NCBI GenBank assembly: GCA_038727705.1 | Contig: JAVYVJ010000001.1 | Location: forward strand, 607,924-671,923 | DNA from: Zestosphaera sp. | GTDB lineage: Archaea; Thermoproteota; Thermoprotei_A; Sulfolobales; NBVN01 | Direction of reading: 5' to 3' | Length of the DNA: 64,000 nucleotides | Part shown: piece after piece, positions 1-64,000 of the stretch | Layout: every line of letters starts with the position of its first letter | Position numbering within the stretch: the stretch's first letter is position 1 | Made by a program: the position numbers and the translations under genes | The notes under the pieces: model-generated | Databases searched by the model: none | What the model saw: only the letters and a program-made list of their open reading frames with translations | What the model was told of the DNA's origin: nothing

Positions 1-1839
1 ACACACCCTTGACGCCGCGTATGTTAGCCACTCGCCAGTTTCAACTAGGACTCGCAAGTCACCTGATCCGACACCATACCTGCTTATTATCTCATCCTCC
101 GGCATTTCCTCAATCCATGCGTTAAGCACTCGCCCTACCTTGTAGGCTCTCAACCAGTCATAGTACCCTATTTCCTCGATTCCCCCCGGCGGTTCTGGAA
201 CTAGTCCCATCTTAAGTGATGCACGGGCCTCCTCTGAAAACATTCTATAGTTTGTCACCCTTACCTTACTGAAGTCGGGGGTTAGCGCTATCAGTGTTAG
301 GTAGTACAGAGGCCTAGCAGTAACTAACTTCCCTAGGTCGTTGGTTATGATGACTGCCGTCAGAGGGTCTATATAGAGCCTCGAGACCGTTGCCCCTAGT
401 TTAGTAGCTCTTAATAACCCGCCACTATCTTCAATCATTTTCTCCTCCTTAAGTGTTTTCAATCCATAGCTCACCGCATAGGTAATCGTACTGCTTCCGA
501 GGAGGAACCCTGCAAGCGTCCTCCCAAGTATGCTGATTAAGTCATCAGGTGTTCTGGCATCTCCAGACGCTATCAACGCAAGCATGTTAATCCTAACGGC
601 CCTATCCTGGAGGAGGGTCGACTTAACGGGCTCTGGCTTCCCTAGGACATAATTCCATCCCTCCTCCTCCGAAGTCACGTCAGCAACTATAGCCTCACCA
701 TATGGGTCGTACTGCGGCCTACCCGCTCTGCCGGCCATCTGCTTAAACTCAGCAACCGTAATAGGTTTGATGAATCCTTCAAACCTTCGTGTGTAAACCA
801 AAACCCTCCTGGCCGGGAGGTTTATGCCTGCTGAGAGGGTCGGGGTGGCGATGACTGCCCTGAGAACTCTGTCTCTAAACCCTTTCTCCACTATTCTCCT
901 CGAAGACAGTGAAAGTCCGGCGTGATGATATGCAAGTCCCTTAACAATCACTCTAGAGAGTGACTCAATCTCAGATCTCGGTGCGTCGGAAGACTCTAGC
1001 TCATCGACCAACTCTCTGGCGTCAGGGATGTTCTCCGCATTCAACGTAGCTAACTTTAAAGACATCTCCTCAGCCCTTCTTCGAGCCTGCACAAAAACCA
1101 AGAGTTGATAGTTCTCGTCGACAGCCTTCATATAGCAGTGCTGTGGTAATGTGAACTTTTTATGAACCTCCTCTAAACGCCCGTCCGAGAATACTATGAC
1201 GTTTTTTCTAGATAAATAGAAACCCTCAATTAGTTTAACTGGGCGCCAGTCACTAACAACGAGCTCTGAATCCAGCCACTCGCTTAGTACCTGAGGTTTA
1301 CCCACTGTCGCGGAAAGCCCTACCAACTGTAATTTGCTGAGGAGCGACCTAACCGCAATTAACTCAACAATGAATCCCCTCTCCTCATCACCCACCATAT
1401 GTAGTTCATCGATCACTATGGTCTGCAAGTTATTTAACCATGAAGGCTTCAGCCTGAAGATGGAATCCATTCTCTCATAAGTAGCGACTATCCAGTCATA
1501 ACGTTTTAACTCCTCACCGGGCTCATCGTAATCACCGGTCGTAATGCCAACCTTAACTCCTAACCGTTCCCATAGTCTGAACTCCTCGAACTTCTCCTCA
1601 GCCAAAGCTTTCAATGGGGTCACGTAGACCCCTTTACCGCCATTGATCCAGGAATTAATTAGCGAGAGCTCTCCGACCAAAGTCTTGCCGCTCGCAGTAG
1701 GCGCTACAACCACTAGCGAGGCTCCCTTGAGTAAACCTCTCCTAACGGCCTCTGCCTGAGGGGGTGTAAGCTCTGTTATACCCCTTGCCTTCAAAGCATT
1801 TATTACATCACTCGGAAGCTCCAACGCTTCGACATGCAA
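1..1839 (-). CDS. hel308: Hel308/Ski2-like DNA helicase, N-terminal 613 residues (partial)
   Basis: This is a superfamily 2 helicase that runs off the left edge. I translated it by hand from the reverse strand. In order it shows a Q-like motif (TPPQAEAV, about residues 25-32), Walker A (APTASGKT, 46-53), a DELH box (144-147), the SATVG motif III, and QMAGRAGRP motif VI. The DELH box and QxxGRAGR are typical of Hel308, which acts on stalled replication forks in archaea. The TTG at 1837-1839 is the likely start, because an in-frame TAA lies directly upstream of it and the nearby ATG is in another frame. The C-terminal ratchet and helix-loop-helix domains lie outside the window. A different Ski2-like helicase is the main alternative. 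Confidence 0.88.
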   Translation of the reverse strand, partial: MHVEALELPSDVINALKARGITELTPPQAEAVRRGLLKGASLVVVAPTASGKTLVGELSLINSWINGGKGVYVTPLKALAEEKFEEFRLWERLGVKVGITTGDYDEPGEELKRYDWIVATYERMDSIFRLKPSWLNNLQTIVIDELHMVGDEERGFIVELIAVRSLLSKLQLVGLSATVGKPQVLSEWLDSELVVSDWRPVKLIEGFYLSRKNVIVFSDGRLEEVHKKFTLPQHCYMKAVDENYQLLVFVQARRRAEEMSLKLATLNAENIPDARELVDELESSDAPRSEIESLSRVIVKGLAYHHAGLSLSSRRIVEKGFRDRVLRAVIATPTLSAGINLPARRVLVYTRRFEGFIKPITVAEFKQMAGRAGRPQYDPYGEAIVADVTSEEEGWNYVLGKPEPVKSTLLQDRAVRINMLALIASGDARTPDDLISILGRTLAGFLLGSSTITYAVSYGLKTLKEEKMIEDSGGLLRATKLGATVSRLYIDPLTAVIITNDLGKLVTARPLYYLTLIALTPDFSKVRVTNYRMFSEEARASLKMGLVPEPPGGIEEIGYYDWLRAYKVGRVLNAWIEEMPEDEIISRYGVGSGDLRVLVETGEWLTYAASRVC

Positions 1840-1928
1840 TTAAACCCAACCCGCTCCCAATACTTAAAAATCTTGAGTGCCTAAATAAAAGATGCTGAAT
1901 CACTGATGTAAGTGACCTCCGTCAAGCG

Positions 1929-3272
1929 GTGGACGCGTTGAAAAACTATGCCGTAGTGCTTGGGTATTGGTCCAGCGTAAAATATAGTGTTCACGTGATC
2001 CTTGGGGCGGCTGAGTCTCACGGTCTGGTTGATGAAGTTGATTTCTACTTAGTTGATCTGGAGAATGTGCTTCAGACAGTTAGCGAGTTGAAGGATAGGT
2101 ACTCAAAAGTCTTTTACATGCAGACCCTACTGACTACTGAGTTGCCATCTATTTACAGGAGACTTATTCACGTAAACGAGAAGTTGAAGATGCTGGGAAT
2201 CGCGAGTGTTGGTGGAGGCCCCCACGCGACTGGAGATCCCTTTGGTACGGTGTTATCTCTAGGGTTTAGCTACGCGTTCGTAGGTGAAGTGGAGGAAGTA
2301 TTACCGCAGGTGGTTGAGTTAGGATTTGGGAAATTAGACCCGTCCGCAGTCCCTGGATTATTCTACATTAATTCCGACAGGTTCTTCCTCAACGGAAGAG
2401 GGTTTGTTAAGGACATCAACAAATACCCGCCTTTCTCACCTTCGTTAGGATTGTTCAACCCAATAGAGCTGTCAAGAGGCTGCTTCCATTCATGTAGGTA
2501 TTGTCAAGTCAGTTACATTCATTCAACTAAAGTCAGGCACAGGAGTGTAGACGATGTTTTGAGGTGGTGTGGCTTACTCCTTGACAGGGGGATTAGGGAC
2601 CTTAGATTCATATCCCCCGACGCCCTCTCATATGGATGCAACGCCCCATCTAGAATAAGTGGTGATGTCTTCAACCTAGTTGAGAGGCTAAGTCTCCTGA
2701 AGAAGAGGGGTGGTAGGATATACTTCGGGACTTTTCCCTCGGAGATGAGGCCTGAGCATATTGACGAGGAGGTGGCTAGATTCCTGAAAAGTCATGTGAG
2801 TAATGAAAGGGTCAACATAGGTGCTCAATCAGGCTCAGACGAGTCGCTGGTGAAAATCAATAGAGGCCACACCTCAGAGGACGTAGTAAGGGCTGTTGAT
2901 GATCTCGTCAAGACGGGTTTTTCAGTGGATGTCGACTATATTCTAGGACTGCCTGATGAAACGCCTGAGGATCTCCGTTTAACCTTAGCTCATATGAAGG
3001 AGGTGGTTAAGAAGGGCGGAAGGATTCGTATTCATTATTTCATACCGTTACCAGGCACTCCTTACGCGTTGCGAAACCCCTCTGAGGTTCCTTCATGGGT
3101 TAAGAATGAAGTGTTAAAACTTGTGGGCTCTGGTAGGGCATATGGGAGCTGGTTGAACCAAGAGAGGGTGGCGAGGGAGGTGCTCAGGTTAAGAGATGAG
3201 GGTGTAATTCTCGCAACCTCTTTAAGAGCTCGTGACGCTCTTTCAAGAGCCTCTGAAAGGGCTTTGTCCTGA
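1929..3272 (+). CDS. B12-binding-type radical SAM protein (MJ1487-like)
   Basis: A 447-residue radical SAM enzyme. The N-terminal ~150 residues look like a cobalamin-binding Rossmann region, followed by a radical SAM core with the CxxxCxxC cluster motif (GCFHSCRYC, near residue 188) and later GAQSGSD and DYILGLPDET segments typical of the B12/radical SAM group. The overall pattern resembles the archaeal MJ_1487 family, whose substrate I do not know. It starts with GTG. Its last 89 bases overlap the convergent PHP gene, so one of the two ends may in reality be shorter. It lies divergent from the helicase with an 89-bp spacer. Confidence 0.8.
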   Translation: MDALKNYAVVLGYWSSVKYSVHVILGAAESHGLVDEVDFYLVDLENVLQTVSELKDRYSKVFYMQTLLTTELPSIYRRLIHVNEKLKMLGIASVGGGPHATGDPFGTVLSLGFSYAFVGEVEEVLPQVVELGFGKLDPSAVPGLFYINSDRFFLNGRGFVKDINKYPPFSPSLGLFNPIELSRGCFHSCRYCQVSYIHSTKVRHRSVDDVLRWCGLLLDRGIRDLRFISPDALSYGCNAPSRISGDVFNLVERLSLLKKRGGRIYFGTFPSEMRPEHIDEEVARFLKSHVSNERVNIGAQSGSDESLVKINRGHTSEDVVRAVDDLVKTGFSVDVDYILGLPDETPEDLRLTLAHMKEVVKKGGRIRIHYFIPLPGTPYALRNPSEVPSWVKNEVLKLVGSGRAYGSWLNQERVAREVLRLRDEGVILATSLRARDALSRASERALS

Positions 3273-3903
3273 AGCTCCACCTCAGCTTAAAGATCCATGC
3301 GGGGATTGAGTAGCTGGGCATCGGCTTAATCAAACCCCTACGTATAGCCTCTAACACTTCCTCGGGATTCGGATCGTTAGTTTCAATGATGTTCTTCGAA
3401 ACTCCCACACCCTCTAGGGTGTGTGCGTCCGAGTTTGAGAGAAGAGGTCTCCCCATGTTCTTGAGGTAGAGGAATGACATCAGATTACTCATCGGATCCG
3501 ACGAAGAGTTGAATAATTCAAAACCATCCCACAGAAAGTCGTATTTTATTCTAAGTCCGATGCCTAGTCTTAGTACGTCAAAAGGGTGCGCTGGTATCAA
3601 CAGACAGGAGTTTCTCTGGGCTTCATCACGAAGCTCTATGGGATCCCTAACTATCTTGATAGGCTCTCGACACAGAATCAATACATCACCCCAATATGTC
3701 CTGATCTCGGCCCCACAGACCACTACAACCTTCCTTAAATCCTTGGCAGTCCTGGACGCTAGGATAGAACCTAGGAACGAGTTGTGGTCCGTCACAGATA
3801 TTACATTAAGACCTTTCCTTAGAGAATACCTAACTATACTGGTCGGAGAGGGCTCACCGTCGCTTACGTATGAGTGAATGTGAAAATCGGCATGAAGGCC
3901 CAT
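3184..3903 (-). CDS. PHP-domain metal-dependent phosphoesterase
   Basis: A 239-residue PHP (polymerase and histidinol phosphatase) domain protein. It opens with the metal-binding HxH motif (DFHIHSYVSDG), then VTDHNS, a glutamate in CGAEI, PAHPFD, and SNSDAH near the end. These are the motifs that bind the metal cluster in PHP phosphoesterases of the TrpH/YciV type. Natural substrates could be nucleoside 3',5'-bisphosphates or phosphorylated small molecules; the sequence does not decide. It sits 3 bp downstream of the acyl-CoA synthetase subunit on the same strand, so the two may be co-transcribed. Confidence 0.82.
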   Translation of the reverse strand: MGLHADFHIHSYVSDGEPSPTSIVRYSLRKGLNVISVTDHNSFLGSILASRTAKDLRKVVVVCGAEIRTYWGDVLILCREPIKIVRDPIELRDEAQRNSCLLIPAHPFDVLRLGIGLRIKYDFLWDGFELFNSSSDPMSNLMSFLYLKNMGRPLLSNSDAHTLEGVGVSKNIIETNDPNPEEVLEAIRRGLIKPMPSYSIPAWIFKLRWSFRTKPFQRLLKERHELLKRLRELHPHLLT

Positions 3904-3906
3904 TAC

Positions 3907-5337
3907 CTAACTACCTTCACCCTCGGCGTGGATGCTCTTCAAGCGTTGATGACCCTTGTACCACGACACTAAAAAGTGGTATGCCCTAGCAGCTTCTTCA
4001 GGAGTCTTAAAAGTGGGTATTCCTGCCTTCAGCTCCATCATCTTTAAATTATCAGCAGTGTAAGCCCCACCCGGGGCTACGAATATCATGGGCTTACCGT
4101 ACTCCACTAGCAGCCTCTTCATACTCATGATAAAGTCCGCAGGTCTGAAGGCGGGCGATTGCATAATGCCTATCACAATCACTAGGTCAGTGTTCTCATC
4201 CCTCAACACAGCCTCAACAGCCGCCTCATACCTTTCAGGCGGCGCATCACCCAGTATATCCACAGGGTTCCCCACCGAGGCTGCAGGCGGTAGCCTACTT
4301 CTCAAATACTCCTTAGTTTCCTTGGAGAGTTCACTGAGGGTCAGCCCTAGAAGCTCAACAGCATCTGTAGTCAGAACGCCCGCCCCTCCACCGTTCGTGA
4401 CTACAGTCACCCTGTCACCACGCGGCATAGGCAACCAGCTGAGCGTCTTAGCAGCTAGTATAAAGTCGTTTAGCTCGTTGACCACCAGGGCTCCGCTCTG
4501 CTTTAACGCGGATTCGTAGACCTGATAAGAGCCGGCTAAAGACCCTGTGTGCGATGCCACTGCCTTCATGCCCCTCTCAGATTTACCTGCCTTCAACACT
4601 ATGACGGGTTTCCCTGCCATCGTAGCCTTCCTTATAGCCTTAACCAGACTCCTCCCATCCTCAACGCCCTCAAGATACATCATTATCACTTTGGTGTAGG
4701 GATCCTCAATCAAGTGCTCCAGTAGTTCCCATTCCTTCACGTCAGCGGCGTTTCCATAACTAACGAACTTACTCATCCCTATATTAGACTCAGCAAGCCA
4801 GTCAAGTATTGACGCACCAAGAGCTCCAGACTGGGAAAGAAAAGCGACATTGCCTGGCGGCGGCATCTTCTGTCTGTCCGGCGGATTAAATATGGTGTTG
4901 AGGTGTGAGTAGGCGTCATAAATACCTAAACAATTAGGACCTATTACCCTCATTCCATGTCTCCTTGCAGTCTCCACTAGATCTCTCTCCAACTTCTCAC
5001 CCTCAGAACCCGTCTCTTTAAACCCGGCGCTTATGACTACCGCTGACTTAGCCCCCCTTTCCCCACATTCGTTGAGCACTTGAGGAACTACCTTCGCAGG
5101 AACGGCGACCACCACTAAATCAGGGGTCTCTGGCAATTCTCTGCAAGACTTGTAGGCCTTCAGACCGAAGATCTCATCGTATTTAACGTTCACAGGAAGT
5201 ATTAAGCCTTTGAACTTCTCGATTAAGTTTGTTATTATAGCCCTCCCAATAGTGCCCTCCACAGGGGAAGCCCCCACCACCGCAACACTCCTAGGTTTAA
5301 AGAAGAAATCGAACTCCTTCTTACTGTTTACCATCAT
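3907..5337 (-). CDS. acdA: ADP-forming acyl-CoA synthetase, alpha subunit
   Basis: A 476-residue CoA-binding/ligase subunit of the NDP-forming acyl-CoA synthetase family. The N-terminal Rossmann CoA-binding domain has AVVGASPVEGTIG, followed by GPNCLGIYD and the ASHTGS motif. The histidine near residue 260 is expected to be the phosphohistidine. In archaea this enzyme converts acyl-CoA, ADP and phosphate to acid, CoA and ATP, the main substrate-level phosphorylation step of peptide fermentation. The ATP-grasp beta subunit is not in this window, and the length matches the alpha subunit rather than the fused form. On the minus strand a TATA-like element (TTTTTATATC) lies about 35-45 bp before the start. 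Confidence 0.88.
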   Translation of the reverse strand: MMVNSKKEFDFFFKPRSVAVVGASPVEGTIGRAIITNLIEKFKGLILPVNVKYDEIFGLKAYKSCRELPETPDLVVVAVPAKVVPQVLNECGERGAKSAVVISAGFKETGSEGEKLERDLVETARRHGMRVIGPNCLGIYDAYSHLNTIFNPPDRQKMPPPGNVAFLSQSGALGASILDWLAESNIGMSKFVSYGNAADVKEWELLEHLIEDPYTKVIMMYLEGVEDGRSLVKAIRKATMAGKPVIVLKAGKSERGMKAVASHTGSLAGSYQVYESALKQSGALVVNELNDFILAAKTLSWLPMPRGDRVTVVTNGGGAGVLTTDAVELLGLTLSELSKETKEYLRSRLPPAASVGNPVDILGDAPPERYEAAVEAVLRDENTDLVIVIGIMQSPAFRPADFIMSMKRLLVEYGKPMIFVAPGGAYTADNLKMMELKAGIPTFKTPEEAARAYHFLVSWYKGHQRLKSIHAEGEGS

Positions 5338-5413
5338 CCATCACCACACACATAGAGCTACTAATAAAAGATATAAAAACATTTTGACCTAGATTAAGAT
5401 TCTCTACACAGTG

Positions 5414-6085
5414 CTAGCCCAATAACTCTGCCAGCGTTCTAGCTAAGATAGTCCTAGACGCTATAACTGGTTTCTTGACAATGTCTCGAACCAAATTCTT
5501 ATGCTCTACAGTATAGCCTATGCAATCCATGACTACCAACGTCACGCCCTCTAAGCGCAGTCTTTCAGCCACTTTAACGAAATCTTCCTGCGTGGACTTG
5601 TAGGGTGATGCGGGATGGACTATTACATCATCAAAGAATTCACGCCACTTACTCTCCGCGTAGCCTACTTGACTCTGGTCTGGTATTAGCACGCCCACCT
5701 TACCTCGAAGCCCCAGGCTTGAAGCCAAGCCTTTCAAAACTTTCTCAGGGTAGATTACCGGTACTTTCGAAGTGAACTCAGGAAACTCTCCTGTGCACAG
5801 AATAGCTATCAGATCAACTCTCACTGAGTTTAGATAATCCACTTTCTTTTGCATCAGAGGTATGATTTTACTTTTTGAGATCTTGACCTCAGTCCCTGTA
5901 CGTAATCTGCTCACGTATACTACATCCTCAGGCGCTGGAGATAATCTATCCTTAATGTATTCTTCATCGTAGTCATCGAGAGCTCCCGCTTCAATGATCT
6001 CGATATACTCGGGCATCAGTTTACTTAGATCCTTGAGAACATCTACTCTAGGTGATTGACCTATTGTCAGAAGACCAACTCGCAT
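5414..6085 (-). CDS. AroM-like family protein
   Basis: A 223-residue protein matching the AroM family by its start (MRVGLLTIGQSPR), the EAGALDD segment, SRLRTGTEV, AILCTGEFPE and VMDCIGYT. AroM family members have no firmly established reaction; they resemble Asp/Glu racemase-fold proteins and often lie near amino-acid catabolism genes. Here it is in the same strand group as an M29-like aminopeptidase and a hydantoin-racemase-like gene, next to a peptide importer. A GGGGGTG ribosome-binding site precedes the ATG. Confidence 0.78.
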   Translation of the reverse strand: MRVGLLTIGQSPRVDVLKDLSKLMPEYIEIIEAGALDDYDEEYIKDRLSPAPEDVVYVSRLRTGTEVKISKSKIIPLMQKKVDYLNSVRVDLIAILCTGEFPEFTSKVPVIYPEKVLKGLASSLGLRGKVGVLIPDQSQVGYAESKWREFFDDVIVHPASPYKSTQEDFVKVAERLRLEGVTLVVMDCIGYTVEHKNLVRDIVKKPVIASRTILARTLAELLG

Positions 6086-6170
6086 TAAACACCCCCATAT
6101 TATATGGCTTACAATTAAAAACTCTTCGCCTCATTGAATAGTGCTTCAGTAATTCATTTAAGTCAGCGAG

Positions 6171-7229
6171 TTACTGCTTATTAAGCTTCTTAGCTAGTTC
6201 AGCAAGCCTAGGCTCTACATACCTCCCCTTATCCAGTATCTGCACGTTATCCAACCACACTGAGGAGTTTAGGCATATTCCATCTGTATGTGATGGGGCC
6301 TCAATGGGGGTGGATCCCGTAAGCCTACGGCTTACGTAGCCTATCCCCCACTCGGTAGCACCCCAAACCCGCTCATCCTCAAGGATATTCCCCGTTAATT
6401 TAGCGCCAGGGTTAATGCCGAAACTCAGGTGCGCTAGCCTAAGCATTTGAGGGTGGTTGAACCCCCTAAGCCACTTATCGAACGCTATCGCGTCCTCACC
6501 ACCCTCAACCCTCACTATCTCGCCGTTCTTGATGTGCAGTTTGATAGGCTCTTTAATCAGTCCTAACGGTGGGTAGACAGATCCATCGAAAACTATCACA
6601 CCATTAATGCTATCAAATATTGGTGCAACGCTTATCTGACCCGGCAACATATGTGAACCCGGCGTGAACGCCTCGCCCTTATTATTTAGCACTGAACCGG
6701 TGAGGCTTCTCTCAAACTCGACGTTGGTTCCGGTTGGGGTTGTAATTCTAATGTATCTAGTCTTTCTTAGCATGTCAGCCAGTATATCCTGGAAGTGCCT
6801 GAGCACCTGCAGATCAACGCGTTCGATAACTCTGACCATCATGTCGACATCCATGCCGACTAGACATAAATGCCTTAACCTCCTATTCTGTGACATGGCG
6901 TTCTCGTAGGTTGTTGAGTACAGAAGCCACTTATAGTTAAACTCAACCCACACGTCGGCATTGGCCAGCAGGGCTGAAAGCGCTTCCACCGGTATAACAG
7001 GGTCCGTGAGCTTCCCAACGCCGAAAGGCGAGGCTCTCATCCAGACTGTCAAGGGTTTGGCCCCAATATGGTATGCCGCACCAGCAGTCACGTTGATTAC
7101 TCTCTCGTCAGACTCGGTGTCAGCGGTAATTACTATGGTTTCATCCGGCTTCAACCCTAGCAATTCGCTCACGAGCTTGTAAGCTGCACGATAAAGTTCC
7201 CACTCCATGTATTGAGGCACCAAGACCAC
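6171..7229 (-). CDS. M29-like aminopeptidase / leucyl aminopeptidase-like metalloenzyme
   Basis: A 352-residue protein of the AmpS/M29 superfamily. The N-terminal half has LKPDETIVITADTE and AAYHIGAKP. The C-terminal half has the conserved block NPGAKLTGNILEDERVWGATEWGIG and SHTDG, which supplies glutamate, histidine and aspartate metal ligands in M29 enzymes. It may instead be a dioxygenase-like member of the same fold (NicX group). The listed start is a GTG; an ATG eight codons in (7208) with a GGTG ahead is an equal candidate. A palindrome and a TATA element lie upstream (7251-7285). Confidence 0.75.
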   Translation of the reverse strand: MVLVPQYMEWELYRAAYKLVSELLGLKPDETIVITADTESDERVINVTAGAAYHIGAKPLTVWMRASPFGVGKLTDPVIPVEALSALLANADVWVEFNYKWLLYSTTYENAMSQNRRLRHLCLVGMDVDMMVRVIERVDLQVLRHFQDILADMLRKTRYIRITTPTGTNVEFERSLTGSVLNNKGEAFTPGSHMLPGQISVAPIFDSINGVIVFDGSVYPPLGLIKEPIKLHIKNGEIVRVEGGEDAIAFDKWLRGFNHPQMLRLAHLSFGINPGAKLTGNILEDERVWGATEWGIGYVSRRLTGSTPIEAPSHTDGICLNSSVWLDNVQILDKGRYVEPRLAELAKKLNKQ

Positions 7230-7250
7230 CGATAAAAATTCTATGGTTCC

Positions 7251-7285
7251 TTATTTAAATTCATTGTAAGGGTGCACATGCACCC
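7251..7285 (-). promoter_or_regulatory. TATA element plus 7-bp-arm palindrome upstream of the M29-like gene
   Basis: GGGTGCA (7270-7276) and TGCACCC (7279-7285) form a perfect inverted repeat around CA. About 10 bp downstream on the minus strand is a TTTAAATAAG TATA-like element (7252-7261), which would place transcription start near 7230, at the start codon. The palindrome position fits an operator; on the minus strand it also lies between the racemase stop and this promoter, so a terminator role for the upstream gene is possible. Confidence 0.5.
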
Positions 7286-7357
7286 CTTTTACGATTGCGA
7301 AGGGTTTATCCATCACGAACCATCCCAGCAGTCATCACGAATATGAATATACATGCT

Positions 7358-8038
7358 TTAGGTAGTACCGCAACCGCCTCCATAAAGTCTAACTAGAGCT
7401 TCAGCCAAGATTATGGATGCTTTGAGAGGATCTACGACCGGGATTCCCACTACTTCCTCAAGTTCTTCCGCAAAACCAGCCATGGCCGTGCAACCCACGA
7501 CCACCACCCTGCTGCCATTCTCCTTAGCTCTCATAGACTCTTCTGCAAGTAGCTTTAAAGCCGTGTTTTTATCCCTGTCAGCGTCGAGAACTCCGTATGG
7601 AATGCCTCTAACATCAACCACGTCCCTGAGACCAAGCTTCTCAACGTGTTCCTCCATCATCTCAAGCGTCTCTCTAATAGCCCCAACGGTTATCACAGTT
7701 ATTGGTTCCCCTAGAAACCTAGCTAGATATAGGGACGCCTCCCCCGAGCCTATTACCACCTTATCCTTAATCATCTTCCTGAGCTCCCCAACCGCGGGGT
7801 CTAAGAAACAACTAATCACGACCGCATCATAATTCACTGCACCTACCCTCTCAACAGTCTCGATTATTAACGGTACTGCTTCATCGTGATCCCGTCGCGT
7901 CTCAAGCGAAAGAGGCCCCCGCGTAAGTGAAACAACCTCAATCACTGTGCCCGGAGATGCATACCTCTCGCAGACAGCCTTACGGCTTCTGTTCCTAACA
8001 TCCGTCCCAACCGGGACGACTACAAGAATCTTTATCAA
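7358..8038 (-). CDS. Asp/Glu/hydantoin racemase family protein
   Basis: A racemase-fold protein with the two catalytic cysteine regions expected of the family: VISCFLDPA (first cysteine) and VVGCTAMAGF (second cysteine). It also has LGEPITVITVG and IPVVDPLKA, as in hydantoin racemases (HyuE-like). I place the start at TTG 8038 (226 residues) because a minus-strand TATA element (AAGTTTATAT, 8071-8080) predicts transcription start near 8048 and GGGGG lies seven bases before this codon. The ATG at 8116 would lie upstream of that promoter. It would interconvert stereoisomers of amino acids or hydantoins; the exact substrate is unknown. Confidence 0.78.
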   Translation of the reverse strand: MIKILVVVPVGTDVRNRSRKAVCERYASPGTVIEVVSLTRGPLSLETRRDHDEAVPLIIETVERVGAVNYDAVVISCFLDPAVGELRKMIKDKVVIGSGEASLYLARFLGEPITVITVGAIRETLEMMEEHVEKLGLRDVVDVRGIPYGVLDADRDKNTALKLLAEESMRAKENGSRVVVVGCTAMAGFAEELEEVVGIPVVDPLKASIILAEALVRLYGGGCGTT

Positions 8039-8070
8039 AATCAAACCCCCAACATAACTTGGGAGATGCA

Positions 8071-8133
8071 ATATAAACTTATTTCTGTTAGCCCTGCATT
8101 CTGAGAGGCTAACCATTCTAAAACTTTAAAAAC
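8071..8133. promoter_or_regulatory. Divergent promoter region between racemase and peptide importer
   Basis: On the minus strand AAGTTTATAT (8071-8080) serves the racemase gene. On the plus strand CTTTAAAAAC (8124-8133) is a TATA-like element about 30-40 bp before the importer ATG at 8163, predicting a very short leader. The two promoters lie back to back. Confidence 0.45.
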
Positions 8134-8162
8134 TCTATAATACTATAGTAGTGTGATGTATA

Positions 8163-9965
8163 ATGAATACACTCCTTAAGTTAGGCATTAGTAGACTATA
8201 TGTTGCTATAATAGCTTTTATAGTGGTTGTTGCCGCTGTTGCTACAGTCATATTCATAACCACACCCACACCGACGCCTACATCAACGCCTACTCCGACC
8301 CCGACGACGCCTAAGCCAACAACGCCAACGCCAACACCGACACCAACAACAACTCCGACAACCCCCAAGCCAACACCCACGCCCACACCAACAACAACGC
8401 CTGTAGGGGAGAGACTTCTAAGGTTCTCAAACGCTAATGTTCCCAACTTAGACCCTGCAGTTGGAAGCGATGAAGCTAGCGCTATTTACTTCATAAATGT
8501 CTATGACACATTAGTGTATCCGTTGCCTAACGGCACTATTATTCCTCACGCCGCCGAGAGATGGACTGTCTCCGCTGACGGACTTACATGGACGTTCTAT
8601 ATAAGGAAAGGGATTAAATTCCATGTAACCGGTAGGGAGCTGACTGCTCATGATGTCGAGTTCTCGTTGAGGAGACTCTTTACTATAGGTCGAGGGTATG
8701 CATACCTGTTCACGCCTATCGTTGATATTAACAAGACCAAGGTGGTAGATAATTACACAATACAGATAACTTTGAAGTCTACTTTCGGTCCGTTCCTTCA
8801 AATACTGGTCCGACTCTTCATACTTGATAGCGAGCTTGTAAAGCAGCACATAAAGACTCCAGGTCCATACGGTGCGTTAGGCGATTACGGCACTGAGTGG
8901 CTCGCAGAGGGTTCAGCCGATGCCGGTTCAGGAGCTTACATGCTTGCTGAATATAGGAGGGGGGAGTCGGTTGTACTGCGTAGAAATGTCAACTGGTGGG
9001 GTAAATTCGCCCCTAACGCCCCAGATAGGGTGATAATGTTAGGGACTACCGAACCTACTACAATACTAACTCTGATGAGTAAAAGGGAGCTCGAGATTAC
9101 TGACACGTGGCAATCCATAGAGAACTACGAGGCCATGAGTAGAATTAAGGGAATTAATTTAACCACCATTCCAACATTGCGGGGATTCTACTTCATGTTA
9201 AACACACAGAAACCCCCATTGGATGATATACATGTGAGGAAAGCCATATCCCTCGCTTTCGACTATGAAGCCGCCATAGAGGGTATTAACCCCTATCAGA
9301 AGAGAGGTCTGGGTCCTGTTCCAAGCTCGTTGGCCGGATTCTGTCAACCACCTGAAATCCTAAAGAGGAACGTCCAAGCAGCTATAGAGGAATTGAAGAA
9401 GTCGAAGTACTGGGGTAGCCTAGATAAGTACCCTATTGATGTGTGGTGGGTTGCAGAGGTTCCGTGGGAGGAGAGAGCTGCTCTATTGTTTAAAGCAAAC
9501 TTGGAAGAGATAGGACTTAAGGTAAATGTAATCAAGCAACCCTGGCTCTCCGTGATCCAGGGTCTGAGTACCCTAGAATCCTCCCCACACGCAGTGACCG
9601 TGATCAACAGCGCGGACTACGCTGAAGCAGGCGCGATGCTCATGAAGCGGTATCACAGTTCCTCTTACGGCAAGTACTATCAGAATGAGTGGCTCTTCAT
9701 ACCTGAACTCGATAAAATGATTGAAGACGCCATCTCCACAATAAATTTCAATGAGAGGTTATCTAAATACTGCAAGATACAGCATTACATATTCAATCTC
9801 TATCCGACCCTCTACGTGTACGACTATGTGGATCTCAGGGCTTACCAGGCCTATTACGTTGACTTCCCAGCCGCTAGGGGGGAGGTCGCCCCTCTTGTAG
9901 GATACCAGCTGGAGTGCAGGTGGATTCAAGTATATCCAGAGAAGAGAGCTGAGTTATTGGGGTAG
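8163..9965 (+). CDS. dppA: Peptide ABC transporter substrate-binding lipoprotein-like/anchored protein (SBP family 5)
   Basis: A 600-residue family 5 solute-binding protein. Residues ~10-33 form one membrane helix or signal anchor (YVAIIAFIVVVAAVATVIF). It is followed by a ~45-residue Thr/Pro-rich linker of repeated TP units that would hold the binding domain off the membrane in a pseudo-murein-free archaeal envelope. The binding domain starts near residue 85 (RLLRFSNANVPNLDPAV) and carries the family signature ERWTVSADGLTWTFYIRKG. It is the first gene of a five-gene importer operon with two permeases and two ATPases. Short oligopeptides are the likeliest ligands; sugars are also possible for archaeal members. 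Confidence 0.9.
   Translation: MNTLLKLGISRLYVAIIAFIVVVAAVATVIFITTPTPTPTSTPTPTPTTPKPTTPTPTPTPTTTPTTPKPTPTPTPTTTPVGERLLRFSNANVPNLDPAVGSDEASAIYFINVYDTLVYPLPNGTIIPHAAERWTVSADGLTWTFYIRKGIKFHVTGRELTAHDVEFSLRRLFTIGRGYAYLFTPIVDINKTKVVDNYTIQITLKSTFGPFLQILVRLFILDSELVKQHIKTPGPYGALGDYGTEWLAEGSADAGSGAYMLAEYRRGESVVLRRNVNWWGKFAPNAPDRVIMLGTTEPTTILTLMSKRELEITDTWQSIENYEAMSRIKGINLTTIPTLRGFYFMLNTQKPPLDDIHVRKAISLAFDYEAAIEGINPYQKRGLGPVPSSLAGFCQPPEILKRNVQAAIEELKKSKYWGSLDKYPIDVWWVAEVPWEERAALLFKANLEEIGLKVNVIKQPWLSVIQGLSTLESSPHAVTVINSADYAEAGAMLMKRYHSSSYGKYYQNEWLFIPELDKMIEDAISTINFNERLSKYCKIQHYIFNLYPTLYVYDYVDLRAYQAYYVDFPAARGEVAPLVGYQLECRWIQVYPEKRAELLG
8263..8403 (+). repeat. Low-complexity ACN/CCN (Thr-Pro) coding repeat
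   Basis: An imperfect, C/A-rich simple repeat encodes the Thr-Pro linker of the substrate-binding protein. It contains variant copies of TPTPTP and TPKPTP units. The opposite strand reads as an artificial Gly-Val repeat that is not a gene. Confidence 0.85.
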
Positions 9966-9990
9966 TAACGCACTTTGGTGGAAAGCATAG

Positions 9991-11055
9991 GTGCCTGAAA
10001 TGGCTGGTTTAAAGCCTTTTTTAAGGAAAGCATACAGGAATGTCTTTATTAGGAGGACAGTAAGATCTTTCCTCTCCCTGCTGGGGCTTTCTTTCCTGAT
10101 ATTCGTGCTTGCCAGAGTTCTACCAGGGGATCCCATTAGGGCTGCCCTCGGCCCCGACGTGCCTGAAGACGTTGCACAAAGATATCGGGAGATGCTGAAT
10201 TTAGATAAACCGCTGTACCTTCAGTATTTCTACTGGCTCATGGATGTATTTCAGATGAAACTTGGCAGATCCTTAGTGACTATTAGAGACGTGAGTGCCG
10301 ACATAGCCGACTTCTTCCCTGCTACACTAGAGTTGCTGATCGCCTCAGCCGTTTTCCGCATAATCGTAGCGTTCCCGTTAGGAGTCCTAAGCGGAAGGAA
10401 GCCTGGAGCAGCTATGGATAACATAATAAGAGTCATAGCCTACATAGGCATATGTATTCCCACCTTCGGATGGGCCATCATACTCCAACTGACTTTCGCC
10501 TACTGGCTCAACTGGCTTCCAGCAGTAGGGAGGATTTCTGAGGAGTTCATGAATATTCAGAGAATAACCGGACTAATGACAGTTGACACGTTGCTTAATG
10601 GTAACCTGCCGGCATTCGTGGACGCTTTAAAACACCTGCTGATACCCACTGTAGCACTCTCGATAGGCGGAGCCGTTCAGGAGGCCAGGATCCTCAGATC
10701 CGGCATGATCGAAAACATTAGTAAGGATTACGTGCTTAACATGAAGTCACACGGCATCCCTGAAAGAGTAATATACTTTAAGTACGTCCTCAAACCATCC
10801 ATTATAGCGGTAGTTCCGACTATGGGTCTCGACATAGCCGCCACCGTCGGTAACGCATTTTTAGTGGAGTCAATATGCAACTGGCCAGGTATGTCAAGAT
10901 ACGGTATGATGGCGATGTTGAGGAAGGACCTGAACGCGATTGTGGGGGTGGTTCTAGTCATAGGCGTAGTCTACATAGTCATAAACACCATAACGGATCT
11001 AATACTTTACGCCATTGACCCACGGCTTAGGTTTAGGGAGCGTGAAGGATCGTGA
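9991..11055 (+). CDS. dppB: Peptide ABC transporter permease DppB
   Basis: A 354-residue BPD (binding-protein-dependent) permease with about six membrane helices. It has the DppB/OppB N-terminal pattern FLSLLGLSFLIFVLARVLPGDP and the LRSGMIENISKDYVLNMKSHG coupling (EAA) loop contacting the ATPases. It pairs with the following DppC permease to form the membrane channel. It starts at GTG; an ATG three codons later is possible. It overlaps dppC by 4 bp, indicating translational coupling. Confidence 0.92.
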   Translation: MPEMAGLKPFLRKAYRNVFIRRTVRSFLSLLGLSFLIFVLARVLPGDPIRAALGPDVPEDVAQRYREMLNLDKPLYLQYFYWLMDVFQMKLGRSLVTIRDVSADIADFFPATLELLIASAVFRIIVAFPLGVLSGRKPGAAMDNIIRVIAYIGICIPTFGWAIILQLTFAYWLNWLPAVGRISEEFMNIQRITGLMTVDTLLNGNLPAFVDALKHLLIPTVALSIGGAVQEARILRSGMIENISKDYVLNMKSHGIPERVIYFKYVLKPSIIAVVPTMGLDIAATVGNAFLVESICNWPGMSRYGMMAMLRKDLNAIVGVVLVIGVVYIVINTITDLILYAIDPRLRFREREGS

Positions 11056-11945
11056 GGAGTGAAGATTACGGAGCCCTAGCCCATAAGGAGAGAGAAGTTA
11101 AGATAGAGGGCATAAGAAGAGCTTGGTTCAGATTCTCCAGAAATAAGCTAGCGGTAGCAGGATTAGTTATGTTGACAGTTGTATTAGTGATGGCATTGCT
11201 GGCCGAATACGTGACGCCTTATCCAAGTCATGCGGGACTCTACATAAACTTCAAGGAGAAGTATCAACCTCCGAATCCTAATCACATACTTGGGACCGAC
11301 ATGTACGGCAGAGACGTATTTACTAGGGTGGTGTTCGGATTTAGGTATGCGCTCATGATGGTTGGCGTAGTACTCGGGATAGTGGTTCCCTCCGGAACCA
11401 TCTTAGGGTTAATTGCAGGTTACTACAAAGGCACGCTAATAGATCACATAATAATGGGGGCTTCAGAAGTCTTTGTAGCAGTCCCACCCCTGGTTTTGGC
11501 GCTCGCAATATGTTCTGTGCTGGAGCCGAATGTTTTCAACGCATTGTTGGCTATAACACTTATGTGGTGGCCTTGGTACACGAGGATGGTCTACTCTATA
11601 ACGTCCTCACTACGTAATGAGCCCTATATCTGGGCGGCTAAAGCAGTAGGGATTAGAACCGTACACATACTGTTTAGAGAGCTCCTGCCGAACATGTTAG
11701 GACCTATACTAACTAAAGCCACGCTTGACGCGAGCTGGGTGATAATCATAGGCGCTTCCATAAGCTTTGTAGGTTTGGGTGCTCAACCACCGACTCCAGA
11801 CCTCGGGACTATGCTATCCGAGTACTGCCGCTATCTGCCCGGCTACTGGTGGATGACGTTAGGCCCCCTACTCGGAATAGTGGTCCTAGTTCTTTCATTC
11901 AACTTAATCGGCGATGGCTTCAGAGACGTCTTTGCAGGTGGGTGA
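11052..11945 (+). CDS. dppC: Peptide ABC transporter permease DppC
   Basis: A 297-residue permease with the DppC hallmarks: LGTDMYGRDVFTRVVFGFRYAL after the first helix, and the EAA-loop segment YIWAAKAVGIRTVHILFRELLPN. Its C-terminal GLGAQPPTPDLGTML is also typical. It begins with GTG overlapping the dppB stop by 4 bp. The next gene's ATG follows 2 bp after its stop, so the operon is continuous. Confidence 0.92.
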   Translation: MRSEDYGALAHKEREVKIEGIRRAWFRFSRNKLAVAGLVMLTVVLVMALLAEYVTPYPSHAGLYINFKEKYQPPNPNHILGTDMYGRDVFTRVVFGFRYALMMVGVVLGIVVPSGTILGLIAGYYKGTLIDHIIMGASEVFVAVPPLVLALAICSVLEPNVFNALLAITLMWWPWYTRMVYSITSSLRNEPYIWAAKAVGIRTVHILFRELLPNMLGPILTKATLDASWVIIIGASISFVGLGAQPPTPDLGTMLSEYCRYLPGYWWMTLGPLLGIVVLVLSFNLIGDGFRDVFAGG

Positions 11946-11947
11946 AT

Positions 11948-12940
11948 ATGACTCTGCTTGAGGTAAGAAATCTTAACGTAAACTACAGAAGTTACTGGTA
12001 TACGTACTACGTTTTAGACGATGTAGGCCTCAACGTGGCTCAGAGGGAGAAGATAGGTTTAATAGGGGAGTCCGGTAGCGGGAAAACCACCTTGTTGAAG
12101 TCAGTTCTGCAGATACTACCACCTCAAGGCCAGATCGTTAGCGGGAGGGTATTGTGGAAGGGGGTAGACCTCATCAGGGCCGACAAGAAGTACGTCCTGA
12201 GCGTTAGGAAGAAGGAGATAGGGATGATTTTCCAGGATCCTTTAGGGGCTCTCAATCCCGTCTTTAAGATAAAGGATCAGATGATTGACATACTTAAGCA
12301 GTCATACAGTGACCACAATGAGTCAGACTTAATAGGCATAGCTGATGAACTCCTTCGTAAAGTAATGCTTCCTGACACCGCAAGGGTTCTAGACTCATAT
12401 CCTTTCCAGTTAAGCGGAGGGATGAGGCAGAGGGTAGTGATAGCGATGGCGTTAGCCTCCGCTAAGGATCTCCTATTGGCTGATGAACCAACCACCAATC
12501 TAGACGTGACCATACAAGATCAGATACTTAGACTCATAAATAAGTTGGTGGAGGAAAGAGGCTTGAGTATGGTGTTGGTCTCTCACGCGTTAGGTATGGT
12601 TGCTAAGATGACCCGCAGAGTCTACGTAATGTATGCAGGGAACATAATCGAGGAAGCCTTAACCCCTGAATTATTTAGGGAACCCCTGCATCCATACACC
12701 CGCATGTTAATTGACAGCACGCCGAGGCTTGCCAGCACGCAAATCGGTGAGGGGATAAAAGGCAACCCTCCCGATTATAGGTATCCACCATCAGGATGTA
12801 GATTCCACCCAAGATGCCCTCATATGATGGAGATATGTAAGAGTGTGAAGCCGTCCTACGTTAAAGTATCTCAACACAGGTACGTTGCGTGTCATATGTA
12901 TCACGGTGAGTCCCCCGTGGACAGGGGTGTGAGGCAGTGA
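11948..12940 (+). CDS. dppD: Peptide ABC transporter ATP-binding protein DppD
   Basis: ABC ATPase of 330 residues with Walker A GESGSGKTT, signature LSGGMRQRV and Walker B LLLADEPTTNLD, then the oligopeptide-importer C-terminal extension with GCRFHPRCPH and further cysteines. The ATG at 11948 is the start because homology begins at MTLLEVRNLNVNY; a longer in-frame reading to 11849 would run into dppC coding sequence. It overlaps dppF by 4 bp. Confidence 0.92.
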   Translation: MTLLEVRNLNVNYRSYWYTYYVLDDVGLNVAQREKIGLIGESGSGKTTLLKSVLQILPPQGQIVSGRVLWKGVDLIRADKKYVLSVRKKEIGMIFQDPLGALNPVFKIKDQMIDILKQSYSDHNESDLIGIADELLRKVMLPDTARVLDSYPFQLSGGMRQRVVIAMALASAKDLLLADEPTTNLDVTIQDQILRLINKLVEERGLSMVLVSHALGMVAKMTRRVYVMYAGNIIEEALTPELFREPLHPYTRMLIDSTPRLASTQIGEGIKGNPPDYRYPPSGCRFHPRCPHMMEICKSVKPSYVKVSQHRYVACHMYHGESPVDRGVRQ

Positions 12941-13944
12941 CGACGCAAGACAAGGACATTGTGAAAACGTCTTTGGAGCATCTATTAGTAGTGAGAAACC
13001 TCAGAAAGTACTTCAGAACACCGAGGGGGTTAGTTAGGGCTGTGGATGAGGTGACTTTCACTATGGACGCCGGGGAGACCCTGGCGTTAGTCGGTGAGTC
13101 AGGCTCAGGTAAGACGACGATCGCGCATATAATAATGGGTTTCTACACCCCGACTGACGGTGTAGTAATGTATAAAGGCATTAACATAGGGATCCCCATC
13201 GAAAAGAGACCTCTTCGATTGAAAAAGGAAATACAGATAGTATTTCAAGATCCTGCAACCTCGCTCAATCCAAAAAAGACTGTGAAGGACATCCTCGAAT
13301 CAGCGATAAGAGTGCATGAGAAGAGCTCAAGGCTTGAGAGATTTAGGAGGATTTTAGAGTTGATGAGTTATGTGGGATTAGCAGAAGAGCATCTATTTAA
13401 GCTACCCGGTGAGTTAGGTGGTGGTGAAAAGCAATTAATAGCTTTGGCGAGGGCATTGGCCGTTGATCCAGCATTCATAATACTTGATGAGCCCACCTCT
13501 GCTTTAGATGTCTCAGCGCAGTCTAAGGTGTTGAAGACTCTCTCGAGAATTCAAAGAGACCGCGGGGTTTCCTACTTGCTGATAACACATGATCTAGGCG
13601 TTGTCAGGAATATCTCGAAAAGAGTTATAGTAATGTATCTAGGTAAGATGTGTGAAGTCGCCAATACTGATGAGTTCTTCCGTAGACCTACACATCCTTA
13701 CACACAAATGCTGCTTTCCTCAATACCTGTCATGACTGAGGAGGATGAGAGGATATTGCCTGCCAAGATCGAATCCCGGGGCGAGATACCTAGCGCCATC
13801 AATCCGCCACCAGGATGTAGATTCCACACGAGATGCCCATACGTGATGGATGTCTGTAAAAAGGAAGAGCCGCCTGCATTTAATGTTGGAGATGCAAAGC
13901 ACTTAGTGAACTGTTGGCTTCACTCGCCAAACGCTCGCATATAA
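12937..13944 (+). CDS. dppF: Peptide ABC transporter ATP-binding protein DppF
   Basis: The second ATPase, 335 residues, with Walker A GESGSGKTT and Walker B FIILDEPTSALD. The signature motif reads LGGGE rather than the usual LSGGQ/E, so the catalytic serine of the ABC signature is replaced by glycine. It also carries the GCRFHTRCPY C-terminal extension. Together with DppD it drives peptide import. It starts at GTG and is the last gene of the operon. About 200 bp of mostly non-coding sequence follows. Confidence 0.92.
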   Translation: MTTQDKDIVKTSLEHLLVVRNLRKYFRTPRGLVRAVDEVTFTMDAGETLALVGESGSGKTTIAHIIMGFYTPTDGVVMYKGINIGIPIEKRPLRLKKEIQIVFQDPATSLNPKKTVKDILESAIRVHEKSSRLERFRRILELMSYVGLAEEHLFKLPGELGGGEKQLIALARALAVDPAFIILDEPTSALDVSAQSKVLKTLSRIQRDRGVSYLLITHDLGVVRNISKRVIVMYLGKMCEVANTDEFFRRPTHPYTQMLLSSIPVMTEEDERILPAKIESRGEIPSAINPPPGCRFHTRCPYVMDVCKKEEPPAFNVGDAKHLVNCWLHSPNARI

Positions 13945-14007
13945 AATGTGCTAAAACAGCTACTACGGAGTGTTTAATTAGGTTCTGCATGCTAATGTGT
14001 TGTGGTG

Positions 14008-14178
14008 ATGGATTATGTTGTCGGCGAGTTTTGGGAGCAGATTTCAAGTAGCCGATGCAGGGTGCTCGTGCCCAACTCAATCTCCTCGAAGCCAATTCAC
14101 ATCACTGCAGACCGAGCCCCTACTTCCGTTGAGGTGTTAGGGGGTTATGGGGAAGCGATACAGGGCACTGATACTTGA
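14008..14178 (+). CDS. Possible small protein, 56 residues, unknown
   Basis: A short ORF beginning MDYVVGEFWEQ and ending YGEAIQGTDT, with natural-looking composition (hydrophobic/charged mix, a VLVPNSISSKP stretch and ITADRAP). A TATA-like GTTTAATTAG lies about 35 bp before the ATG. It overlaps the first 32 bases of the HAD gene in another frame, which suggests coupling if real, or a chance ORF if not. No family is recognised. Confidence 0.3.
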   Translation: MDYVVGEFWEQISSSRCRVLVPNSISSKPIHITADRAPTSVEVLGGYGEAIQGTDT

Positions 14179-14734
14179 CATTGACGACACCATGGTGAGG
14201 ACAGGTATTGAGTGGAGTGTTGTAAGAAATAGGTTGAGGGAGATTCTAGGTTTCGAATTACCTCGTTACCCGATAGCTGAGTACTTAGTTCGACATGGTA
14301 GTGAGCTTCCTAAGGAGAAGATGGCGTTAGTCGAGGAAGTGGTTAAAGGGGAGGAACTGAGGTCAGCGTTAAGTGTTGAGAGTGATCCCCGGCTAATACA
14401 TGTACTGAAAAAACTTAAAGATGCCGGCTACCTCATAGCGGTCGTCACGTTGAGAAGTAAAGAAACTGCTGAGCTAGTTCTAGATAGACTTGGCTGTCTT
14501 CAACACGTGGACCTCATCCTCACAAGAGACTCACACATATCACGTGCTGAGCAACTGAGAGAGGCTATCAAGTTGTTAGGGGTTGAAGCTAGGGAAGTGC
14601 TTTTCTTCGGAGACCATTTTACAGACCATGAAGCTGCTAACGAGCTTAACATCGACTACGTGTTAGTCCCCAAGAGGGGTGATGTCAAGGGAGTCCCGCA
14701 AGAACTACTCTCCTTCCTGAATAATTTAGTTTGA
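14147..14734 (+). CDS. HAD-superfamily hydrolase
   Basis: A 195-residue haloacid-dehalogenase-fold hydrolase. Motif I is LDIDDTMV (nucleophile and acid/base aspartates), motif II is near AVVTLRSK, and motif III/IV is FFGDHFTDHEAA. The family includes phosphoglycolate phosphatase-like enzymes; substrate is not evident. ATG preceded by AGGGGG. It is followed by a convergent moeA. Confidence 0.8.
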   Translation: MGKRYRALILDIDDTMVRTGIEWSVVRNRLREILGFELPRYPIAEYLVRHGSELPKEKMALVEEVVKGEELRSALSVESDPRLIHVLKKLKDAGYLIAVVTLRSKETAELVLDRLGCLQHVDLILTRDSHISRAEQLREAIKLLGVEAREVLFFGDHFTDHEAANELNIDYVLVPKRGDVKGVPQELLSFLNNLV

Positions 14735-14789
14735 CCTCAGCTTATCGTCATAGTAGATATCATCAACAGCACCTAGAGCCTCGCTATGA

Positions 14790-16079
14790 TCATGAAGATT
14801 GTTGGTCTAGGAAAGCCGGTCTTCCCTCATATATAGGTCCTATTAGGAGGACGTCAACGTAATCGCCCTCGTCATAACCTTCAACATTCTCACTAACAGT
14901 CAATATTGCATTGCCCCTCAAAAGGGATGAGACGATGCCTGAGCCCGTCAACCTCAGGGGCTCTACGTTTAACTCTCCGCCCTCGCGGTAGACTACTACC
15001 CTAAAGAACGAGTTAAATCCAACTACATTAGCTATCCTCCTACGAACCCTAGCCCTTACTGAGGGCTGCGGGGGTCGCTCAGCGCCAACAAGGTGCCTGA
15101 TGAGAGGCTTCACAAACACTTCAAGACCTACTAGAGCAGCTACCGGCAGGCCGGACAGCATGAACACAGGTTTACCACCAACTACATAAGCTCCCGCAGT
15201 TCTGCCAGGTCTTATGTTGACGCCGTGGAAGACCAGCTGCGCTCCCGGAATTCGTGAAATAGCGTCTGGAGTTAAGTCCGTGCCGCCGACTGAAGTCCCT
15301 CCAGTTGTTATTACTATGTCGCAGTCATCCAGCGATTTTGAGACGCTGTTAATTATCTCTGATGCGTCGTCAGTGATGACTCCCTTCAGCACCGGCTCAC
15401 ACCCTAGTTCCCTCAAGTATGCGTAGATCAGGGGGCCTGTCGAGTTAGGTATGGTGTAGCCAGTGCTGCGTGTTGGGTCTGCCACCAATTCATCGCCTAT
15501 GCTTATTATGATTACCTTAGGCCTCTTGAATACTTTGACTTCCAAAACTCCTGCCTCTATCAGGGCTGCGATATGCCACGGCCTAATTACAGTGCCTCTT
15601 CTCACTATGAGGTCGCCTGACTTGAGATCCTCGCCTGTTCTGCTAACGTTTTTGTATTGATGCATAGGCTTCAGGACGTATATGTAGTCACCGTCCCTCA
15701 TAGCCTCTTCGAAAGGCACTACTGCGTCGGATCCCCTTGGCATGGTAGCGCCAGTGAATATTACCACTGCTTCCCCAACACCCACTGTAGGCCGGGGGAC
15801 GTCACCGGCTTTGACGTTGCCCACTATCTTGAGAGGTATTGGGTTACTGGGGGAGGCTCCGGAAGTATCTAAAGATCTGACAGCGTAGCCGTCGAGAGCC
15901 GCTCTGTCTACTGGGGGGTAGTCTCTCGGGCTGACTACATCCTCAGCAGCTATCCTTCCAGTAGCTTCAGTTACTGAGATAGCCTCAATGCCTATACGTA
16001 TCTTAACGTGCTCTAAAAGCTTTGAGAGCACAACCTCATACTTCTCTAAACGCATGAACCCATCAAGTCTCCTACTCAT
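14790..16079 (-). CDS. moeA: Molybdopterin molybdenumtransferase MoeA
   Basis: A 429-residue MoeA, which inserts molybdenum or tungsten into adenylylated molybdopterin. It shows the DYPPVDRAALDGYAV substrate region, FTGATMPRGSDAVVP, ISIGDELV, the MoCF-domain TTGGTSVGGTDLTPD and ARVRRRIANVVG at the start of domain IV. In a hyperthermophile it probably supports tungsten or molybdenum oxidoreductases, such as aldehyde ferredoxin oxidoreductases of peptide fermentation (inference). It is divergent from glmS across a 117-bp spacer. Confidence 0.93.
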   Translation of the reverse strand: MSRRLDGFMRLEKYEVVLSKLLEHVKIRIGIEAISVTEATGRIAAEDVVSPRDYPPVDRAALDGYAVRSLDTSGASPSNPIPLKIVGNVKAGDVPRPTVGVGEAVVIFTGATMPRGSDAVVPFEEAMRDGDYIYVLKPMHQYKNVSRTGEDLKSGDLIVRRGTVIRPWHIAALIEAGVLEVKVFKRPKVIIISIGDELVADPTRSTGYTIPNSTGPLIYAYLRELGCEPVLKGVITDDASEIINSVSKSLDDCDIVITTGGTSVGGTDLTPDAISRIPGAQLVFHGVNIRPGRTAGAYVVGGKPVFMLSGLPVAALVGLEVFVKPLIRHLVGAERPPQPSVRARVRRRIANVVGFNSFFRVVVYREGGELNVEPLRLTGSGIVSSLLRGNAILTVSENVEGYDEGDYVDVLLIGPIYEGRPAFLDQQSS

Positions 16080-16196
16080 CTCACGAGCCCTCCGTTATCG
16101 AGGCTTAAGCCGTTCTGACGACTTCCTCAGCCATTTTAAATTAATCAGTGTAATTTTAATAATCAGCAATGATAATAATGTGAGGTTGCTGTAGGA

Positions 16197-18056
16197 GTGG
16201 TCTGTGGTATAATAGGGGTCACGGCTAGTGAGGACTTCCTAACCAAACCTTTAGGTGAGATTATCAAGGAGGCTCTTAAGAAGCTTGAGTATAGGGGCTA
16301 TGATTCGGTAGGCTTTGCTATAATGACGCGGGACAGAGTGCTTGAGGTAAGGAAGTCTAGGGGTATGATAGATGCTGTGGCGCAGAAGCTTAAGTTCGAC
16401 TTATTCACAGGTATCGCAGGAATAGGTCATACTAGATGGGCTACACATGGAGCTCCCAGCGATGAGAACGCCCACCCTCATACGGACTGCAGCGGACGTA
16501 TAGCTGTCGTGCATAACGGGATTATAGAGAACCATCGAGAGCTGAGGGAGTTCCTGACCACGCACGGACACAGGTTCCGTTCAGATACGGATACTGAAGT
16601 GTTGCCGCACTTGATTGAGTTCTTTAAAGGAAGTGGGCACAATCCATATGAGGCCTTTAAGAAGTCGGTGGGGTTGCTGAAGGGAGCGTACGCTGTTGTA
16701 GTCATGGATGTGGACGAGCCTGACAAGTTGTTCTTCGCTAGAAACACGTCACCGTTAATAATTGGTGTAGGGACTCAAGCTAACTTCATAGCCAGCGACG
16801 TTGTGGCCTTCATGAACTTCACTAAGAAAGTGATAGTGTTGCAGGACGGCGAGGTCGGCTACGTGACCCCTGACACCATATTGGTTGAGGAAATTAGGAA
16901 TGAGAATGGAATCGTTGTCTGGAGACCCGTTAACGTGGAACCCAGAATTAGGACTATTGAATGGACTCCGGAGATGGCCACTAAAGGCGGCTATGAGCAC
17001 TTCATGATCAAAGAAATCTACGAGCAACCTTATGCCCTGGCCTCAACACTCAGCGCTGCAAGTGAGTCTGTGGAGGGCCTGGCCAGGTTTCTCACCAGGT
17101 CTGAGAGAGTAATCCTTTTAGGGGCAGGAACCTCATATCATGCTGCACTGCTAGCAGCGTTGCTTTTAAGAAAGTACGCTGGTGTGTGGGCTGAGGCACT
17201 CGTATCCTCCGAAAGTCCATGGTGGATTAACAGATTAAGGGAAGGCGATGTGGTTATAGGAGTCAGTCAATCGGGTGAGACTATAGACACCCTCAAAGGA
17301 ATTAGGGAAGCTAGGGCTAGGGGCGCCGTAACTGTGGCAGTAACCAATGTAGTGGGATCAACAATAGCCAGAGAATCCGACCTCACTGCATACATTAGAG
17401 CTGGGCCTGAGATAGGGGTCGCGGCCACAAAGACTTTCACCTCACAAGTAGCCCTCCTATCATACTTGGCCCTCAGGACCGGAGAACTCAGCGGATTCTT
17501 AAGCCCTTCGGACACATCACAAGCCTACAAATCTCTTCAAGAGGTCCCTAGAATCGCCTCATCTATTTTAGAGGAAGTCGGACATAAGGCGATTTGGTTG
17601 TCAAGTAGGATACATTCTAAGAGTAGTATGTATTATCTGGGTAGGGGATTGGGGTTACCGATAGCGATGGAGGGAGCTCTTAAACTAAAGGAGATTGCCT
17701 ACGTGCATGCTGAGGCATACCCTGCCGGCGAGTCCAAACACGGGCCGATAGCCCTAATTGAGAATGATTTCCCAGTACTTTTTGTTGTATTGAACAAGGA
17801 TGAGGGAGACCTCATAAAGAGCAACATAGAGGAGATGAGGGCAAGGGGCGCTCAAATAATTGTGGTTTCTCCTAGGAACGTTGAAGACGTGCTGGCATTA
17901 GCGGACATGAGCTTCAAGATGCCAGCGTTGCATGAGGTAGCGTCAGCAACTACTTACGTGATACCACTCCAGATATTGGCCTATCACACAGCCATTAGAA
18001 GGGGGCTGGATCCTGACAAGCCTAGGAACCTAGCTAAAACCGTCACTGTGTTTTAG
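16197..18056 (+). CDS. glmS: Glutamine-fructose-6-phosphate aminotransferase (isomerizing)
   Basis: A 619-residue GlmS. It has an N-terminal class II glutamine amidotransferase domain (CGIIGVT, GHTRWATHG, VHNGIIENHREL) and two SIS domains (LGAGTSYHAAL, SQSGETIDTL, AYPAGESKHGPIALIE). The C-terminus DPDKPRNLAKTVTVF is canonical. It makes glucosamine-6-phosphate for amino-sugar and glycoprotein precursors. Oddity: the only in-frame start reads Met-Val-Cys, whereas the catalytic cysteine is normally residue 2 and exposed by Met removal. A non-canonical GTC start or extra processing would restore it. Confidence 0.95.
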   Translation: MVCGIIGVTASEDFLTKPLGEIIKEALKKLEYRGYDSVGFAIMTRDRVLEVRKSRGMIDAVAQKLKFDLFTGIAGIGHTRWATHGAPSDENAHPHTDCSGRIAVVHNGIIENHRELREFLTTHGHRFRSDTDTEVLPHLIEFFKGSGHNPYEAFKKSVGLLKGAYAVVVMDVDEPDKLFFARNTSPLIIGVGTQANFIASDVVAFMNFTKKVIVLQDGEVGYVTPDTILVEEIRNENGIVVWRPVNVEPRIRTIEWTPEMATKGGYEHFMIKEIYEQPYALASTLSAASESVEGLARFLTRSERVILLGAGTSYHAALLAALLLRKYAGVWAEALVSSESPWWINRLREGDVVIGVSQSGETIDTLKGIREARARGAVTVAVTNVVGSTIARESDLTAYIRAGPEIGVAATKTFTSQVALLSYLALRTGELSGFLSPSDTSQAYKSLQEVPRIASSILEEVGHKAIWLSSRIHSKSSMYYLGRGLGLPIAMEGALKLKEIAYVHAEAYPAGESKHGPIALIENDFPVLFVVLNKDEGDLIKSNIEEMRARGAQIIVVSPRNVEDVLALADMSFKMPALHEVASATTYVIPLQILAYHTAIRRGLDPDKPRNLAKTVTVF

Positions 18057-18063
18057 AGGTTCC

Positions 18064-18660
18064 TTAAGGCGTCCTGGCACTGACCACATACTCAGCTAGC
18101 TCCTTCAGAAACTCCTCCGAGTGCGGAAAACCCAACGACCTCAGCTTCTGGGCAAGTATTTCGCCATTGGCGATATGTCCATGCATTATCAGTTCTCTAA
18201 TAAATTCACATAACTCCCATGGGAAAACCACCCACTCAATAGTTTCATGCGAATAATAATCTGGTTTAATTATCGACCTGGGTTTGTAGTAAAGGACGGC
18301 GGTCTTAACGCTCTTAGCCCCTCTCAGCCTTGTCTGTTCCGTAACAACCTCTAATGTTCTTCCCGAATCTGCAACATCATCCACCACTAGCACACTCTTA
18401 CCTTTAACATCCGCTGTAAGCGGCTGAGTGATTATAGGTCTCTCCGCTCTCTCCTCAATACCCTTATAGAATTTGACCTCGACAACCCCTATATCGCTTA
18501 TCCCAAGCAGATCGCACAACACCCTCGCCACTATGTATCCCCCTCTAAGAATCCCTACCACCAAATCCGTTCTGAATCCATCTTCCAGGATTAGGGTGGC
18601 CAGCCTCAGGACGGCCATATGTATCTCCTCCCAACTAGGGATCAGGAATTTAGACATCAC
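18064..18660 (-). CDS. Phosphoribosyltransferase (Gpt/HPRT-like)
   Basis: A 198-residue type I phosphoribosyltransferase. The PRPP loop VLVVDDVADSGRTLEVV is clear, and VVGILRGGYIVARVL is the PPi-binding loop. Similar archaeal proteins are annotated as purine phosphoribosyltransferases (COG2236) salvaging xanthine or hypoxanthine. M1 is followed directly by M2, and either is possible. It is convergent with glmS with 7 bp between stops. Confidence 0.82.
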   Translation of the reverse strand: MMSKFLIPSWEEIHMAVLRLATLILEDGFRTDLVVGILRGGYIVARVLCDLLGISDIGVVEVKFYKGIEERAERPIITQPLTADVKGKSVLVVDDVADSGRTLEVVTEQTRLRGAKSVKTAVLYYKPRSIIKPDYYSHETIEWVVFPWELCEFIRELIMHGHIANGEILAQKLRSLGFPHSEEFLKELAEYVVSARTP

Positions 18661-18732
18661 CTCATCTCCAAGACAAAAATAATGTCAGCCTTAAATCTTG
18701 CTTGAAGTCTTGAAATGTAGGGCTGTATAGGC

Positions 18733-20091
18733 ATGAAGCTCTCGTTAAAGGAAGCATTAGATGATCTTAACGTAATAGCAATTGTCGGCGGATCCCCTGT
18801 TAAGGGCAAAATAGGCAATACTATACTTGAGAACATAGTTAAGTCCGGTTTCCAAGGTAAGATCTACGTCATCAATCCCAAATACTCTGAGGTATTAGGG
18901 TTTAAGTCTTACGGGAGTTTAAAAGAGCTCCCCGAAGCTCCTGATGCCGTAGTAGTCGCCATACCTGCGAGCATGGCTGTTCAGTTGGTGGGTGAAGCGG
19001 TAGAGGTTGGAGTTAAGCTGGCGGTAATCATTTCATCAGGGTTTAGCGAGGTTGGTAGATCTGACCTACAGGAGGCTCTTGAGGAAATCATTAGAGCCTC
19101 AGACATTCGCGTCATAGGTCCTAACTCAGCAGGAGTGTTTATCAGCAGGTATTCCTTACATGCGAGCATAGAGTTCCCTCCTACTAAAGGGAAGGTGGGG
19201 GTTGCTGCTCAGAGCGGTGCTGTAGGCGGAGTAGTCATTAGTGAATTGAAGAGGTACTCATCAGGCGCGTCCTTCTTCGTAAGTCTAGGCAACAGTCTTG
19301 ACGTTTCCGTCGAGGAAGTCTTGGAATATAGTAGTGAAGATGAGGGTACGGAGGCCGTGATAACGTATTTGGAGTGGTTGCGTGATGGCAAACGCTTCAT
19401 TGAAGGAGGTCTTAAGTTACTGAGGACCGGCAAGCCTCTGTGTATTCTTAAGGGGGGCGTCGATAAGCGAAGCTCGGAAGCCGCTAGATCGCATACAGGA
19501 GGTCTAACACCCAACTTCGAAGTATTTAAAGCCGCCGTTTCCAAAGTCGGCGGGTACCTAGCGACTGACATTCCCGACGCTGTGGAAGTATGTGAGCTCT
19601 CAAGACGCTGTAAGGACCTCAACCCGTCGAGAGTGTTAGTACTCACGAATTCTGGCGGTTTGGGGGTCCTTACAGCGTCTAACCTGGAGTTACAAGGCTT
19701 CGAACTACCTAGACCTCCACGTGATCTGACCAACATGCTGCGTGATTACAATCTTCAAGCCGAGCCGGTTAACCCTATAGATCTGGGAGGGGATACCTAC
19801 ATAGAGGAGCTAACCGATCTACTTCTGCTGGACATGCTGAAGGAATACTATGACGTAGTGGTGCTGGCCTATGTCCCTACTGCAGCGGAATCCCCTGACA
19901 AAATAGCTGGAACTATTAATAACAAGGCAAAAGATTTTAGCCTACCGGTCATAGGGTACTTCGCGGGCGAGGGTTCGGTAGATGTGATTACTAGAGTGTC
20001 CGGGGATATTCCTGTAGCCACTTCATCCTGGTTTTTAAGTAGAGCCTTAGCATTTATAAGGGAGTTTAACTCTAGGAGGAGGTTGGTTTGA
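18733..20091 (+). CDS. ADP-forming acyl-CoA synthetase alpha subunit, second paralogue
   Basis: A 452-residue paralogue of the gene at 3907-5337. It keeps the Rossmann start (AIVGGSPVKGKIGN), VIGPNSAG (serine where cysteine is usual), AAQSGAVGG and a phosphohistidine motif RSHTGG near residue 253. It overlaps iorA by 4 bp and so forms an operon with indolepyruvate ferredoxin oxidoreductase. That context suggests it handles aryl-acetyl-CoA made by IorAB (inference), as the ACD II isoenzyme does in Thermococcales. No beta subunit is present here. Confidence 0.83.
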   Translation: MKLSLKEALDDLNVIAIVGGSPVKGKIGNTILENIVKSGFQGKIYVINPKYSEVLGFKSYGSLKELPEAPDAVVVAIPASMAVQLVGEAVEVGVKLAVIISSGFSEVGRSDLQEALEEIIRASDIRVIGPNSAGVFISRYSLHASIEFPPTKGKVGVAAQSGAVGGVVISELKRYSSGASFFVSLGNSLDVSVEEVLEYSSEDEGTEAVITYLEWLRDGKRFIEGGLKLLRTGKPLCILKGGVDKRSSEAARSHTGGLTPNFEVFKAAVSKVGGYLATDIPDAVEVCELSRRCKDLNPSRVLVLTNSGGLGVLTASNLELQGFELPRPPRDLTNMLRDYNLQAEPVNPIDLGGDTYIEELTDLLLLDMLKEYYDVVVLAYVPTAAESPDKIAGTINNKAKDFSLPVIGYFAGEGSVDVITRVSGDIPVATSSWFLSRALAFIREFNSRRRLV

Positions 20092-21962
20092 GGAATTATA
20101 ATCCCTTGAAGGCTCCTGAGGGCGTTAGAATAGCGTTAATGGGTAACGAGGCTATAGCTAGGGGTGTCGTCGAGTCAGGGACTTACGTAGTGACAGGCTA
20201 TCCTGGCACGCCTTCAAGTGAAATCATAATGACCCTTCACGAGTATGGCTCTGGACTAGATATTTACGCTGAGTGGGCTGTCAACGAGAGAGTCGCGTTC
20301 GAGATCGCACTAGGGGCTTCTCTGGGAGGAGCTAGGTCGTTAGTGACTATGAAGGGTCCAGGGCTTAACGTGGCCTCAGACCCTGCTTTATCAGCGGCTT
20401 ACTCCGGTGTCAACGGAGGCATGACTATCTTAGTTGCCGACGACCCAGGGCCTATGACCACCCAGACTGAGCAAGATAGCAGGTGGTACGCTAAGCTATC
20501 TAAGCTACCTATGGTGTCTCCCTCCTCACCTCAGGAAGCAAAGGATTTCATGGTCGTATCCCAGAGATTAAGTGAGGCACTGCAGTTGCCTGTTATACTT
20601 AGAACCACTACCAGGGTGAATCATACAGTAGGTGAAGTGATCACAGGAGGTACGGAACTCCCTAGGGGATTTCAGGGGTTCAGAGCTGACCCGCCCAGAT
20701 ATGTTAGGGCTGGCATGTCTTGGAATCTTGAGAGACACAAGTGGCTTAATAATCAACTTAGACTAGTTGAAGGCCTTGTTAAGCAATATGGTCTAAACAG
20801 AGTTGTTGAAGGTGGTAACAAATGCATCGTTACTGAAGGTGTGAGCTACAACTACGTCATGGAGGTTCTGAGCAGGTACCGCCCTACCGGCAATAACGTT
20901 AAGGTGATCAAAGTCGACCTTCTGTGGCCCATCCCAAGAGAATTCCTGCTTAACTCGCTAAGTGATTGTGAGGAGGTATTGGTCGTTGAGGAGCTTGATC
21001 CATATCTAGAGGAGTCCGTTAAAGCTTTGCTTAACGAACAGAAAATCAGGGTTAACGTATACGGTAAGTCGAACGGGTTTCTTCCATTAGAAGGCGAGCT
21101 CAGCGCGCTTCTCGTTGCTAAAACCCTCTCTAAACTACTGGGGTTCGGAGTGCTGAGCGCGGAGCCTAGGCTGAAGAGTTTAGAAGTCCCATCGCGTCCA
21201 CCACCCATGTGTCCTGGATGTCCCCACAGAAATTCCTACATAGCCATACTCTTCGGTATAGCCAAGGCTGGATACAGGCGTGAGGATATACCCATATTCG
21301 GTGATATAGGATGTTATGCGTTAAGTGTTAACCCACCGCTCAATGCTATATGGGTAGAGCACAGTATGGGGGCCAGCATCTCTATGGCTATAGGCTTTAA
21401 GATAAGTGGTTATAACAGACCTGTGATAGCTACGATAGGTGACTCCACATTCTTTCATGCAGGCTTACAACCGTTGATTGAAGCAGTTAATAAAAGGGTT
21501 GACCTTTTAGTTGTGGTGCTTGATAACTCGGTAGTGGCTATGACAGGCCATCAGTCAACGCCAGCATGGGAAACTACTGAGTCAGGTAGAAACGTAAAGC
21601 CCGTGGATATAGTTGAGATTGTACGGTCTGTGGGGGTTGAGAATTTAGCGGTAGTGGATCCCTTCAACCTAGATGAGATGACGACTAAAGTGAGTGAGTT
21701 CTTGAAGAAACCGGGCGTCAACGTCTTGATAGCCAGAGCCCCCTGCGCAATCCTTAAGGTTCGAAGAGAGGGCGTGAAGAGAAGGTATAAAGTCTTAAGT
21801 GACAAATGCACTAAATGTTTAGCTTGTGTAAGAGTTACTGGATGTCCCGCCCTATATGTGAGTGACGAGAAGGTCGCTGTGTCAACTGAAGACTGTGTCG
21901 GGTGCGGCCTCTGTGTCAGGTACTGTCCGTACAAAGCTATAGTTGAGGTGGAGGCAACGTGA
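20088..21962 (+). CDS. iorA: Indolepyruvate ferredoxin oxidoreductase, alpha subunit
   Basis: A 624-residue thiamine-diphosphate enzyme. The N-terminal pyrimidine-binding region contains TGYPGTPSSEI and KGPGLNV. The TPP-binding part has PMCPGCPHRNSY, FGDIGCYAL and IGDSTFFHAG. The C-terminus is a ferredoxin domain (residues ~563-620) with CTKCLACVRVTGCP and CVGCGLCVRYCP for two Fe-S clusters. It oxidises indolepyruvate and other aryl pyruvates to aryl-acetyl-CoA and reduces ferredoxin. It starts with TTG, overlapping the upstream gene, and overlaps iorB by 4 bp. Confidence 0.95.
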   Translation: MRNYNPLKAPEGVRIALMGNEAIARGVVESGTYVVTGYPGTPSSEIIMTLHEYGSGLDIYAEWAVNERVAFEIALGASLGGARSLVTMKGPGLNVASDPALSAAYSGVNGGMTILVADDPGPMTTQTEQDSRWYAKLSKLPMVSPSSPQEAKDFMVVSQRLSEALQLPVILRTTTRVNHTVGEVITGGTELPRGFQGFRADPPRYVRAGMSWNLERHKWLNNQLRLVEGLVKQYGLNRVVEGGNKCIVTEGVSYNYVMEVLSRYRPTGNNVKVIKVDLLWPIPREFLLNSLSDCEEVLVVEELDPYLEESVKALLNEQKIRVNVYGKSNGFLPLEGELSALLVAKTLSKLLGFGVLSAEPRLKSLEVPSRPPPMCPGCPHRNSYIAILFGIAKAGYRREDIPIFGDIGCYALSVNPPLNAIWVEHSMGASISMAIGFKISGYNRPVIATIGDSTFFHAGLQPLIEAVNKRVDLLVVVLDNSVVAMTGHQSTPAWETTESGRNVKPVDIVEIVRSVGVENLAVVDPFNLDEMTTKVSEFLKKPGVNVLIARAPCAILKVRREGVKRRYKVLSDKCTKCLACVRVTGCPALYVSDEKVAVSTEDCVGCGLCVRYCPYKAIVEVEAT

Positions 21963-22573
21963 GTGAATCCAAGATAGTGAATATTCTGATATCCTCAGTA
22001 GGAGGCCAGGGAGGTTTAACACTGTCTAGGGTCATAGCGGTAGCGTCCGTCCTTTCAGGCTATTCTGTAAGGACCGGCGAGACGTTGGGTATGGCTCAGA
22101 GATTTGGTAGTGTGCTGAGCTACGTTAGGGTAGGCATTGATGGGATTGTCTACTCTCCCCTCTTCGATGAGGGAGAAGCGCACTATATGGTGTGTATGGA
22201 GGTTATTGAATGCGCAAGGGCGCTGAAATATCTAGGAAGGGATGGTGTTTTGATAGTTGACGACGTGGTGAAACCCCCTACCTCAATGAGTCTCGTAGGC
22301 AGCGGTTCAGAGATTAAGAGTGTCCTGCTCAAGCAGATTAGCAGTACCATAGACTCTGCAAGGTTCTTTTTAGTTCCAGCCAAACGCATTGCAATAGAAC
22401 TTGGCTCTTCAAGAGCGGCCAACATGGTTCTACTGGGAGTTTTAAACGGCATATCAAAGTTATTCAGTGAAAGTGCAGTTACTGAAGCCGTCTCAAGCCT
22501 TTTCAGCAATAGCACGAGAGAACCCTCGCTACTCGCATACCGGAGAGGCGTGGACTACATTAAACACTTATGA
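21959..22573 (+). CDS. iorB: Indolepyruvate ferredoxin oxidoreductase, beta subunit
   Basis: A 204-residue gamma-domain-type subunit (POR gamma fold). The start SSVGGQGGLTLSRVIA and the GETLGMAQRFGSV segment are typical of IorB. It completes the IorAB complex with the preceding gene. The GTG start overlaps the iorA stop. Confidence 0.93.
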   Translation: MSESKIVNILISSVGGQGGLTLSRVIAVASVLSGYSVRTGETLGMAQRFGSVLSYVRVGIDGIVYSPLFDEGEAHYMVCMEVIECARALKYLGRDGVLIVDDVVKPPTSMSLVGSGSEIKSVLLKQISSTIDSARFFLVPAKRIAIELGSSRAANMVLLGVLNGISKLFSESAVTEAVSSLFSNSTREPSLLAYRRGVDYIKHL

Positions 22574-22613
22574 GGTGTACTGTTTCTTAGAGTTTAAGAG
22601 GCTGAAGTAAGCC

Positions 22614-23288
22614 ATGTATTGCAGAGTAAAAATAGCTGTCTTCGATATGGATGGTGTTCTGGTTAAGTGGAGATCCTCTTGGAGAGCCCTTCACGAGTAC
22701 TTCGGATCTATAAACATAGTTAATGAGAGTAGAGACGCCGAGAAATTTCTCAAGGGGGAACTATCTTATGAGGAGTGGATGAGAAGGGATCTTGAAGCCA
22801 TAATAAAGTTTCTAGGCAGACCTCCAAGCAGAGACGAGATAGTTAGAGCCCTCACTAGATATGAGTTAACAGAAGGTGCAACGGAATTGATAGATTTCCT
22901 AAAATCGGCTAATGTCATCACAGCGATATTAAGTGGTGGAGTGGACGTACTTGCCGAGATGGTCGGCAATAGACTAGGTATAGACATAATACTTGCCAAC
23001 AAGCTGGTCTTTGATAAGAACAATCATTTAGCTCCCTATGGAATAGAGGTGGTCAACCCTCTCAAGAAAGGGGGTGTCCTAAGGAAGCTCTCAGAAGATC
23101 TCAGAATACCACTTAGTGACTTCATGTACGTCGGTGATTCTGAATGGGATTTCGAAGCCTTGAACGTCGTGGGGCTTCCAGTGCTTCTTAGTCATGGCGA
23201 CGTGCTGTTGCCAGAGGGAACAAGTTACATAATGCTTAACACACTCCATGATCTTAAGAAGTTACTGAACGCATGTTTTCGGCGATGA
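22614..23288 (+). CDS. HAD-superfamily phosphatase (SerB-like)
   Basis: A 224-residue HAD phosphatase: motif I VFDMDGVLV, an inserted helical cap (residues ~20-80), motif II ILSGG, and motif IV GDSEWDFEA. The cap and SGGVDVLAEMV segment resemble phosphoserine phosphatase, but the substrate is not proven. It lies 40 bp after iorB and is convergent with the unknown operon. Confidence 0.8.
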   Translation: MYCRVKIAVFDMDGVLVKWRSSWRALHEYFGSINIVNESRDAEKFLKGELSYEEWMRRDLEAIIKFLGRPPSRDEIVRALTRYELTEGATELIDFLKSANVITAILSGGVDVLAEMVGNRLGIDIILANKLVFDKNNHLAPYGIEVVNPLKKGGVLRKLSEDLRIPLSDFMYVGDSEWDFEALNVVGLPVLLSHGDVLLPEGTSYIMLNTLHDLKKLLNACFRR

Positions 23289-23324
23289 ATTCCTCTACAG
23301 GTTCAGATGTTTATAGTGATGTAC

Positions 23325-24203
23325 TCACGTAGACCGTAAGATATACCTGATTATTTCCTCCCGCAGAACGCTCAAGAACATTTGAGAGGCCTCCTCAGGA
23401 CTTCCGGAACTTCCCAGCACCAATTCGAATGATGTTACTACCCTGTCTTTGAATGCCTCATCACTTATGTGAATTCCAGAAATCAGCTCTTGAACGAGGT
23501 GTTTGAACTCGTTGTGAGCCCTCTCCGCCTGAAGAGGCAACCCTAGATTCTTTGAGTAGAAGTATATGAATGTTGTCAGAGTCAGGTCGATCATGTGCGA
23601 GAAATCGACATATATCAACATTCTCTTGAGCGAGTCGCTGAAACGAGTTGTAATATACTTTACATAATTTCTTGCAGCGCTTAGTAGTGTAGATACGTTT
23701 CTCCTATCCACGGAGGTGCTTAACGCCTTCACATAATCGATTATATTCTTTCTAACGTCTGCCGAACCTGTAGGAAGATCTACGGACTCGACAAACTCCC
23801 GTAGTCTGCTCATGGTTTCTGCGAGAAAATTCCATTCAGGAACGTTACCTTTCGTGAGAACTGTCATGACCCTGAATATAGGAGATAATAACAGAACATA
23901 GTTATGTAGCGTCCTCTCAATAATGTTCGTTATCTCCTGTCCTTCACTCATGAACTTATACAGGAAGACGAATCGTTCGATGTCCCCCTTAACCAACTCG
24001 TTTATAATTATTTCCGTAACAACACCGTCGATCGTTGTGATTTTTATTCTCGTTTCATTGCTTTTTTCCAAGACCTTAACTTGGGATAAGGATATTTTTC
24101 TAGACTCGCCGACCGCCTCCTTCTTCTCCAGAACAAGCGCTGTATCAGTCACCCGCACCAAACACTTATATTCCAATCCGTTTTCGAAACACCTAGTCGA
24201 CAT
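23325..24203 (-). CDS. Unrecognised 292-residue protein with beta-rich N-terminal domain
   Basis: I do not recognise this protein. The first ~90 residues alternate short beta-like stretches (CLVRVTDTALVLEKKEA, TRIKITTIDGVVTEIIIN), reminiscent of a PH-like or CheF-type fold. The rest is helical with no membrane segment. It is the third gene of a three-gene operon: its ATG lies 2 bp after the membrane protein's stop, with GGGGGTCTTAGGT as ribosome-binding site. A soluble partner of the membrane protein is a reasonable inference. Confidence 0.7.
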   Translation of the reverse strand: MSTRCFENGLEYKCLVRVTDTALVLEKKEAVGESRKISLSQVKVLEKSNETRIKITTIDGVVTEIIINELVKGDIERFVFLYKFMSEGQEITNIIERTLHNYVLLLSPIFRVMTVLTKGNVPEWNFLAETMSRLREFVESVDLPTGSADVRKNIIDYVKALSTSVDRRNVSTLLSAARNYVKYITTRFSDSLKRMLIYVDFSHMIDLTLTTFIYFYSKNLGLPLQAERAHNEFKHLVQELISGIHISDEAFKDRVVTSFELVLGSSGSPEEASQMFLSVLREEIIRYILRST

Positions 24204-24205
24204 AC

Positions 24206-26404
24206 CTAAGACCCCCTCTTCATATACACGACGCCTTCACGAACCTCTATGTCGGTTCTACTCATTAACAGAATCCACAGCAACTGGATAGAGACTTCTG
24301 TAGTGAATGGCAGTTCGTTAATATTCACCGTACCTCTCCTAGAGAGCTCGTACATGATGTAATCACCAAAGAGCTTCAGGTGCTCGGCGAGATTATTTAG
24401 GATGGTTAACCTCTCTAAGACCAAGGTGACGTTTTCAAGCACGCTAGGCATCTCTGTAAGGAGTTCATTAAACCCCCTCGTCAAGCTGTCCGGCGTTACA
24501 ATACTTTCTTTACTTACCTTAGACCTAATTAAGTCTACATGTCTTCTCAATCGGCTCAAAAGTAGTTCCTCTACATCTATTTTTTCTCCGTACATCGATT
24601 TTATCTTCATGCCTACTTTATTTATATCGGAGTAAAGACTGTTGCATAGATCGTTTGTAACGTTGAGTAAGTTAGTGTAGGTGGCCGCATATGTTCTTAA
24701 GTACGAGATCACTTCGGGCTCGCTGATTATTTCCGGTACGTCCGCTAATATATGACGCATTTTCTCAATTAGCAATGCTGAGTCAAGATCCCTCAATGGC
24801 TTCCTACTCAACTTGCCTAACATATCATTTAGTAAACTTCCAAGTTTCACTAACCCGCTGTGGATTGTTCTCAGCTTGGGTAGTGTGAAATCCACCAAGC
24901 TGCTGTACATGGCCAACATAGAATTCGTGTCTCTCACCATAGCCGAGCTTGAAAAGCAATTAACGCTTTCCATTCCATTTATCCTCAGTGAGATAGGGCC
25001 GAATTGCTCAGCAACGGTCATGTACGTGTTTAGAATTAAACCCTTAAGCCTTGAACAACTGTCTCTCAACAAGCCGGATACAGCCCCTATGTATGACAGG
25101 ATGTCTGTGACAGAGCGTGCGCTTTGTACGCCTGGTAATTTCTCCCGCAAATACTCGCTGCTGTAGGGTGTTGCGGTGATCAAAGCTATAGACTTTGATA
25201 GAGTGTTTAAGGATTTGTCAAATAACTCTAGCATGTTTGTTGAGACCTTGTCTATGTCACGCTTTATAGACTCCATAGCATTGTGGAGGGCCTGGAACTT
25301 GGCTGTGGATATCAGTCTCCTTGACAGCTCGAGTTTCGAGCTACCCGCCGCATACTCGAGTTCGGCTATAACGCTTCTGATAGGTTCTAATTCTTCCTCA
25401 CTCCATAAGCCACTGCTCTTCATTACGTCGTAAACTTGCTTCAGTGCATCTATCTCACGTGTCAGTCTATCTAAGATCGACATCAGATATTTTTTCTCCT
25501 TTACTACCACCTTCACGTAGTATGAAGACATTGTCAGGAAGGAGGTTATAACTCCGGCCAGGATAACTGAGGCCGTATTTAGCTCTAGATAGCTGTAGAA
25601 CGGCTCAGACCTCAAAACCGACATGCTTAAGTAGAAGGAACCCACAAAACCTAGGAGAGGTAGCAGATGACTCATCACCACAGCAAGAATGTTGCTCACC
25701 TCCCCACCTGGCGTAGTTCGCGTAATTATGGAGATGAACGAAGCTATAGTGAAACTAGCTATCACTGCCAAGATCAAATTAGTTAACTCTGCCGCTGTCA
25801 CTACAAGCATGTGAGGAACTATCGTCACGTCTGGGACTAGATAGTAGACACCTACAAATGGTAGGAAGGCGAAGCAGATGCTCATAACGTCTGACAAGTA
25901 GACCTTAAAGCTCCTAGATGCAAGGGTTGCTAACGCAGGTATCCAGATGAGCATGTAAGCACTAACCTCCACACCGGGGAGCTCGTCCATGAGCAGCATA
26001 GCTAGGAAGAAGAATATCGGCAGGTGTGTGGATAACTCCCAGAAACTAAGCTTGGTTGCAAGGTTCCACGCAATCACAGTGATCATCAGCAATGTCGTCA
26101 GTATTATGTATAAACCTCCTATCGGTGGAAGTCTGGCGGAAGAGAAGGAGAAAGCAACGTTGACTATCACTATGTAGCTTACGAATAGAGAGGAAAACGA
26201 TAAAGCGTCGTATCTCGGACTATCTTTAGGGTAAAGTAGCGGTGCAATGAGAGTTATGACTATTAAGGATCCAGTCAGCGGTATTCCTATAGGGTCTTGC
26301 ATGACTCTTAATGCATGACTGGTCAGCAGTATCCAAGATGAGATTACCAGCGAAACTAGGAAAGTTCTTAGCTTCATGCCTCTAAATATAGGGTAGTTTG
26401 TCAT
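24206..26404 (-). CDS. Unrecognised 732-residue polytopic membrane protein with long helical cytoplasmic region
   Basis: The first ~300 residues contain about eight to ten hydrophobic segments (for example TFLVSLVISSWILLTS, GSLIVITLIAPLLY, LLPLLGFVGSFYLSMSVL). Residues ~310-690 are predicted helical and hydrophilic with coiled-coil character (MSILDRLTREIDALKQV). The last ~45 residues (RRGTVNINELPFTTEV, then LLWILLMSRTDIEVREG) look like a small winged-helix-type cap. The architecture recalls sensors or mechanical adaptors, but I find no known family motif. The start overlaps the upstream gene by ATGA. Confidence 0.75.
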   Translation of the reverse strand: MTNYPIFRGMKLRTFLVSLVISSWILLTSHALRVMQDPIGIPLTGSLIVITLIAPLLYPKDSPRYDALSFSSLFVSYIVIVNVAFSFSSARLPPIGGLYIILTTLLMITVIAWNLATKLSFWELSTHLPIFFFLAMLLMDELPGVEVSAYMLIWIPALATLASRSFKVYLSDVMSICFAFLPFVGVYYLVPDVTIVPHMLVVTAAELTNLILAVIASFTIASFISIITRTTPGGEVSNILAVVMSHLLPLLGFVGSFYLSMSVLRSEPFYSYLELNTASVILAGVITSFLTMSSYYVKVVVKEKKYLMSILDRLTREIDALKQVYDVMKSSGLWSEEELEPIRSVIAELEYAAGSSKLELSRRLISTAKFQALHNAMESIKRDIDKVSTNMLELFDKSLNTLSKSIALITATPYSSEYLREKLPGVQSARSVTDILSYIGAVSGLLRDSCSRLKGLILNTYMTVAEQFGPISLRINGMESVNCFSSSAMVRDTNSMLAMYSSLVDFTLPKLRTIHSGLVKLGSLLNDMLGKLSRKPLRDLDSALLIEKMRHILADVPEIISEPEVISYLRTYAATYTNLLNVTNDLCNSLYSDINKVGMKIKSMYGEKIDVEELLLSRLRRHVDLIRSKVSKESIVTPDSLTRGFNELLTEMPSVLENVTLVLERLTILNNLAEHLKLFGDYIMYELSRRGTVNINELPFTTEVSIQLLWILLMSRTDIEVREGVVYMKRGS

Positions 26405-27492
26405 TGCGAGCCCCTCTCCACCTCTGATAGGAATTCCCTAGTCAATCTGATGGCAGGCAAGATGGTCTTAAGGTTCCTCTCTTCTCCACTAAGAACTTCG
26501 GTAATTCGCCATATATCACTAGCGAGGATGCCTATCAGCTCCTGACTGCTTTCAGCTAGAAACATACGCACATAATCCGTATCAGACTGTTTAGGGATGA
26601 ACACCTTATGTATAGTCCAGCCACATGCCTTAATCATGTCAGTAATACTTACTTCGTTAAGGAGCTCTGCGTTACCCTCTAGATATGCATACCCCAAATC
26701 CCCTGTGAAGACGGCCCCCCAAGTGAGGAACTTAGCCAGACTGGAAGCCCCGGCTATATTCCTTATCAATAAGGAAGCGTCGTTGATACTGAATAGAGAA
26801 ATGAAATACACGTGCCTAGTCTCCCTGGTGTCCGCCAGTATGATGTCCCTACCTATAATGTCCCTACCTATATTTTCCGAGTAGAGCCTTAGGGCCCACC
26901 TCACCAAGTCCTCTAACACGTCGCTGTAAAAATACTTGCGTAACCTATCTATCCTCAGTACACTCACTCTATTAACTAATCTCTCTTTCAACGTCTTCGC
27001 CAGGAAGGTAATTAAGTTAAACTTATCTACAAGACTTAGATCGTTCTCCACCAGAATTAACGCCTCCGCTCTACCAGTGCTACCTTTAAACGCTCTAAAC
27101 TTCTCAAGTATCCTGTAATTGATGAAGAAATCCTCCGTGTGCGCCCTGAGTAGGAGAAATAACTCGCCAACGTCGTCAGTCAGTAGTGAGGAAAAGACGG
27201 ACTCAGCATCCGATACGGTGTCAGTAACTTTATCCTGGAAGCTTACCCAGGCTGTGTAGCGATATGGAAGCCTGGAAGACCCAAGAACTAAATAAGTGTT
27301 CGGCTTGACAAACTTTACGGATCTCTCGCGATTCTCCTCTTTAGCTTTGATTATGGCATAGCCCTTATTCACTAGAGGATCTATAAGCAGATCTGCGAAA
27401 GGAGTGTCTACAATCACTGCCAGCTTACTGTAGTCTATAAAGTCTAAAGAGCTTAAGAAACCCTCAAACACGTATAAAGACCAGAGGCTCAT
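26401..27492 (-). CDS. Unrecognised 363-residue soluble protein, first gene of the three-gene operon
   Basis: An alpha/beta-looking protein with Rossmann-like stretches (KLAVIVDTPFADLL, NTYLVLGSSR, AEALILVEND) and no membrane segment. No family motif is recognised. I choose ATG 27492 over the TTG one codon earlier, with GGTGGG ahead as ribosome-binding site. A minus-strand TATA element (GATTTATAGT, near 27533-27545) marks the likely operon promoter. A perfect 15-bp tandem duplication sits inside (26843-26872). It overlaps the following gene by 4 bp. Confidence 0.72.
   Translation of the reverse strand: MSLWSLYVFEGFLSSLDFIDYSKLAVIVDTPFADLLIDPLVNKGYAIIKAKEENRERSVKFVKPNTYLVLGSSRLPYRYTAWVSFQDKVTDTVSDAESVFSSLLTDDVGELFLLLRAHTEDFFINYRILEKFRAFKGSTGRAEALILVENDLSLVDKFNLITFLAKTLKERLVNRVSVLRIDRLRKYFYSDVLEDLVRWALRLYSENIGRDIIGRDIILADTRETRHVYFISLFSINDASLLIRNIAGASSLAKFLTWGAVFTGDLGYAYLEGNAELLNEVSITDMIKACGWTIHKVFIPKQSDTDYVRMFLAESSQELIGILASDIWRITEVLSGEERNLKTILPAIRLTREFLSEVERGSQ
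26843..26872. repeat. Perfect 15-bp tandem duplication within coding sequence
   Basis: The unit ATGTCCCTACCTATA occurs twice without gap, adding a second copy of five residues (IGRDI IGRDI) in the minus-strand protein. The frame is kept, so the protein simply gains five residues. Confidence 0.95.
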
Positions 27493-27607
27493 CAAAACCC
27501 ACCAGTCATCTCTAAATGTATTATTGTACTTACTCCACTATAAATCTTAACCCTATGTGAGGACTTTGGGATCCCTCCACATTCGACCAAGATTAACTCA
27601 CATAAAT

Positions 27608-28708
27608 CTACTTGACTACCTCTGCGATGAATCTGCCGTCCTCATATATTAACTCTCCATCAGCAAACACTTTACCTCTTCTCATATCCTTTATCAGGTC
27701 CCAATGTATCGACGATTTGTTGATTCCTCCTGTCTTTAGGTATGAAGCGCCTAAGGCCATGTGTGTCGTTCCTCCGATCTTCTCGTCGAACAGTATCTCT
27801 TTGGTAAACCTAGTTATGTCGTAGTTCAGGCCGAAAGCTACTTCACCTAACCTCCTTGCACCCTCGTCAGTTTCAAGCATTTTCCGAAGGAGTTCACCAC
27901 CGACTTCAGCATCAGCCTTCACGACCTCACCCCTCTGGAAAACTAGTCTAGCATTCCTTACTTCAACCCCCCTCCATACTGCTGGAAAGTCAAACCTGAT
28001 GAAGCCCTCTGTGAAATCTTCGTGAGGTCCTGTGAAGACCTCGCCTCCGGGCATGTTATTCCTTCCGTCATCATTGATCCAAACCCTCCCACCAACATTG
28101 AGCAGTATGTCTGTATCATCACTCAGTATCCTTAACTCAGAAACTTTGCTCAAAACCTCTGCAACTCTCTGCTGAAGGCTTGCCTGCGACACCCAGGCGC
28201 TGACCGGATCCTCCGCGTGGAGCTTGAGAGATCTGAAAACAAAGTCCTCGTACTCGAGTGGGGACATGTTGGCCTCCTGAGCCATAGCCCTCGTAGGATA
28301 CGCAGTGACAACCCACCTTAGAAGACCTTCGCTATCTCTCCTCATGAATATCTCGCTCAGCTTACGCATGGCCTGAGCCCTTATTTTGATTCTCTCAGGA
28401 TCGACGCTTACTAGGTGCTTCGAATGCGTCGATGAAAGCACGGAGATCCTTACATCAACGTTCTCACTCATGAACTCGTCTATCCTAGACTGAAACCTGA
28501 GGAGCTCCTCTGGCGCGTGTCTGTAGAATATTTCATTGAGGATCTCATCGTTTAGGCTCCACCTCGGGTAACCACCCTTCACCACTACCTCCCTCCATAT
28601 CTCACGCACTAGCGGGTATGCTTCATAAGTGGAAATCACGAGAACCTCATCACCTGCTTTAACGTTAGTGCAGTACTCAGTAATTAATTTAGCAAGTTTG
28701 TTTAACAC
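27608..28708 (-). CDS. M29 family aminopeptidase
   Basis: A 366-residue thermophilic metalloaminopeptidase of the M29 family. It has NVKAGDEVLVISTYEAYPL early, GRNNMPGGEVFTGPHEDFTEG in the middle, and GEVAFGLNYDI, EKIGGTTHMALG, SSIHWDLIKDM at the end, which carry the glutamate, histidine and aspartate metal ligands. I prefer the GTG at 28708 over the ATG at 28780: a minus-strand TATA element (28741-28750) predicts transcription start near 28720, and GGTGGT precedes the GTG. The family start (LNKLAKLITEYC) also matches. It would trim imported peptides. Confidence 0.88.
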   Translation of the reverse strand: MLNKLAKLITEYCTNVKAGDEVLVISTYEAYPLVREIWREVVVKGGYPRWSLNDEILNEIFYRHAPEELLRFQSRIDEFMSENVDVRISVLSSTHSKHLVSVDPERIKIRAQAMRKLSEIFMRRDSEGLLRWVVTAYPTRAMAQEANMSPLEYEDFVFRSLKLHAEDPVSAWVSQASLQQRVAEVLSKVSELRILSDDTDILLNVGGRVWINDDGRNNMPGGEVFTGPHEDFTEGFIRFDFPAVWRGVEVRNARLVFQRGEVVKADAEVGGELLRKMLETDEGARRLGEVAFGLNYDITRFTKEILFDEKIGGTTHMALGASYLKTGGINKSSIHWDLIKDMRRGKVFADGELIYEDGRFIAEVVK

Positions 28709-28740
28709 TATTATACCACCGACTGATATGTGGTGTAGAG

Positions 28741-28750
28741 GATTAAATAA
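28741..28750 (-). promoter_or_regulatory. TATA element of the M29 aminopeptidase gene
   Basis: TTATTTAATC on the minus strand, about 33-42 bp before the GTG start at 28708. It decides the start choice because the longer reading would begin upstream of it. Confidence 0.45.
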
Positions 28751-28807
28751 GAAATTGTCATAGGAACGTGAACCTGCCACAATGCTTATTGGGCATGATT
28801 AGTCTTA

Positions 28808-28845
28808 AAAAAGAGTGAAACAAAAAATGTTTTAATTTTAAAACT
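28808..28845 (-). terminator. T-rich termination region after gdhA
   Basis: Directly after the gdhA stop the minus strand has several T runs, including two TTTTTT tracts, with no strong hairpin. This is the form archaeal transcription termination usually takes. Confidence 0.45.
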
Positions 28846-28848
28846 CGG

Positions 28849-30114
28849 TTAGAGCCAACCACGGAGTTTCATGGCCTTGTAAACCCTCTCAACGGCTAGA
28901 ACGAATGCAGCGTCACGCATTGTTACCTTTCTATCCTTTCTCTCAGCCTTTAGCTTCTCCCATCTATCTGCAGTCCTCTTGAAGTTGCCCCTCATTATCA
29001 GGGCTAGCCTAGTTCTGGTTTCTTCCTCATCCCAGAAATACCACTGCAGGTTCTCAACCCACTCTAGGTAGGACATTATTACGCCTCCGGCATTAGCCAA
29101 GATGTCAGGCACCACGGCTATGAAATCCTTCCTATCATAGAGTACCTTCTCGGCCTCAGGGGTTGTGGGTCCGTTGGCCGCCTCAACGATTAGTCTTGCC
29201 TTCACCTTGTTGACGTTCTCACCCGTTATAACGTTCTCGATAGCCGCTGGTATTAATATGTCAGCATCTACATACAGTGATGCATCAGGATCGCTTAATT
29301 TCTCACCACCTGGGTAGTTAATGATTTTACCGGTCTCGTTCTTAACCTTTATGGCGGTGTCTACGTTCAATCCGTTAGGATCATAGACAGTGCCTGAAGT
29401 ATCACTCACCGCGACTACCTTAGCACCGTAGTGTTTAGCCCAGTAAGCCGCGTACTGACCTGCGTTTCCGAAGCCGTGAATGGAAATTACCCTGTTCTCA
29501 AGCCCGCCTAACCACGCCTCTGCTGCTGCCTTAGCAGCGATTACGGTGCCGAAGCCTGTTGAATACATTCTAACCGGATTGCCCCACAGTTCTGGAGGCT
29601 TCGCGGTAAATACCCCAGGAACATTATACCCTTTCAGCTTACTGTATTCGTCGATCATCCACATCATTATCTGCGGGTTTGTGCCGACGTCAGGTGCTGG
29701 AATATCTACAAGGTCGCCTATCAGGGGAGCTATAGCTCTAGCGTAGCCTCGACTTAACTGCTCAAGCTCGCGTAGAGATAGTTTCTTAGGGTCAACCTTA
29801 ACTGCACCCTTACCGCCTCCATAGGGTATCCCGGCCAGCGAATTCTTCAAAGTCATACCAAGAGCCAACGCCATGTCACTTTCTAGGGTAACTTCGGGAT
29901 GGAATCTTATACCACCCTTGTACGGGCCTAATGCGTTATTATGCTGAACTCTGTAACCCTCGAAGAGGGTTAAACTGCCGTTATCCATCCTGACTGGAAT
30001 CTTGACCATCAAGACCCTGTCAGGTTTGCTCATGTAATCGTAGACCTCGTGAGGTAATCCAGCTAGCTCGATCGACTCCTTCAAAACTCTTAACATCCAC
30101 TCAAGGTAAGACAC
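28849..30114 (-). CDS. gdhA: Glutamate dehydrogenase
   Basis: A 421-residue hexameric-type archaeal GDH. It has the substrate lysine region [22 protein letters not shown], the catalytic [13 protein letters not shown], and the dinucleotide-binding [10 protein letters not shown]. The acidic DTSG after strand two hints at NAD preference but does not prove it. It links 2-oxoglutarate and glutamate in amino-acid fermentation by regenerating the amino acceptor for transaminases. It is a single-gene unit with its own promoter and a T-rich terminator. Confidence 0.96.
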
Positions 30115-30125
30115 TCATGTCACCA

Positions 30126-30156
30126 CATGTTAATATTTAAACATGACTTTATATAT
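30126..30156 (-). promoter_or_regulatory. gdhA promoter with a 20-bp imperfect palindrome
   Basis: A minus-strand TATA box (TATATAAAG, 30147-30155) is followed downstream by CATGTT/AACATG arms (30126-30131 and 30140-30145) around an AT-rich centre. The palindrome lies between TATA and the ATG at 30114, at the expected transcription start, where a repressor would act. Confidence 0.5.
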
Positions 30157-30279
30157 TTGAGCTGTGTATAAAAACATGCACACTTTTTTAAACAGCGTGC
30201 CACCGCATTAACCCAAAACTTAAAGTTGACGTGGTCCCAACGTTGACTTCGCATATAATGATTCACTTTATTAGGGTAA

Positions 30280-30924
30280 ATGACTTATGTTTGTATGATG
30301 GTTATGGAGGGCTGTAAGGACAGGCTGGGCATAATGAGCTATGTTATGAAGTTAGCTTACGAGAAAAACCTCATCAACCTGCTGGGGGGTAACGCTAGCA
30401 TTAGGTGTGGTGAAGGTTTCTTCATAACGCCCTCCCAAGTGCCTAAAAACTCCCTCAGCATAGAGGACTTCGTCTTCATAAGGCTGGGCGATAACCAGGT
30501 AATAAGTAGCTCAAGTAGAAGGCCCTCAATAGAGTGGAGGATGCACAAAGCCGTGTACGTCGCCAGACCTGAGGCTTACGCAATACTCCACACACATAAT
30601 CCATACACCATCGCCCTCTACGACGCTGGACTAAGAGTAGACGTCACTAAGTTCGTAGAAGCATACTCGATCGGCGAGTGTGTTGAGACAGTTCCTTACA
30701 AGCCTGCAGGCTCTCTAGAGTTAGCTAACTCGACGGCAGAGGCGTTGAGAAGATGCAGGGTCGCAGTACTCTTAAACCACGGTGTCATCTCAGCATGTAA
30801 GGATCTCTACAGTTGTCTCGACGCGCTGGAAGCACTTGAAGACCTCAGCAAGATAACATTAGTACAGCACCTGCTGAAACTGTTAAGCCGCGCTGAACCT
30901 GGCTCAGGACGTCTCCCACCTTAA
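30280..30924 (+). CDS. Class II aldolase/adducin family protein (FucA-like)
   Basis: A 214-residue class II aldolase-fold protein. It has the GNASIR phosphate loop region, GFFITPSQ, the zinc-binding HTHN (from LHTHNPYTIAL) and LNHGVISA. Archaeal members act as fuculose-phosphate-type aldolases or methylthioribulose-phosphate dehydratases; the sequence alone does not separate these. A TATA-like CATATAATG about 30 bp before the ATG suggests a leaderless transcript. Confidence 0.83.
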   Translation: MTYVCMMVMEGCKDRLGIMSYVMKLAYEKNLINLLGGNASIRCGEGFFITPSQVPKNSLSIEDFVFIRLGDNQVISSSSRRPSIEWRMHKAVYVARPEAYAILHTHNPYTIALYDAGLRVDVTKFVEAYSIGECVETVPYKPAGSLELANSTAEALRRCRVAVLLNHGVISACKDLYSCLDALEALEDLSKITLVQHLLKLLSRAEPGSGRLPP

Positions 30925-30980
30925 GTTATGGCAGTTATTTATTAACCTCCAAGAACTGATAGTGAAGAGATGTCTGGAGA

Positions 30981-31810
30981 ATGTTTAAGTTAGGTAATCT
31001 TAATCTTTTGCTTTACTTCATAGTCGCCTTCGCTTTTTCGTGGATATTTTGGATACCTCAAGTCCTGGTTGCGAGAGGAATATTGCTGACGCCGTCAATC
31101 ATCACAGACTTCCTGTTAGGTCCTTTTAATCCGGCAGCCTTCGGCCCCCTCGTCTCAGCATTCTCTCTAACCTATCTGAATGAGGGAGTGAGTGGATTGA
31201 AGTCCCTACTTAAGAGAGGGCTGGACTGTAACTTCAGGAAGGTATGGTTTATCCCTATTTTCCTCCTTTTTCCGGTAATGACAGGCAGCGCTCTTCTGCT
31301 AACAATGCTTGCTGGTGAAACACCGCCTGAATTGACTACCTCCTACGATCTCTTCACGGTCGCCATGATCTTTACCTACATATTCTTCCTAGGAGGACCC
31401 TTTCAGGAGGAGTGGGGCTGGAGAGGGTATGCGTTAGATAGGCTTCAAGAAAGGTGGAGTGCCCTCACCTCAAGTATTTTGCTCGGACTTATGTGGGGCT
31501 CTGGCACCTACCGCTGTTCTTCATGCCCGGGACTATACAGTCTCAAACCCCATTCTGGGGTTTCATGAGCTTGATAATCTGTGGTTCGCTGCTGTTCACC
31601 TGGATCTATAACAATACCGGCGGTAGTATCTTAGCTGTAATGCTCTTCCACACTATGAATAACCTATCTCTCGTAATCTTCCCAACGCTTAGAACTGCGT
31701 CAGGCGGTCTCTACCTGCTAATCCTCAACGTAGTTACTGCAGCAATAGTGTTATCAGTATGGGGTCCTAAAAAGTTAGCTCACACAAATCAAAGGTACCT
31801 CAGCATCTGA
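30981..31810 (+). pseudogene. CPBP-family intramembrane metalloprotease, frameshifted
   Basis: Two overlapping frames together make one CPBP (CAAX/Abi) protease of about 276 residues. The first frame holds the N-terminal helices and the EEWGWR motif. The second frame continues with LWHLPLFF and HTMNN. The frame changes near 31493-31500 at a GGGG run: one extra G would give a continuous reading with LMWGLWHLP. As written, the first frame runs to a stop at 31568 in a non-family tail and lacks the two histidine motifs. Either a real one-base deletion or a sequence error. The family cleaves membrane proteins or prenylated peptides. Confidence 0.8.
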
Positions 31811-31886
31811 AGACTGTGCCGAAACTATGGTCACGAAGTCATGCCTCTTTAAAGCGATTAACCAAGCCTTTGACAGCCTCCCAATG

Positions 31887-31894
31887 TTTTTATA
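31887..31894 (+). promoter_or_regulatory. TATA element for the sugar isomerase-like gene
   Basis: TTTTTATA predicts transcription start near 31915-31920, just before TTG 31926 and after the upstream ATG 31827, which therefore is unlikely to be used. Confidence 0.5.
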
Positions 31895-31925
31895 CCTTCG
31901 GAGAACATATACAGGGTGTCTTAAG

Positions 31926-32729
31926 TTGAAGTTGGGTCTCAATACGAACGTGTATATCGATTATCCCCTTCACGAGGTAATAAGGAGAGCTTCAGCGATG
32001 GGTTATGAGGGAGTTGACGTAGCGCGTACCCATCTGTGCGGGAGGTATAGGGAGGTAAGCGAGGAAGATCTGGTCAGGGCTAAGGGGGCTTCCACCTACT
32101 ATGGGATCTCTATATACAACATTCAAGGAAGTTGGGGTCCATTCCTTGATGTCGAATTCGCTAAGAGTAGAATAGAGTTAGCGAGGAAGCTAGATTGCCC
32201 TGTAGTTAACCTAGGTGCTGGACTCCCCTACGGACCTAGTGATGACTTTGACGACGTGTTGAAGAAAACCATCACCCTCCTTGGTGAACTCCGTGATAAC
32301 GCTAAGAGTTACGGAATCGAGGTTGCTGTAGAGCCTGAGGTCAGGCCTTACTTGTCCCCGCAGACCCCCATAATTAACCGCTACCAAACTTACGAAATAA
32401 TTCTAAAGGAGTTGCCCGGGGTTTGGCTGGTTTTAGACGTTGAGCACGCGATAGTGAATCATGAAAACCCTAACTACGTGATAAGGAAGTACAAGGATTA
32501 TATAAGGGTGATACATCTCAGCGATACGATAGACGGACTTCACCTTCACTTAGTACCTGGGAGGGGAGAGCTCGACTTTTACTCCATCCTCGGAAGCCTC
32601 ATAGATGTGGATTATAGAGGATTCATCTCTATGGAAATATATCCACACTATAGAGAACCGGATAAAGCAGCCTACGAAAGCATAATTTATACCCAAAGAG
32701 TTATTATGGAGTTAAGCGGGAAAGCGTGA
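31926..32729 (+). CDS. Sugar phosphate isomerase/epimerase-like TIM-barrel protein
   Basis: About 267 residues of the xylose-isomerase-like/endonuclease IV TIM-barrel family. Metal-ligand segments are AVEPEVRPY (Glu), LVLDVEHAI (Asp, His), VIHLSDTIDG (His) and ISMEIYPHY (Glu). I place the start at TTG 31926 with GGGTGT six bases ahead, because the TATA element lies just upstream. It is probably a ketose 3-epimerase or inosose-type isomerase; the substrate is not evident. Confidence 0.82.
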   Translation: MKLGLNTNVYIDYPLHEVIRRASAMGYEGVDVARTHLCGRYREVSEEDLVRAKGASTYYGISIYNIQGSWGPFLDVEFAKSRIELARKLDCPVVNLGAGLPYGPSDDFDDVLKKTITLLGELRDNAKSYGIEVAVEPEVRPYLSPQTPIINRYQTYEIILKELPGVWLVLDVEHAIVNHENPNYVIRKYKDYIRVIHLSDTIDGLHLHLVPGRGELDFYSILGSLIDVDYRGFISMEIYPHYREPDKAAYESIIYTQRVIMELSGKA

Positions 32730-32799
32730 GACAAGGTTTATGAAGTTTAGTGAAACGGATGAGGTCTCTCAGTTTTTATTAAAGCCGGGATCCCAACTT

Positions 32800-33963
32800 C
32801 TAGATGTAACTGGCTAATCCTATTAGGAGTAGGATCACTATAGCCACTGAAGTCACTGCCTGCACTAAATAGTTAACCTTCATGCTGACCCTACTTAGCA
32901 TCTCTGAAACTATTCTACCCCCGTCTGTTATAAAGAGAGGTGCGGCGTTTATTAGTGCTAGCGAAAAGTTTACCACGAAGACCCAATTAAGGTACGTCAG
33001 TGTGGTAATGACGTGATCTGGGGTGGTTGACGAAATCAGCTCTCTTAAATACACGCCTAGCTTAGATCCTGCAGGCTTATACATTGCGTAGTTGTCAATA
33101 ATCCCCGTCCCCACTGCCTTATACCCCTCTACAATACATTTCTCTACTTTCAACTCAATGATCAAGCTATGATTATAGAACTCGCTGAGCAGGGAGGTGA
33201 AGGCGTTGAGACTTGAGATCTTAGTTCCGTTTACCTCAAGAATTATGGAAGGCGTCGATATGTTAGTTTGAACAGCGGGGAGGGTTGGGTTGCTTCTGTC
33301 AAGGTCTATTATGACCGGCACCACAACCACTTGCTGAGATAGAATACCGATAAAGCCAACGCAGAGAAGTGTTAGTAGTGAATTCCCCAGGATCCCTGCG
33401 CTGAGTACTGAAATCCTAGACCTTCTGGGGACTTCGTTGAAGGAAGTCTCGGAGGGCCTGACGTATGCTACGGGGAATATGGCAAAGATCCCCACACCCC
33501 AAGAATCTATCTTAACACCCTCAATGAAAGCGGCTATAGCGTGCATTAACTCGTGAGCACCCACAGCAACGCCTATCGACAGGAGCAGGGGGATCAGCAT
33601 GTCGACGCCTACAGTGACGCCAGGTATCACTGGCACGAAAGGCGATGTAGGGGTCCCGCCAGACGAAATCGCTGCAAATATGCCTTTTAAGGAGCTAGCC
33701 AAAATTAAGTAGAGGTAGGCTACCAAGAATGCCATGTTGAATATCCCGGCTATGAAGATGACGTATCTTACAGGCTTTCTACCGAAGGACGCTACCTTGT
33801 GCAATCTGGAGGCATCGCCCAAGTCTATCATCACAGTTAGGAAATCTACATTAACGCCGTGCCTGCTCAAGGTCTCACGCAGGCTCCTCTTAACCCTAAC
33901 AACAAGGTAGATCAACGCCTCAACTAGCAGTAGGACGACTATGTAGATGTACGGCTCGCTCAT
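32800..33963 (-). CDS. M50 family site-2-type membrane metalloprotease
   Basis: A 387-residue protein with about six to seven membrane helices. The zinc motif HELMH lies near residues 137-141 inside a helix. A PDZ-like domain follows (SIILEVNGTKISSLNAF), and INAAPLFITDGG supplies the third ligand aspartate. The family releases membrane-bound regulators or signal-peptide remnants by intramembrane cleavage. It is convergent with the sugar isomerase-like gene. Confidence 0.88.
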   Translation of the reverse strand: MSEPYIYIVVLLLVEALIYLVVRVKRSLRETLSRHGVNVDFLTVMIDLGDASRLHKVASFGRKPVRYVIFIAGIFNMAFLVAYLYLILASSLKGIFAAISSGGTPTSPFVPVIPGVTVGVDMLIPLLLSIGVAVGAHELMHAIAAFIEGVKIDSWGVGIFAIFPVAYVRPSETSFNEVPRRSRISVLSAGILGNSLLTLLCVGFIGILSQQVVVVPVIIDLDRSNPTLPAVQTNISTPSIILEVNGTKISSLNAFTSLLSEFYNHSLIIELKVEKCIVEGYKAVGTGIIDNYAMYKPAGSKLGVYLRELISSTTPDHVITTLTYLNWVFVVNFSLALINAAPLFITDGGRIVSEMLSRVSMKVNYLVQAVTSVAIVILLLIGLASYI

Positions 33964-34043
33964 CAGCCTGACCTAATAACACTGTCTTTAAGAGTATATT
34001 AGCTTTTAATAAGACGCCTCCTTAATGATTTTAGGTATGAAAA

Positions 34044-34298
34044 ATGTGTGTGAAGGAGATAACGTGTAGAGCCAGGCAAACCACTTTAGGAGGGTTATTG
34101 ATCTTCATAGTGTTGATAGCGTTGTCGTTGATGTTAGGAGTCTACGGATTGTATATAGAGAGAACCTCAACCAATACCTCCCCGTCCAACACATCACCCA
34201 TAACCACCGAAAGTCAGGTAATGACGAACGCGACGACATCCACTCCCATAACTGCACCCACCAACACGACGACGGAACATCCATATCAACCTGCATAG
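34044..34298 (+). CDS. Small membrane-anchored protein with Thr/Ser-rich stalk
   Basis: An 84-residue protein with a short basic N-terminus, one membrane helix (LLIFIVLIALSLMLGVYGLY) and a ~45-residue tail rich in Thr, Ser, Asn and Pro that would sit outside the cell and could be N-glycosylated (several NTS/NAT/NTT sites). No domain follows the stalk. It is divergent from the M50 protease, so it could be a substrate (speculative). Confidence 0.55.
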   Translation: MCVKEITCRARQTTLGGLLIFIVLIALSLMLGVYGLYIERTSTNTSPSNTSPITTESQVMTNATTSTPITAPTNTTTEHPYQPA

Positions 34299-34339
34299 CA
34301 TCGGAGTCACGTAGCATCACGACACCATAAAATCTCTCG

Positions 34340-35008
34340 TCATTCACCGCGGGAAGAAGGGCCGGTTGACCAGCATTTATTAAGTATCTTTAGCCCTGGT
34401 TCTCTGATTAAGTCTACATAGTACTCTAGATTTACCATGAAGTCTCTCAGCATCCTTATAGGGACTACGAGAGTGCCCTCGAGAGGTCCTCTAATAACCT
34501 CGGTCAATGTCACGAGCGTCGGTATAAACCATTTAGCCTTACGTATTATCCCGTAGTTTTTGGAGAGAACATCGCATTCGTTAATCAAATACCTACACTT
34601 GAGAGCATGCACGCTGGCCACATACTTTAACTTCCCTTTCTTGCCGTAGCCGGGGGACCAGTGTTTGCAATCCACGATTAGACCGGCACCCGATAATAGG
34701 TTAACAGCTATCACATCATATTCATATCTCCTCAGTGTAGTTCTTAACCCTCTGAGACCCTCCAGCCCTGAGAGTTTGGCGTACTCAAGAACCAACTCCT
34801 CGAAATCCCTCCAATTGAGGAGGCTTGACACCTCATATATATCGGCTCCTGCCTCAAGGGCTCTGAAAGCCAATGGAAGAAGTGATTTAAAGCAGATTCC
34901 TCCGTCAACACCCTTGTATGTAGCTTCGAGCACTGAAGCGTCCTCCGGGGCTACACGGTCACGTGTGTGTTCGCTGCTTATGCATCTGCCGGACGATGCT
35001 TCACGCAT
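34340..35008 (-). CDS. Predicted PD-(D/E)xK nuclease-fold protein
   Basis: A 222-residue protein. The EYDVIAVN...LIVDCKHW segment fits the D-x(n)-(D/E)xK active-site pattern of restriction-endonuclease-fold enzymes. The C-terminal half is alpha/beta with no other motif recognised. The role may be in DNA repair or defence; neighbours do not decide. The N-terminus is uncertain, as several internal starts exist before ATYKGVDGG. Confidence 0.55.
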   Translation of the reverse strand: MREASSGRCISSEHTRDRVAPEDASVLEATYKGVDGGICFKSLLPLAFRALEAGADIYEVSSLLNWRDFEELVLEYAKLSGLEGLRGLRTTLRRYEYDVIAVNLLSGAGLIVDCKHWSPGYGKKGKLKYVASVHALKCRYLINECDVLSKNYGIIRKAKWFIPTLVTLTEVIRGPLEGTLVVPIRMLRDFMVNLEYYVDLIREPGLKILNKCWSTGPSSRGE

Positions 35009-35147
35009 TAACGTGATCCACAGATGGGCTTCGCGATCACGCAGAGGAAATCCCCTAATCCATTACGTGGTAGTCAGCTTTAAGCCGCTCTTCACTGCTC
35101 AGAGTTCACCTCCCACATCATCCAAGATTAACACTCTACAACAAATA

Positions 35148-35157
35148 TTATTTTTAT
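35148..35157 (+). promoter_or_regulatory. TATA element of the hexuloisomerase gene
   Basis: TATTTTTATA predicts transcription start near 35180, 9 bases before the GTG start at 35189. Confidence 0.5.
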
Positions 35158-35188
35158 ACCTTAATACAGCATATCTGACAGGGAGTAG

Positions 35189-35788
35189 GTGCAGGTATTC
35201 AGAGAGGCGTTCACAAGCATCTCTAAGTTCCTGACGTACTCGTTAAGCGAGCTGTCGCTAGAGGACATAGAGAAGTTCATTAATAAGCTTGTCAGCATCT
35301 ACTACGACTCTAAGAAAATCCTGGTTCTAGGAGCAGGTAGGTCGGGATTGGTGGGCAAGGCCTTCGCCATGAGGCTCTCCCACCTCGGGTTCAACGTTTA
35401 CGTCTTCGGAGAGACCATAAACCCGCCCATTAACCCGGGGGATGCGTTGATGGCCATATCGGGTTCCGGCAGAACTAGGTTAGTAGTCACCGCGGCGGAA
35501 GTCGCTAAAACGTTAGGCGCTATAGTCATTAGCATAACAACATACCCGGACTCCCCGTTGGGGAGGATGTCGGATGTGGTAATTAGAGTTCCCGGTAGAA
35601 CTAAAATAAGCGGTGAGGACGACTATAACATTAGACAACTTAAAGGTATCTACGAACCGCTGGCCCCGCTGGGAACACTGTTTGAGATAACGACGTTGGT
35701 TATGCTGGATGCCGTGACTGCAGAACTGATGGCAAGACTTGGAAAGACCGAGGAAGATCTTAAACTGAGACACGCCAACATAGAGTAG
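35189..35788 (+). CDS. hxlB: 6-phospho-3-hexuloisomerase
   Basis: A 199-residue SIS-domain enzyme. LVLGAGRSGLVGKAFAMRL, FGETINPPINPGD and ISGSGRTRLVV are characteristic of Phi/HxlB. With hexulose-6-phosphate synthase it makes ribose 5-phosphate from fructose 6-phosphate in archaea that lack the oxidative pentose route. The synthase is not in this window, so it is either elsewhere or fused elsewhere. It starts with GTG. Confidence 0.9.
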   Translation: MQVFREAFTSISKFLTYSLSELSLEDIEKFINKLVSIYYDSKKILVLGAGRSGLVGKAFAMRLSHLGFNVYVFGETINPPINPGDALMAISGSGRTRLVVTAAEVAKTLGAIVISITTYPDSPLGRMSDVVIRVPGRTKISGEDDYNIRQLKGIYEPLAPLGTLFEITTLVMLDAVTAELMARLGKTEEDLKLRHANIE

Positions 35789-35797
35789 GGACCCTTC

Positions 35798-36169
35798 TTG
35801 CGTATGTCCAGCTATTCTGATGCTTTATGCCTAATAAACGACGCTATAGACTCATATAATAGGTTTAAGAGGAACGGCAGGATTAATGACTTAAAGCACG
35901 CCTTATCAAACCTGCTCAGGAGTTACATCTTACTTTCGAGTGGTCACTACCTACCGGACTTGGATATAACGAATCTGGCCTCAATAGCCCTTGACGAGGG
36001 TCTCATAAACGGGGAACTGTATGCAGAAATAGTTTCTTCCAACCTAGTTCTCAACGGATACTTAACAGGAAGTCTGAGCGTCGTTGAAGAAACGTTTAAC
36101 ACGGTACTTAAGGAGCTATCTAAATATGACCCGTACATAAATCAGCAAATGTTACTATTCAGGTATTAG
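35798..36169 (+). CDS. Unrecognised small helical protein, 123 residues
   Basis: An all-helical protein with repeated hydrophobic spacing (ALCLINDAIDSYNRF, ALSNLLRSYILLSSG). No family is recognised. It follows hxlB by 9 bp and precedes the JAMM gene by 10 bp, so the three may form an operon. The ATG at 35804 is a better start than the TTG at 35798. Confidence 0.6.
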   Translation: MRMSSYSDALCLINDAIDSYNRFKRNGRINDLKHALSNLLRSYILLSSGHYLPDLDITNLASIALDEGLINGELYAEIVSSNLVLNGYLTGSLSVVEETFNTVLKELSKYDPYINQQMLLFRY

Positions 36170-36179
36170 GGGTTATGAT

Positions 36180-36932
36180 ATGACCAGGGAGTTCAAGGAG
36201 GTTAGCGGAAAATGGATTACCTTAGTGACGTTAATCTACTACCTGGAAGGAGGTGTCTACGAGTTGGTTGAAGATTACGGATGCGTTAGACCAAGAGTGG
36301 AGGTGAGGCAGGGTTTCGGAAGCTATGTAATCGAATACTGTTGCGAGGAGTTGAAGGAAGTTCCTAAGGAGCTCCTAATTCTGGATGAGGCTAGGGAGAA
36401 GAACCTTGTGAGCAGTTACAAGGCCAATGTCTGCAGAAACGGAGTTGATGTTACATCGATACTTAACGACGTGATTAACTCGGTCGTCAAGGAATCGGTT
36501 AACCTATTACTTCCGTACTCCACGTTAACACGTCAGTCCGGCATAGAGCACTTGTTTGTCATCTTGAACGACGGTAAAGGATACTTGATTGAAGGTGAGA
36601 GGAACAGAGCGTATGTTCCTTTAACTAACATGATCATTAGCATGCACACACATCCGGATAACTGCATTCCCTCGCCGCATGATGTGAGGGCGTTGACCCA
36701 TATATTAATGGGTAGGGGGTTTGGTGGGGGGATTGTGGCAAGTGACTGCCACTTCGCTATAATGAGGGTAGGACCTTTCTTGGAGGAGGACATGATGGAG
36801 CTCATAAAATTCAAGAACGCTTTAAGGGAAATGCGTTTAGACCGCCTTAACTACTATCTAGGGAGGGGCGGTATAGGCACTAATCTACGCATTTACACGA
36901 ATTATGTTGGCATATCGCAGACAAGGTCCTAA
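36180..36932 (+). CDS. JAMM/MPN metalloprotease-like protein
   Basis: A 250-residue protein whose C-terminal ~120 residues carry a JAMM motif: MHTHPDN followed by SPHD near residues 155-168, with an upstream glutamate in LIEGERN. JAMM proteins in archaea remove ubiquitin-like SAMP modifiers, or act in sulfur-carrier processing. The N-terminal ~100 residues are an unrecognised extension with cysteines (EYCCEE, NVCRNG). The last 53 bases overlap the convergent kinase-like gene. Confidence 0.78.
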   Translation: MTREFKEVSGKWITLVTLIYYLEGGVYELVEDYGCVRPRVEVRQGFGSYVIEYCCEELKEVPKELLILDEAREKNLVSSYKANVCRNGVDVTSILNDVINSVVKESVNLLLPYSTLTRQSGIEHLFVILNDGKGYLIEGERNRAYVPLTNMIISMHTHPDNCIPSPHDVRALTHILMGRGFGGGIVASDCHFAIMRVGPFLEEDMMELIKFKNALREMRLDRLNYYLGRGGIGTNLRIYTNYVGISQTRS

Positions 36933-37635
36933 TCAGATCTACGAACGCGTTGGCTGAGTTGTTTTCCTTATAGGTTCTTAGTAGCTTCAGGAGTGTTTCC
37001 ATTGAAGACTGTCGGAGATCGCAACACCCCCGGATATGGTGATTCCTCATGATTAGGGAGGAGAAGACCCTGCAGACATTGCATGAGAACCCCGTAAACC
37101 CGGATTCAAAATCGACTATCCTGATTCTCTGGAGTTCGTCGATTATGACGTGTTTCTTAAGGATATTTAGCTCCTTGTGCGTCACCCCCTTCACATCAAG
37201 GTAGCGTGAGGCAGCTAGAACCCTGACGCAGAGTAACATAAGATCTTCACACCTGGTCACGCGATTAACTAATTCCCCCAGTCTGACCCCCCTTATCAAC
37301 TCCATTACTATGAATTCATCATCGCAGAAATGCACCTTAGGAGCTATGGGGTACGCCCTCTTCATCAAGGAGCACTCATTAATCAGGGAATCACGTTTAG
37401 AGTCAGTTCTAAGCACTTTAACAGCGGCTAGATCAAGGCCTCTGAACTCAGCTGCGAAAACTACTGAGGAATGCCCCCTACCTAAGACGTTTAGACCACC
37501 CACTGTGTAATCCCCCAAATCACGGCATCCATTATACCCCAGCAACTCTAGCTTAGCAAGCCTCCTTTCAATGATGTCCCTCTTAACATTGGGAAAACTC
37601 AGTAATTCATGACACTCTGAAACCACGTCTGCCAA
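36880..37635 (-). CDS. Atypical Ser/Thr protein kinase-like protein (COG2112-like)
   Basis: A 251-residue kinase-fold protein: glycine-rich loop VLGRGHSSVVFAAEF, lysine in AAVKVLRTD, FIVMELIRG hinge, THKELNILKKH in place of the catalytic HRD loop and IVDFESGF in place of DFG. The H-x-E and DFE substitutions are a feature of the archaeal COG2112 group, so activity is plausible but unproven. It lies convergent with and overlapping the JAMM gene; a cysteine-rich C-terminus (CNVCRVF, CCDL, CQHNSCKC) is unusual. Confidence 0.75.
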   Translation of the reverse strand: MADVVSECHELLSFPNVKRDIIERRLAKLELLGYNGCRDLGDYTVGGLNVLGRGHSSVVFAAEFRGLDLAAVKVLRTDSKRDSLINECSLMKRAYPIAPKVHFCDDEFIVMELIRGVRLGELVNRVTRCEDLMLLCVRVLAASRYLDVKGVTHKELNILKKHVIIDELQRIRIVDFESGFTGFSCNVCRVFSSLIMRNHHIRGCCDLRQSSMETLLKLLRTYKENNSANAFVDLIRTLSAICQHNSCKCVD

Positions 37636-37701
37636 CCCACTATCCTAAGTGTGTTTCGAATAGATAAAGACTAGAATGATATTCCGTGGACGATAATGCT
37701 A

Positions 37702-38010
37702 GTGGCGTGGCTCCCTTCGTGACTCGGTTTCCCTAACGACCCGGAGTTCAAGGCCGTCCTCCACTCGGTGACCTGTGAACGTCGGCGTCAGGAGTTAGGT
37801 TGCTTCCTTCCGGACCTGGCCAACTTCCCCCTGCAGAGGTGGTTGACGTCCCTCCTCCAAGGGACGCTCCACCACCGCCGACCCCACAGGGCGAGCTTCA
37901 TCGCAAACCTTGAAGAGGTCGTCAGGGATTCCAGGCCACGAAGGGTTACTGGCCCCGCCTTACGCCTTCGGTCCAGGAGGCGGCGACCCTCCCAGCCCTA
38001 CCCACGCCAA
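37702..38010 (-). ncRNA. ffs: Signal recognition particle RNA (7S RNA)
   Basis: On the minus strand the helix 8 core CCAGGTCCGGAAGGAAGCA is present with its GGAA tetraloop (about 37798-37819). GGCGTGG at the 5' end (38002-38008) pairs with CCACGCC at the 3' end (37704-37710), the terminal helix 1 that is typical of archaeal SRP RNA. Length is about 307 nt. The TATA element TTTTTATC-like block at 38029-38038 lies ~25 bp before the 5' end. Ends are estimated to a few bases. Confidence 0.93.
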
Positions 38011-38028
38011 ACTAGTAAACCTCTCAAG

Positions 38029-38040
38029 GTTTTTATCTTT
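38029..38040 (-). promoter_or_regulatory. TATA element of the SRP RNA gene
   Basis: Minus-strand AAAGATAAAAACC, centred about 25 bp upstream of the predicted RNA 5' end at 38010. Confidence 0.6.
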
Positions 38041-38106
38041 TACAGTGAATCACGAATTGATGGACCATCCTGAAGAGTAGGAGGTTGAGTCATCTGTGTT
38101 CTATGG

Positions 38107-38163
38107 AAATCTCCTGAACAAACATGGCCGGATTTCTATGGCAGGCCACCTACTAGGAGATTT
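38107..38163. other. Inverted-repeat element, candidate structured RNA
   Basis: AAATCTCCT (38107-38115) and AGGAGATTT (38155-38163) form a 9-bp perfect outer stem; TGGCC (38125-38129) and GGCCA (38144-38148) form an inner stem. It lies between the SRP RNA promoter and the Hsp20 gene where no protein is seen. Confidence 0.35.
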
Positions 38164-38173
38164 GAGGTTCTCG

Positions 38174-38195
38174 AGTCCTCTATTTATAGAGGACT
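38174..38195. terminator. Perfect 9-bp stem-loop at the end of the Hsp20-like gene
   Basis: AGTCCTCTA and TAGAGGACT surround TTTA and overlap the stop codon at 38194-38196. It may act as a 3' end or stability structure. Its centre (TATTTATA) could also serve as a TATA box on either strand. Confidence 0.4.
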
Positions 38196-38526
38196 AACCT
38201 TTAGGTATGTTTAGCTTTGCAACCCCGTTCTTTATTTTTACCTCGTAGCTGTTTGCCTTAACGGGACCGGGCAACATTATAAGTTTCCGTACGTTTCGTC
38301 CCCTGTATTTAAAGAGCAACTCAATCTTGGATGTATTTATGCGCCTTACTATCAGCGAGTGCGGGTCATTGTCTGATACTTCAACCAGTATCTTAACGTG
38401 GTCAGAGTATTCCCTGACCTCAATCAATGGTTCCTGAGTTAAGTGCCTTCCGGCATGTTCGAAAGCTCCTAAATCCCTATTGCCTTCCGGCATTTCCTTC
38501 CTTCCTTCTTCGACCACCCTTCTCAC
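38194..38526 (-). CDS. Hsp20/alpha-crystallin-like small protein
   Basis: A 110-residue protein. From about residue 30 the beta-strand pattern (PLIEVREYSDHVKILVEVS, KIELLFKYRGRNVRKLIMLPGPV, NGVAKLNIPK) matches an alpha-crystallin domain of small heat shock proteins, which hold unfolding proteins. It lacks the I-x-I C-terminal tail seen in oligomeric members. The start is uncertain: GTG 38526 or ATG 38493. A minus-strand TATA (TATAAAAAGG, 38573-38583) lies upstream. Confidence 0.68.
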   Translation of the reverse strand: MRRVVEEGRKEMPEGNRDLGAFEHAGRHLTQEPLIEVREYSDHVKILVEVSDNDPHSLIVRRINTSKIELLFKYRGRNVRKLIMLPGPVKANSYEVKIKNGVAKLNIPKG

Positions 38527-38572
38527 TCCTCACATTAGCGAGGCAAGTTCTACAGTATCCGGCACGTATGAA

Positions 38573-38583
38573 ACCTTTTTATA
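38573..38583 (-). promoter_or_regulatory. TATA element of the Hsp20-like gene
   Basis: CTATAAAAAGG on the minus strand, predicting transcription start near 38550. Confidence 0.5.
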
Positions 38584-38685
38584 GAATCGTTGCGTAGCGC
38601 TTGAGCCCTCAGGCCACACCATAAGGTGATTCCTTGGAAGTCCCTGGAGTGTCATGCATTGCATCCCGCAATCACCGACTCATAG

Positions 38686-39255
38686 TTGGGGTGGGAGCTT
38701 ATAAATACGTGGTATGACATTTATTTCCTACTTGCGGGATCTTTTAGTAGGTGCGGGATTGTGAGGACTTCGCTACTCAATATCTTGACTAAGATCGAGG
38801 GAGAAGTTAGGTGTGATGAGTTAAGCGAGTTGGTGGGACTTAGCAGGAGCACTACTAGGAGATACATGAGGGAATTACTTGACGAGGGCTACGTGATTGA
38901 GAGGTCCAGAAACGTATTCATATTGACTGATAAGGGGAGGGCGGTTAGGGAGTCGCTTCAGAGGGTCTTAAAGAATGCTGACGACGAGAGGGCTTACGTG
39001 GTAACCGATCCCAGCACGGGCACTCCACTAAACCTCAAGATTAAGAGTCTGAGGCAACTCTATGCGGTCATCAAGTACGGACTTGCTCCTGAGGATGTGA
39101 TAAGGGAACACTTAAGGAGAGGGTATATCTCGGGTTGGGTTAGGGATGTGCTGGAAGATGAAGAGCTGGCCCGTAAATTGAGTGTTAGTGACTTGGACGA
39201 AGTGATTAGAATACTCAGGGAGTTAACTAGCCTAACTGAGCAAGCTCTAAAGTAG
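38686..39255 (+). CDS. HTH transcription regulator with DUF5752-like domain
   Basis: A regulator of up to 189 residues. Residues ~27-80 are a winged helix-turn-helix (VRCDELSELVGLSRSTTRRYMRELLDEGYV). Residues ~105-185 (VTDPSTGTPLNLKIKSLRQLY, HLRRGYISGWVRDVLEDEELA) match the DUF5752 domain often found beside glycogen and trehalose genes. A TATA-like CTTATAAATA at 38698-38707 lies inside the long reading. If it is used, the true start is GTG 38761 with GGTG ahead, giving 164 residues. The position just before glgB suggests control of alpha-glucan genes. Confidence 0.75.
   Translation: MGWELINTWYDIYFLLAGSFSRCGIVRTSLLNILTKIEGEVRCDELSELVGLSRSTTRRYMRELLDEGYVIERSRNVFILTDKGRAVRESLQRVLKNADDERAYVVTDPSTGTPLNLKIKSLRQLYAVIKYGLAPEDVIREHLRRGYISGWVRDVLEDEELARKLSVSDLDEVIRILRELTSLTEQALK
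38698..38707 (+). promoter_or_regulatory. TATA-like element within the 5' end of the regulator ORF
   Basis: CTTATAAATA predicts transcription start near 38730, before GTG 38761 but after TTG 38686. It bears on the start choice. Confidence 0.4.
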
Positions 39256-39281
39256 CGTGATTTTATCCAACGTGGGGCTCT

Positions 39282-41201
39282 ATGAGTGGAGATGTGCTCG
39301 AGTACAGCTTAATTACTGAACACGATGTTACCCTTTTCAGGGAGGGCACTCACTTCAAGATCTACGAGAAACTAGGCGCCCATCCCCTAGTCATTGATGG
39401 TGCTTCGGGAGCCTACTTCGCTGTGTGGGCACCTAACGCGACAGAGGTTTATGTAGTCGGTGACTTTAACGAATGGAGACCTAATTCACACAGGCTAATT
39501 CCTCGCAAGGATGGCTCTGGAATTTGGGAGGGTTTCATCAAGGGGGTTAGGATAGGCTCTAGATATAAGTACTACGTGGTTTCTAGAAACGGTGAGTACA
39601 GGGTATTTAAGGGCGACCCGTACGCGTACTTATGGGAGAAGCCCCCCAAGACGGCTTCAGTAATCTGGGACTTGAGTTACGAGTGGAGAGACGATGAGTG
39701 GTTACGCAGTAGGAAGGCTAGGAATTCATATGAAGCTCCTGTATCCATATATGAAGTTCACTTAGGTTCCTGGCGAAGGAGACCTGACGAAGGTAATAGA
39801 TTCCTGTCTTACCGTGAGTTAGCGGATGAGCTGTGTGAATACTTAGTTGACATGAGTTATACGCATGTGGAGTTCCTACCTGTAATGGAGCATCCCTTCT
39901 ATGGTTCTTGGGGTTATCAGGTAACGGGTTACTACGCACCAACGAGCAGGTATGGGAAACCACAAGACTTCATGTACTTAGTTGATAAACTGCATAGACA
40001 TGGCATTGGAGTGGTGCTTGATTGGGTTCCCTCCCACTTCGCTACGGACGAGCACGGACTGGTGTTCTTCGATGGGACCTGCTTATACGAGTATGAGGAC
40101 TGGAGGAAAAGAATTCACCCGGACTGGGGTAGCCACGTGTTCGACTACAGTAAAGGTGAAGTGAGGTCCTTCTTGATAAGTAACGCATTGTTTTGGATCG
40201 AGAAGTATCACGTCGATGGTCTAAGGATGGATGCTGTAGCATCGATGCTTTATCTAGATTACTCAAGGAAGCCCGGTGAGTGGACTCCTAACCCCCTCGG
40301 CGGCAGGGAAAACTTGGAGGCCGTGGACTTCGTGAGAACCTTCAATAAGGTTGTACACAGATACTGCCCAGGCGTTCTGACTATAGCTGAGGAGTCCAGC
40401 GCGTGGCCTAAGGTATCGAGACCAGTGGAGAACGGTGGATTGGGGTTCGACATGAAGTGGAATATGGGATGGATGCATGATACGCTCTACTACATGTCTA
40501 AGGATCCCATATACCGTAAGTATCATCACGACATACTGACCTTCAACGTGTGGTATGTATTCTATGAGAACTTCATCAACCCACTATCGCATGATGAGGT
40601 GGTTCACGGCAAGAAGTCTCTGGTACGTAAGATGCCAGGTGATGACTGGCAGAAGTTCGCCAACCTGAGGCTCCTCTATGGGTATATGTATGCACATCCT
40701 GGGAAGAAGATGCTTTTCATGGGCAATGAAATAGCCCAGTGGGATGAGTGGGACCATGAGAGAGGTGTTGACTGGCACCTTCTTAAGCACCCAGAACACA
40801 GAGGCGTTCAGGCTTGGGTGAGAGACCTGAACTTAGTGTATGTGAGGGAGTCAGCCCTTCATGAACTGGACTTCAGCCATGAAGGCTTCGAGTGGGTTGA
40901 CTTCAGGGATAGGGAGCAGAGCGTCATAGCCTTCCTCAGGAAGGGCTCAAGCGGTGACTTAATGCTGGTGGTCCTCAACTTCACTCCTGTCGTCAGATCA
41001 AGTTATCGAGTGGGTGTGCCGAGATCGGGCTTTTGGGAGGAACTACTGAATAGTGACCTAAGGACCTATGGGGGCTCAGGAGTAAGCAACGCCCCAGGCG
41101 TAATGTCCGAGAACATACCATATCATGAAAGACCTTACTCATTGGTGTTAACACTACCTCCGCTGGCGGCGGTTTTCCTTAAACATAGGGAGCGATATTA
41201 A
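39282..41201 (+). CDS. glgB: 1,4-alpha-glucan branching enzyme, GH13
   Basis: A 639-residue GlgB. It has an N-terminal CBM48-like domain ([20 protein letters not shown]), then the GH13 barrel with nucleophile aspartate in GLRMDAVA (near residue 316), acid/base glutamate in TIAEESS (near 370) and LSHDEVVHG. It forms alpha-1,6 branches in glycogen. It lies 26 bp after the HTH-DUF5752 gene and upstream of a GH57 enzyme. A GH13 branching enzyme is unusual in archaea, where branching is commonly GH57, and its close similarity to the bacterial type suggests transfer. Confidence 0.94.
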
Positions 41202-41238
41202 GAATTCCAGCTAATCTAAGGCTTTTGATGTGATTCCT

Positions 41239-41291
41239 GTAATAAAAATAGGTGAAGGAGCTGTAATGATCACCTTCTCTCAAGAGAAGGT
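41239..41291 (+). promoter_or_regulatory. Promoter and hairpin/palindrome upstream of the GH57 gene
   Basis: AATAAAAATAGG (41241-41252) is TATA-like. ACCTTCTCT (41272-41280) and AGAGAAGGT (41283-41291) form a perfect 9-bp inverted repeat around CA, followed by TTTT. GGTGA (41251-41255) can alternatively pair with TCACC (41270-41274), which overlaps the first arm, so two hairpins would compete. It could be an operator, a terminator of glgB or an attenuator. Confidence 0.45.
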
Positions 41292-41333
41292 TTTAAGAGT
41301 GTCCTCAACACATTATTCGGTGTTTGGGTCGGC

Positions 41334-43667
41334 ATGAGAAGATATGTGGTGATTCACGCGCACTTCTACCAACCATCTCGAGAGAATCCCTGGCTCTCAA
41401 GAGTGACTCAGGAGGCGAGTGCCCGCCCTTACCATGATTGGAACGAGAAGGTCATGGAGGAGTGCTACAGACCTAACGCGTTGATACCTATAGTGGATAA
41501 AGATGGATATGTAGTCGACGCTGTCAACAACTACTCTTGGTTGAGTTTTGATGTCGGCCCTACCTTATTGACGTGGCTTCGGGAGAACGCACTTGACGTC
41601 TACGAAGCCGTTGTGGAAGCGGACCACGTGAGCAGGGGAAGGTTCTCAGGCCATGGCTCTGCAATAGCCCAGGTCTACAATCACATGATAATGCCTCTTG
41701 CTAAGAGGGAGCTTAAGTACCTAGCTACCTACTGGGGTGTGGAAGCGTTTAGAGAAGCCTTTGGAAGATCTCCTGAGGGTATGTGGTTGCCTGAGACGGC
41801 GGTCGACGATGAAACTCTTGACGTCCTAGCAGAGTTGAGTATTAAATTCACGATTCTAGCACCTCATCAAGCCAGCATGGTGAGAACCCGGAGTGGTGAA
41901 TGGGCGGATGTGAGTGGCGGGAGGATTAACGTCAGGATGCCTTACCTTTATAGAACCTCCTCAGGCAGGGCAATCACCCTCTTCTTCTACGACGCTCGAC
42001 TTTCACATGGCGTGGCGTTCGGAGACTTGTTGTGTAACGGCGACACACTAGCTGAGAGCATAGCTAAGGCTTTCAGCGAAGAAGGTAAAAGAGAGTTAGT
42101 CGTCATAGCTACCGATGGGGAGACCTACGGACACCATAAAAGGCACGGGCATCTAGCGCTCGCATATGCCTTAAGAACTCTCACCGAGCAGGGAATCGCC
42201 AGAGTTACTAATTTCAGTGAGTTCTTGGAACTCAGTCCACCTGAGCATGAGGTTAGGATATTTGAGGGATCCTCATGGAGTTGCTCTCACGGGGTCGAGA
42301 GGTGGAGGAACGATTGCGGATGTAGGGTAGATACAAGCAGGGCATGGAGTCAGGAATGGAGGAAGCATCTTAGAGAAGCCATCGACTGGTTGAATAGCGT
42401 CTTGGTGAGCACATACTTTAATAAGGGGTCAGAGCTGTTTAAAGACCCATGGAGGGCTCTCCTAAACTACGTGAGCGTAGCGGGTAAGCCTGAGAGATTG
42501 CTTGTAGAGTATCTGAAAGATGTCTGCAAGACATCCCTCAGTGATAATGCTAAGGTCGAATCCCTCAAGTTATTGGAAATGATGAGACATGCGCTCCTCA
42601 TGCAGTCCAGCGACGGTTGGTTCTTTGATGATATATCGAACATAGAGACTGTCCAGATAATGAAGCATGCTGCCAGAGCCATGGAGCTTGCGAAGGAGTT
42701 TACTGGGATTGATCTGGAGAATACCTTCCTAAGGTACGTTAGGAAGGCAAGGAGCAACGTGCCTGAACTGGTCAACGGGGAAAACATCTACAGAGAGTTA
42801 GTGAAGAATGCGAGCATCGATCACTACGACATATGTATACTTCACGCTGTACTTAGTCTAGTAGGTCTTCCTCTAGGAAAGGATGGGAGAAGAATCTTCG
42901 GCTATACAGTCAGCGACTTGATGAGTTTACCGATTACGTCAGGCATGTTTGACGCGGTGTTGGGGAAAGCTGTAGTCACTTCCTCAACTACCCTCGAACC
43001 CATTGAATGTGCCTACTACGCGCACATGGCAGATGATCACACAATACTGGGGGCCTCAGGCCCTTCCAGAAGGGTGGACCTGGGATCCTTAAATCACGAG
43101 GTTCTTGAGCATGTCAAGGTGCAGGATTCAAAGGGCCTCAGGGGGGTTCTATCTCTTCACTTCACTAAAGTGGAGGACGTGCTTATGATCGATCTCCTGG
43201 CTGGGATGAAGAACGTCTCTCATAGAACGCGCCTCCTCAACTACATAACGGAACTTCTCACGCTCCAGACCTCAAAAGAGCTCAGCGAATTACTTAACAC
43301 TATGTTACACGACCCTATTAGGCTCTATGGTGTGCTGTCCCTAAGCAAGGAGATGCGCGTGAAGATGTCCGACATCTTGAGCAGGCTTGATGAGAAGCTC
43401 TCTGAGCAACTAATTAGTCTGGCCAGAAAGCAATTCAACTTGAGTGACTTAACAAGGATTGCGTTAAGCATCTTAATAGTTAAGGAGTTGGCGAAGGATT
43501 TGGAGGGCCTTAGAGGTTTATGGAGGACGAGAGCCTCCTTATGCGTGCTGATCAAGGAGCGTGGGACTGAGGTTAGGAGTATGTGTAGAGAAGGTATTGA
43601 GGGCATGTGCGTTGGCATGCGGATGCTTGAAGATCTGGGTAGTATCCTTAACCTGAGGTGTGGCTAG
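41334..43667 (+). CDS. GH57 family glycoside hydrolase with DUF3536
   Basis: A 777-residue GH57 protein. Motif 1 HAHFYQPSRENPW starts it; the expected nucleophile glutamate is in GMWLPETA (near residue 155) and the acid/base aspartate in IATDGE (near 260). The C-terminal ~430 residues fit the DUF3536 region. GH57 enzymes act as amylopullulanases, 4-alpha-glucanotransferases or branching enzymes; the exact role of this subfamily is not established. It follows glgB and probably shares its alpha-glucan pathway. It is likely cytoplasmic, as no signal peptide is seen. Confidence 0.88.
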   Translation: MRRYVVIHAHFYQPSRENPWLSRVTQEASARPYHDWNEKVMEECYRPNALIPIVDKDGYVVDAVNNYSWLSFDVGPTLLTWLRENALDVYEAVVEADHVSRGRFSGHGSAIAQVYNHMIMPLAKRELKYLATYWGVEAFREAFGRSPEGMWLPETAVDDETLDVLAELSIKFTILAPHQASMVRTRSGEWADVSGGRINVRMPYLYRTSSGRAITLFFYDARLSHGVAFGDLLCNGDTLAESIAKAFSEEGKRELVVIATDGETYGHHKRHGHLALAYALRTLTEQGIARVTNFSEFLELSPPEHEVRIFEGSSWSCSHGVERWRNDCGCRVDTSRAWSQEWRKHLREAIDWLNSVLVSTYFNKGSELFKDPWRALLNYVSVAGKPERLLVEYLKDVCKTSLSDNAKVESLKLLEMMRHALLMQSSDGWFFDDISNIETVQIMKHAARAMELAKEFTGIDLENTFLRYVRKARSNVPELVNGENIYRELVKNASIDHYDICILHAVLSLVGLPLGKDGRRIFGYTVSDLMSLPITSGMFDAVLGKAVVTSSTTLEPIECAYYAHMADDHTILGASGPSRRVDLGSLNHEVLEHVKVQDSKGLRGVLSLHFTKVEDVLMIDLLAGMKNVSHRTRLLNYITELLTLQTSKELSELLNTMLHDPIRLYGVLSLSKEMRVKMSDILSRLDEKLSEQLISLARKQFNLSDLTRIALSILIVKELAKDLEGLRGLWRTRASLCVLIKERGTEVRSMCREGIEGMCVGMRMLEDLGSILNLRCG

Positions 43668-43725
43668 GTCGATTATACGCCGGTTACGGACCGATTACAT
43701 ATAAAACACTTAGCTGTGGAGTTCC

Positions 43726-44427
43726 TCACACGCTTATCAAACCTGTGTACGAAAGTATCATCAATGACAGGAAGGATGTTATGCTAATCAGTATGTTGTC
43801 ATCTATTGGGTTGAATTCGTAGTGCTCTATGAACGACGAGAGGGCTGCTACGGGAATTCCCCACAGGCCTATGAAGTAGTAGCCTATTGGGAGGCAGACT
43901 AGGAACATGGCGAAGTTGCCCCACCAGGATTTAGTTCTTCTCCTGTAGATGAGGTTTCTGACCACCCCTGTCGCGGCATCACCAAAAGACATAAAGAGAA
44001 CGGGGATCAGGCCGTAGACAGGCGTTGAGAAGACTAGCCAAGATAACAGCAGGATGGTCCCCCAAGCTACGCAGAAGTTGACCTCATACATGTTCTCCCT
44101 CACCTGAAACCACGGCATCAATCTACCGGTCTTGTGCGGTAGCCAGGTGACTAGAGCTAGAACTAGAGCCAGTACGAAGGGTATGGTTGGTGAGGTGAAG
44201 AGGAACGGGACCAGGAGCGCCACGAGACCTCCCGCCAGGATGTGAATTATCTTCCTGTTGAAATAAACCGCGACATTATGTTGAAGCCCCTTCTTAGTCA
44301 TGAGGTTGTATGTGTACTTAGTGCCATAGACTACCATCAACACATATATGAAGAGGATGCAAGCATACAGCAACTCCGCCGTTAAGTTGATGGGGGTTAG
44401 CACGTTCAGGTATATGCCTGTGTTCAT
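43726..44427 (-). CDS. Dolichol kinase-like/CTP-dependent membrane kinase (COG0170)
   Basis: A 233-residue membrane protein with six to seven helices. It has RKIIHILAGG near residue 60, SFGDAATGVVRNLIYRRR near 150-165 and a C-terminal HYEFNPIDDNI. This pattern is that of the SEC59/dolichol kinase and phytol kinase group. In archaea such enzymes phosphorylate dolichol or archaeal lipid alcohols. It is convergent with the GH57 gene. Confidence 0.75.
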   Translation of the reverse strand: MNTGIYLNVLTPINLTAELLYACILFIYVLMVVYGTKYTYNLMTKKGLQHNVAVYFNRKIIHILAGGLVALLVPFLFTSPTIPFVLALVLALVTWLPHKTGRLMPWFQVRENMYEVNFCVAWGTILLLSWLVFSTPVYGLIPVLFMSFGDAATGVVRNLIYRRRTKSWWGNFAMFLVCLPIGYYFIGLWGIPVAALSSFIEHYEFNPIDDNILISITSFLSLMILSYTGLISV

Positions 44428-44560
44428 TCTCTAATACCTCCAACATGCATGAGACTAGAGAACTATTCAATACCTAGCTTTTATATTTCACTCATACACA
44501 CCATATGGGTGTCGATGTGACTTCCTGCAGGCAACATGAGTCAGGGATTGAGGGAGTTTC

Positions 44561-45427
44561 ATGTTGCTGGGCTATCTGCTGATAGTAATTGCGTCCATTC
44601 TGTGGAGTCTGAGCCCAGCGATTATAAGCAGATTTAGCAGACGCATAAGACCGGTAACCTTTACAGGGCTAAGGGCTTCCATAGCTTCGGCCACGCTACT
44701 CATTCTCTTCTTAGTCAGGGGTGCGGGAATAGATAGCTTGAGTTACGTTGCGATAGCTGTGGTTACGTTGTCAGCCATCATAGGGCCGGGAGTCGGCGAC
44801 GTCTTGTACACAAAGTCGATTCAAGCGCTAGGCGGCTTCCTAGCCGTGGTACTCGGCTACACCTACATATTCATAGCTCAGGCGATCGCTGTGTTCTTCC
44901 TGGGAGAACTCGCTAAAGCTACGCTGGTGTTCGGCAGTCTTCTCGCATTCGTTGGAGTGGTGATTGCTGTGCAGGGAGGTATAAATCGGGAAAGGCCCCT
45001 CAACATAAAGGCGAGGGGCGTGGCATATGCCGTGATGGCTTCAGTCAGCTGGGGTGTGTCCGCCTCCCTGATTAAAGTCGCTCTAAATTTCGCTGATGAG
45101 TTAACACTAACGCTGTTAAGACTGTCAACAATAGCTATTGTCTTCCTACCAGCGGGACTCCTGAGCGAAGGAGTGCCACTGAAGGGGGATTTAAAACTAC
45201 TACTGCTGATAGCCACAATCACGGCAACTCTTGACTGGACCTTAGGAATGTATATCTTTGTATGTTCTATAGGCATCATCGGGGTTTCAGCAACCGCTGT
45301 GGTCACCGCCCTCACACCGGTGCTCTCTACAATCACCACCAGACTGATAGCACGAGAGAAGCCTTTATTAACGAACATCACAGGAGCCCTCCTTACGTCG
45401 GCAGGCATAATAGTTACCGCTCTCTGA
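44561..45427 (+). CDS. EamA-family transporter
   Basis: A 288-residue protein with ten hydrophobic helices in two similar halves, each an EamA (DMT superfamily) repeat: IVIASILWSLSPAIISRF and AVMASVSWGVSASLIKV begin the two halves. The substrate is not evident; family members export amino acids or metabolites. Confidence 0.82.
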   Translation: MLLGYLLIVIASILWSLSPAIISRFSRRIRPVTFTGLRASIASATLLILFLVRGAGIDSLSYVAIAVVTLSAIIGPGVGDVLYTKSIQALGGFLAVVLGYTYIFIAQAIAVFFLGELAKATLVFGSLLAFVGVVIAVQGGINRERPLNIKARGVAYAVMASVSWGVSASLIKVALNFADELTLTLLRLSTIAIVFLPAGLLSEGVPLKGDLKLLLLIATITATLDWTLGMYIFVCSIGIIGVSATAVVTALTPVLSTITTRLIAREKPLLTNITGALLTSAGIIVTAL

Positions 45428-45443
45428 ACCTTCACTGGACTGA

Positions 45444-46265
45444 CTACCACAGCGACACCGTCTTGACGCCTTCCCTGAGCATCCTACGTAATTGAATTCT
45501 GAAATACGTGTAAGCGGACGCGAGGAAAGCTAGGGGATAGACGATGGAGAGCGCAATGAGAGTTACTTCAGGTATAACTGGTGTTGAGAGTCCCAGAGAA
45601 TGCCTCAGGAGTTCCGCTGGATAGCTGAAGGGGGTCAGCAACGCTATCTGCCTCATGACGGATGGTAGATTAGCTAAGGGTGTGACGCCCCCTGTAGCTA
45701 CCGGGAGGATCCAGGAGATGAACTCGACCACCGCACCTGAAGTGCCTGACGCCATTAAAGTAGCACCAAGTATCAGGGCGTAGCTGAAAAGCACGACCAT
45801 CAATGAGAAAATACTTAGAGTAAGTAACGCCGCGTTAACCACGCTTAAAGCAGGCGGGGCGGCAAGAAATGAGAGCATCATGTACGTTATTGTCAGGGAG
45901 AGGGCCAGCCACGTGAGAGTTACTGGCACTATACCCACGTAGAGCACGAACATACTAGATCCGCTAACAATTACGTTCTCTAGAACACCCCTAAATAACG
46001 CATCCCTCAACTCCCATCCCCAATCCCAAGTACTTGCCGAGTAGGCCTGGAAGATGGCCACACCGACAAACATGTGGGATGAGATTAGTTCGGCAGAGGT
46101 GGTAGGATCCCTGAAGAGAGTCATAGGGAGCATTATGACAGCCAACCATGTGGCCATCGAGATGAGCCCTATGAAGAATCCTCTACTCCTCAGCAACTCT
46201 GCCTTAACGTAGCTCTCAAAGACCACTTTAGCTGAGCTGATGAAACTCCATACATTGAGTCTCAA
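45444..46265 (-). CDS. ABC-2 type transporter permease (second permease)
   Basis: A 273-residue membrane protein with about six helices, third gene of a compact ABC-2 exporter operon. It overlaps the preceding permease by 4 bp. The pattern ATWLAVIMLPMTLF, later LPVATGGVTPLANLP and LTPFSYPAELLRHSLG, is typical of ABC-2 permeases of drug or polysaccharide exporters. Confidence 0.82.
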   Translation of the reverse strand: MRLNVWSFISSAKVVFESYVKAELLRSRGFFIGLISMATWLAVIMLPMTLFRDPTTSAELISSHMFVGVAIFQAYSASTWDWGWELRDALFRGVLENVIVSGSSMFVLYVGIVPVTLTWLALSLTITYMMLSFLAAPPALSVVNAALLTLSIFSLMVVLFSYALILGATLMASGTSGAVVEFISWILPVATGGVTPLANLPSVMRQIALLTPFSYPAELLRHSLGLSTPVIPEVTLIALSIVYPLAFLASAYTYFRIQLRRMLREGVKTVSLW

Positions 46266-47074
46266 GTCTTGACACCCTCTCTCAACTTCTTCCTCTCCAG
46301 GAATCTAGCGCTGCCGTATGATGGCGGACCGTAAAGGAGGGTCAATGCAGTACCGACTCCTAGCAGAGGTAGAAGCACTGTCATTTCAGGAATTCTATCA
46401 CTTACTAGCGTGAGGAGCGTTGCATCCACTACATGCGATGAGGGAAGGAGGTAGGAGATCGCTTGAACTATGGGCGGCATCACGAACCTCGGGTAGTAGA
46501 CCCCCAAAAGAATCATCATAATGGGTCTCACTATGTTGAGCAATCTCCAAGACTCCCCAACCATGGTGGGCAGTCCGCAAGCCAAGAGTATCGCGAAGGT
46601 CGAGAGGAGTAGCCCAGCTAAAGCGGCTAGGCACATCAAGGTAAGCGAAATCGCAAGACCTGTAAAACCTGTGAAGTACACATATAAGGGGACAATACTG
46701 GTGAGTCCGAGAACCACTGACAGCATTAAGCGAGGTACAGGTATTATGAGAAGCCTTAAGAACCAGGGCGTAGGACTTGAGAGTATGTAGGGAAGCGTAC
46801 CTATATTGTCGTCGTAGATGGGACTCCACAGTACATCATCCACTATACCCAGTATCACGAGGAAGTTAAAGGATGCTGTCATGAAGAAAAGTAGCGGATT
46901 GACGCCGACTCTTGCTTCGAAATACTCTACAGATCCTACAGAGGAGCCTATGAAGACTATGAAGAAGGTCATTATGTAGGGGTACGCGATGTACGTGAAC
47001 AAGACCTGCTTCCTCCTCAACAACTCACCATACACAAGCAACATCTCCGATCTAACCAGGGCGACCACGTTCAA
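46262..47074 (-). CDS. ABC-2 type transporter permease (first permease)
   Basis: A 270-residue membrane protein, second gene of the exporter operon, with about six helices and the SPTPWFLRLLIIPVPR and LLPSSHVVDATLL regions characteristic of ABC-2 membrane subunits. It overlaps the ATPase gene and the next permease by 4 bp each. Confidence 0.82.
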   Translation of the reverse strand: MNVVALVRSEMLLVYGELLRRKQVLFTYIAYPYIMTFFIVFIGSSVGSVEYFEARVGVNPLLFFMTASFNFLVILGIVDDVLWSPIYDDNIGTLPYILSSPTPWFLRLLIIPVPRLMLSVVLGLTSIVPLYVYFTGFTGLAISLTLMCLAALAGLLLSTFAILLACGLPTMVGESWRLLNIVRPIMMILLGVYYPRFVMPPIVQAISYLLPSSHVVDATLLTLVSDRIPEMTVLLPLLGVGTALTLLYGPPSYGSARFLERKKLREGVKT

Positions 47075-48087
47075 CCTGCCTCGCCCCTAGTGAGGTATAT
47101 AAAGACATCTTCAAGCGTGGGTTCAATCACCTTAAGAGAGCTCATGAAGAGGTTACTTGCCACGACTAGCTTAACTATCTTGTCCAGCGATTCCTCAGTC
47201 GACCTAACGTTGAACCTAACCTCAATGAAGTCCTCGTCAAGCCCTTCCATGGAGATGTTGCCCACAGCTATTTCACTCAGTCTTCCTAGGAAGGAATTCA
47301 GATTACCAACCCCTCCTCTGATCTGAAGAACCACAGTCCTTACATCACTTATCTTGCTCTTTAGTTCCTCCGGAGTGCCTGTAGCCACCACAACTCCTTT
47401 GTTGATCAGGAGTATCCTGTCACAGACTAGCTCAGCCTCGAACATGTTGTGAGTGGTATATATGACTGCCTTACCCTCTCTAGAGGCCAGGGACTTAACT
47501 AGCTCCCTGACCTTTCTAGCGCTAGCCGGATCGAGCCCTAAGGTAGGCTCATCAAGTAGGAGGACAGGTGGATCCTTCAGAAGTGCTCTTGCCAGCGCCA
47601 GCCTGGCTTTCATACCTGTTGAGTACTCCTCATAGAGCTTGTCCTCAGCTTCCAGTTCCTTTAAGCCAACAAGCTCAAGCATCCCATCAACCCTCCTCGC
47701 GAGTTCCGCCCCGCTCAGTCCGTAGAGAGAGCCAAAGTAAACAAGGTTCTCTCTACCGGTCAGCTTACCATAGAACCCCTTCTCAACACTAAGCATTACC
47801 CCTATCCTTCTTCTCACGGAGGGGGCTTCCCTAACTACGTCAAAGCCCTCCACAGTAACTCTTCCGGAGTCCGGGAGTAGAAGTGTGGATATTATCTTAA
47901 TCGTGGTCGTTTTGCCAGCGCCGTTAGGTCCGAGAAGCCCTACAACCTCACCATAGCCCACGCTGAAGGTAATGCCCTTCAGAGCCTCAACCACTAAGAC
48001 CTCACTGCGCAGGAGCCCACTTCTCTTCCTGCTTACGTACTTCTTCATCAAGCCGGAAGCCACGACAGCTTCTCTAACCAAAAACAA
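47071..48087 (-). CDS. ABC-2 transporter ATP-binding protein
   Basis: A 338-residue ATPase: Walker A GPNGAGKTTTIKI, signature YSTGMKARLALARALL (STGMK in place of LSGGQ) and Walker B VLLLDEPTLGLDP. The C-terminal ~100 residues (DUF4162-like, ending IEPTLEDVFIYLTRGEAG) are typical of drug-efflux or multidrug ABC-2 ATPases. The substrate is unknown. Confidence 0.88.
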   Translation of the reverse strand: MFLVREAVVASGLMKKYVSRKRSGLLRSEVLVVEALKGITFSVGYGEVVGLLGPNGAGKTTTIKIISTLLLPDSGRVTVEGFDVVREAPSVRRRIGVMLSVEKGFYGKLTGRENLVYFGSLYGLSGAELARRVDGMLELVGLKELEAEDKLYEEYSTGMKARLALARALLKDPPVLLLDEPTLGLDPASARKVRELVKSLASREGKAVIYTTHNMFEAELVCDRILLINKGVVVATGTPEELKSKISDVRTVVLQIRGGVGNLNSFLGRLSEIAVGNISMEGLDEDFIEVRFNVRSTEESLDKIVKLVVASNLFMSSLKVIEPTLEDVFIYLTRGEAG

Positions 48088-48167
48088 GCCACCCTACTTC
48101 ATATTCAGATTATGTAAGTATCTTTAAAACCTATCTTAACAACCACGGTTTTCCTAACTGAGTTCCT

Positions 48168-49406
48168 TCAGAAGGACATCCTCAGCCTTAGCACTTTCTC
48201 AATCAACACGCTTGGTAAGTCCGGGGCTACGATGCAATTAGGCACCAGCCTGGAAAGTCTGGTCAAAACCTCCAGTTCCCGATATGCTCTGCTCAGATCC
48301 TCCAGCCCCACCTCCTCATGCCTGAGGATGGTTAGAGAGGGAGATGTAACGGCGAAGAATACCTCGTGTGATAGAGTCTTAAGTCCTCTCCATATACGTT
48401 GCGCTGCCTCAACATCGCTTAAGTCCTCGAAACTCACTATATTTACTACCATGCACGGCGTGGTGCAGGAGTTAGTAACCACTGGGAGCAGCAGCCACGA
48501 CGCAACCCTGAGTGCTGAGTAAGTTAGGAGGGGTTCCTCAGGCCACTCCACTCTAGATAACGCCTCAAGCAGGTTCCCAATCTTGAGGGTGGTCACCACC
48601 TTATCGCTTAACACGAAACCTCTCTCAGTTACCACGAGTAACCTTACGTGGAGACTGTTGTGCAATAGACCTGAGACTAACCTGCAGACGTCGTTTACTA
48701 GGTACTCAAGAGCTCTTGACCCGGGATCGAAAAATCTGTCACTCAGTACAAGTGTCACTAACACATCCTTTCTCATCTCCTTCTCGAACTCTTTCACAGC
48801 CAGCCTGGAGAGTCTGGCTGTAGCCTTCCAGTCAATTCTCCTGAACTCATCGCCTGGCACGTACTCCCTGATTTCAAGTATGTTTGTGCCTCCTCCTCGA
48901 GTCCTTGAAGGTCCGGCACCAACATGTTTGAGTCCGGCCGACACGTACGGTAGGTGAGCAGTCTTAAATGATGGAATAGCACGCACTTCCACGTCTGCAT
49001 CTAGGGTTATAAAACCATCCGCAAGCCCTCCCAACAACCTGAAGTAGAGCCTCAGCCCGCTTATTCTGTGAGTGCCTACACGCGGACGAGCGTAGAGGCT
49101 CAGCCTCAGCCCTGATAAGTTCCTGTCGATATCATATCCTGTTACATTGAGTCCAACATCGCATAGAACCTCAACCCTGGTTATCCTGACTAACTCGAGG
49201 TGCTGTGCACTCAGGTTAAGCAGAATGCAGACCTCCTCACCTACAACAGTTCTCACGTAATCCGGATGCTCGAAATCAACTGCGTTAAGCCTACCGAAAG
49301 AGCGCACGAGCCCCGAGACGTAGCCAACAAGACTCAAGCCGACTAGGCTAAATATAATAGAGGGATGCGGGGTACCTGACACAATGAGAGCTACGGTGAG
49401 AAGCAC
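48168..49406 (-). CDS. DUF58 domain protein
   Basis: A 412-residue protein: two membrane helices at the start, then a DUF58 domain with the hallmark EYVPGDEFRRIDWKATARLSRLAVKEFEKE and a vWA-like tail (VTLVLSDRFFDPG). It follows the MoxR gene by 65 bp on the same strand. MoxR/DUF58/DUF4129 clusters are widespread in bacteria and archaea, with roles proposed in chaperoning or envelope maintenance. Confidence 0.85.
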   Translation of the reverse strand: MLLTVALIVSGTPHPSIIFSLVGLSLVGYVSGLVRSFGRLNAVDFEHPDYVRTVVGEEVCILLNLSAQHLELVRITRVEVLCDVGLNVTGYDIDRNLSGLRLSLYARPRVGTHRISGLRLYFRLLGGLADGFITLDADVEVRAIPSFKTAHLPYVSAGLKHVGAGPSRTRGGGTNILEIREYVPGDEFRRIDWKATARLSRLAVKEFEKEMRKDVLVTLVLSDRFFDPGSRALEYLVNDVCRLVSGLLHNSLHVRLLVVTERGFVLSDKVVTTLKIGNLLEALSRVEWPEEPLLTYSALRVASWLLLPVVTNSCTTPCMVVNIVSFEDLSDVEAAQRIWRGLKTLSHEVFFAVTSPSLTILRHEEVGLEDLSRAYRELEVLTRLSRLVPNCIVAPDLPSVLIEKVLRLRMSF

Positions 49407-49471
49407 GGAGGACAGTATTAGGAGGTAGATGCCGCTGTAGCTGAGGTATGTGACGCTGACTCTAACCCTTC

Positions 49472-50416
49472 CTATGGTCTAGGCACCCCCACATTTCTTA
49501 GGACTTCCTCAATTACCTCCCGACTCGACGTTCCCTCAACAATCACCTCCGGCTTGAGAAGTACTCTGTGGCTTAGTGCAGGCACAGCGGCTGCCTTAAC
49601 ATCGTCAGGTATTACGTAGTCTCTGCCATCTGCCAAAGCAAGACATTTGGCCAGGGTGTGTAACATCATTAACCCCCTCGGCGTCACGCCAAGCCTCACA
49701 TACCTGTGATTATTCAGCGCTTCATAGATCTTCAGCATGTAGTCTAGAACCGAGTCATCAACATGCGCTCTACTTAATTCCCTTCTGCTCTCAAATATCT
49801 CCTCAACGCTAACAACGGGTTTGAGACTTTCGAAGACTTCTTCAATCTTGAGAGATCCCCTCTTGAGGAGTTCTATCAAACCATTCCTGCTCAGCGAGTG
49901 CATGTCCACCTTTATGAAAAACCTATCGAGCTGTGCCTCAGGCAATGGGAATACACCCTCCAGCTCTACTGGATTCATAGTCGCTACAACAGTGAAGGGT
50001 TCCGGCAATCTAACGGTGAAGCCCTCTATGGTGACCTGCCTCTCCTGCATTGCCTCAAGCAGAGCGCTCTGAGTCCTAGGCGACGCCCTGTTGATCTCGT
50101 CTGCCAGGACCAGGTTAGCGTTTATAGGTCCAACAACAACCTCGAAGTCCCCCGTCCTCTGGTTAAAGACCTTAGTACCTACAATATCTGCAGGTAATAA
50201 GTCAGGAGTTAGCTGAATTCTGCTGAATCTGAGGTTAAGTAACTTAGCGACTGTCTTGGCCGTAAGGGTCTTGGCGATGCCTGGGATACCCTCGATCAGG
50301 GCATGACCTCCCGCGATAACGGACAGAACAAGCAACTTAACGTCCCATCTCCTTTCAACTAGGACCTCCTCCGACGCGTTGGCAACCCTGTCCACTATAG
50401 ACTCAACTTTGTTCAA
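49472..50416 (-). CDS. MoxR-family AAA ATPase
   Basis: About 314 residues. Walker A is GIPGIAKT, Walker B is NLVLADEINRASP, and ALLEAMQERQVTIEG and NPVELEGVFPLPEAQLDRF are hallmark MoxR segments. I choose TTG 50416 with GGGGGC ahead because the family N-terminus begins LNKVESIVDRV; an ATG at 50497 gives an unlikely extra 27 residues. It probably works as a chaperone-like ATPase for the DUF58 partner. Confidence 0.88.
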   Translation of the reverse strand: MNKVESIVDRVANASEEVLVERRWDVKLLVLSVIAGGHALIEGIPGIAKTLTAKTVAKLLNLRFSRIQLTPDLLPADIVGTKVFNQRTGDFEVVVGPINANLVLADEINRASPRTQSALLEAMQERQVTIEGFTVRLPEPFTVVATMNPVELEGVFPLPEAQLDRFFIKVDMHSLSRNGLIELLKRGSLKIEEVFESLKPVVSVEEIFESRRELSRAHVDDSVLDYMLKIYEALNNHRYVRLGVTPRGLMMLHTLAKCLALADGRDYVIPDDVKAAAVPALSHRVLLKPEVIVEGTSSREVIEEVLRNVGVPRP

Positions 50417-50512
50417 AACAGCCCCCACAAATACATAACCAACACGGAGGTAATATGAGCTGGCTGTGGGATCAAGAATAGAAACCCCTAACGGCAAACA
50501 ATACCAGCCCTC

Positions 50513-50650
50513 TTAACTATCTCTAGGTTTGAGCACATGAATTCTCTTGATCCTGGTTTCTGAGATCCTGTACTTGTCACCTGTAGATCCAGTAGCCTTA
50601 TGTACGCTCTGCTTTAATTCACCTACAAAGAGTAGTGTTAGCTGGCACCA
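50513..50650 (-). other. Possible small or degraded ORF between MoxR and the DUF4129 gene
   Basis: This 400-500-bp intergenic stretch holds no clear gene. On the minus strand a reading frame ending HVLKPRDS* (stop at 50513) runs back through SETRIKRI and GELKQSVHK, with no good start; an ATG in a different frame upstream (MSKVLLVLKEVCEKLG) could be its broken front. The plus strand has two AAGCCTGC copies 14 bp apart (near 50736-50757). A convincing RNA gene was not found. Confidence 0.25.
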
Positions 50651-50910
50651 AGCTTCTCACAGACCTCCTTAAGCACCAACAACACCTTAGACATACTGGA
50701 CCTTAATGTATTTGCTCAAGAAATGAAATCAAAAAAGCCTGCTTTCTCAAGCCTGCCGAAGCTCCTCGATGTAATGGGCTTGCGCTGTATGAGATTAGGG
50801 CAGGCGGAGCGGGCTTCACATCCACCTTCTATTCCTAAACACGAGAGGCTTACCCTGAAGAAATGGGTAGGCTCATCCTTATTTTCCTTGAAGCCCCTAT
50901 ATTCTAGGCG

Positions 50911-52512
50911 ATGGACTTCGGGATAGTGCTCCTCAAGGTTGTCAGGGGTCTAATGGCTTTCCTAGTGTTCTCCCTACTCATAGTTAGTTCCCTCACTGCA
51001 TACGCCGGGGGAAGACATTCACCAGAGCTTCGAGGTAGGTCTGCTGAGATTCAGGAAGCCCCAGAAGTTCTAACGTCATGGTTGAATAGCATTGGCAGAG
51101 AGGACTTAAGTGTGTTGCTAGGGAAGGTCCTGGCTGAAGATAACCGGACGTTAGTTAGCTCAGTGCTTAGAACTGTCCAGGATCTTATGTTCAGCGGTTC
51201 CCCTGCGTCATTGTTCGTGGGGGCTAAGCACCTTATAGCTCTTAGACTGCTCAATGGATCTGAGGATCTCTCAATAGGTGTGAAGGATCTAAGTCAGCTA
51301 CTCTTCTACACAACCCTATATCTAAACAGCACGGGCTACACCACCCTCTCAGGAGTTCTGTTAAAGGTTCTCTCAGGGCTCGTGAGCTATGGCGACCACA
51401 GCGACCTCTCCTACTTTATGCTCTACCTGACCAGGGGTGAAACACTGCCTAACGTAAGTGAGGGGTTGAGAAGTAGCTTGAGACTTCAGATCCTTAATTT
51501 CCTTGACTACGTTGAGTTAGGCGAGTTCAAGAAGGCGGTAGAACTGGGTGTTAACACGTCACACACGGACTCCCTTGTCATAGGATCCTACATGTACGTC
51601 GTGGCCTCGATCTATCTCAAACACGTACCAACAGTCAACCCTGTTACCAGCTCTCAGAGCTCAGACAGTGGGGTTGTATTGCGCGTACTGGAGATTATCG
51701 AGCGTATGAACCTAACAACGACGGTCTCGGAGATTCTCAGGAGAATCCCTGCCGAAGAGTTGTGGGCCGTGCTTAACAAACTCAACATTCTCAATAATTT
51801 AGAGGGGGTCGACGAGGGTATGCTTGTGGAAGAAATCAACAAATACTTGGTTGAGCGGCACTTTGACGACACTCTCGAGACCGGGCTTCTCCCTAGACCC
51901 TGGAGCACCAGTACTACAGTAGTCAGTGTCGAGCCCCTGGTAGAGGGACGAGATTCGACATTCTCCTACAGACTTACTAACGAGTTGAAGACCCTCATGA
52001 ACTTAGTGGCGTCTAAGACCTCGCTGGAGGCACTACGGAAAAGCTCCATAATCTCGGGGGGCACACCCTCCAAGTCCTCAATGCTAATCGATAGTTCAGC
52101 GACTTTCTACGACACCGTATTCATAGTCGTTATCTCATTCACACTAACGTTGGGCGTGGTACCGCTCGCCATAAGGTTCGGCAGAACACGCCGCATACCA
52201 GTAACCTCAACGGCATCTATTGAATTCCCGCGGGACGAGAACATGATAAACAGTGTTGCTGTGATGTCTTTCTGGAGAGTTGTTAGCAAACTGACTAGCA
52301 GGCTGGAGATGCATGTAGGGAGGCATGAGACGCATAGGGAACTCAAGACTAGGATAGTTGAGAAAGCTGGTCGGGCTATGAACGAAGGATTTACGGAGCT
52401 TATGGACATGCTTACCCAATACTATGAGCTGGTCAGGTTCGGCAACATGTGTGAGGATGAGGTGGTGAAGTCTGAGGTTAGACGTATTGAGGAATCGATA
52501 CTTAAGGAATGA
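50911..52512 (+). CDS. Membrane-anchored protein with C-terminal DUF4129 domain
   Basis: A 533-residue protein. It has an N-terminal signal/anchor helix (LMAFLVFSLLIVSSLTAY), a long helical extracellular region (~40-390), a second membrane helix (TVFIVVISFTLTLGVVPLAI, near 408-427) and a C-terminal cytoplasmic domain that fits DUF4129 (THRELKTRI, ELMDMLTQYYELVRFG). It is the first gene of the plus-strand operon divergent from MoxR/DUF58; the domain pairing is the well-known MoxR-DUF58-DUF4129 set. Confidence 0.78.
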   Translation: MDFGIVLLKVVRGLMAFLVFSLLIVSSLTAYAGGRHSPELRGRSAEIQEAPEVLTSWLNSIGREDLSVLLGKVLAEDNRTLVSSVLRTVQDLMFSGSPASLFVGAKHLIALRLLNGSEDLSIGVKDLSQLLFYTTLYLNSTGYTTLSGVLLKVLSGLVSYGDHSDLSYFMLYLTRGETLPNVSEGLRSSLRLQILNFLDYVELGEFKKAVELGVNTSHTDSLVIGSYMYVVASIYLKHVPTVNPVTSSQSSDSGVVLRVLEIIERMNLTTTVSEILRRIPAEELWAVLNKLNILNNLEGVDEGMLVEEINKYLVERHFDDTLETGLLPRPWSTSTTVVSVEPLVEGRDSTFSYRLTNELKTLMNLVASKTSLEALRKSSIISGGTPSKSSMLIDSSATFYDTVFIVVISFTLTLGVVPLAIRFGRTRRIPVTSTASIEFPRDENMINSVAVMSFWRVVSKLTSRLEMHVGRHETHRELKTRIVEKAGRAMNEGFTELMDMLTQYYELVRFGNMCEDEVVKSEVRRIEESILKE

Positions 52513-53278
52513 GACAGTACTCAATGTGTTCCTCTTGGCGTCATTTACTATATCGTTAATGGTTTCTGCAAAACTGGGTGACTACACAACGGTCTCGCTT
52601 GTGGGGTTAGTTATGTACGCGTATTTAGTTATGTCTGGGCACTTCGTCAGCGCCTCGTTAGTGATGCTAACGTCAATCCCTTTCCAGATATTAATGGTGG
52701 GGCGGTACTCACTCTATATATTCATTTACTACTTGCTCCTGCCGACCTCCATAGCCGTGCTCAGAATGGGTAGGTCAGCGCTTCTCCTCCTCCCCGTGCT
52801 CATGTCCTCTTCGGTATGCGCATTGACTTCCTACCCAACAGTCGAGACGCCGTTCCTCCACTACGTTTTCCTCTCCGCTACTGCCCTCCTGGTAGGATAC
52901 TCTCTTAGGGTCTTTGAGGAGTTAATTGCGTATGGACGCACAACGCTCGAGCTAATGAGCGTTGACGTACTCTCGTTCTTCAGGATCAATAAGTTGCTGA
53001 AACTCATTGTAGGACTCTACCTCTTTATTGTGACATTCACTCTAACCTTCGTAACTCTGCTGGCGTACGGGCCGAGTGTTGTGCAGTCGGCCTTCATCTC
53101 ATTCATAGCCGGGTCAGCCGTATTCTTAGTCTGGACTATGTTACGAGACTCTCGTATTAGGTTGGCACTCCTCTTGATTGCTACATCAGTTTTTCTTATC
53201 CTTGGCGGCTCCCGCTTGGTGGGGCTGCTTGAGGGGGTCATTAAGTTGGTTGAGGAGGTGATGGGCGTACTTGGTTAG
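52487..53278 (+). CDS. Polytopic membrane protein, unknown
   Basis: A 263-residue protein with about seven membrane helices and no recognised motif. It overlaps the DUF4129 gene by 26 bp (TTG start) and the following small gene by 8 bp. Its position between DUF4129 and DUF4350 genes suggests it is a membrane component of the same complex. Confidence 0.68.
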   Translation: MRNRYLRNETVLNVFLLASFTISLMVSAKLGDYTTVSLVGLVMYAYLVMSGHFVSASLVMLTSIPFQILMVGRYSLYIFIYYLLLPTSIAVLRMGRSALLLLPVLMSSSVCALTSYPTVETPFLHYVFLSATALLVGYSLRVFEELIAYGRTTLELMSVDVLSFFRINKLLKLIVGLYLFIVTFTLTFVTLLAYGPSVVQSAFISFIAGSAVFLVWTMLRDSRIRLALLLIATSVFLILGGSRLVGLLEGVIKLVEEVMGVLG

Positions 53279-53453
53279 AGTTAAAGTCGAGTCAGCACTC
53301 CTCTACCTGAGTCTAGTGATGTTGGTTGTAGCCATCACGTTGGCGCTCATTCAGAGATACGTCGCTTCCGTCATGTCTCTGATCGCTGGACTGACTTTGC
53401 TCAATCATCTGAGGGGAGGGTCTTGTGGTGATAGGAGTGAGGGAGCTGGGTAA
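53271..53453 (+). CDS. Small membrane protein, 60 residues
   Basis: A two-helix hydrophobic peptide (LLYLSLVMLVVAITLAL and YVASVMSLIAGLTLL) overlapping both neighbours. Its packing into the operon supports it being real. Confidence 0.5.
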   Translation: MVRVKVESALLYLSLVMLVVAITLALIQRYVASVMSLIAGLTLLNHLRGGSCGDRSEGAG

Positions 53454-54516
53454 AGCACTCTTAGCACTCCTTCTGATGGCGTTCATTGCAGAGCCAATAC
53501 CTGTTGGAGTGGTAGTCAGCGGCGCATCCCCGATCAACACGGGATATGACGGTACCTCCTCGCTGGTTGATGTACTTAAGGATCTAGGCTATGACGTTAG
53601 ATTGGTTAGATCATGGGGACTCACGTGGCTGACTTCGAGAACGGATACCTGCCGGGTTCTAATCGTTGTATCCCCTGAAAGACCCTTCACATCCGAAGAA
53701 GCCACTATCATATCAGGCCTTGTCCGCGAGGGTGCCCACCTCATCATAGCGGATGAGTACATCCACAGTAACGTGTTGCTTGAATCTCTGAGACTTGAGT
53801 CCAGGATATCTGGGGAGTACGTCAACTTCAACGGTTCTTACATCTTTCCGGCTAAGGTCAACTTAAGCAGGTTCGACGCAGTCATATACTTTGCATATGC
53901 CTCCAGCGTGCGACGCAGCAGAGGTGATGTGATAGTAATGTCGAGAGGTAATGTGGTGTTGGGGGTGAGGATCGATGTTGGCAAGAGTGTGGTCTACGTG
54001 CTGAGTGATGGGTCAATCTTCACGAACGCTGCCCTTACCGACACCTCCCCTAATAACCCCTATGTCCAGCTGGTAAGCGCGCTTCTTACCGATCTCTGTC
54101 CCTCAGGAACAGTCTACATAGAATCCTCAAAGTATGGCCTCAGACCCCTCACAATCTCCGAAGTGTTGAGCACTGGTAACCTGAGCTACATCGCCGCGGC
54201 GCTCACGAATCCCTTCAGATACGCATTAATAGCGACTCAGAGTGTAGATCCAACAATCACGGCCATCTTCGTGCTGATTGCTTTAACGATAGTATCAGCC
54301 ACCTTCCTCGATCAGGTCCTTCCTCTGAAGGGAATTGCTTGGATCCCTTCTGAGTTGTATGAGGATCTCAGAAGGAGGCATGTTACAACGACGTTGAAGG
54401 GATTGATATGCGTTGAAGGTGCTACTAAGGGGGTGCAGAGAGTCTGTAAAGGTGACAGGGTTAGATTGGGTCTTGATGATGTAGACTGGATCATCGCGAG
54501 AGCTTCGTCGGGATAA
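53425..54516 (+). CDS. DUF4350-like membrane protein
   Basis: A 363-residue protein. A signal-like helix is followed by a ~200-residue domain resembling DUF4350 (TSSLVDVLKDLGYDVRLV, LIVVSPERPFTSEEATIISGLVREGAHLIIADEY), a GATase-like fold. A membrane helix at ~265-290 and a small C-terminal domain follow. This family is found with MoxR/DUF58/DUF4129 genes. It overlaps the small membrane gene by 29 bp. Confidence 0.72.
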   Translation: MVIGVRELGKALLALLLMAFIAEPIPVGVVVSGASPINTGYDGTSSLVDVLKDLGYDVRLVRSWGLTWLTSRTDTCRVLIVVSPERPFTSEEATIISGLVREGAHLIIADEYIHSNVLLESLRLESRISGEYVNFNGSYIFPAKVNLSRFDAVIYFAYASSVRRSRGDVIVMSRGNVVLGVRIDVGKSVVYVLSDGSIFTNAALTDTSPNNPYVQLVSALLTDLCPSGTVYIESSKYGLRPLTISEVLSTGNLSYIAAALTNPFRYALIATQSVDPTITAIFVLIALTIVSATFLDQVLPLKGIAWIPSELYEDLRRRHVTTTLKGLICVEGATKGVQRVCKGDRVRLGLDDVDWIIARASSG

Positions 54517-54554
54517 CTCTTTAATATTCCGAGTAACGCTACATTAATTAGGCC

Positions 54555-55799
54555 TTGGGAGTGGTTAGAGGAGAACTATGTAGCATCTGTAGGGGCTCCA
54601 GATATCTCTGCGGGTTGACGTATTGCCCGCTTCTAGTCAGATTCTACAGCAAGATTAACGTAAGGCAAGTCGAGTTGAGCGAGATCCTTCAGGGCACTTC
54701 ACCGCCTTCAGTGTTTGTTGGCAGGATTGGCTACCCGAGGGTCAGTGTGGGACCCTCAATACCTCCTCAGGTCGGTGACACTTCCGAGTATGAATTACCT
54801 GAGGCTTGGATAGGTAGGCCTCTCGAGGATATACTGATTAAGAGGCTCTCAATGGTGGTTGGAGTCACTCAAGTCAGGGTTAGGGACGTTGGTACGGGTT
54901 TTGTCCCTAAGTTGCAGGAGTTAGCTCTATCAGAAAGGCCCGTAGACGCCGAGATGCTCCTTGACAAAAAGTATCTGAGGAGACCTCTCTTTGGTGAGGA
55001 GTTGCCGCCCGTAGGTCCTAGGGTCATGCTGAAGAACGTTAGGGTGGTGAGCAACCCGTATTTCGGCAGGTCTGTTGAGAAGGTGTATGGGGACACAGAT
55101 CTTAAGGCTGTTGACGCGGTTCTTCTGCTATACAGGGACGGGCTTCCAATCTCAAGAATACAGAGGATCTTCTCGATTGGTGCTTTAGGCAGACATGAGA
55201 ATAGGAGGTTGGTCCCTACTAGGTGGTCAATAACCGCCGTGGACGATATGGTCTCAAAGTTCCTTGTGAGGAGGGTGAGGAACTTACCTGAGTTGGGTGA
55301 GGTGTTGGTTCACGTAAGACAGTACATGCAGAACCTATTCATAGCCGTGTTGTTGCCGGGCGTATGGAGTTATGAATGGATTGAAGCGTGGTTCCCTGGA
55401 AGTACTTGGAACCCCTCTGGAAGTACCGTCTCGGTGGGAGGTGACCACGAAGGTCCTATGGGTAAGACGGAGTACGCCCTGACGGGGGGTTGCTACTACG
55501 CCGCCAGGTTGGCTGCGGCGGAACACCTCCTACACAGACTTGGAAGGCAAGCTACTGTGGTCCTTTACAGAGAGATTTACGAAGGCTTCAACATACCTAT
55601 CGGTGTGTGGTTCGTCAGGGAAAACGTAAGGAGACTCTTTGAAAGTGTGCCAAAGAAATTCAGCAGTCTTGAGGAGGCGCTGAAGAGCTTAAGCGGTTTA
55701 ACTAGAGTGCGTGTCGAGGAGATAGTTAGGAACTCGCACATACTAAGAACCTATGGTAAGGTGAGAACCCTTGACACTTACTGGGGGAAGCAGTGTTGA
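54555..55799 (+). CDS. nreA: Nre-family DNA repair protein
   Basis: A 414-residue NreA-like protein (COG1602). It has an N-terminal zinc-finger-like cluster (CSICRGSRYLCGLTYCP), FVGRIGYPRVSVGP, the FSIGALGRHENRRLVPTRWSITAVDD signature and GGCYYAARLAAAEHL. The C-terminus VRTLDTYW resembles a PCNA-interaction (PIP) box with V replacing the usual Q. NreA acts in the DNA-damage response with PCNA. It starts with TTG and a TATA-like CTTTAATATT lies ~30 bp before. Its end overlaps the radical SAM gene by 29 bp. Confidence 0.9.
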   Translation: MGVVRGELCSICRGSRYLCGLTYCPLLVRFYSKINVRQVELSEILQGTSPPSVFVGRIGYPRVSVGPSIPPQVGDTSEYELPEAWIGRPLEDILIKRLSMVVGVTQVRVRDVGTGFVPKLQELALSERPVDAEMLLDKKYLRRPLFGEELPPVGPRVMLKNVRVVSNPYFGRSVEKVYGDTDLKAVDAVLLLYRDGLPISRIQRIFSIGALGRHENRRLVPTRWSITAVDDMVSKFLVRRVRNLPELGEVLVHVRQYMQNLFIAVLLPGVWSYEWIEAWFPGSTWNPSGSTVSVGGDHEGPMGKTEYALTGGCYYAARLAAAEHLLHRLGRQATVVLYREIYEGFNIPIGVWFVRENVRRLFESVPKKFSSLEEALKSLSGLTRVRVEEIVRNSHILRTYGKVRTLDTYWGKQC

Positions 55800-56622
55800 G
55801 GGCAACGTCAAGTACGTCAACATCCGCGCGTCTTCAGCACTCAGTAGATCCGGACTACCCGGTCTTGACTACGCCCTCAACCCCTATGTGGGTTGCTATC
55901 ATAAATGTGCTTACTGCTACGCCAGAAGCTACTGTAGGTATGAGGAGCCAAGGAAGCGTTGGGGCGACGTTATCTACGTTAAGGAGAATTTAGTGGAACT
56001 CCTGAGGAGTGAGGTTAGGAGGGTTCGGCCCGGCATCGTTGGACTCTCGACTATCACAGACCCCTATCAACCGATTGAGGCTGTTACAAGGCTCTCGAGA
56101 AGGTGTATGGAGATTCTCCTGAAGGCAGGCTTCAGAGTCTCCATACAGACTAAGTCATCGTTAGCGCTGAGAGATCTGGATCTACTTGCAGGCGCATCAA
56201 AACTTGTTGATGTTGGCTTCACGATAACCTCACTTGATGACACTCTGGTAAGAAAAGTCGAGACTAGAGCGCCGCCACCCAGCGCTAGGGTTAAGGCACT
56301 GAGAGAGATCTCGGAAGTTGGTGTTAGAACTTGGGTCTTCCTAGGTCCCATAATACCAGGGTTGAATGATGACTTAAGTCAGTTAGAAGGCGTCATCAGT
56401 ATAGCTGGGGAAACTAACTCCGTACTATACTACGATTGGCTTAGATTCAAGGGCGAGTTGAGAGAGTTCTTCAACTCCTTAGGACTTGAACCTGCTCAGT
56501 ACCTCAGGAGTAGTGCGCAGTTAGGGTGGCGCAAAACTGTGGAGGACAAAATCCTGAGGATGTGTAGGGAAAGGAATGTCTTGTGTGAGCCTGCCTTCAC
56601 TGAATATTCACTCCAGCAGTGA
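55771..56622 (+). CDS. SPL-like radical SAM protein
   Basis: A 283-residue radical SAM protein of the spore-photoproduct-lyase-like group (COG1533), with the cluster motif CYHKCAYCYA near residue 42, STITDPYQPIEA and VFLGPIIPGLNDD. It starts with TTG and overlaps nreA by 29 bp, so the two are probably co-translated. The COG contains enzymes of unknown substrate and only some act on DNA damage. Confidence 0.8.
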   Translation: MTLTGGSSVEGNVKYVNIRASSALSRSGLPGLDYALNPYVGCYHKCAYCYARSYCRYEEPRKRWGDVIYVKENLVELLRSEVRRVRPGIVGLSTITDPYQPIEAVTRLSRRCMEILLKAGFRVSIQTKSSLALRDLDLLAGASKLVDVGFTITSLDDTLVRKVETRAPPPSARVKALREISEVGVRTWVFLGPIIPGLNDDLSQLEGVISIAGETNSVLYYDWLRFKGELREFFNSLGLEPAQYLRSSAQLGWRKTVEDKILRMCRERNVLCEPAFTEYSLQQ

Positions 56623-56662
56623 GAGCGCTTAGAGCTGGGATCCTCGTCGCCATCATGAGATC

Positions 56663-56899
56663 CTACAGATCGGCTGGACCCTCCAGAAGCTCCTTAGTCA
56701 AACGCAGGACATTGTCATATGTCGGATTCCTCCTGACCTTGCCTGCTACACCGCGTAGCTTGGGCCGGTCTCTAAGCACTAGCTTCAGCACCTTATTCAA
56801 CAGTCTACGACCATCGGAGTTGAGCACGTTATTCTTGTCGAAGAAGGCATCTCTATCCTCCAGCAGTTTGAGAAGGAGATTCCTCGCTTCTGAATTCAT
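56663..56899 (-). CDS. Small helical protein, 78 residues, unknown
   Basis: A charged, leucine-rich helical protein (LLLKLLEDRDAFFDKNN, LLNKVLKLVLRDR). It follows the RAM-domain gene by 6 bp on the same strand, so a two-gene operon is likely. No family is recognised. Confidence 0.55.
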   Translation of the reverse strand: MNSEARNLLLKLLEDRDAFFDKNNVLNSDGRRLLNKVLKLVLRDRPKLRGVAGKVRRNPTYDNVLRLTKELLEGPADL

Positions 56900-56905
56900 G
56901 GAGGA

Positions 56906-57157
56906 CTAGCTCCTGGAGGCTATGAGTGTTGAGGTCTTGTGAACTCCGTTAACTCTTCTCAACATGGTTACGAACTTATCTATGTCCTTCAGGTCTCTAC
57001 CTTCAACGGTCACCACTAGATCGTACTCTCCAAAGACCACATCAACGCTTACCTTTACATCTTTGCTCATTTTTACTAGCTCATCAGCTATGTCGTATTC
57101 AAGTCCTAGGCTCGTGACTACGAGGATGTACGCTTTAACACCGCTCATCTTCAACAC
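56906..57157 (-). CDS. Stand-alone Lrp/AsnC ligand-binding (RAM) domain protein
   Basis: An 83-residue protein consisting of only the effector-binding RAM domain of Lrp/AsnC regulators (AYILVVTSLGLEYDIADEL, VDVVFGEYDLVVTVEG, LRRVNGVHKTSTLI), without an HTH. Such stand-alone domains bind amino acids and may pair with full-length Lrp proteins. Confidence 0.85.
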   Translation of the reverse strand: MLKMSGVKAYILVVTSLGLEYDIADELVKMSKDVKVSVDVVFGEYDLVVTVEGRDLKDIDKFVTMLRRVNGVHKTSTLIASRS

Positions 57158-57434
57158 CTAAGAAAAGAAGGCTAACTCCCTAATAACGTTTAGCACTGGC
57201 CGAGCCGCTGGATGCGTTTTTAGTTACTGTTACTCTAAGCTAACTTATTACTATCCATAGAGCAGGACCTACAGGCCCGTATGAGATTAAAAACAGCCTA
57301 CCTTGTGAAGGAACATGAGGAATATGCGTAGATCACTTTGCTTAGGGAGATATCCCCGCAGTTACTCTAAAACGGTGGAGGAGGATCTTACTGGCAAAGC
57401 TTATTAGATATGACGGGCAAATGTTGCTAGGTGT

Positions 57435-58415
57435 GTGTTAGTGGCTAGGGTAGTATTCACGTTTAAACCGTATTCAACGGTCTTCGAGATTCTGGAGAGG
57501 GAGGGTGTGGACTACGTGTATTTCGAGGGTCGCATGCCACCTAAGGAGTGGTTTGAGGAAAACCTAAAGGATGCTGAGGTAATTATAGCGCCCGCATGGC
57601 AACCACTTAACGCAGAGTTAATGAATCTCGCTCCGAATCTTAGGCTTATCCTAATTCACGGATCAGGAGTTGATAAAGTGGATGTGCACGAGGCAAGCAG
57701 AAGGGGTGTGTGCGTAGCTAACGCGCCTGATATGATAGCGCAGGCAGTCGCTGAACACGCTCTAGCATTAACGCTGGCGGTGATGAAAAATGTGGTCAGA
57801 GGCGATGCATGCATCAGGTCGAGCTGCTGGGATCCTGAGACCCAAAGATACTTGACCACGAGACTCTTGAGGGGTAAGAGAGTAGGGGTGATTGGATTAG
57901 GGAGGGTAGGCTCTGAGGTAGCTAAACTTTTCAACGCGCTTGGTGCGGAGGTTATCTACTGGAGCAGGTCGAGAAAGATTGAAGTGGAACACGCCCTCGA
58001 CCTAAAGTACATTGAGTTTGAGGAACTCCTAAAAACGTCGGACGTTGTGGTGATAGCCATAGCGCTGACTCCGGAGACCAAGGGACTCTTAAGCCATAGA
58101 GAACTCTCGATGCTCAAGCCTGGCGCTGTGCTCATCAACGTTTCAAGAGGTCCTATAGTGGATGAGGAGGCGCTCGTAAAAGCCCTCAGTGAGGGTAGGA
58201 TCTACGCTGGACTAGACGTCTACGCTGTAGAGCCTCTTCCAAAAGATTCAGAGTTGGTAAAGCTGGAGAACACGGTCTTAACACCGCATATAGCGGGCTT
58301 CGCCCACGAAGCGCTCAGAGGGACCAGCGAATTCGTTACTAGAGAGGCAGTGCGCTTCATCAAGGAGGGTGGATTGCCGTACACGACCCTCAACAGGGAG
58401 GGCTGCATTAAATAG
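57435..58415 (+). CDS. D-isomer-specific 2-hydroxyacid dehydrogenase
   Basis: A 326-residue NAD-dependent dehydrogenase. It has the Rossmann fingerprint GVIGLGRVGSEVAKLF, VSRGPIVDEEAL, DVYAVEPLP and the catalytic histidine in TPHIAGF. Substrates in this family include phosphoglycerate, glyoxylate and hydroxypyruvate; no ACT domain is present. GTG start, or the GTG two codons later (57441), which is better spaced from GGTGTG. Confidence 0.88.
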   Translation: MLVARVVFTFKPYSTVFEILEREGVDYVYFEGRMPPKEWFEENLKDAEVIIAPAWQPLNAELMNLAPNLRLILIHGSGVDKVDVHEASRRGVCVANAPDMIAQAVAEHALALTLAVMKNVVRGDACIRSSCWDPETQRYLTTRLLRGKRVGVIGLGRVGSEVAKLFNALGAEVIYWSRSRKIEVEHALDLKYIEFEELLKTSDVVVIAIALTPETKGLLSHRELSMLKPGAVLINVSRGPIVDEEALVKALSEGRIYAGLDVYAVEPLPKDSELVKLENTVLTPHIAGFAHEALRGTSEFVTREAVRFIKEGGLPYTTLNREGCIK

Positions 58416-58467
58416 CTAATTTAAGCGGAGGTACAGGCATTGTGTTGAGCACGCAGTCACTGAACGC

Positions 58468-58500
58468 TTAACTCACTTAGAGTGAGTTAAATATTTATAT
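58468..58500 (+). promoter_or_regulatory. 10-bp-arm perfect palindrome abutting the TATA box of the 58.5-kb operon
   Basis: TTAACTCACT (58468-58477) and AGTGAGTTAA (58481-58490) flank TAG, forming a 23-bp perfect inverted repeat. The TATA element AATATTTATATG (58489-58500) directly follows, so the palindrome covers the BRE position. Transcription start is expected near 58523, before ATG 58536. Confidence 0.72.
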
Positions 58501-58535
58501 GCATTCGTAGCAAGTCTACTTAACGATGGGGTGCC

Positions 58536-59009
58536 ATGAGTAGAGGTCTCATAGCGATGTTAATCGCGGTTATTGCTACCGCTATCTCCTGGCCGCTGAT
58601 TGTTTACTGCCTGTACTCAGTCCCTCCTGAAACTGCTGAGGCAATCATGAGTGTTAACAGTGTGCCAGTTCCCGGCAGACCGCCTGGCTTCGTGAGTGGA
58701 GTTGGGGGCTTCGTGACACTTAGGGAGGTTGGTTTCAGGGCGAGGGGCCCACTTAGACTCATGAATCATTATATGGGATTGATACAACAGGATAGGGATG
58801 ACGGTGTTATGCTAGCTTTATTCATGCCAAGGTACGTGTCCACTGACACGTGGACCGAGGTTAGTGGTGAGGACTTGGCTAAGCTTGCCAGCAACGGTAG
58901 TGCCGTTGTTTTGAAAGGAGATGTTTTTGCCTCACCTAGAGGATTTGTGCTTGTCGTGGTGGAGGTAACTGTTGGGGATAGGATCTTCACAGTGGCCCCC
59001 AAACGTTAG
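58536..59009 (+). CDS. Membrane-anchored protein, unknown
   Basis: A 157-residue protein with an N-terminal signal/anchor helix (GLIAMLIAVIATAISWPLIVY) and a ~120-residue exposed domain with beta-rich character (GGFVTLREVGFRARGP, GFVLVVVEVTVGDRIFTV). No family is recognised. It is the first gene of the palindrome-controlled operon. ATG is chosen with GGGGTG upstream. Confidence 0.68.
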   Translation: MSRGLIAMLIAVIATAISWPLIVYCLYSVPPETAEAIMSVNSVPVPGRPPGFVSGVGGFVTLREVGFRARGPLRLMNHYMGLIQQDRDDGVMLALFMPRYVSTDTWTEVSGEDLAKLASNGSAVVLKGDVFASPRGFVLVVVEVTVGDRIFTVAPKR

Positions 59010-59034
59010 GTGAGTTCCGAGGAGCTGACGGTTT

Positions 59035-59592
59035 ATGGATCTCTACTCAACAGTCCTTGCACTTCTTGAAGTGGTCGGCGCCGTGGCCTTCGCATACTTG
59101 AGTACGTTGTTTCTCAGGATCTACGTCAGGCTCAAGTCCGACGAGCTCCTTGCATACACGACATCCTTCATACTGCTCACCCTCAGTCAGGTATGCAGTC
59201 TGCTTTCAACCATCGTTTCAGAAGGCCGACTTGCGGCTACGTTGTACGTCGCAACATCTTCACTGGCTATGGCGGGGTTTATGGTGATGCTTTTCCCACG
59301 CAGGTCCAGCAGGTTTTACATGTTAGTGCCATTGCTAGTAACGACGCCAGACATGCTCGCTGGATTGGTGTCTACGATCCTTGTGATAAGGAGTGTGCGT
59401 GGTAGGACCAGGTCTTTCCTAACGATTCTATCACTCTCCTACTATGTTAGGGGATTAAGCATAGTTCTGAGTTCTGCTCAGGGCTCCCTTCTGGGACTAC
59501 TGGTCTCAGAGACCTTAAGGGCTTTCGCTGCAATCCTCATGTCGCTACACCATATGATGCAGGTACTGACCCATGAGCAGGAAGAGAAGTAA
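59035..59592 (+). CDS. Polytopic membrane protein, unknown
   Basis: A 185-residue protein with about six membrane helices. It is 25 bp after the previous gene and overlaps the winged-helix regulator by 20 bp, which fits a membrane sensor plus regulator pair. No family is recognised. Confidence 0.68.
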   Translation: MDLYSTVLALLEVVGAVAFAYLSTLFLRIYVRLKSDELLAYTTSFILLTLSQVCSLLSTIVSEGRLAATLYVATSSLAMAGFMVMLFPRRSSRFYMLVPLLVTTPDMLAGLVSTILVIRSVRGRTRSFLTILSLSYYVRGLSIVLSSAQGSLLGLLVSETLRAFAAILMSLHHMMQVLTHEQEEK

Positions 59593-59845
59593 GCTGGAGG
59601 TAGTGTTCGACGTGCTCGATGCCCTGAGCAAAGAAGCAGTTAACCCTACGAGGTTAGCAACGCTTGCAAATATGCCGTACGACAGGTTGAGGAAGTTGCT
59701 TAACGAACTAATAGAGAGAGGTTTAGTCATGCTTGAGGATCATGGAAGGTCGCAGACTGTAGTCCTAACTCTCCAGGGCTATCAGCTTCACGAGGAGCTG
59801 AAGAGGATTAAGAAGATACTGGAGGACTACGGGATGCTGGATTAA
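59573..59845 (+). CDS. Winged-helix transcription regulator
   Basis: A 90-residue single-domain winged HTH (KLEVVFDVLDALSKEA, PTRLATLANMPYDRLRKLLNELIERGLV, wing EDHGRSQTVVLTLQGY). It resembles the archaeal COG3432 group. It ends 38 bp inside the convergent TRAP permease gene. The palindrome at the operon promoter is its most obvious candidate site (inference). Confidence 0.82.
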   Translation: MSRKRSKLEVVFDVLDALSKEAVNPTRLATLANMPYDRLRKLLNELIERGLVMLEDHGRSQTVVLTLQGYQLHEELKRIKKILEDYGMLD

Positions 59846-62000
59846 CTGCTTGGGCGGGTGATGAGAGGACCACGGTCCCTGGGGTCTTCGTTGCTTCATG
59901 TTTTGATCTCCTCACGTTATGGAGGTATAGCACCACATACGCGGCCGCAAGCACGGGAGTTAGGTATTCATATGGGGTTAAGTTGGTTATGCCCAACACT
60001 ACCAGCAAAGCCCTCTGAGCTAACCCTATATGGGTACCGTGCCACCCCACTATGCCGGCGCTCAGCATGAGTATGGAGAGGAGCGTGTTTGCTATTCCGT
60101 AGGTCATTCTGTAGGCAACGTAGAGGTTCAGACCGCTTGCAGGAAGGATTAGGAGCACAGGATCTAGAGTGAATATATAGGGTACTAGGTAGCCTGCTAA
60201 GGCGTACTTAGTTGCGTTGAGGGCGGTCTTCCAGAACTCCGACTTAGCCAAGAGCGAGCCAGCATATGATGCTAGGGCTACAGGAGGAGTTAGATCTGCA
60301 AGGATTCCGAAGTAGAAGACAAACATGTGTGCGACGAGCTTAGCCATCTCAAACTCCACACCTGTTATCGAGGCTATAGCTCTCGCCATAGGGATCCCTA
60401 CGATTGTTGAGGTTATTATATAGTTGGCTGTTGTGGGAACTCCCATACCCAGCACGAGGCTAATCATCATAGCCGTTACCATCAACACGAATATGTTTCC
60501 ACCGGAGATCTCCACTAGCTGGTAGCCTATGGTGGTCGCCCATCCTGTCATCGTAAGGACACCTTGAATTAACCCGGCACATGATGCCGCAAAGAAGACG
60601 GTTATGGTGCTCCTTAGGCTCGAGTCGAACGCCTTGACGAGCGCAAGTGACATCTCCCTGCTTTCCCTGATCGTGTACCCGATTATTACCGCCACGAAGA
60701 CCGAAAGAACACCGGCGAAGAACACAGCGGCGCTCACAGGCAATCCGAGGATGTAAGAGGTTGCTCCAACCAGAGCGATTGCGCCAGTTACTAATAACTT
60801 GGGAACCGGCCCTATCCCCCTCTGGTAGATCCAGGCAGACATGATTGCCGCCCCGATGGCTCCGAGAGCACTGTACTGAGGTTCAAGCCCTGAAAGTAAT
60901 AGGTAAGTGACAACGGGTATGGGGCTGAGGAGGTAGGCACTCCTCACCAGCTCTCTGAAATTCGGCAGTAACTCTCTTGAGACGGGTCTCACACCCAACT
61001 TCTTAGTCACTCTATCGATGAAGACGTAGACTGAAGTGAAGTAAAGGATCGCCGGTATAGCTGCAGCTATGATTATGTCCTTATAGGGTCTACCTAGGAA
61101 CTGCGCCATGACAAACGCAGCGGCCCCCATTATCGGGGGCATGAGCTGACCTCCGGTCGAGGCCGCGGGCTCCACCGCCCCCGCTACCTCAGGCGGGTAG
61201 CCAGCTCTCTTCATGAGGGGTATAGTGAAGGTCCCAGTAGTCAGGACGTTGGCTACGGAGCTTCCCGAGACTGTGCCCATGAGAGCACTCGCCACAACAG
61301 CGGTCTTCGCGGGGCCGCCCCACCTCTGCCCCACGAGGGACATGACGAACTTTGTTATGTAGTCCCCAATTCCTACCTTCTCAAGTATTGAACCAAAGAA
61401 CACGAAGGCGAACACGTAGGAGACCATCACATAGAGAGGTATTGAGAAAATTCCTTCCCTCGCATAAAACATATGATTGACGAATCGCCTCAGGTTGAAG
61501 CCCTCGTAGCTGATGCCGAAAAGCATTATAACGAGGGCTATAGTGGGTAACGCCACTCCGAGGGATCTTCTGGAAGCCTCCAAGAGGAGGGCTATAGCCA
61601 TGAACGGGATTAAGATGTTAAGCAAAGTCGCCTCCACGTATCCGTACTGAACAACCATCGGATACACTATCACCAGGTAGAACATTGAAGCGAAACCCAT
61701 GACGCCAAGGACGTAGTCGTATAGAGGTACCTTCTCTATTCCAGTCTTTTTCCTTATAGGGTATATTATGAAAGCCACTAACAGGAGTATGCCTAACAGG
61801 AAGGCCATACTCTGCTGTATGTCGGGAGCGTAAAGGAGAGGTCTAAAGTCAAGACCCAGATTCCTCAGTATTGTATACAGGGAAAAGTTGAGGCCCATGA
61901 CAAACAGAAGCTCATACACCGCAAACAGAATTCCCATAATCAGAATCATCTTAGCAATTGGTCCAGACTTGGCTCTCTCAACGGTCAGTGCTTCAGCCAT
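59808..62000 (-). CDS. TRAP transporter fused small/large permease (TAXI type)
   Basis: A 730-residue protein with ~18 membrane helices, in which the 4TM (DctQ-like) and 12TM (DctM-like) permease parts are fused, as in TAXI transporters. Signatures are LMGTVSGSSVANVLTTGTFTIP, GQLMPPIMGAAAFVMAQF and GMGVPTTANYIITS. It pairs with the TAXI binding protein upstream to import an organic anion or amino acid by a cation gradient. The C-terminal ~40 residues are hydrophilic. Its 3' end overlaps the regulator by 38 bp. Confidence 0.92.
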   Translation of the reverse strand: MAEALTVERAKSGPIAKMILIMGILFAVYELLFVMGLNFSLYTILRNLGLDFRPLLYAPDIQQSMAFLLGILLLVAFIIYPIRKKTGIEKVPLYDYVLGVMGFASMFYLVIVYPMVVQYGYVEATLLNILIPFMAIALLLEASRRSLGVALPTIALVIMLFGISYEGFNLRRFVNHMFYAREGIFSIPLYVMVSYVFAFVFFGSILEKVGIGDYITKFVMSLVGQRWGGPAKTAVVASALMGTVSGSSVANVLTTGTFTIPLMKRAGYPPEVAGAVEPAASTGGQLMPPIMGAAAFVMAQFLGRPYKDIIIAAAIPAILYFTSVYVFIDRVTKKLGVRPVSRELLPNFRELVRSAYLLSPIPVVTYLLLSGLEPQYSALGAIGAAIMSAWIYQRGIGPVPKLLVTGAIALVGATSYILGLPVSAAVFFAGVLSVFVAVIIGYTIRESREMSLALVKAFDSSLRSTITVFFAASCAGLIQGVLTMTGWATTIGYQLVEISGGNIFVLMVTAMMISLVLGMGVPTTANYIITSTIVGIPMARAIASITGVEFEMAKLVAHMFVFYFGILADLTPPVALASYAGSLLAKSEFWKTALNATKYALAGYLVPYIFTLDPVLLILPASGLNLYVAYRMTYGIANTLLSILMLSAGIVGWHGTHIGLAQRALLVVLGITNLTPYEYLTPVLAAAYVVLYLHNVRRSKHEATKTPGTVVLSSPAQAVNPASRSPPVSS

Positions 62001-62036
62001 GCTGAGACACCTAAACCAATGGTCACTAGGATAGTA

Positions 62037-62555
62037 TCACGCAATATAATTTAAACCTTTAACACTACCTAGCACGGCCTGCAGGAGGAGAGCGACCGGT
62101 GGCACTCGCACACAGGCTTTAATCTCTACAGTCCCGTTGCACGTAACCCTTCTACCATTAACAGTTAGTGTAGGATCTACTCTATGTCTCATGCTCACCA
62201 TCACTACCGGCCCTAAGGATATGTCCTCAGCCGTATACCCCCCGTCAGAGCCAACAATCTGAACCGGCAAGTCGTTCGGTGTTGAAGGTAACCCGGCCCC
62301 GTGTCCCGGCCACACGAGCTTGACGAGCCTAACCTCACACCCGACTACCTCGTAGGTTTCGACAACCTTCATCAACTCTACACTGTGCAAGTACTCCAAA
62401 GCTACCGTAACTTTTACATTGGGTTGGATTAAGTACACTGTGTTATCCATCACTACCTCAGTCACTTGGATTATTGGAAGGCTGAGGAGCGTTACTCCAA
62501 AAAACAAGGTTGCGAGCAAAAAGACGAGCTTACTTTTACCCACCATCTGATTCAC
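62037..62555 (-). CDS. DUF1850 domain protein
   Basis: A 172-residue protein with one N-terminal membrane helix. The KVTVALEYLHSVELMKVVETYEV segment fits DUF1850, a domain found between the binding protein and permease genes in TAXI-TRAP operons. It lies 2 bp after the binding-protein stop. Its exact function is unknown. Confidence 0.82.
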   Translation of the reverse strand: MNQMVGKSKLVFLLATLFFGVTLLSLPIIQVTEVVMDNTVYLIQPNVKVTVALEYLHSVELMKVVETYEVVGCEVRLVKLVWPGHGAGLPSTPNDLPVQIVGSDGGYTAEDISLGPVVMVSMRHRVDPTLTVNGRRVTCNGTVEIKACVRVPPVALLLQAVLGSVKGLNYIA

Positions 62556-62557
62556 GT

Positions 62558-63586
62558 TTATGGTCTCAGCTCTGAGGGTATGGTGATGCCCTTCTCCTGG
62601 AAGTACTTAGCAGCTCCCGGATGTAGCTTTATTGGTACTCCATTCAACGCTGTCTCGAGTTTTATATCCTGAGCTCTTGAATGGGCCTGCCTTAACTCGT
62701 CTATGCGTTCATACATCACTTTCAGTATTGTGTAGGCGACGTCGTCAGGCACGTCGGAGCTTATGGCGAGCATGGCCATTACTGCCGCTGTTTTCACATC
62801 CTTCTCCATGCCGGTGTAGGTACCCTTCGGCACAGTATATGGTACGAAGAAGAGGTAACCCTGCTGTTTCAGCGTGTTGAAGAGGGCGTCAGGCACCTCC
62901 ACTAGATTGACGGGAGTTGTCGCAGCCAGCTCCATTATTGCTGAGGTAGGTATACCGGCTACTACGAAGCCCGCGTCAACCTGGCCAAGTTTGAGGGCCT
63001 GGGCTGCTTGTGTGAAGTCTAGGTTCTGGACCGTTATTTTATCCCAGACTCCTGCAGCTTTAAGTATTATCTCGGCCTCAACCGCTGTTCCGCTACCTGC
63101 GGCACCGACAGCGACCCTCTTTCCAGCGAGATCAGTGATGGATTTGATCCCACTGTCAGCCCTGACCACAATCTGGATGATCTCTGGGTAGAGGGCTGCG
63201 AGACCCCTTATCTTATCTACCTTGCTACCCTCAAACATGTAGAGACCGTTGAGAGCGTAGTAGGCTATGTCGTTCTGTATGAAGACCAGGTTAGCATCAC
63301 CCGTTCCTAAAGCCCTCGCGTTGGCTACCGACGCGCCACTCGAGGACGCTGAGGCCGTGATCTTGTCGCCCGCGTACTTGTTAAGCAGGTCGGCCAGCTT
63401 GACACCAATAGGATAATAGACTCCCCCTGTGCCCCCGGTGTAAATTGTGACCTTATACGGCGCCTTAGGCATGAAGGCATAGTAAGCAAGTAAACCTACG
63501 ACCATGAGAACTACCACTGCTATGGCTACAATGAGGGTCTTCGAAACTCCCTTCATAACGACACCTACAAAATAGTAGTTGTACAC
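62558..63586 (-). CDS. TAXI-family TRAP solute-binding protein
   Basis: A 342-residue extracytoplasmic binding protein. After an anchor helix (TLIVAIAVVVLMVVGLLAYYAF) the mature part starts KVTIYTGGTGGVYYPIG, with AVGAAGSGTAVEAEIILKA in the middle; both are signatures of TAXI proteins. The likely start is the ATG at 63556 (MKGVSK) with GGTGTC ahead, not the first ATG. It would capture substrates such as glutamate or other carboxylates for the fused permease. Confidence 0.9.
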   Translation of the reverse strand: MYNYYFVGVVMKGVSKTLIVAIAVVVLMVVGLLAYYAFMPKAPYKVTIYTGGTGGVYYPIGVKLADLLNKYAGDKITASASSSGASVANARALGTGDANLVFIQNDIAYYALNGLYMFEGSKVDKIRGLAALYPEIIQIVVRADSGIKSITDLAGKRVAVGAAGSGTAVEAEIILKAAGVWDKITVQNLDFTQAAQALKLGQVDAGFVVAGIPTSAIMELAATTPVNLVEVPDALFNTLKQQGYLFFVPYTVPKGTYTGMEKDVKTAAVMAMLAISSDVPDDVAYTILKVMYERIDELRQAHSRAQDIKLETALNGVPIKLHPGAAKYFQEKGITIPSELRP

Positions 63587-63928
63587 GACTTAATAAACCT
63601 TCTTAATAGGAGATGTAAGAGTCCTTAACATGGCTTTGAAGTATTATCTTCTCAACACTATGAGGAACTCCCGCATCCTGTCTCCACAGGCTCGGTTTCC
63701 TCGAAGCACTCACCACATACCTACATCCAGGCGGACTACAAATCACCTAAGAATATCAACAAACCCTCATAAACCTCCCAAAACCCCTCGAAAAGTCCTG
63801 ATGAGCAAGGAAGGCATGGCCGTTGAGGAGAAGATGATCCGATGTAAAATGTATAATCACGTTGTTTTTATGAATGAAGCTATGGGTAATTCTTTACTGG
63901 GAAATTGTCAGTATCTTGTTCAATACGT
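63587..63928. other. Intergenic region upstream of the TRAP operon
   Basis: About 340 bp without a convincing gene. On the minus strand TTTATTAAGTC (near 63588-63600) is a TATA-like element about 30-40 bp before the likely TRAP start. The rest is A/C-rich and shows no repeat, tRNA or clear ORF. Confidence 0.45.
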
Positions 63929-64000
63929 TCAGGTAGACTTCACCCATTTTTCGAGCTCCTCTATGCTCAGGTACTCGTCAGCCACGTGGCCATGCCTAAC
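63929..64000 (-). CDS. Partial C-terminus of an M20-like peptidase
   Basis: Only the last 23 residues are present, ending in GHVADEYLSIEELEKWVKS and a stop at 63929-63931. The HGHVADEYLSIEEL pattern is that of the C-terminal region of M20 deacylases and peptidases (ArgE/DapE/ACY1). The gene begins beyond the right edge. Confidence 0.6.
   Translation of the reverse strand, partial: VRHGHVADEYLSIEELEKWVKST

Follow-up and report, generated by a model that had tools for sequence, protein, structure and literature searches.

A three-gene operon of Zestosphaera as a probable GTPase-less variant of the FtsZ-like-1 membrane systems of Thermoproteota

Organisation of the operon and its surroundings

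The window analysed here is a stretch of 64,000 nucleotides from a Zestosphaera sp. genome of 1.59 Mb in 4 contigs, and it contains three closely packed genes, designated A, B and C, on the minus strand (Table 1). Inspection of the sequence gives a 4-bp overlap at the A/B junction (..caATGAcaa..) and a 2-bp gap at the B/C junction (TAG-gt-ATG), in agreement with a preliminary description of this DNA, according to which an overlapping ATGA and a gap of 2 bp join these minus-strand genes. The ATG of gene A is more likely to be its start than the TTG in front of it, because the relatives of A start at the equivalent of MSLW, and the TTTATA element further upstream is a plausible candidate for a TATA box.

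Table 1. Features of the A-B-C operon in the window (T is the GTPase gene product described below)
Feature	Position	Strand	Remarks
Gene A	26401-27495	minus	364 aa from TTG 27495, 363 aa from ATG 27492
Gene B	24206-26404	minus	732 aa ORF
Gene C	23325-24203	minus	292 aa ORF
C-terminal tip of B (ELPF)	24209-24427	minus	Alignment across families with and without T
TTTATA, candidate TATA box	27539-27544	minus	Read from sequence, 47 bp upstream of ATG 27492

The operon is followed by a HAD hydrolase gene convergent with C and preceded by an M29 aminopeptidase gene. The HAD-family hydrolase (window 22614-23288) lies near the three genes in most genomes of the family, which probably reflects a mere conserved neighbourhood; moreover, the adjoining block at window 18733-22573, comprising a CoA-binding/succinyl-CoA-ligase-like gene and 2-oxoacid/indolepyruvate ferredoxin oxidoreductase genes, is strongly conserved, with about 47-78% identity across the family.

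Conservation within the family

The preliminary description had suggested a survey of gene neighbourhoods. Such a survey of 31 genomes in 11 genera of the window's family (Zestosphaera and relatives) found B in 19 genomes belonging to 8 genera, and the order A-B-C, translational coupling included, is identical in them wherever the contig allows. Within a genus the proteins of the triad share 43-58% identity, as against 55-87% for the neighbouring genes, and across the family their identity falls to about 18%, with order, overlaps and open frames retained and without stops. Because the order and the open frames are retained across 19 genomes, A, B and C are real genes and not chance ORFs. B was not found in one genus represented by 7 genomes of up to 97% completeness (g8); several genera of the family are without B, and presumably without the triad, therefore the function is presumably dispensable and the system not essential.

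Weak matches of B across the order (E 1e-3 to 1e-7) proved to be coiled-coil stretches in other proteins and were left uncounted. A protein of 1274 aa (L149:2621-6445), with a signal-like N-terminus and a C-terminal TM segment, has a helical part weakly resembling the arm of B, probably by coiled-coil similarity. In some genera a conserved gene of 154 aa lies upstream of the triad; it looks like an archaeal riboflavin synthase, and it was rejected as a member of the system.

Predicted architecture of B and C

Hydropathy averaged over the family gives 10 hydrophobic peaks in B, and the charges of its loops alternate as the positive-inside rule expects for an N-in/C-in protein. B is accordingly predicted to have 10 TM helices with the N-terminus inside, and because the charge alternation fits N-in/C-in, its C-terminal helical arm of ~440 residues should be cytoplasmic; a membrane protein of about ten helices with a helical cytoplasmic arm, then put at ~380 residues, had already been proposed from the single sequence, and the family averages bear it out. 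In the arm, cysteines C450 and C483 are invariant in the first family alignment. The C-terminal tip, which contains ELPF, is the best conserved block of the whole system and is present in all relatives, including those linked to a GTPase; its profile found no match in the PDB by sequence, and our impression from the secondary structure is that it is winged-helix-like.

For C, the AlphaFold model (pLDDT 89) shows an N-terminus of seven strands capped by a long helix, about residues 1-117 with the capping helix, followed by an all-helical domain of seven helices. The best PDB matches found by Foldseek are mostly PH domains and PH/PTB-like modules, with probability about 1.0 and E 0.03-0.1; by sequence, C matched no PH family in Pfam and nothing in the PDB. 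Altogether the confident model shows the predicted N-terminal domain to have a PH fold, so that the beta-rich, PH-like start ascribed to C in the preliminary description holds. Two cysteines of C, C5 and C14, are invariant.

A five-gene system with an FtsZ-like-1 GTPase

The profile of B reaches two genomes in another family of the order (f11, Sulfolobaceae-like), where the operon containing B also encodes a protein of ~880 aa, here called T, with matches to PF13809 Tubulin_2 (9e-18) and PF00091 Tubulin (3.5e-8) and with the motif GGGTGSG. T is assigned by these matches to the FtsZ-like-1 (FtsZl1, Tubulin_2) GTPases; it consists of an N-terminal tubulin domain, a coiled coil and a C-terminal domain. 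A search with T and a reading of the neighbourhoods revealed a recurrent gene set of S, T, A, B and C, where S is a protein of about 315 aa with a signal peptide and one C-terminal TM segment. At the level of the order, S, T, A and B occur together in 8 of 9 loci, the ninth genome having S-T on one contig and B-A-C on another. In the rest of the phylum T was found in 21 of the 398 genomes sampled; S, T and A are together in 15 of the 18 loci read there, and B also wherever the contig reaches. The layout varies among S-T-A-B-C, S-T-B-A-C and an arrangement in which A lies between T and B but in the opposite orientation. Between families T retains 30-43% identity, A and C 9-24%; of all subunits T evolves most slowly, and distant lineages still contain matches to it at E < 1e-200. 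No vWA model of Pfam was matched among the core genes of two T loci.

Other relatives of T were observed besides these loci. A second FtsZl1 subtype occurs in the same order (L080, L081, L083 and L085). Its T is about 880-1050 aa long, with N-terminal TM helices that lie either within T or directly in front of it; the adjoining protein measures 695-830 aa and carries TM helices at its C-terminus, and three of the four loci also encode a protein of ~263 aa. In L085, IS-like ORFs of equal size (~319 aa) interrupt both T and this neighbour, which may be compared with the transposon-disrupted SSO1376 reported in 2010. In another locus (L051:5514-8170) a break close to where the GTPase domain ends divides T into adjacent ORFs of 417 and 454 aa, either by a true gene split or by a sequencing error, and a T relative of 960 aa (L174:8908-11790) has no recognisable S, A, B or C alongside.

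The subunits of the window's family (f1) were compared with those of the T-operon families (f3/f9, f11 and f17) by profile-profile alignment with hhalign. The A of f1 scores 60-70% against the A of f3/f9, which in turn scores 91% (f3) against that of f11; B scores 97.5-99.6% against the B subunits of FtsZl1 operons; and the C of f1 scores 74-89% against the C of f3/f9 and 81% against that of f17. Nearly all non-counterpart pairs and control proteins stay below 5%, the exceptions being coiled-coil stretches, B-T at 73% and B-C at up to 28%. Moreover, HMMs of the window's family directly match the A (1.4e-5) and the C (7e-6, 4e-5) of T operons. Neither the A nor the C of f1 gives a significant match to its Sulfolobaceae-type counterpart when the two are compared directly; A is tied to it via intermediates, and C by position and layout. 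These subunit-specific links, together with co-localisation, identify the window triad by homology as the A-B-C part of the S-T-A-B-C system, without S and T.

A as a putative pseudo-tubulin

The AlphaFold model of A, built with seven sequences, has a mean pLDDT of 56 and a pTM of 0.56, with residues 22-208 modelled best. Of its 33 best Foldseek matches in the PDB, 30 belong to the tubulin superfamily (best E 1.6e-5), namely tubulins, gamma-tubulins, bacterial or Asgard tubulins and TubZ, with TM-scores of only 0.3-0.4; a Foldseek search of viral structures, which gave only a few FtsZ-like matches amid noise, was set aside. A profile pooled from A proteins can be aligned with the FtsZ of Thermoproteota across 220 columns, T1, T4, S5 and S6 being in register, at a score (E 0.06) that is not significant alone and that was reached by none of 60 block-shuffled profiles. 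When more A families are pooled, A against FtsZ rises to 32% (E 5e-4), and the A of T operons reaches 44% (E 2e-4) against the GTPase domain of T, the controls staying at 0.5% or less in both cases. The similarity of A to FtsZ thus falls below conventional significance at the sequence level: the profile of the window's family alone is not significant against FtsZ or T and becomes suggestive only with all A families pooled, and a sequence search of the PDB with A returned nothing, no tubulin included.

The GGGTG(S/T)G T4 loop and the T1 loop are absent from all 37 A proteins scanned, and A matches neither PF00091 nor PF13809; in family f17 the T-linked A has WDGVGS, which resembles a worn-down T4. 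We consider A very probably a pseudo-GTPase of the tubulin/FtsZ fold, and probably not a GTPase. As the GTP loops are missing from the A proteins scanned in T-containing operons too, A would not simply be a decayed T.

It might be argued that the triad serves as a sensor or signalling complex in the membrane, that its ancestry is not cytoskeletal and that A resembles tubulin by a generic Rossmann-like match, as the missing GTP loops, the low-confidence model and the PDB sequence search would allow. However, the PDB is rich in Rossmann-like folds and yet nearly all top matches of A are in the tubulin superfamily; the independent profile alignment with FtsZ gives the same strand register, and the counterparts of A adjoin a true tubulin-like GTPase and carry a degenerate T4-like stretch, which makes this explanation quite unlikely. 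The three proteins had been called unrecognised in the preliminary description. This stands for the sequence family libraries, since A, B and C gave only sub-threshold noise against Pfam, NCBIfam and PADLOC with no model assigned (among the PADLOC models of anti-phage defence, none was matched by any of them); it does not stand for fold and context, where A is most likely a degenerate tubulin/FtsZ fold, C has a predicted PH domain and the set groups with FtsZ-like-1 systems.

Absence of the GTPase and the history of the triad

Neither PF13809 nor PF00091 nor the crenarchaeal T GTPase-domain profile has a match in the window genome or in the 30 other genomes of its family, and S has no convincing match in any of the 31; in the 14 genomes used as controls, the PF00091 search detected its target 13 times. 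Weak matches of the T profile in the family were discarded as coiled-coil only, save one marginal match of 47 residues (E 0.06). The searches thus show the window's family to be without any detectable tubulin/FtsZ GTPase. Such a GTPase could still be present, too diverged or encoded too far away for detection, considering that these proteins evolve quickly and that T and A-B-C lie on different contigs in one genome; we find this very improbable, given that T, the slowest-evolving subunit, is so readily detected in distant lineages and that several of the family genomes without a GTPase-domain match are over 95% complete.

With S and T missing and the remaining genes diverging quickly, the triad might also be taken for the decaying leftovers of a lost system. 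This is hardly tenable, for on every complete contig B has an open, full-length frame, 8 genera retain both the order of the genes and their overlaps, and the invariant residues persist.

The data are read most simply as a loss of S-T at the base of the family, since T-linked versions exist both within this order and in other lineages. In the unrooted tree of B, all T-less B proteins fall on one side of a branch with 100/100 support and all T-linked ones, other orders included, on the other. This separation speaks for an alternative in which the triad is not a product of S-T loss but an old paralogue of the A-B-C linked to FtsZl1, independent of T from early on; the GTPase would then never have been used in this lineage, and the triad may have another job, such as keeping an envelope protein in position. 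We judge the paralogue somewhat unlikely: the tree is unrooted and has long branches, S-T-A-B-C turns up in several families of this order as well as in other lineages of the phylum, and none of the genomes seen carries both versions.

Altogether, with a probability of roughly 0.7, the triad is the membrane-and-adaptor part of the Thermoproteota FtsZl1 system, of which S and T are gone in the window's family.

Proposed function

In the full system, S would be a surface protein, T the tubulin-like GTPase, A the pseudo-tubulin, B the anchor with 10 TM helices and C the PH-domain adaptor. B may fix A and C to the inner face of the membrane, its arm and tip presenting the binding sites for both; A, presumably without the usual GTP binding, could serve as an adaptor or as an assembly unit, either static or regulated, and C could use its PH domain to bind lipid, A or the arm of B. 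Where the system is complete, T would form polymers with GTP and A would be its partner, cap or adaptor, and the A-B-C of Zestosphaeraceae would be a GTP-free scaffold that shapes the membrane locally or organises the envelope. The complex would then organise or curve the membrane, as in vesicle budding or envelope shape, rather than carry out FtsZ-type division. We therefore regard the triad as a GTPase-less, membrane-anchored pseudo-tubulin scaffold that probably organises or bends membrane. A more specific picture, in which nucleotide-free A assembles as a polymer or a tiled layer along the arm of B, C being the adaptor, and so provides a membrane cytoskeleton in a cell with no other tubulin-family GTPase, is doubtful and is offered tentatively.

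The preliminary description had pictured a sensor or scaffold in the membrane, served by a pair of dedicated partner proteins. Its packing and topology hold, and its scaffold part agrees with the conserved order and with the same subunits being co-located in S-T-A-B-C operons; the sensor half found no supporting evidence, and the link to tubulin had been overlooked.

Relation to known systems

FtsZ/tubulin systems are usually said to be missing from Crenarchaea; here a five-gene FtsZ-like membrane module recurs in the phylum, including a second, GTP-loop-less and putatively tubulin-like subunit and a predicted PH-domain protein, and one family keeps only the non-GTPase part, so that a tubulin fold has apparently outlived the loss of its own GTPase partner. 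The almost unstudied FtsZl1 systems thereby gain defined partner proteins, and their role becomes testable, as Sulfolobaceae-type genomes carry the full set. We found no description of the S-T-A-B-C set, or of a pseudo-tubulin within such a set, in the open-licence literature.

As to Cdv/ESCRT-III, the likeness is that it too remodels membranes and belongs to the same archaeal class, and CdvA and CdvB also join small beta or winged-helix parts to helices; however, A, B and C have no similarity to Snf7 (PF03357) or to other Pfam families. Membership of the triad in Cdv/ESCRT was rejected, the matches of the Snf7 profile in the family being weak and elsewhere. C resembles PH/PTB-like proteins in the seven-strand barrel and capping helix predicted for its N-terminus, and differs from them in lacking a Pfam PH match and in the fusion of the PH-like domain to a helical bundle. 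Likewise A resembles the FtsZ/CetZ/TubZ/tubulin superfamily in predicted fold and strand order, and differs in its missing glycine-rich T1 and T4 loops and superfamily Pfam matches.

The closest likeness is to the FtsZl1 (PF13809) systems, which were predicted to be multisubunit, membrane-associated and membrane-remodelling complexes (Makarova & Koonin 2010, PMC2875224). Their published contexts include vWA proteins, protein kinases and P-loop GTPases, and not A, B or C as such, and the one crenarchaeal member reported, SSO1376, was described with N-terminal TM helices (PMC2875224), apparently representing an FtsZl1 subtype different from that of S-T-A-B-C; the authors of the Culexarchaeia study noted FtsZL1 in only two Sulfolobales (PMC9723716). 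The counterparts of A, B and C share operons with an FtsZl1 GTPase and a membrane protein, whereas the window's family is without T and S. To sum up, the triad is probably a variant, without the GTPase, of a type of system that is known but has been little studied.
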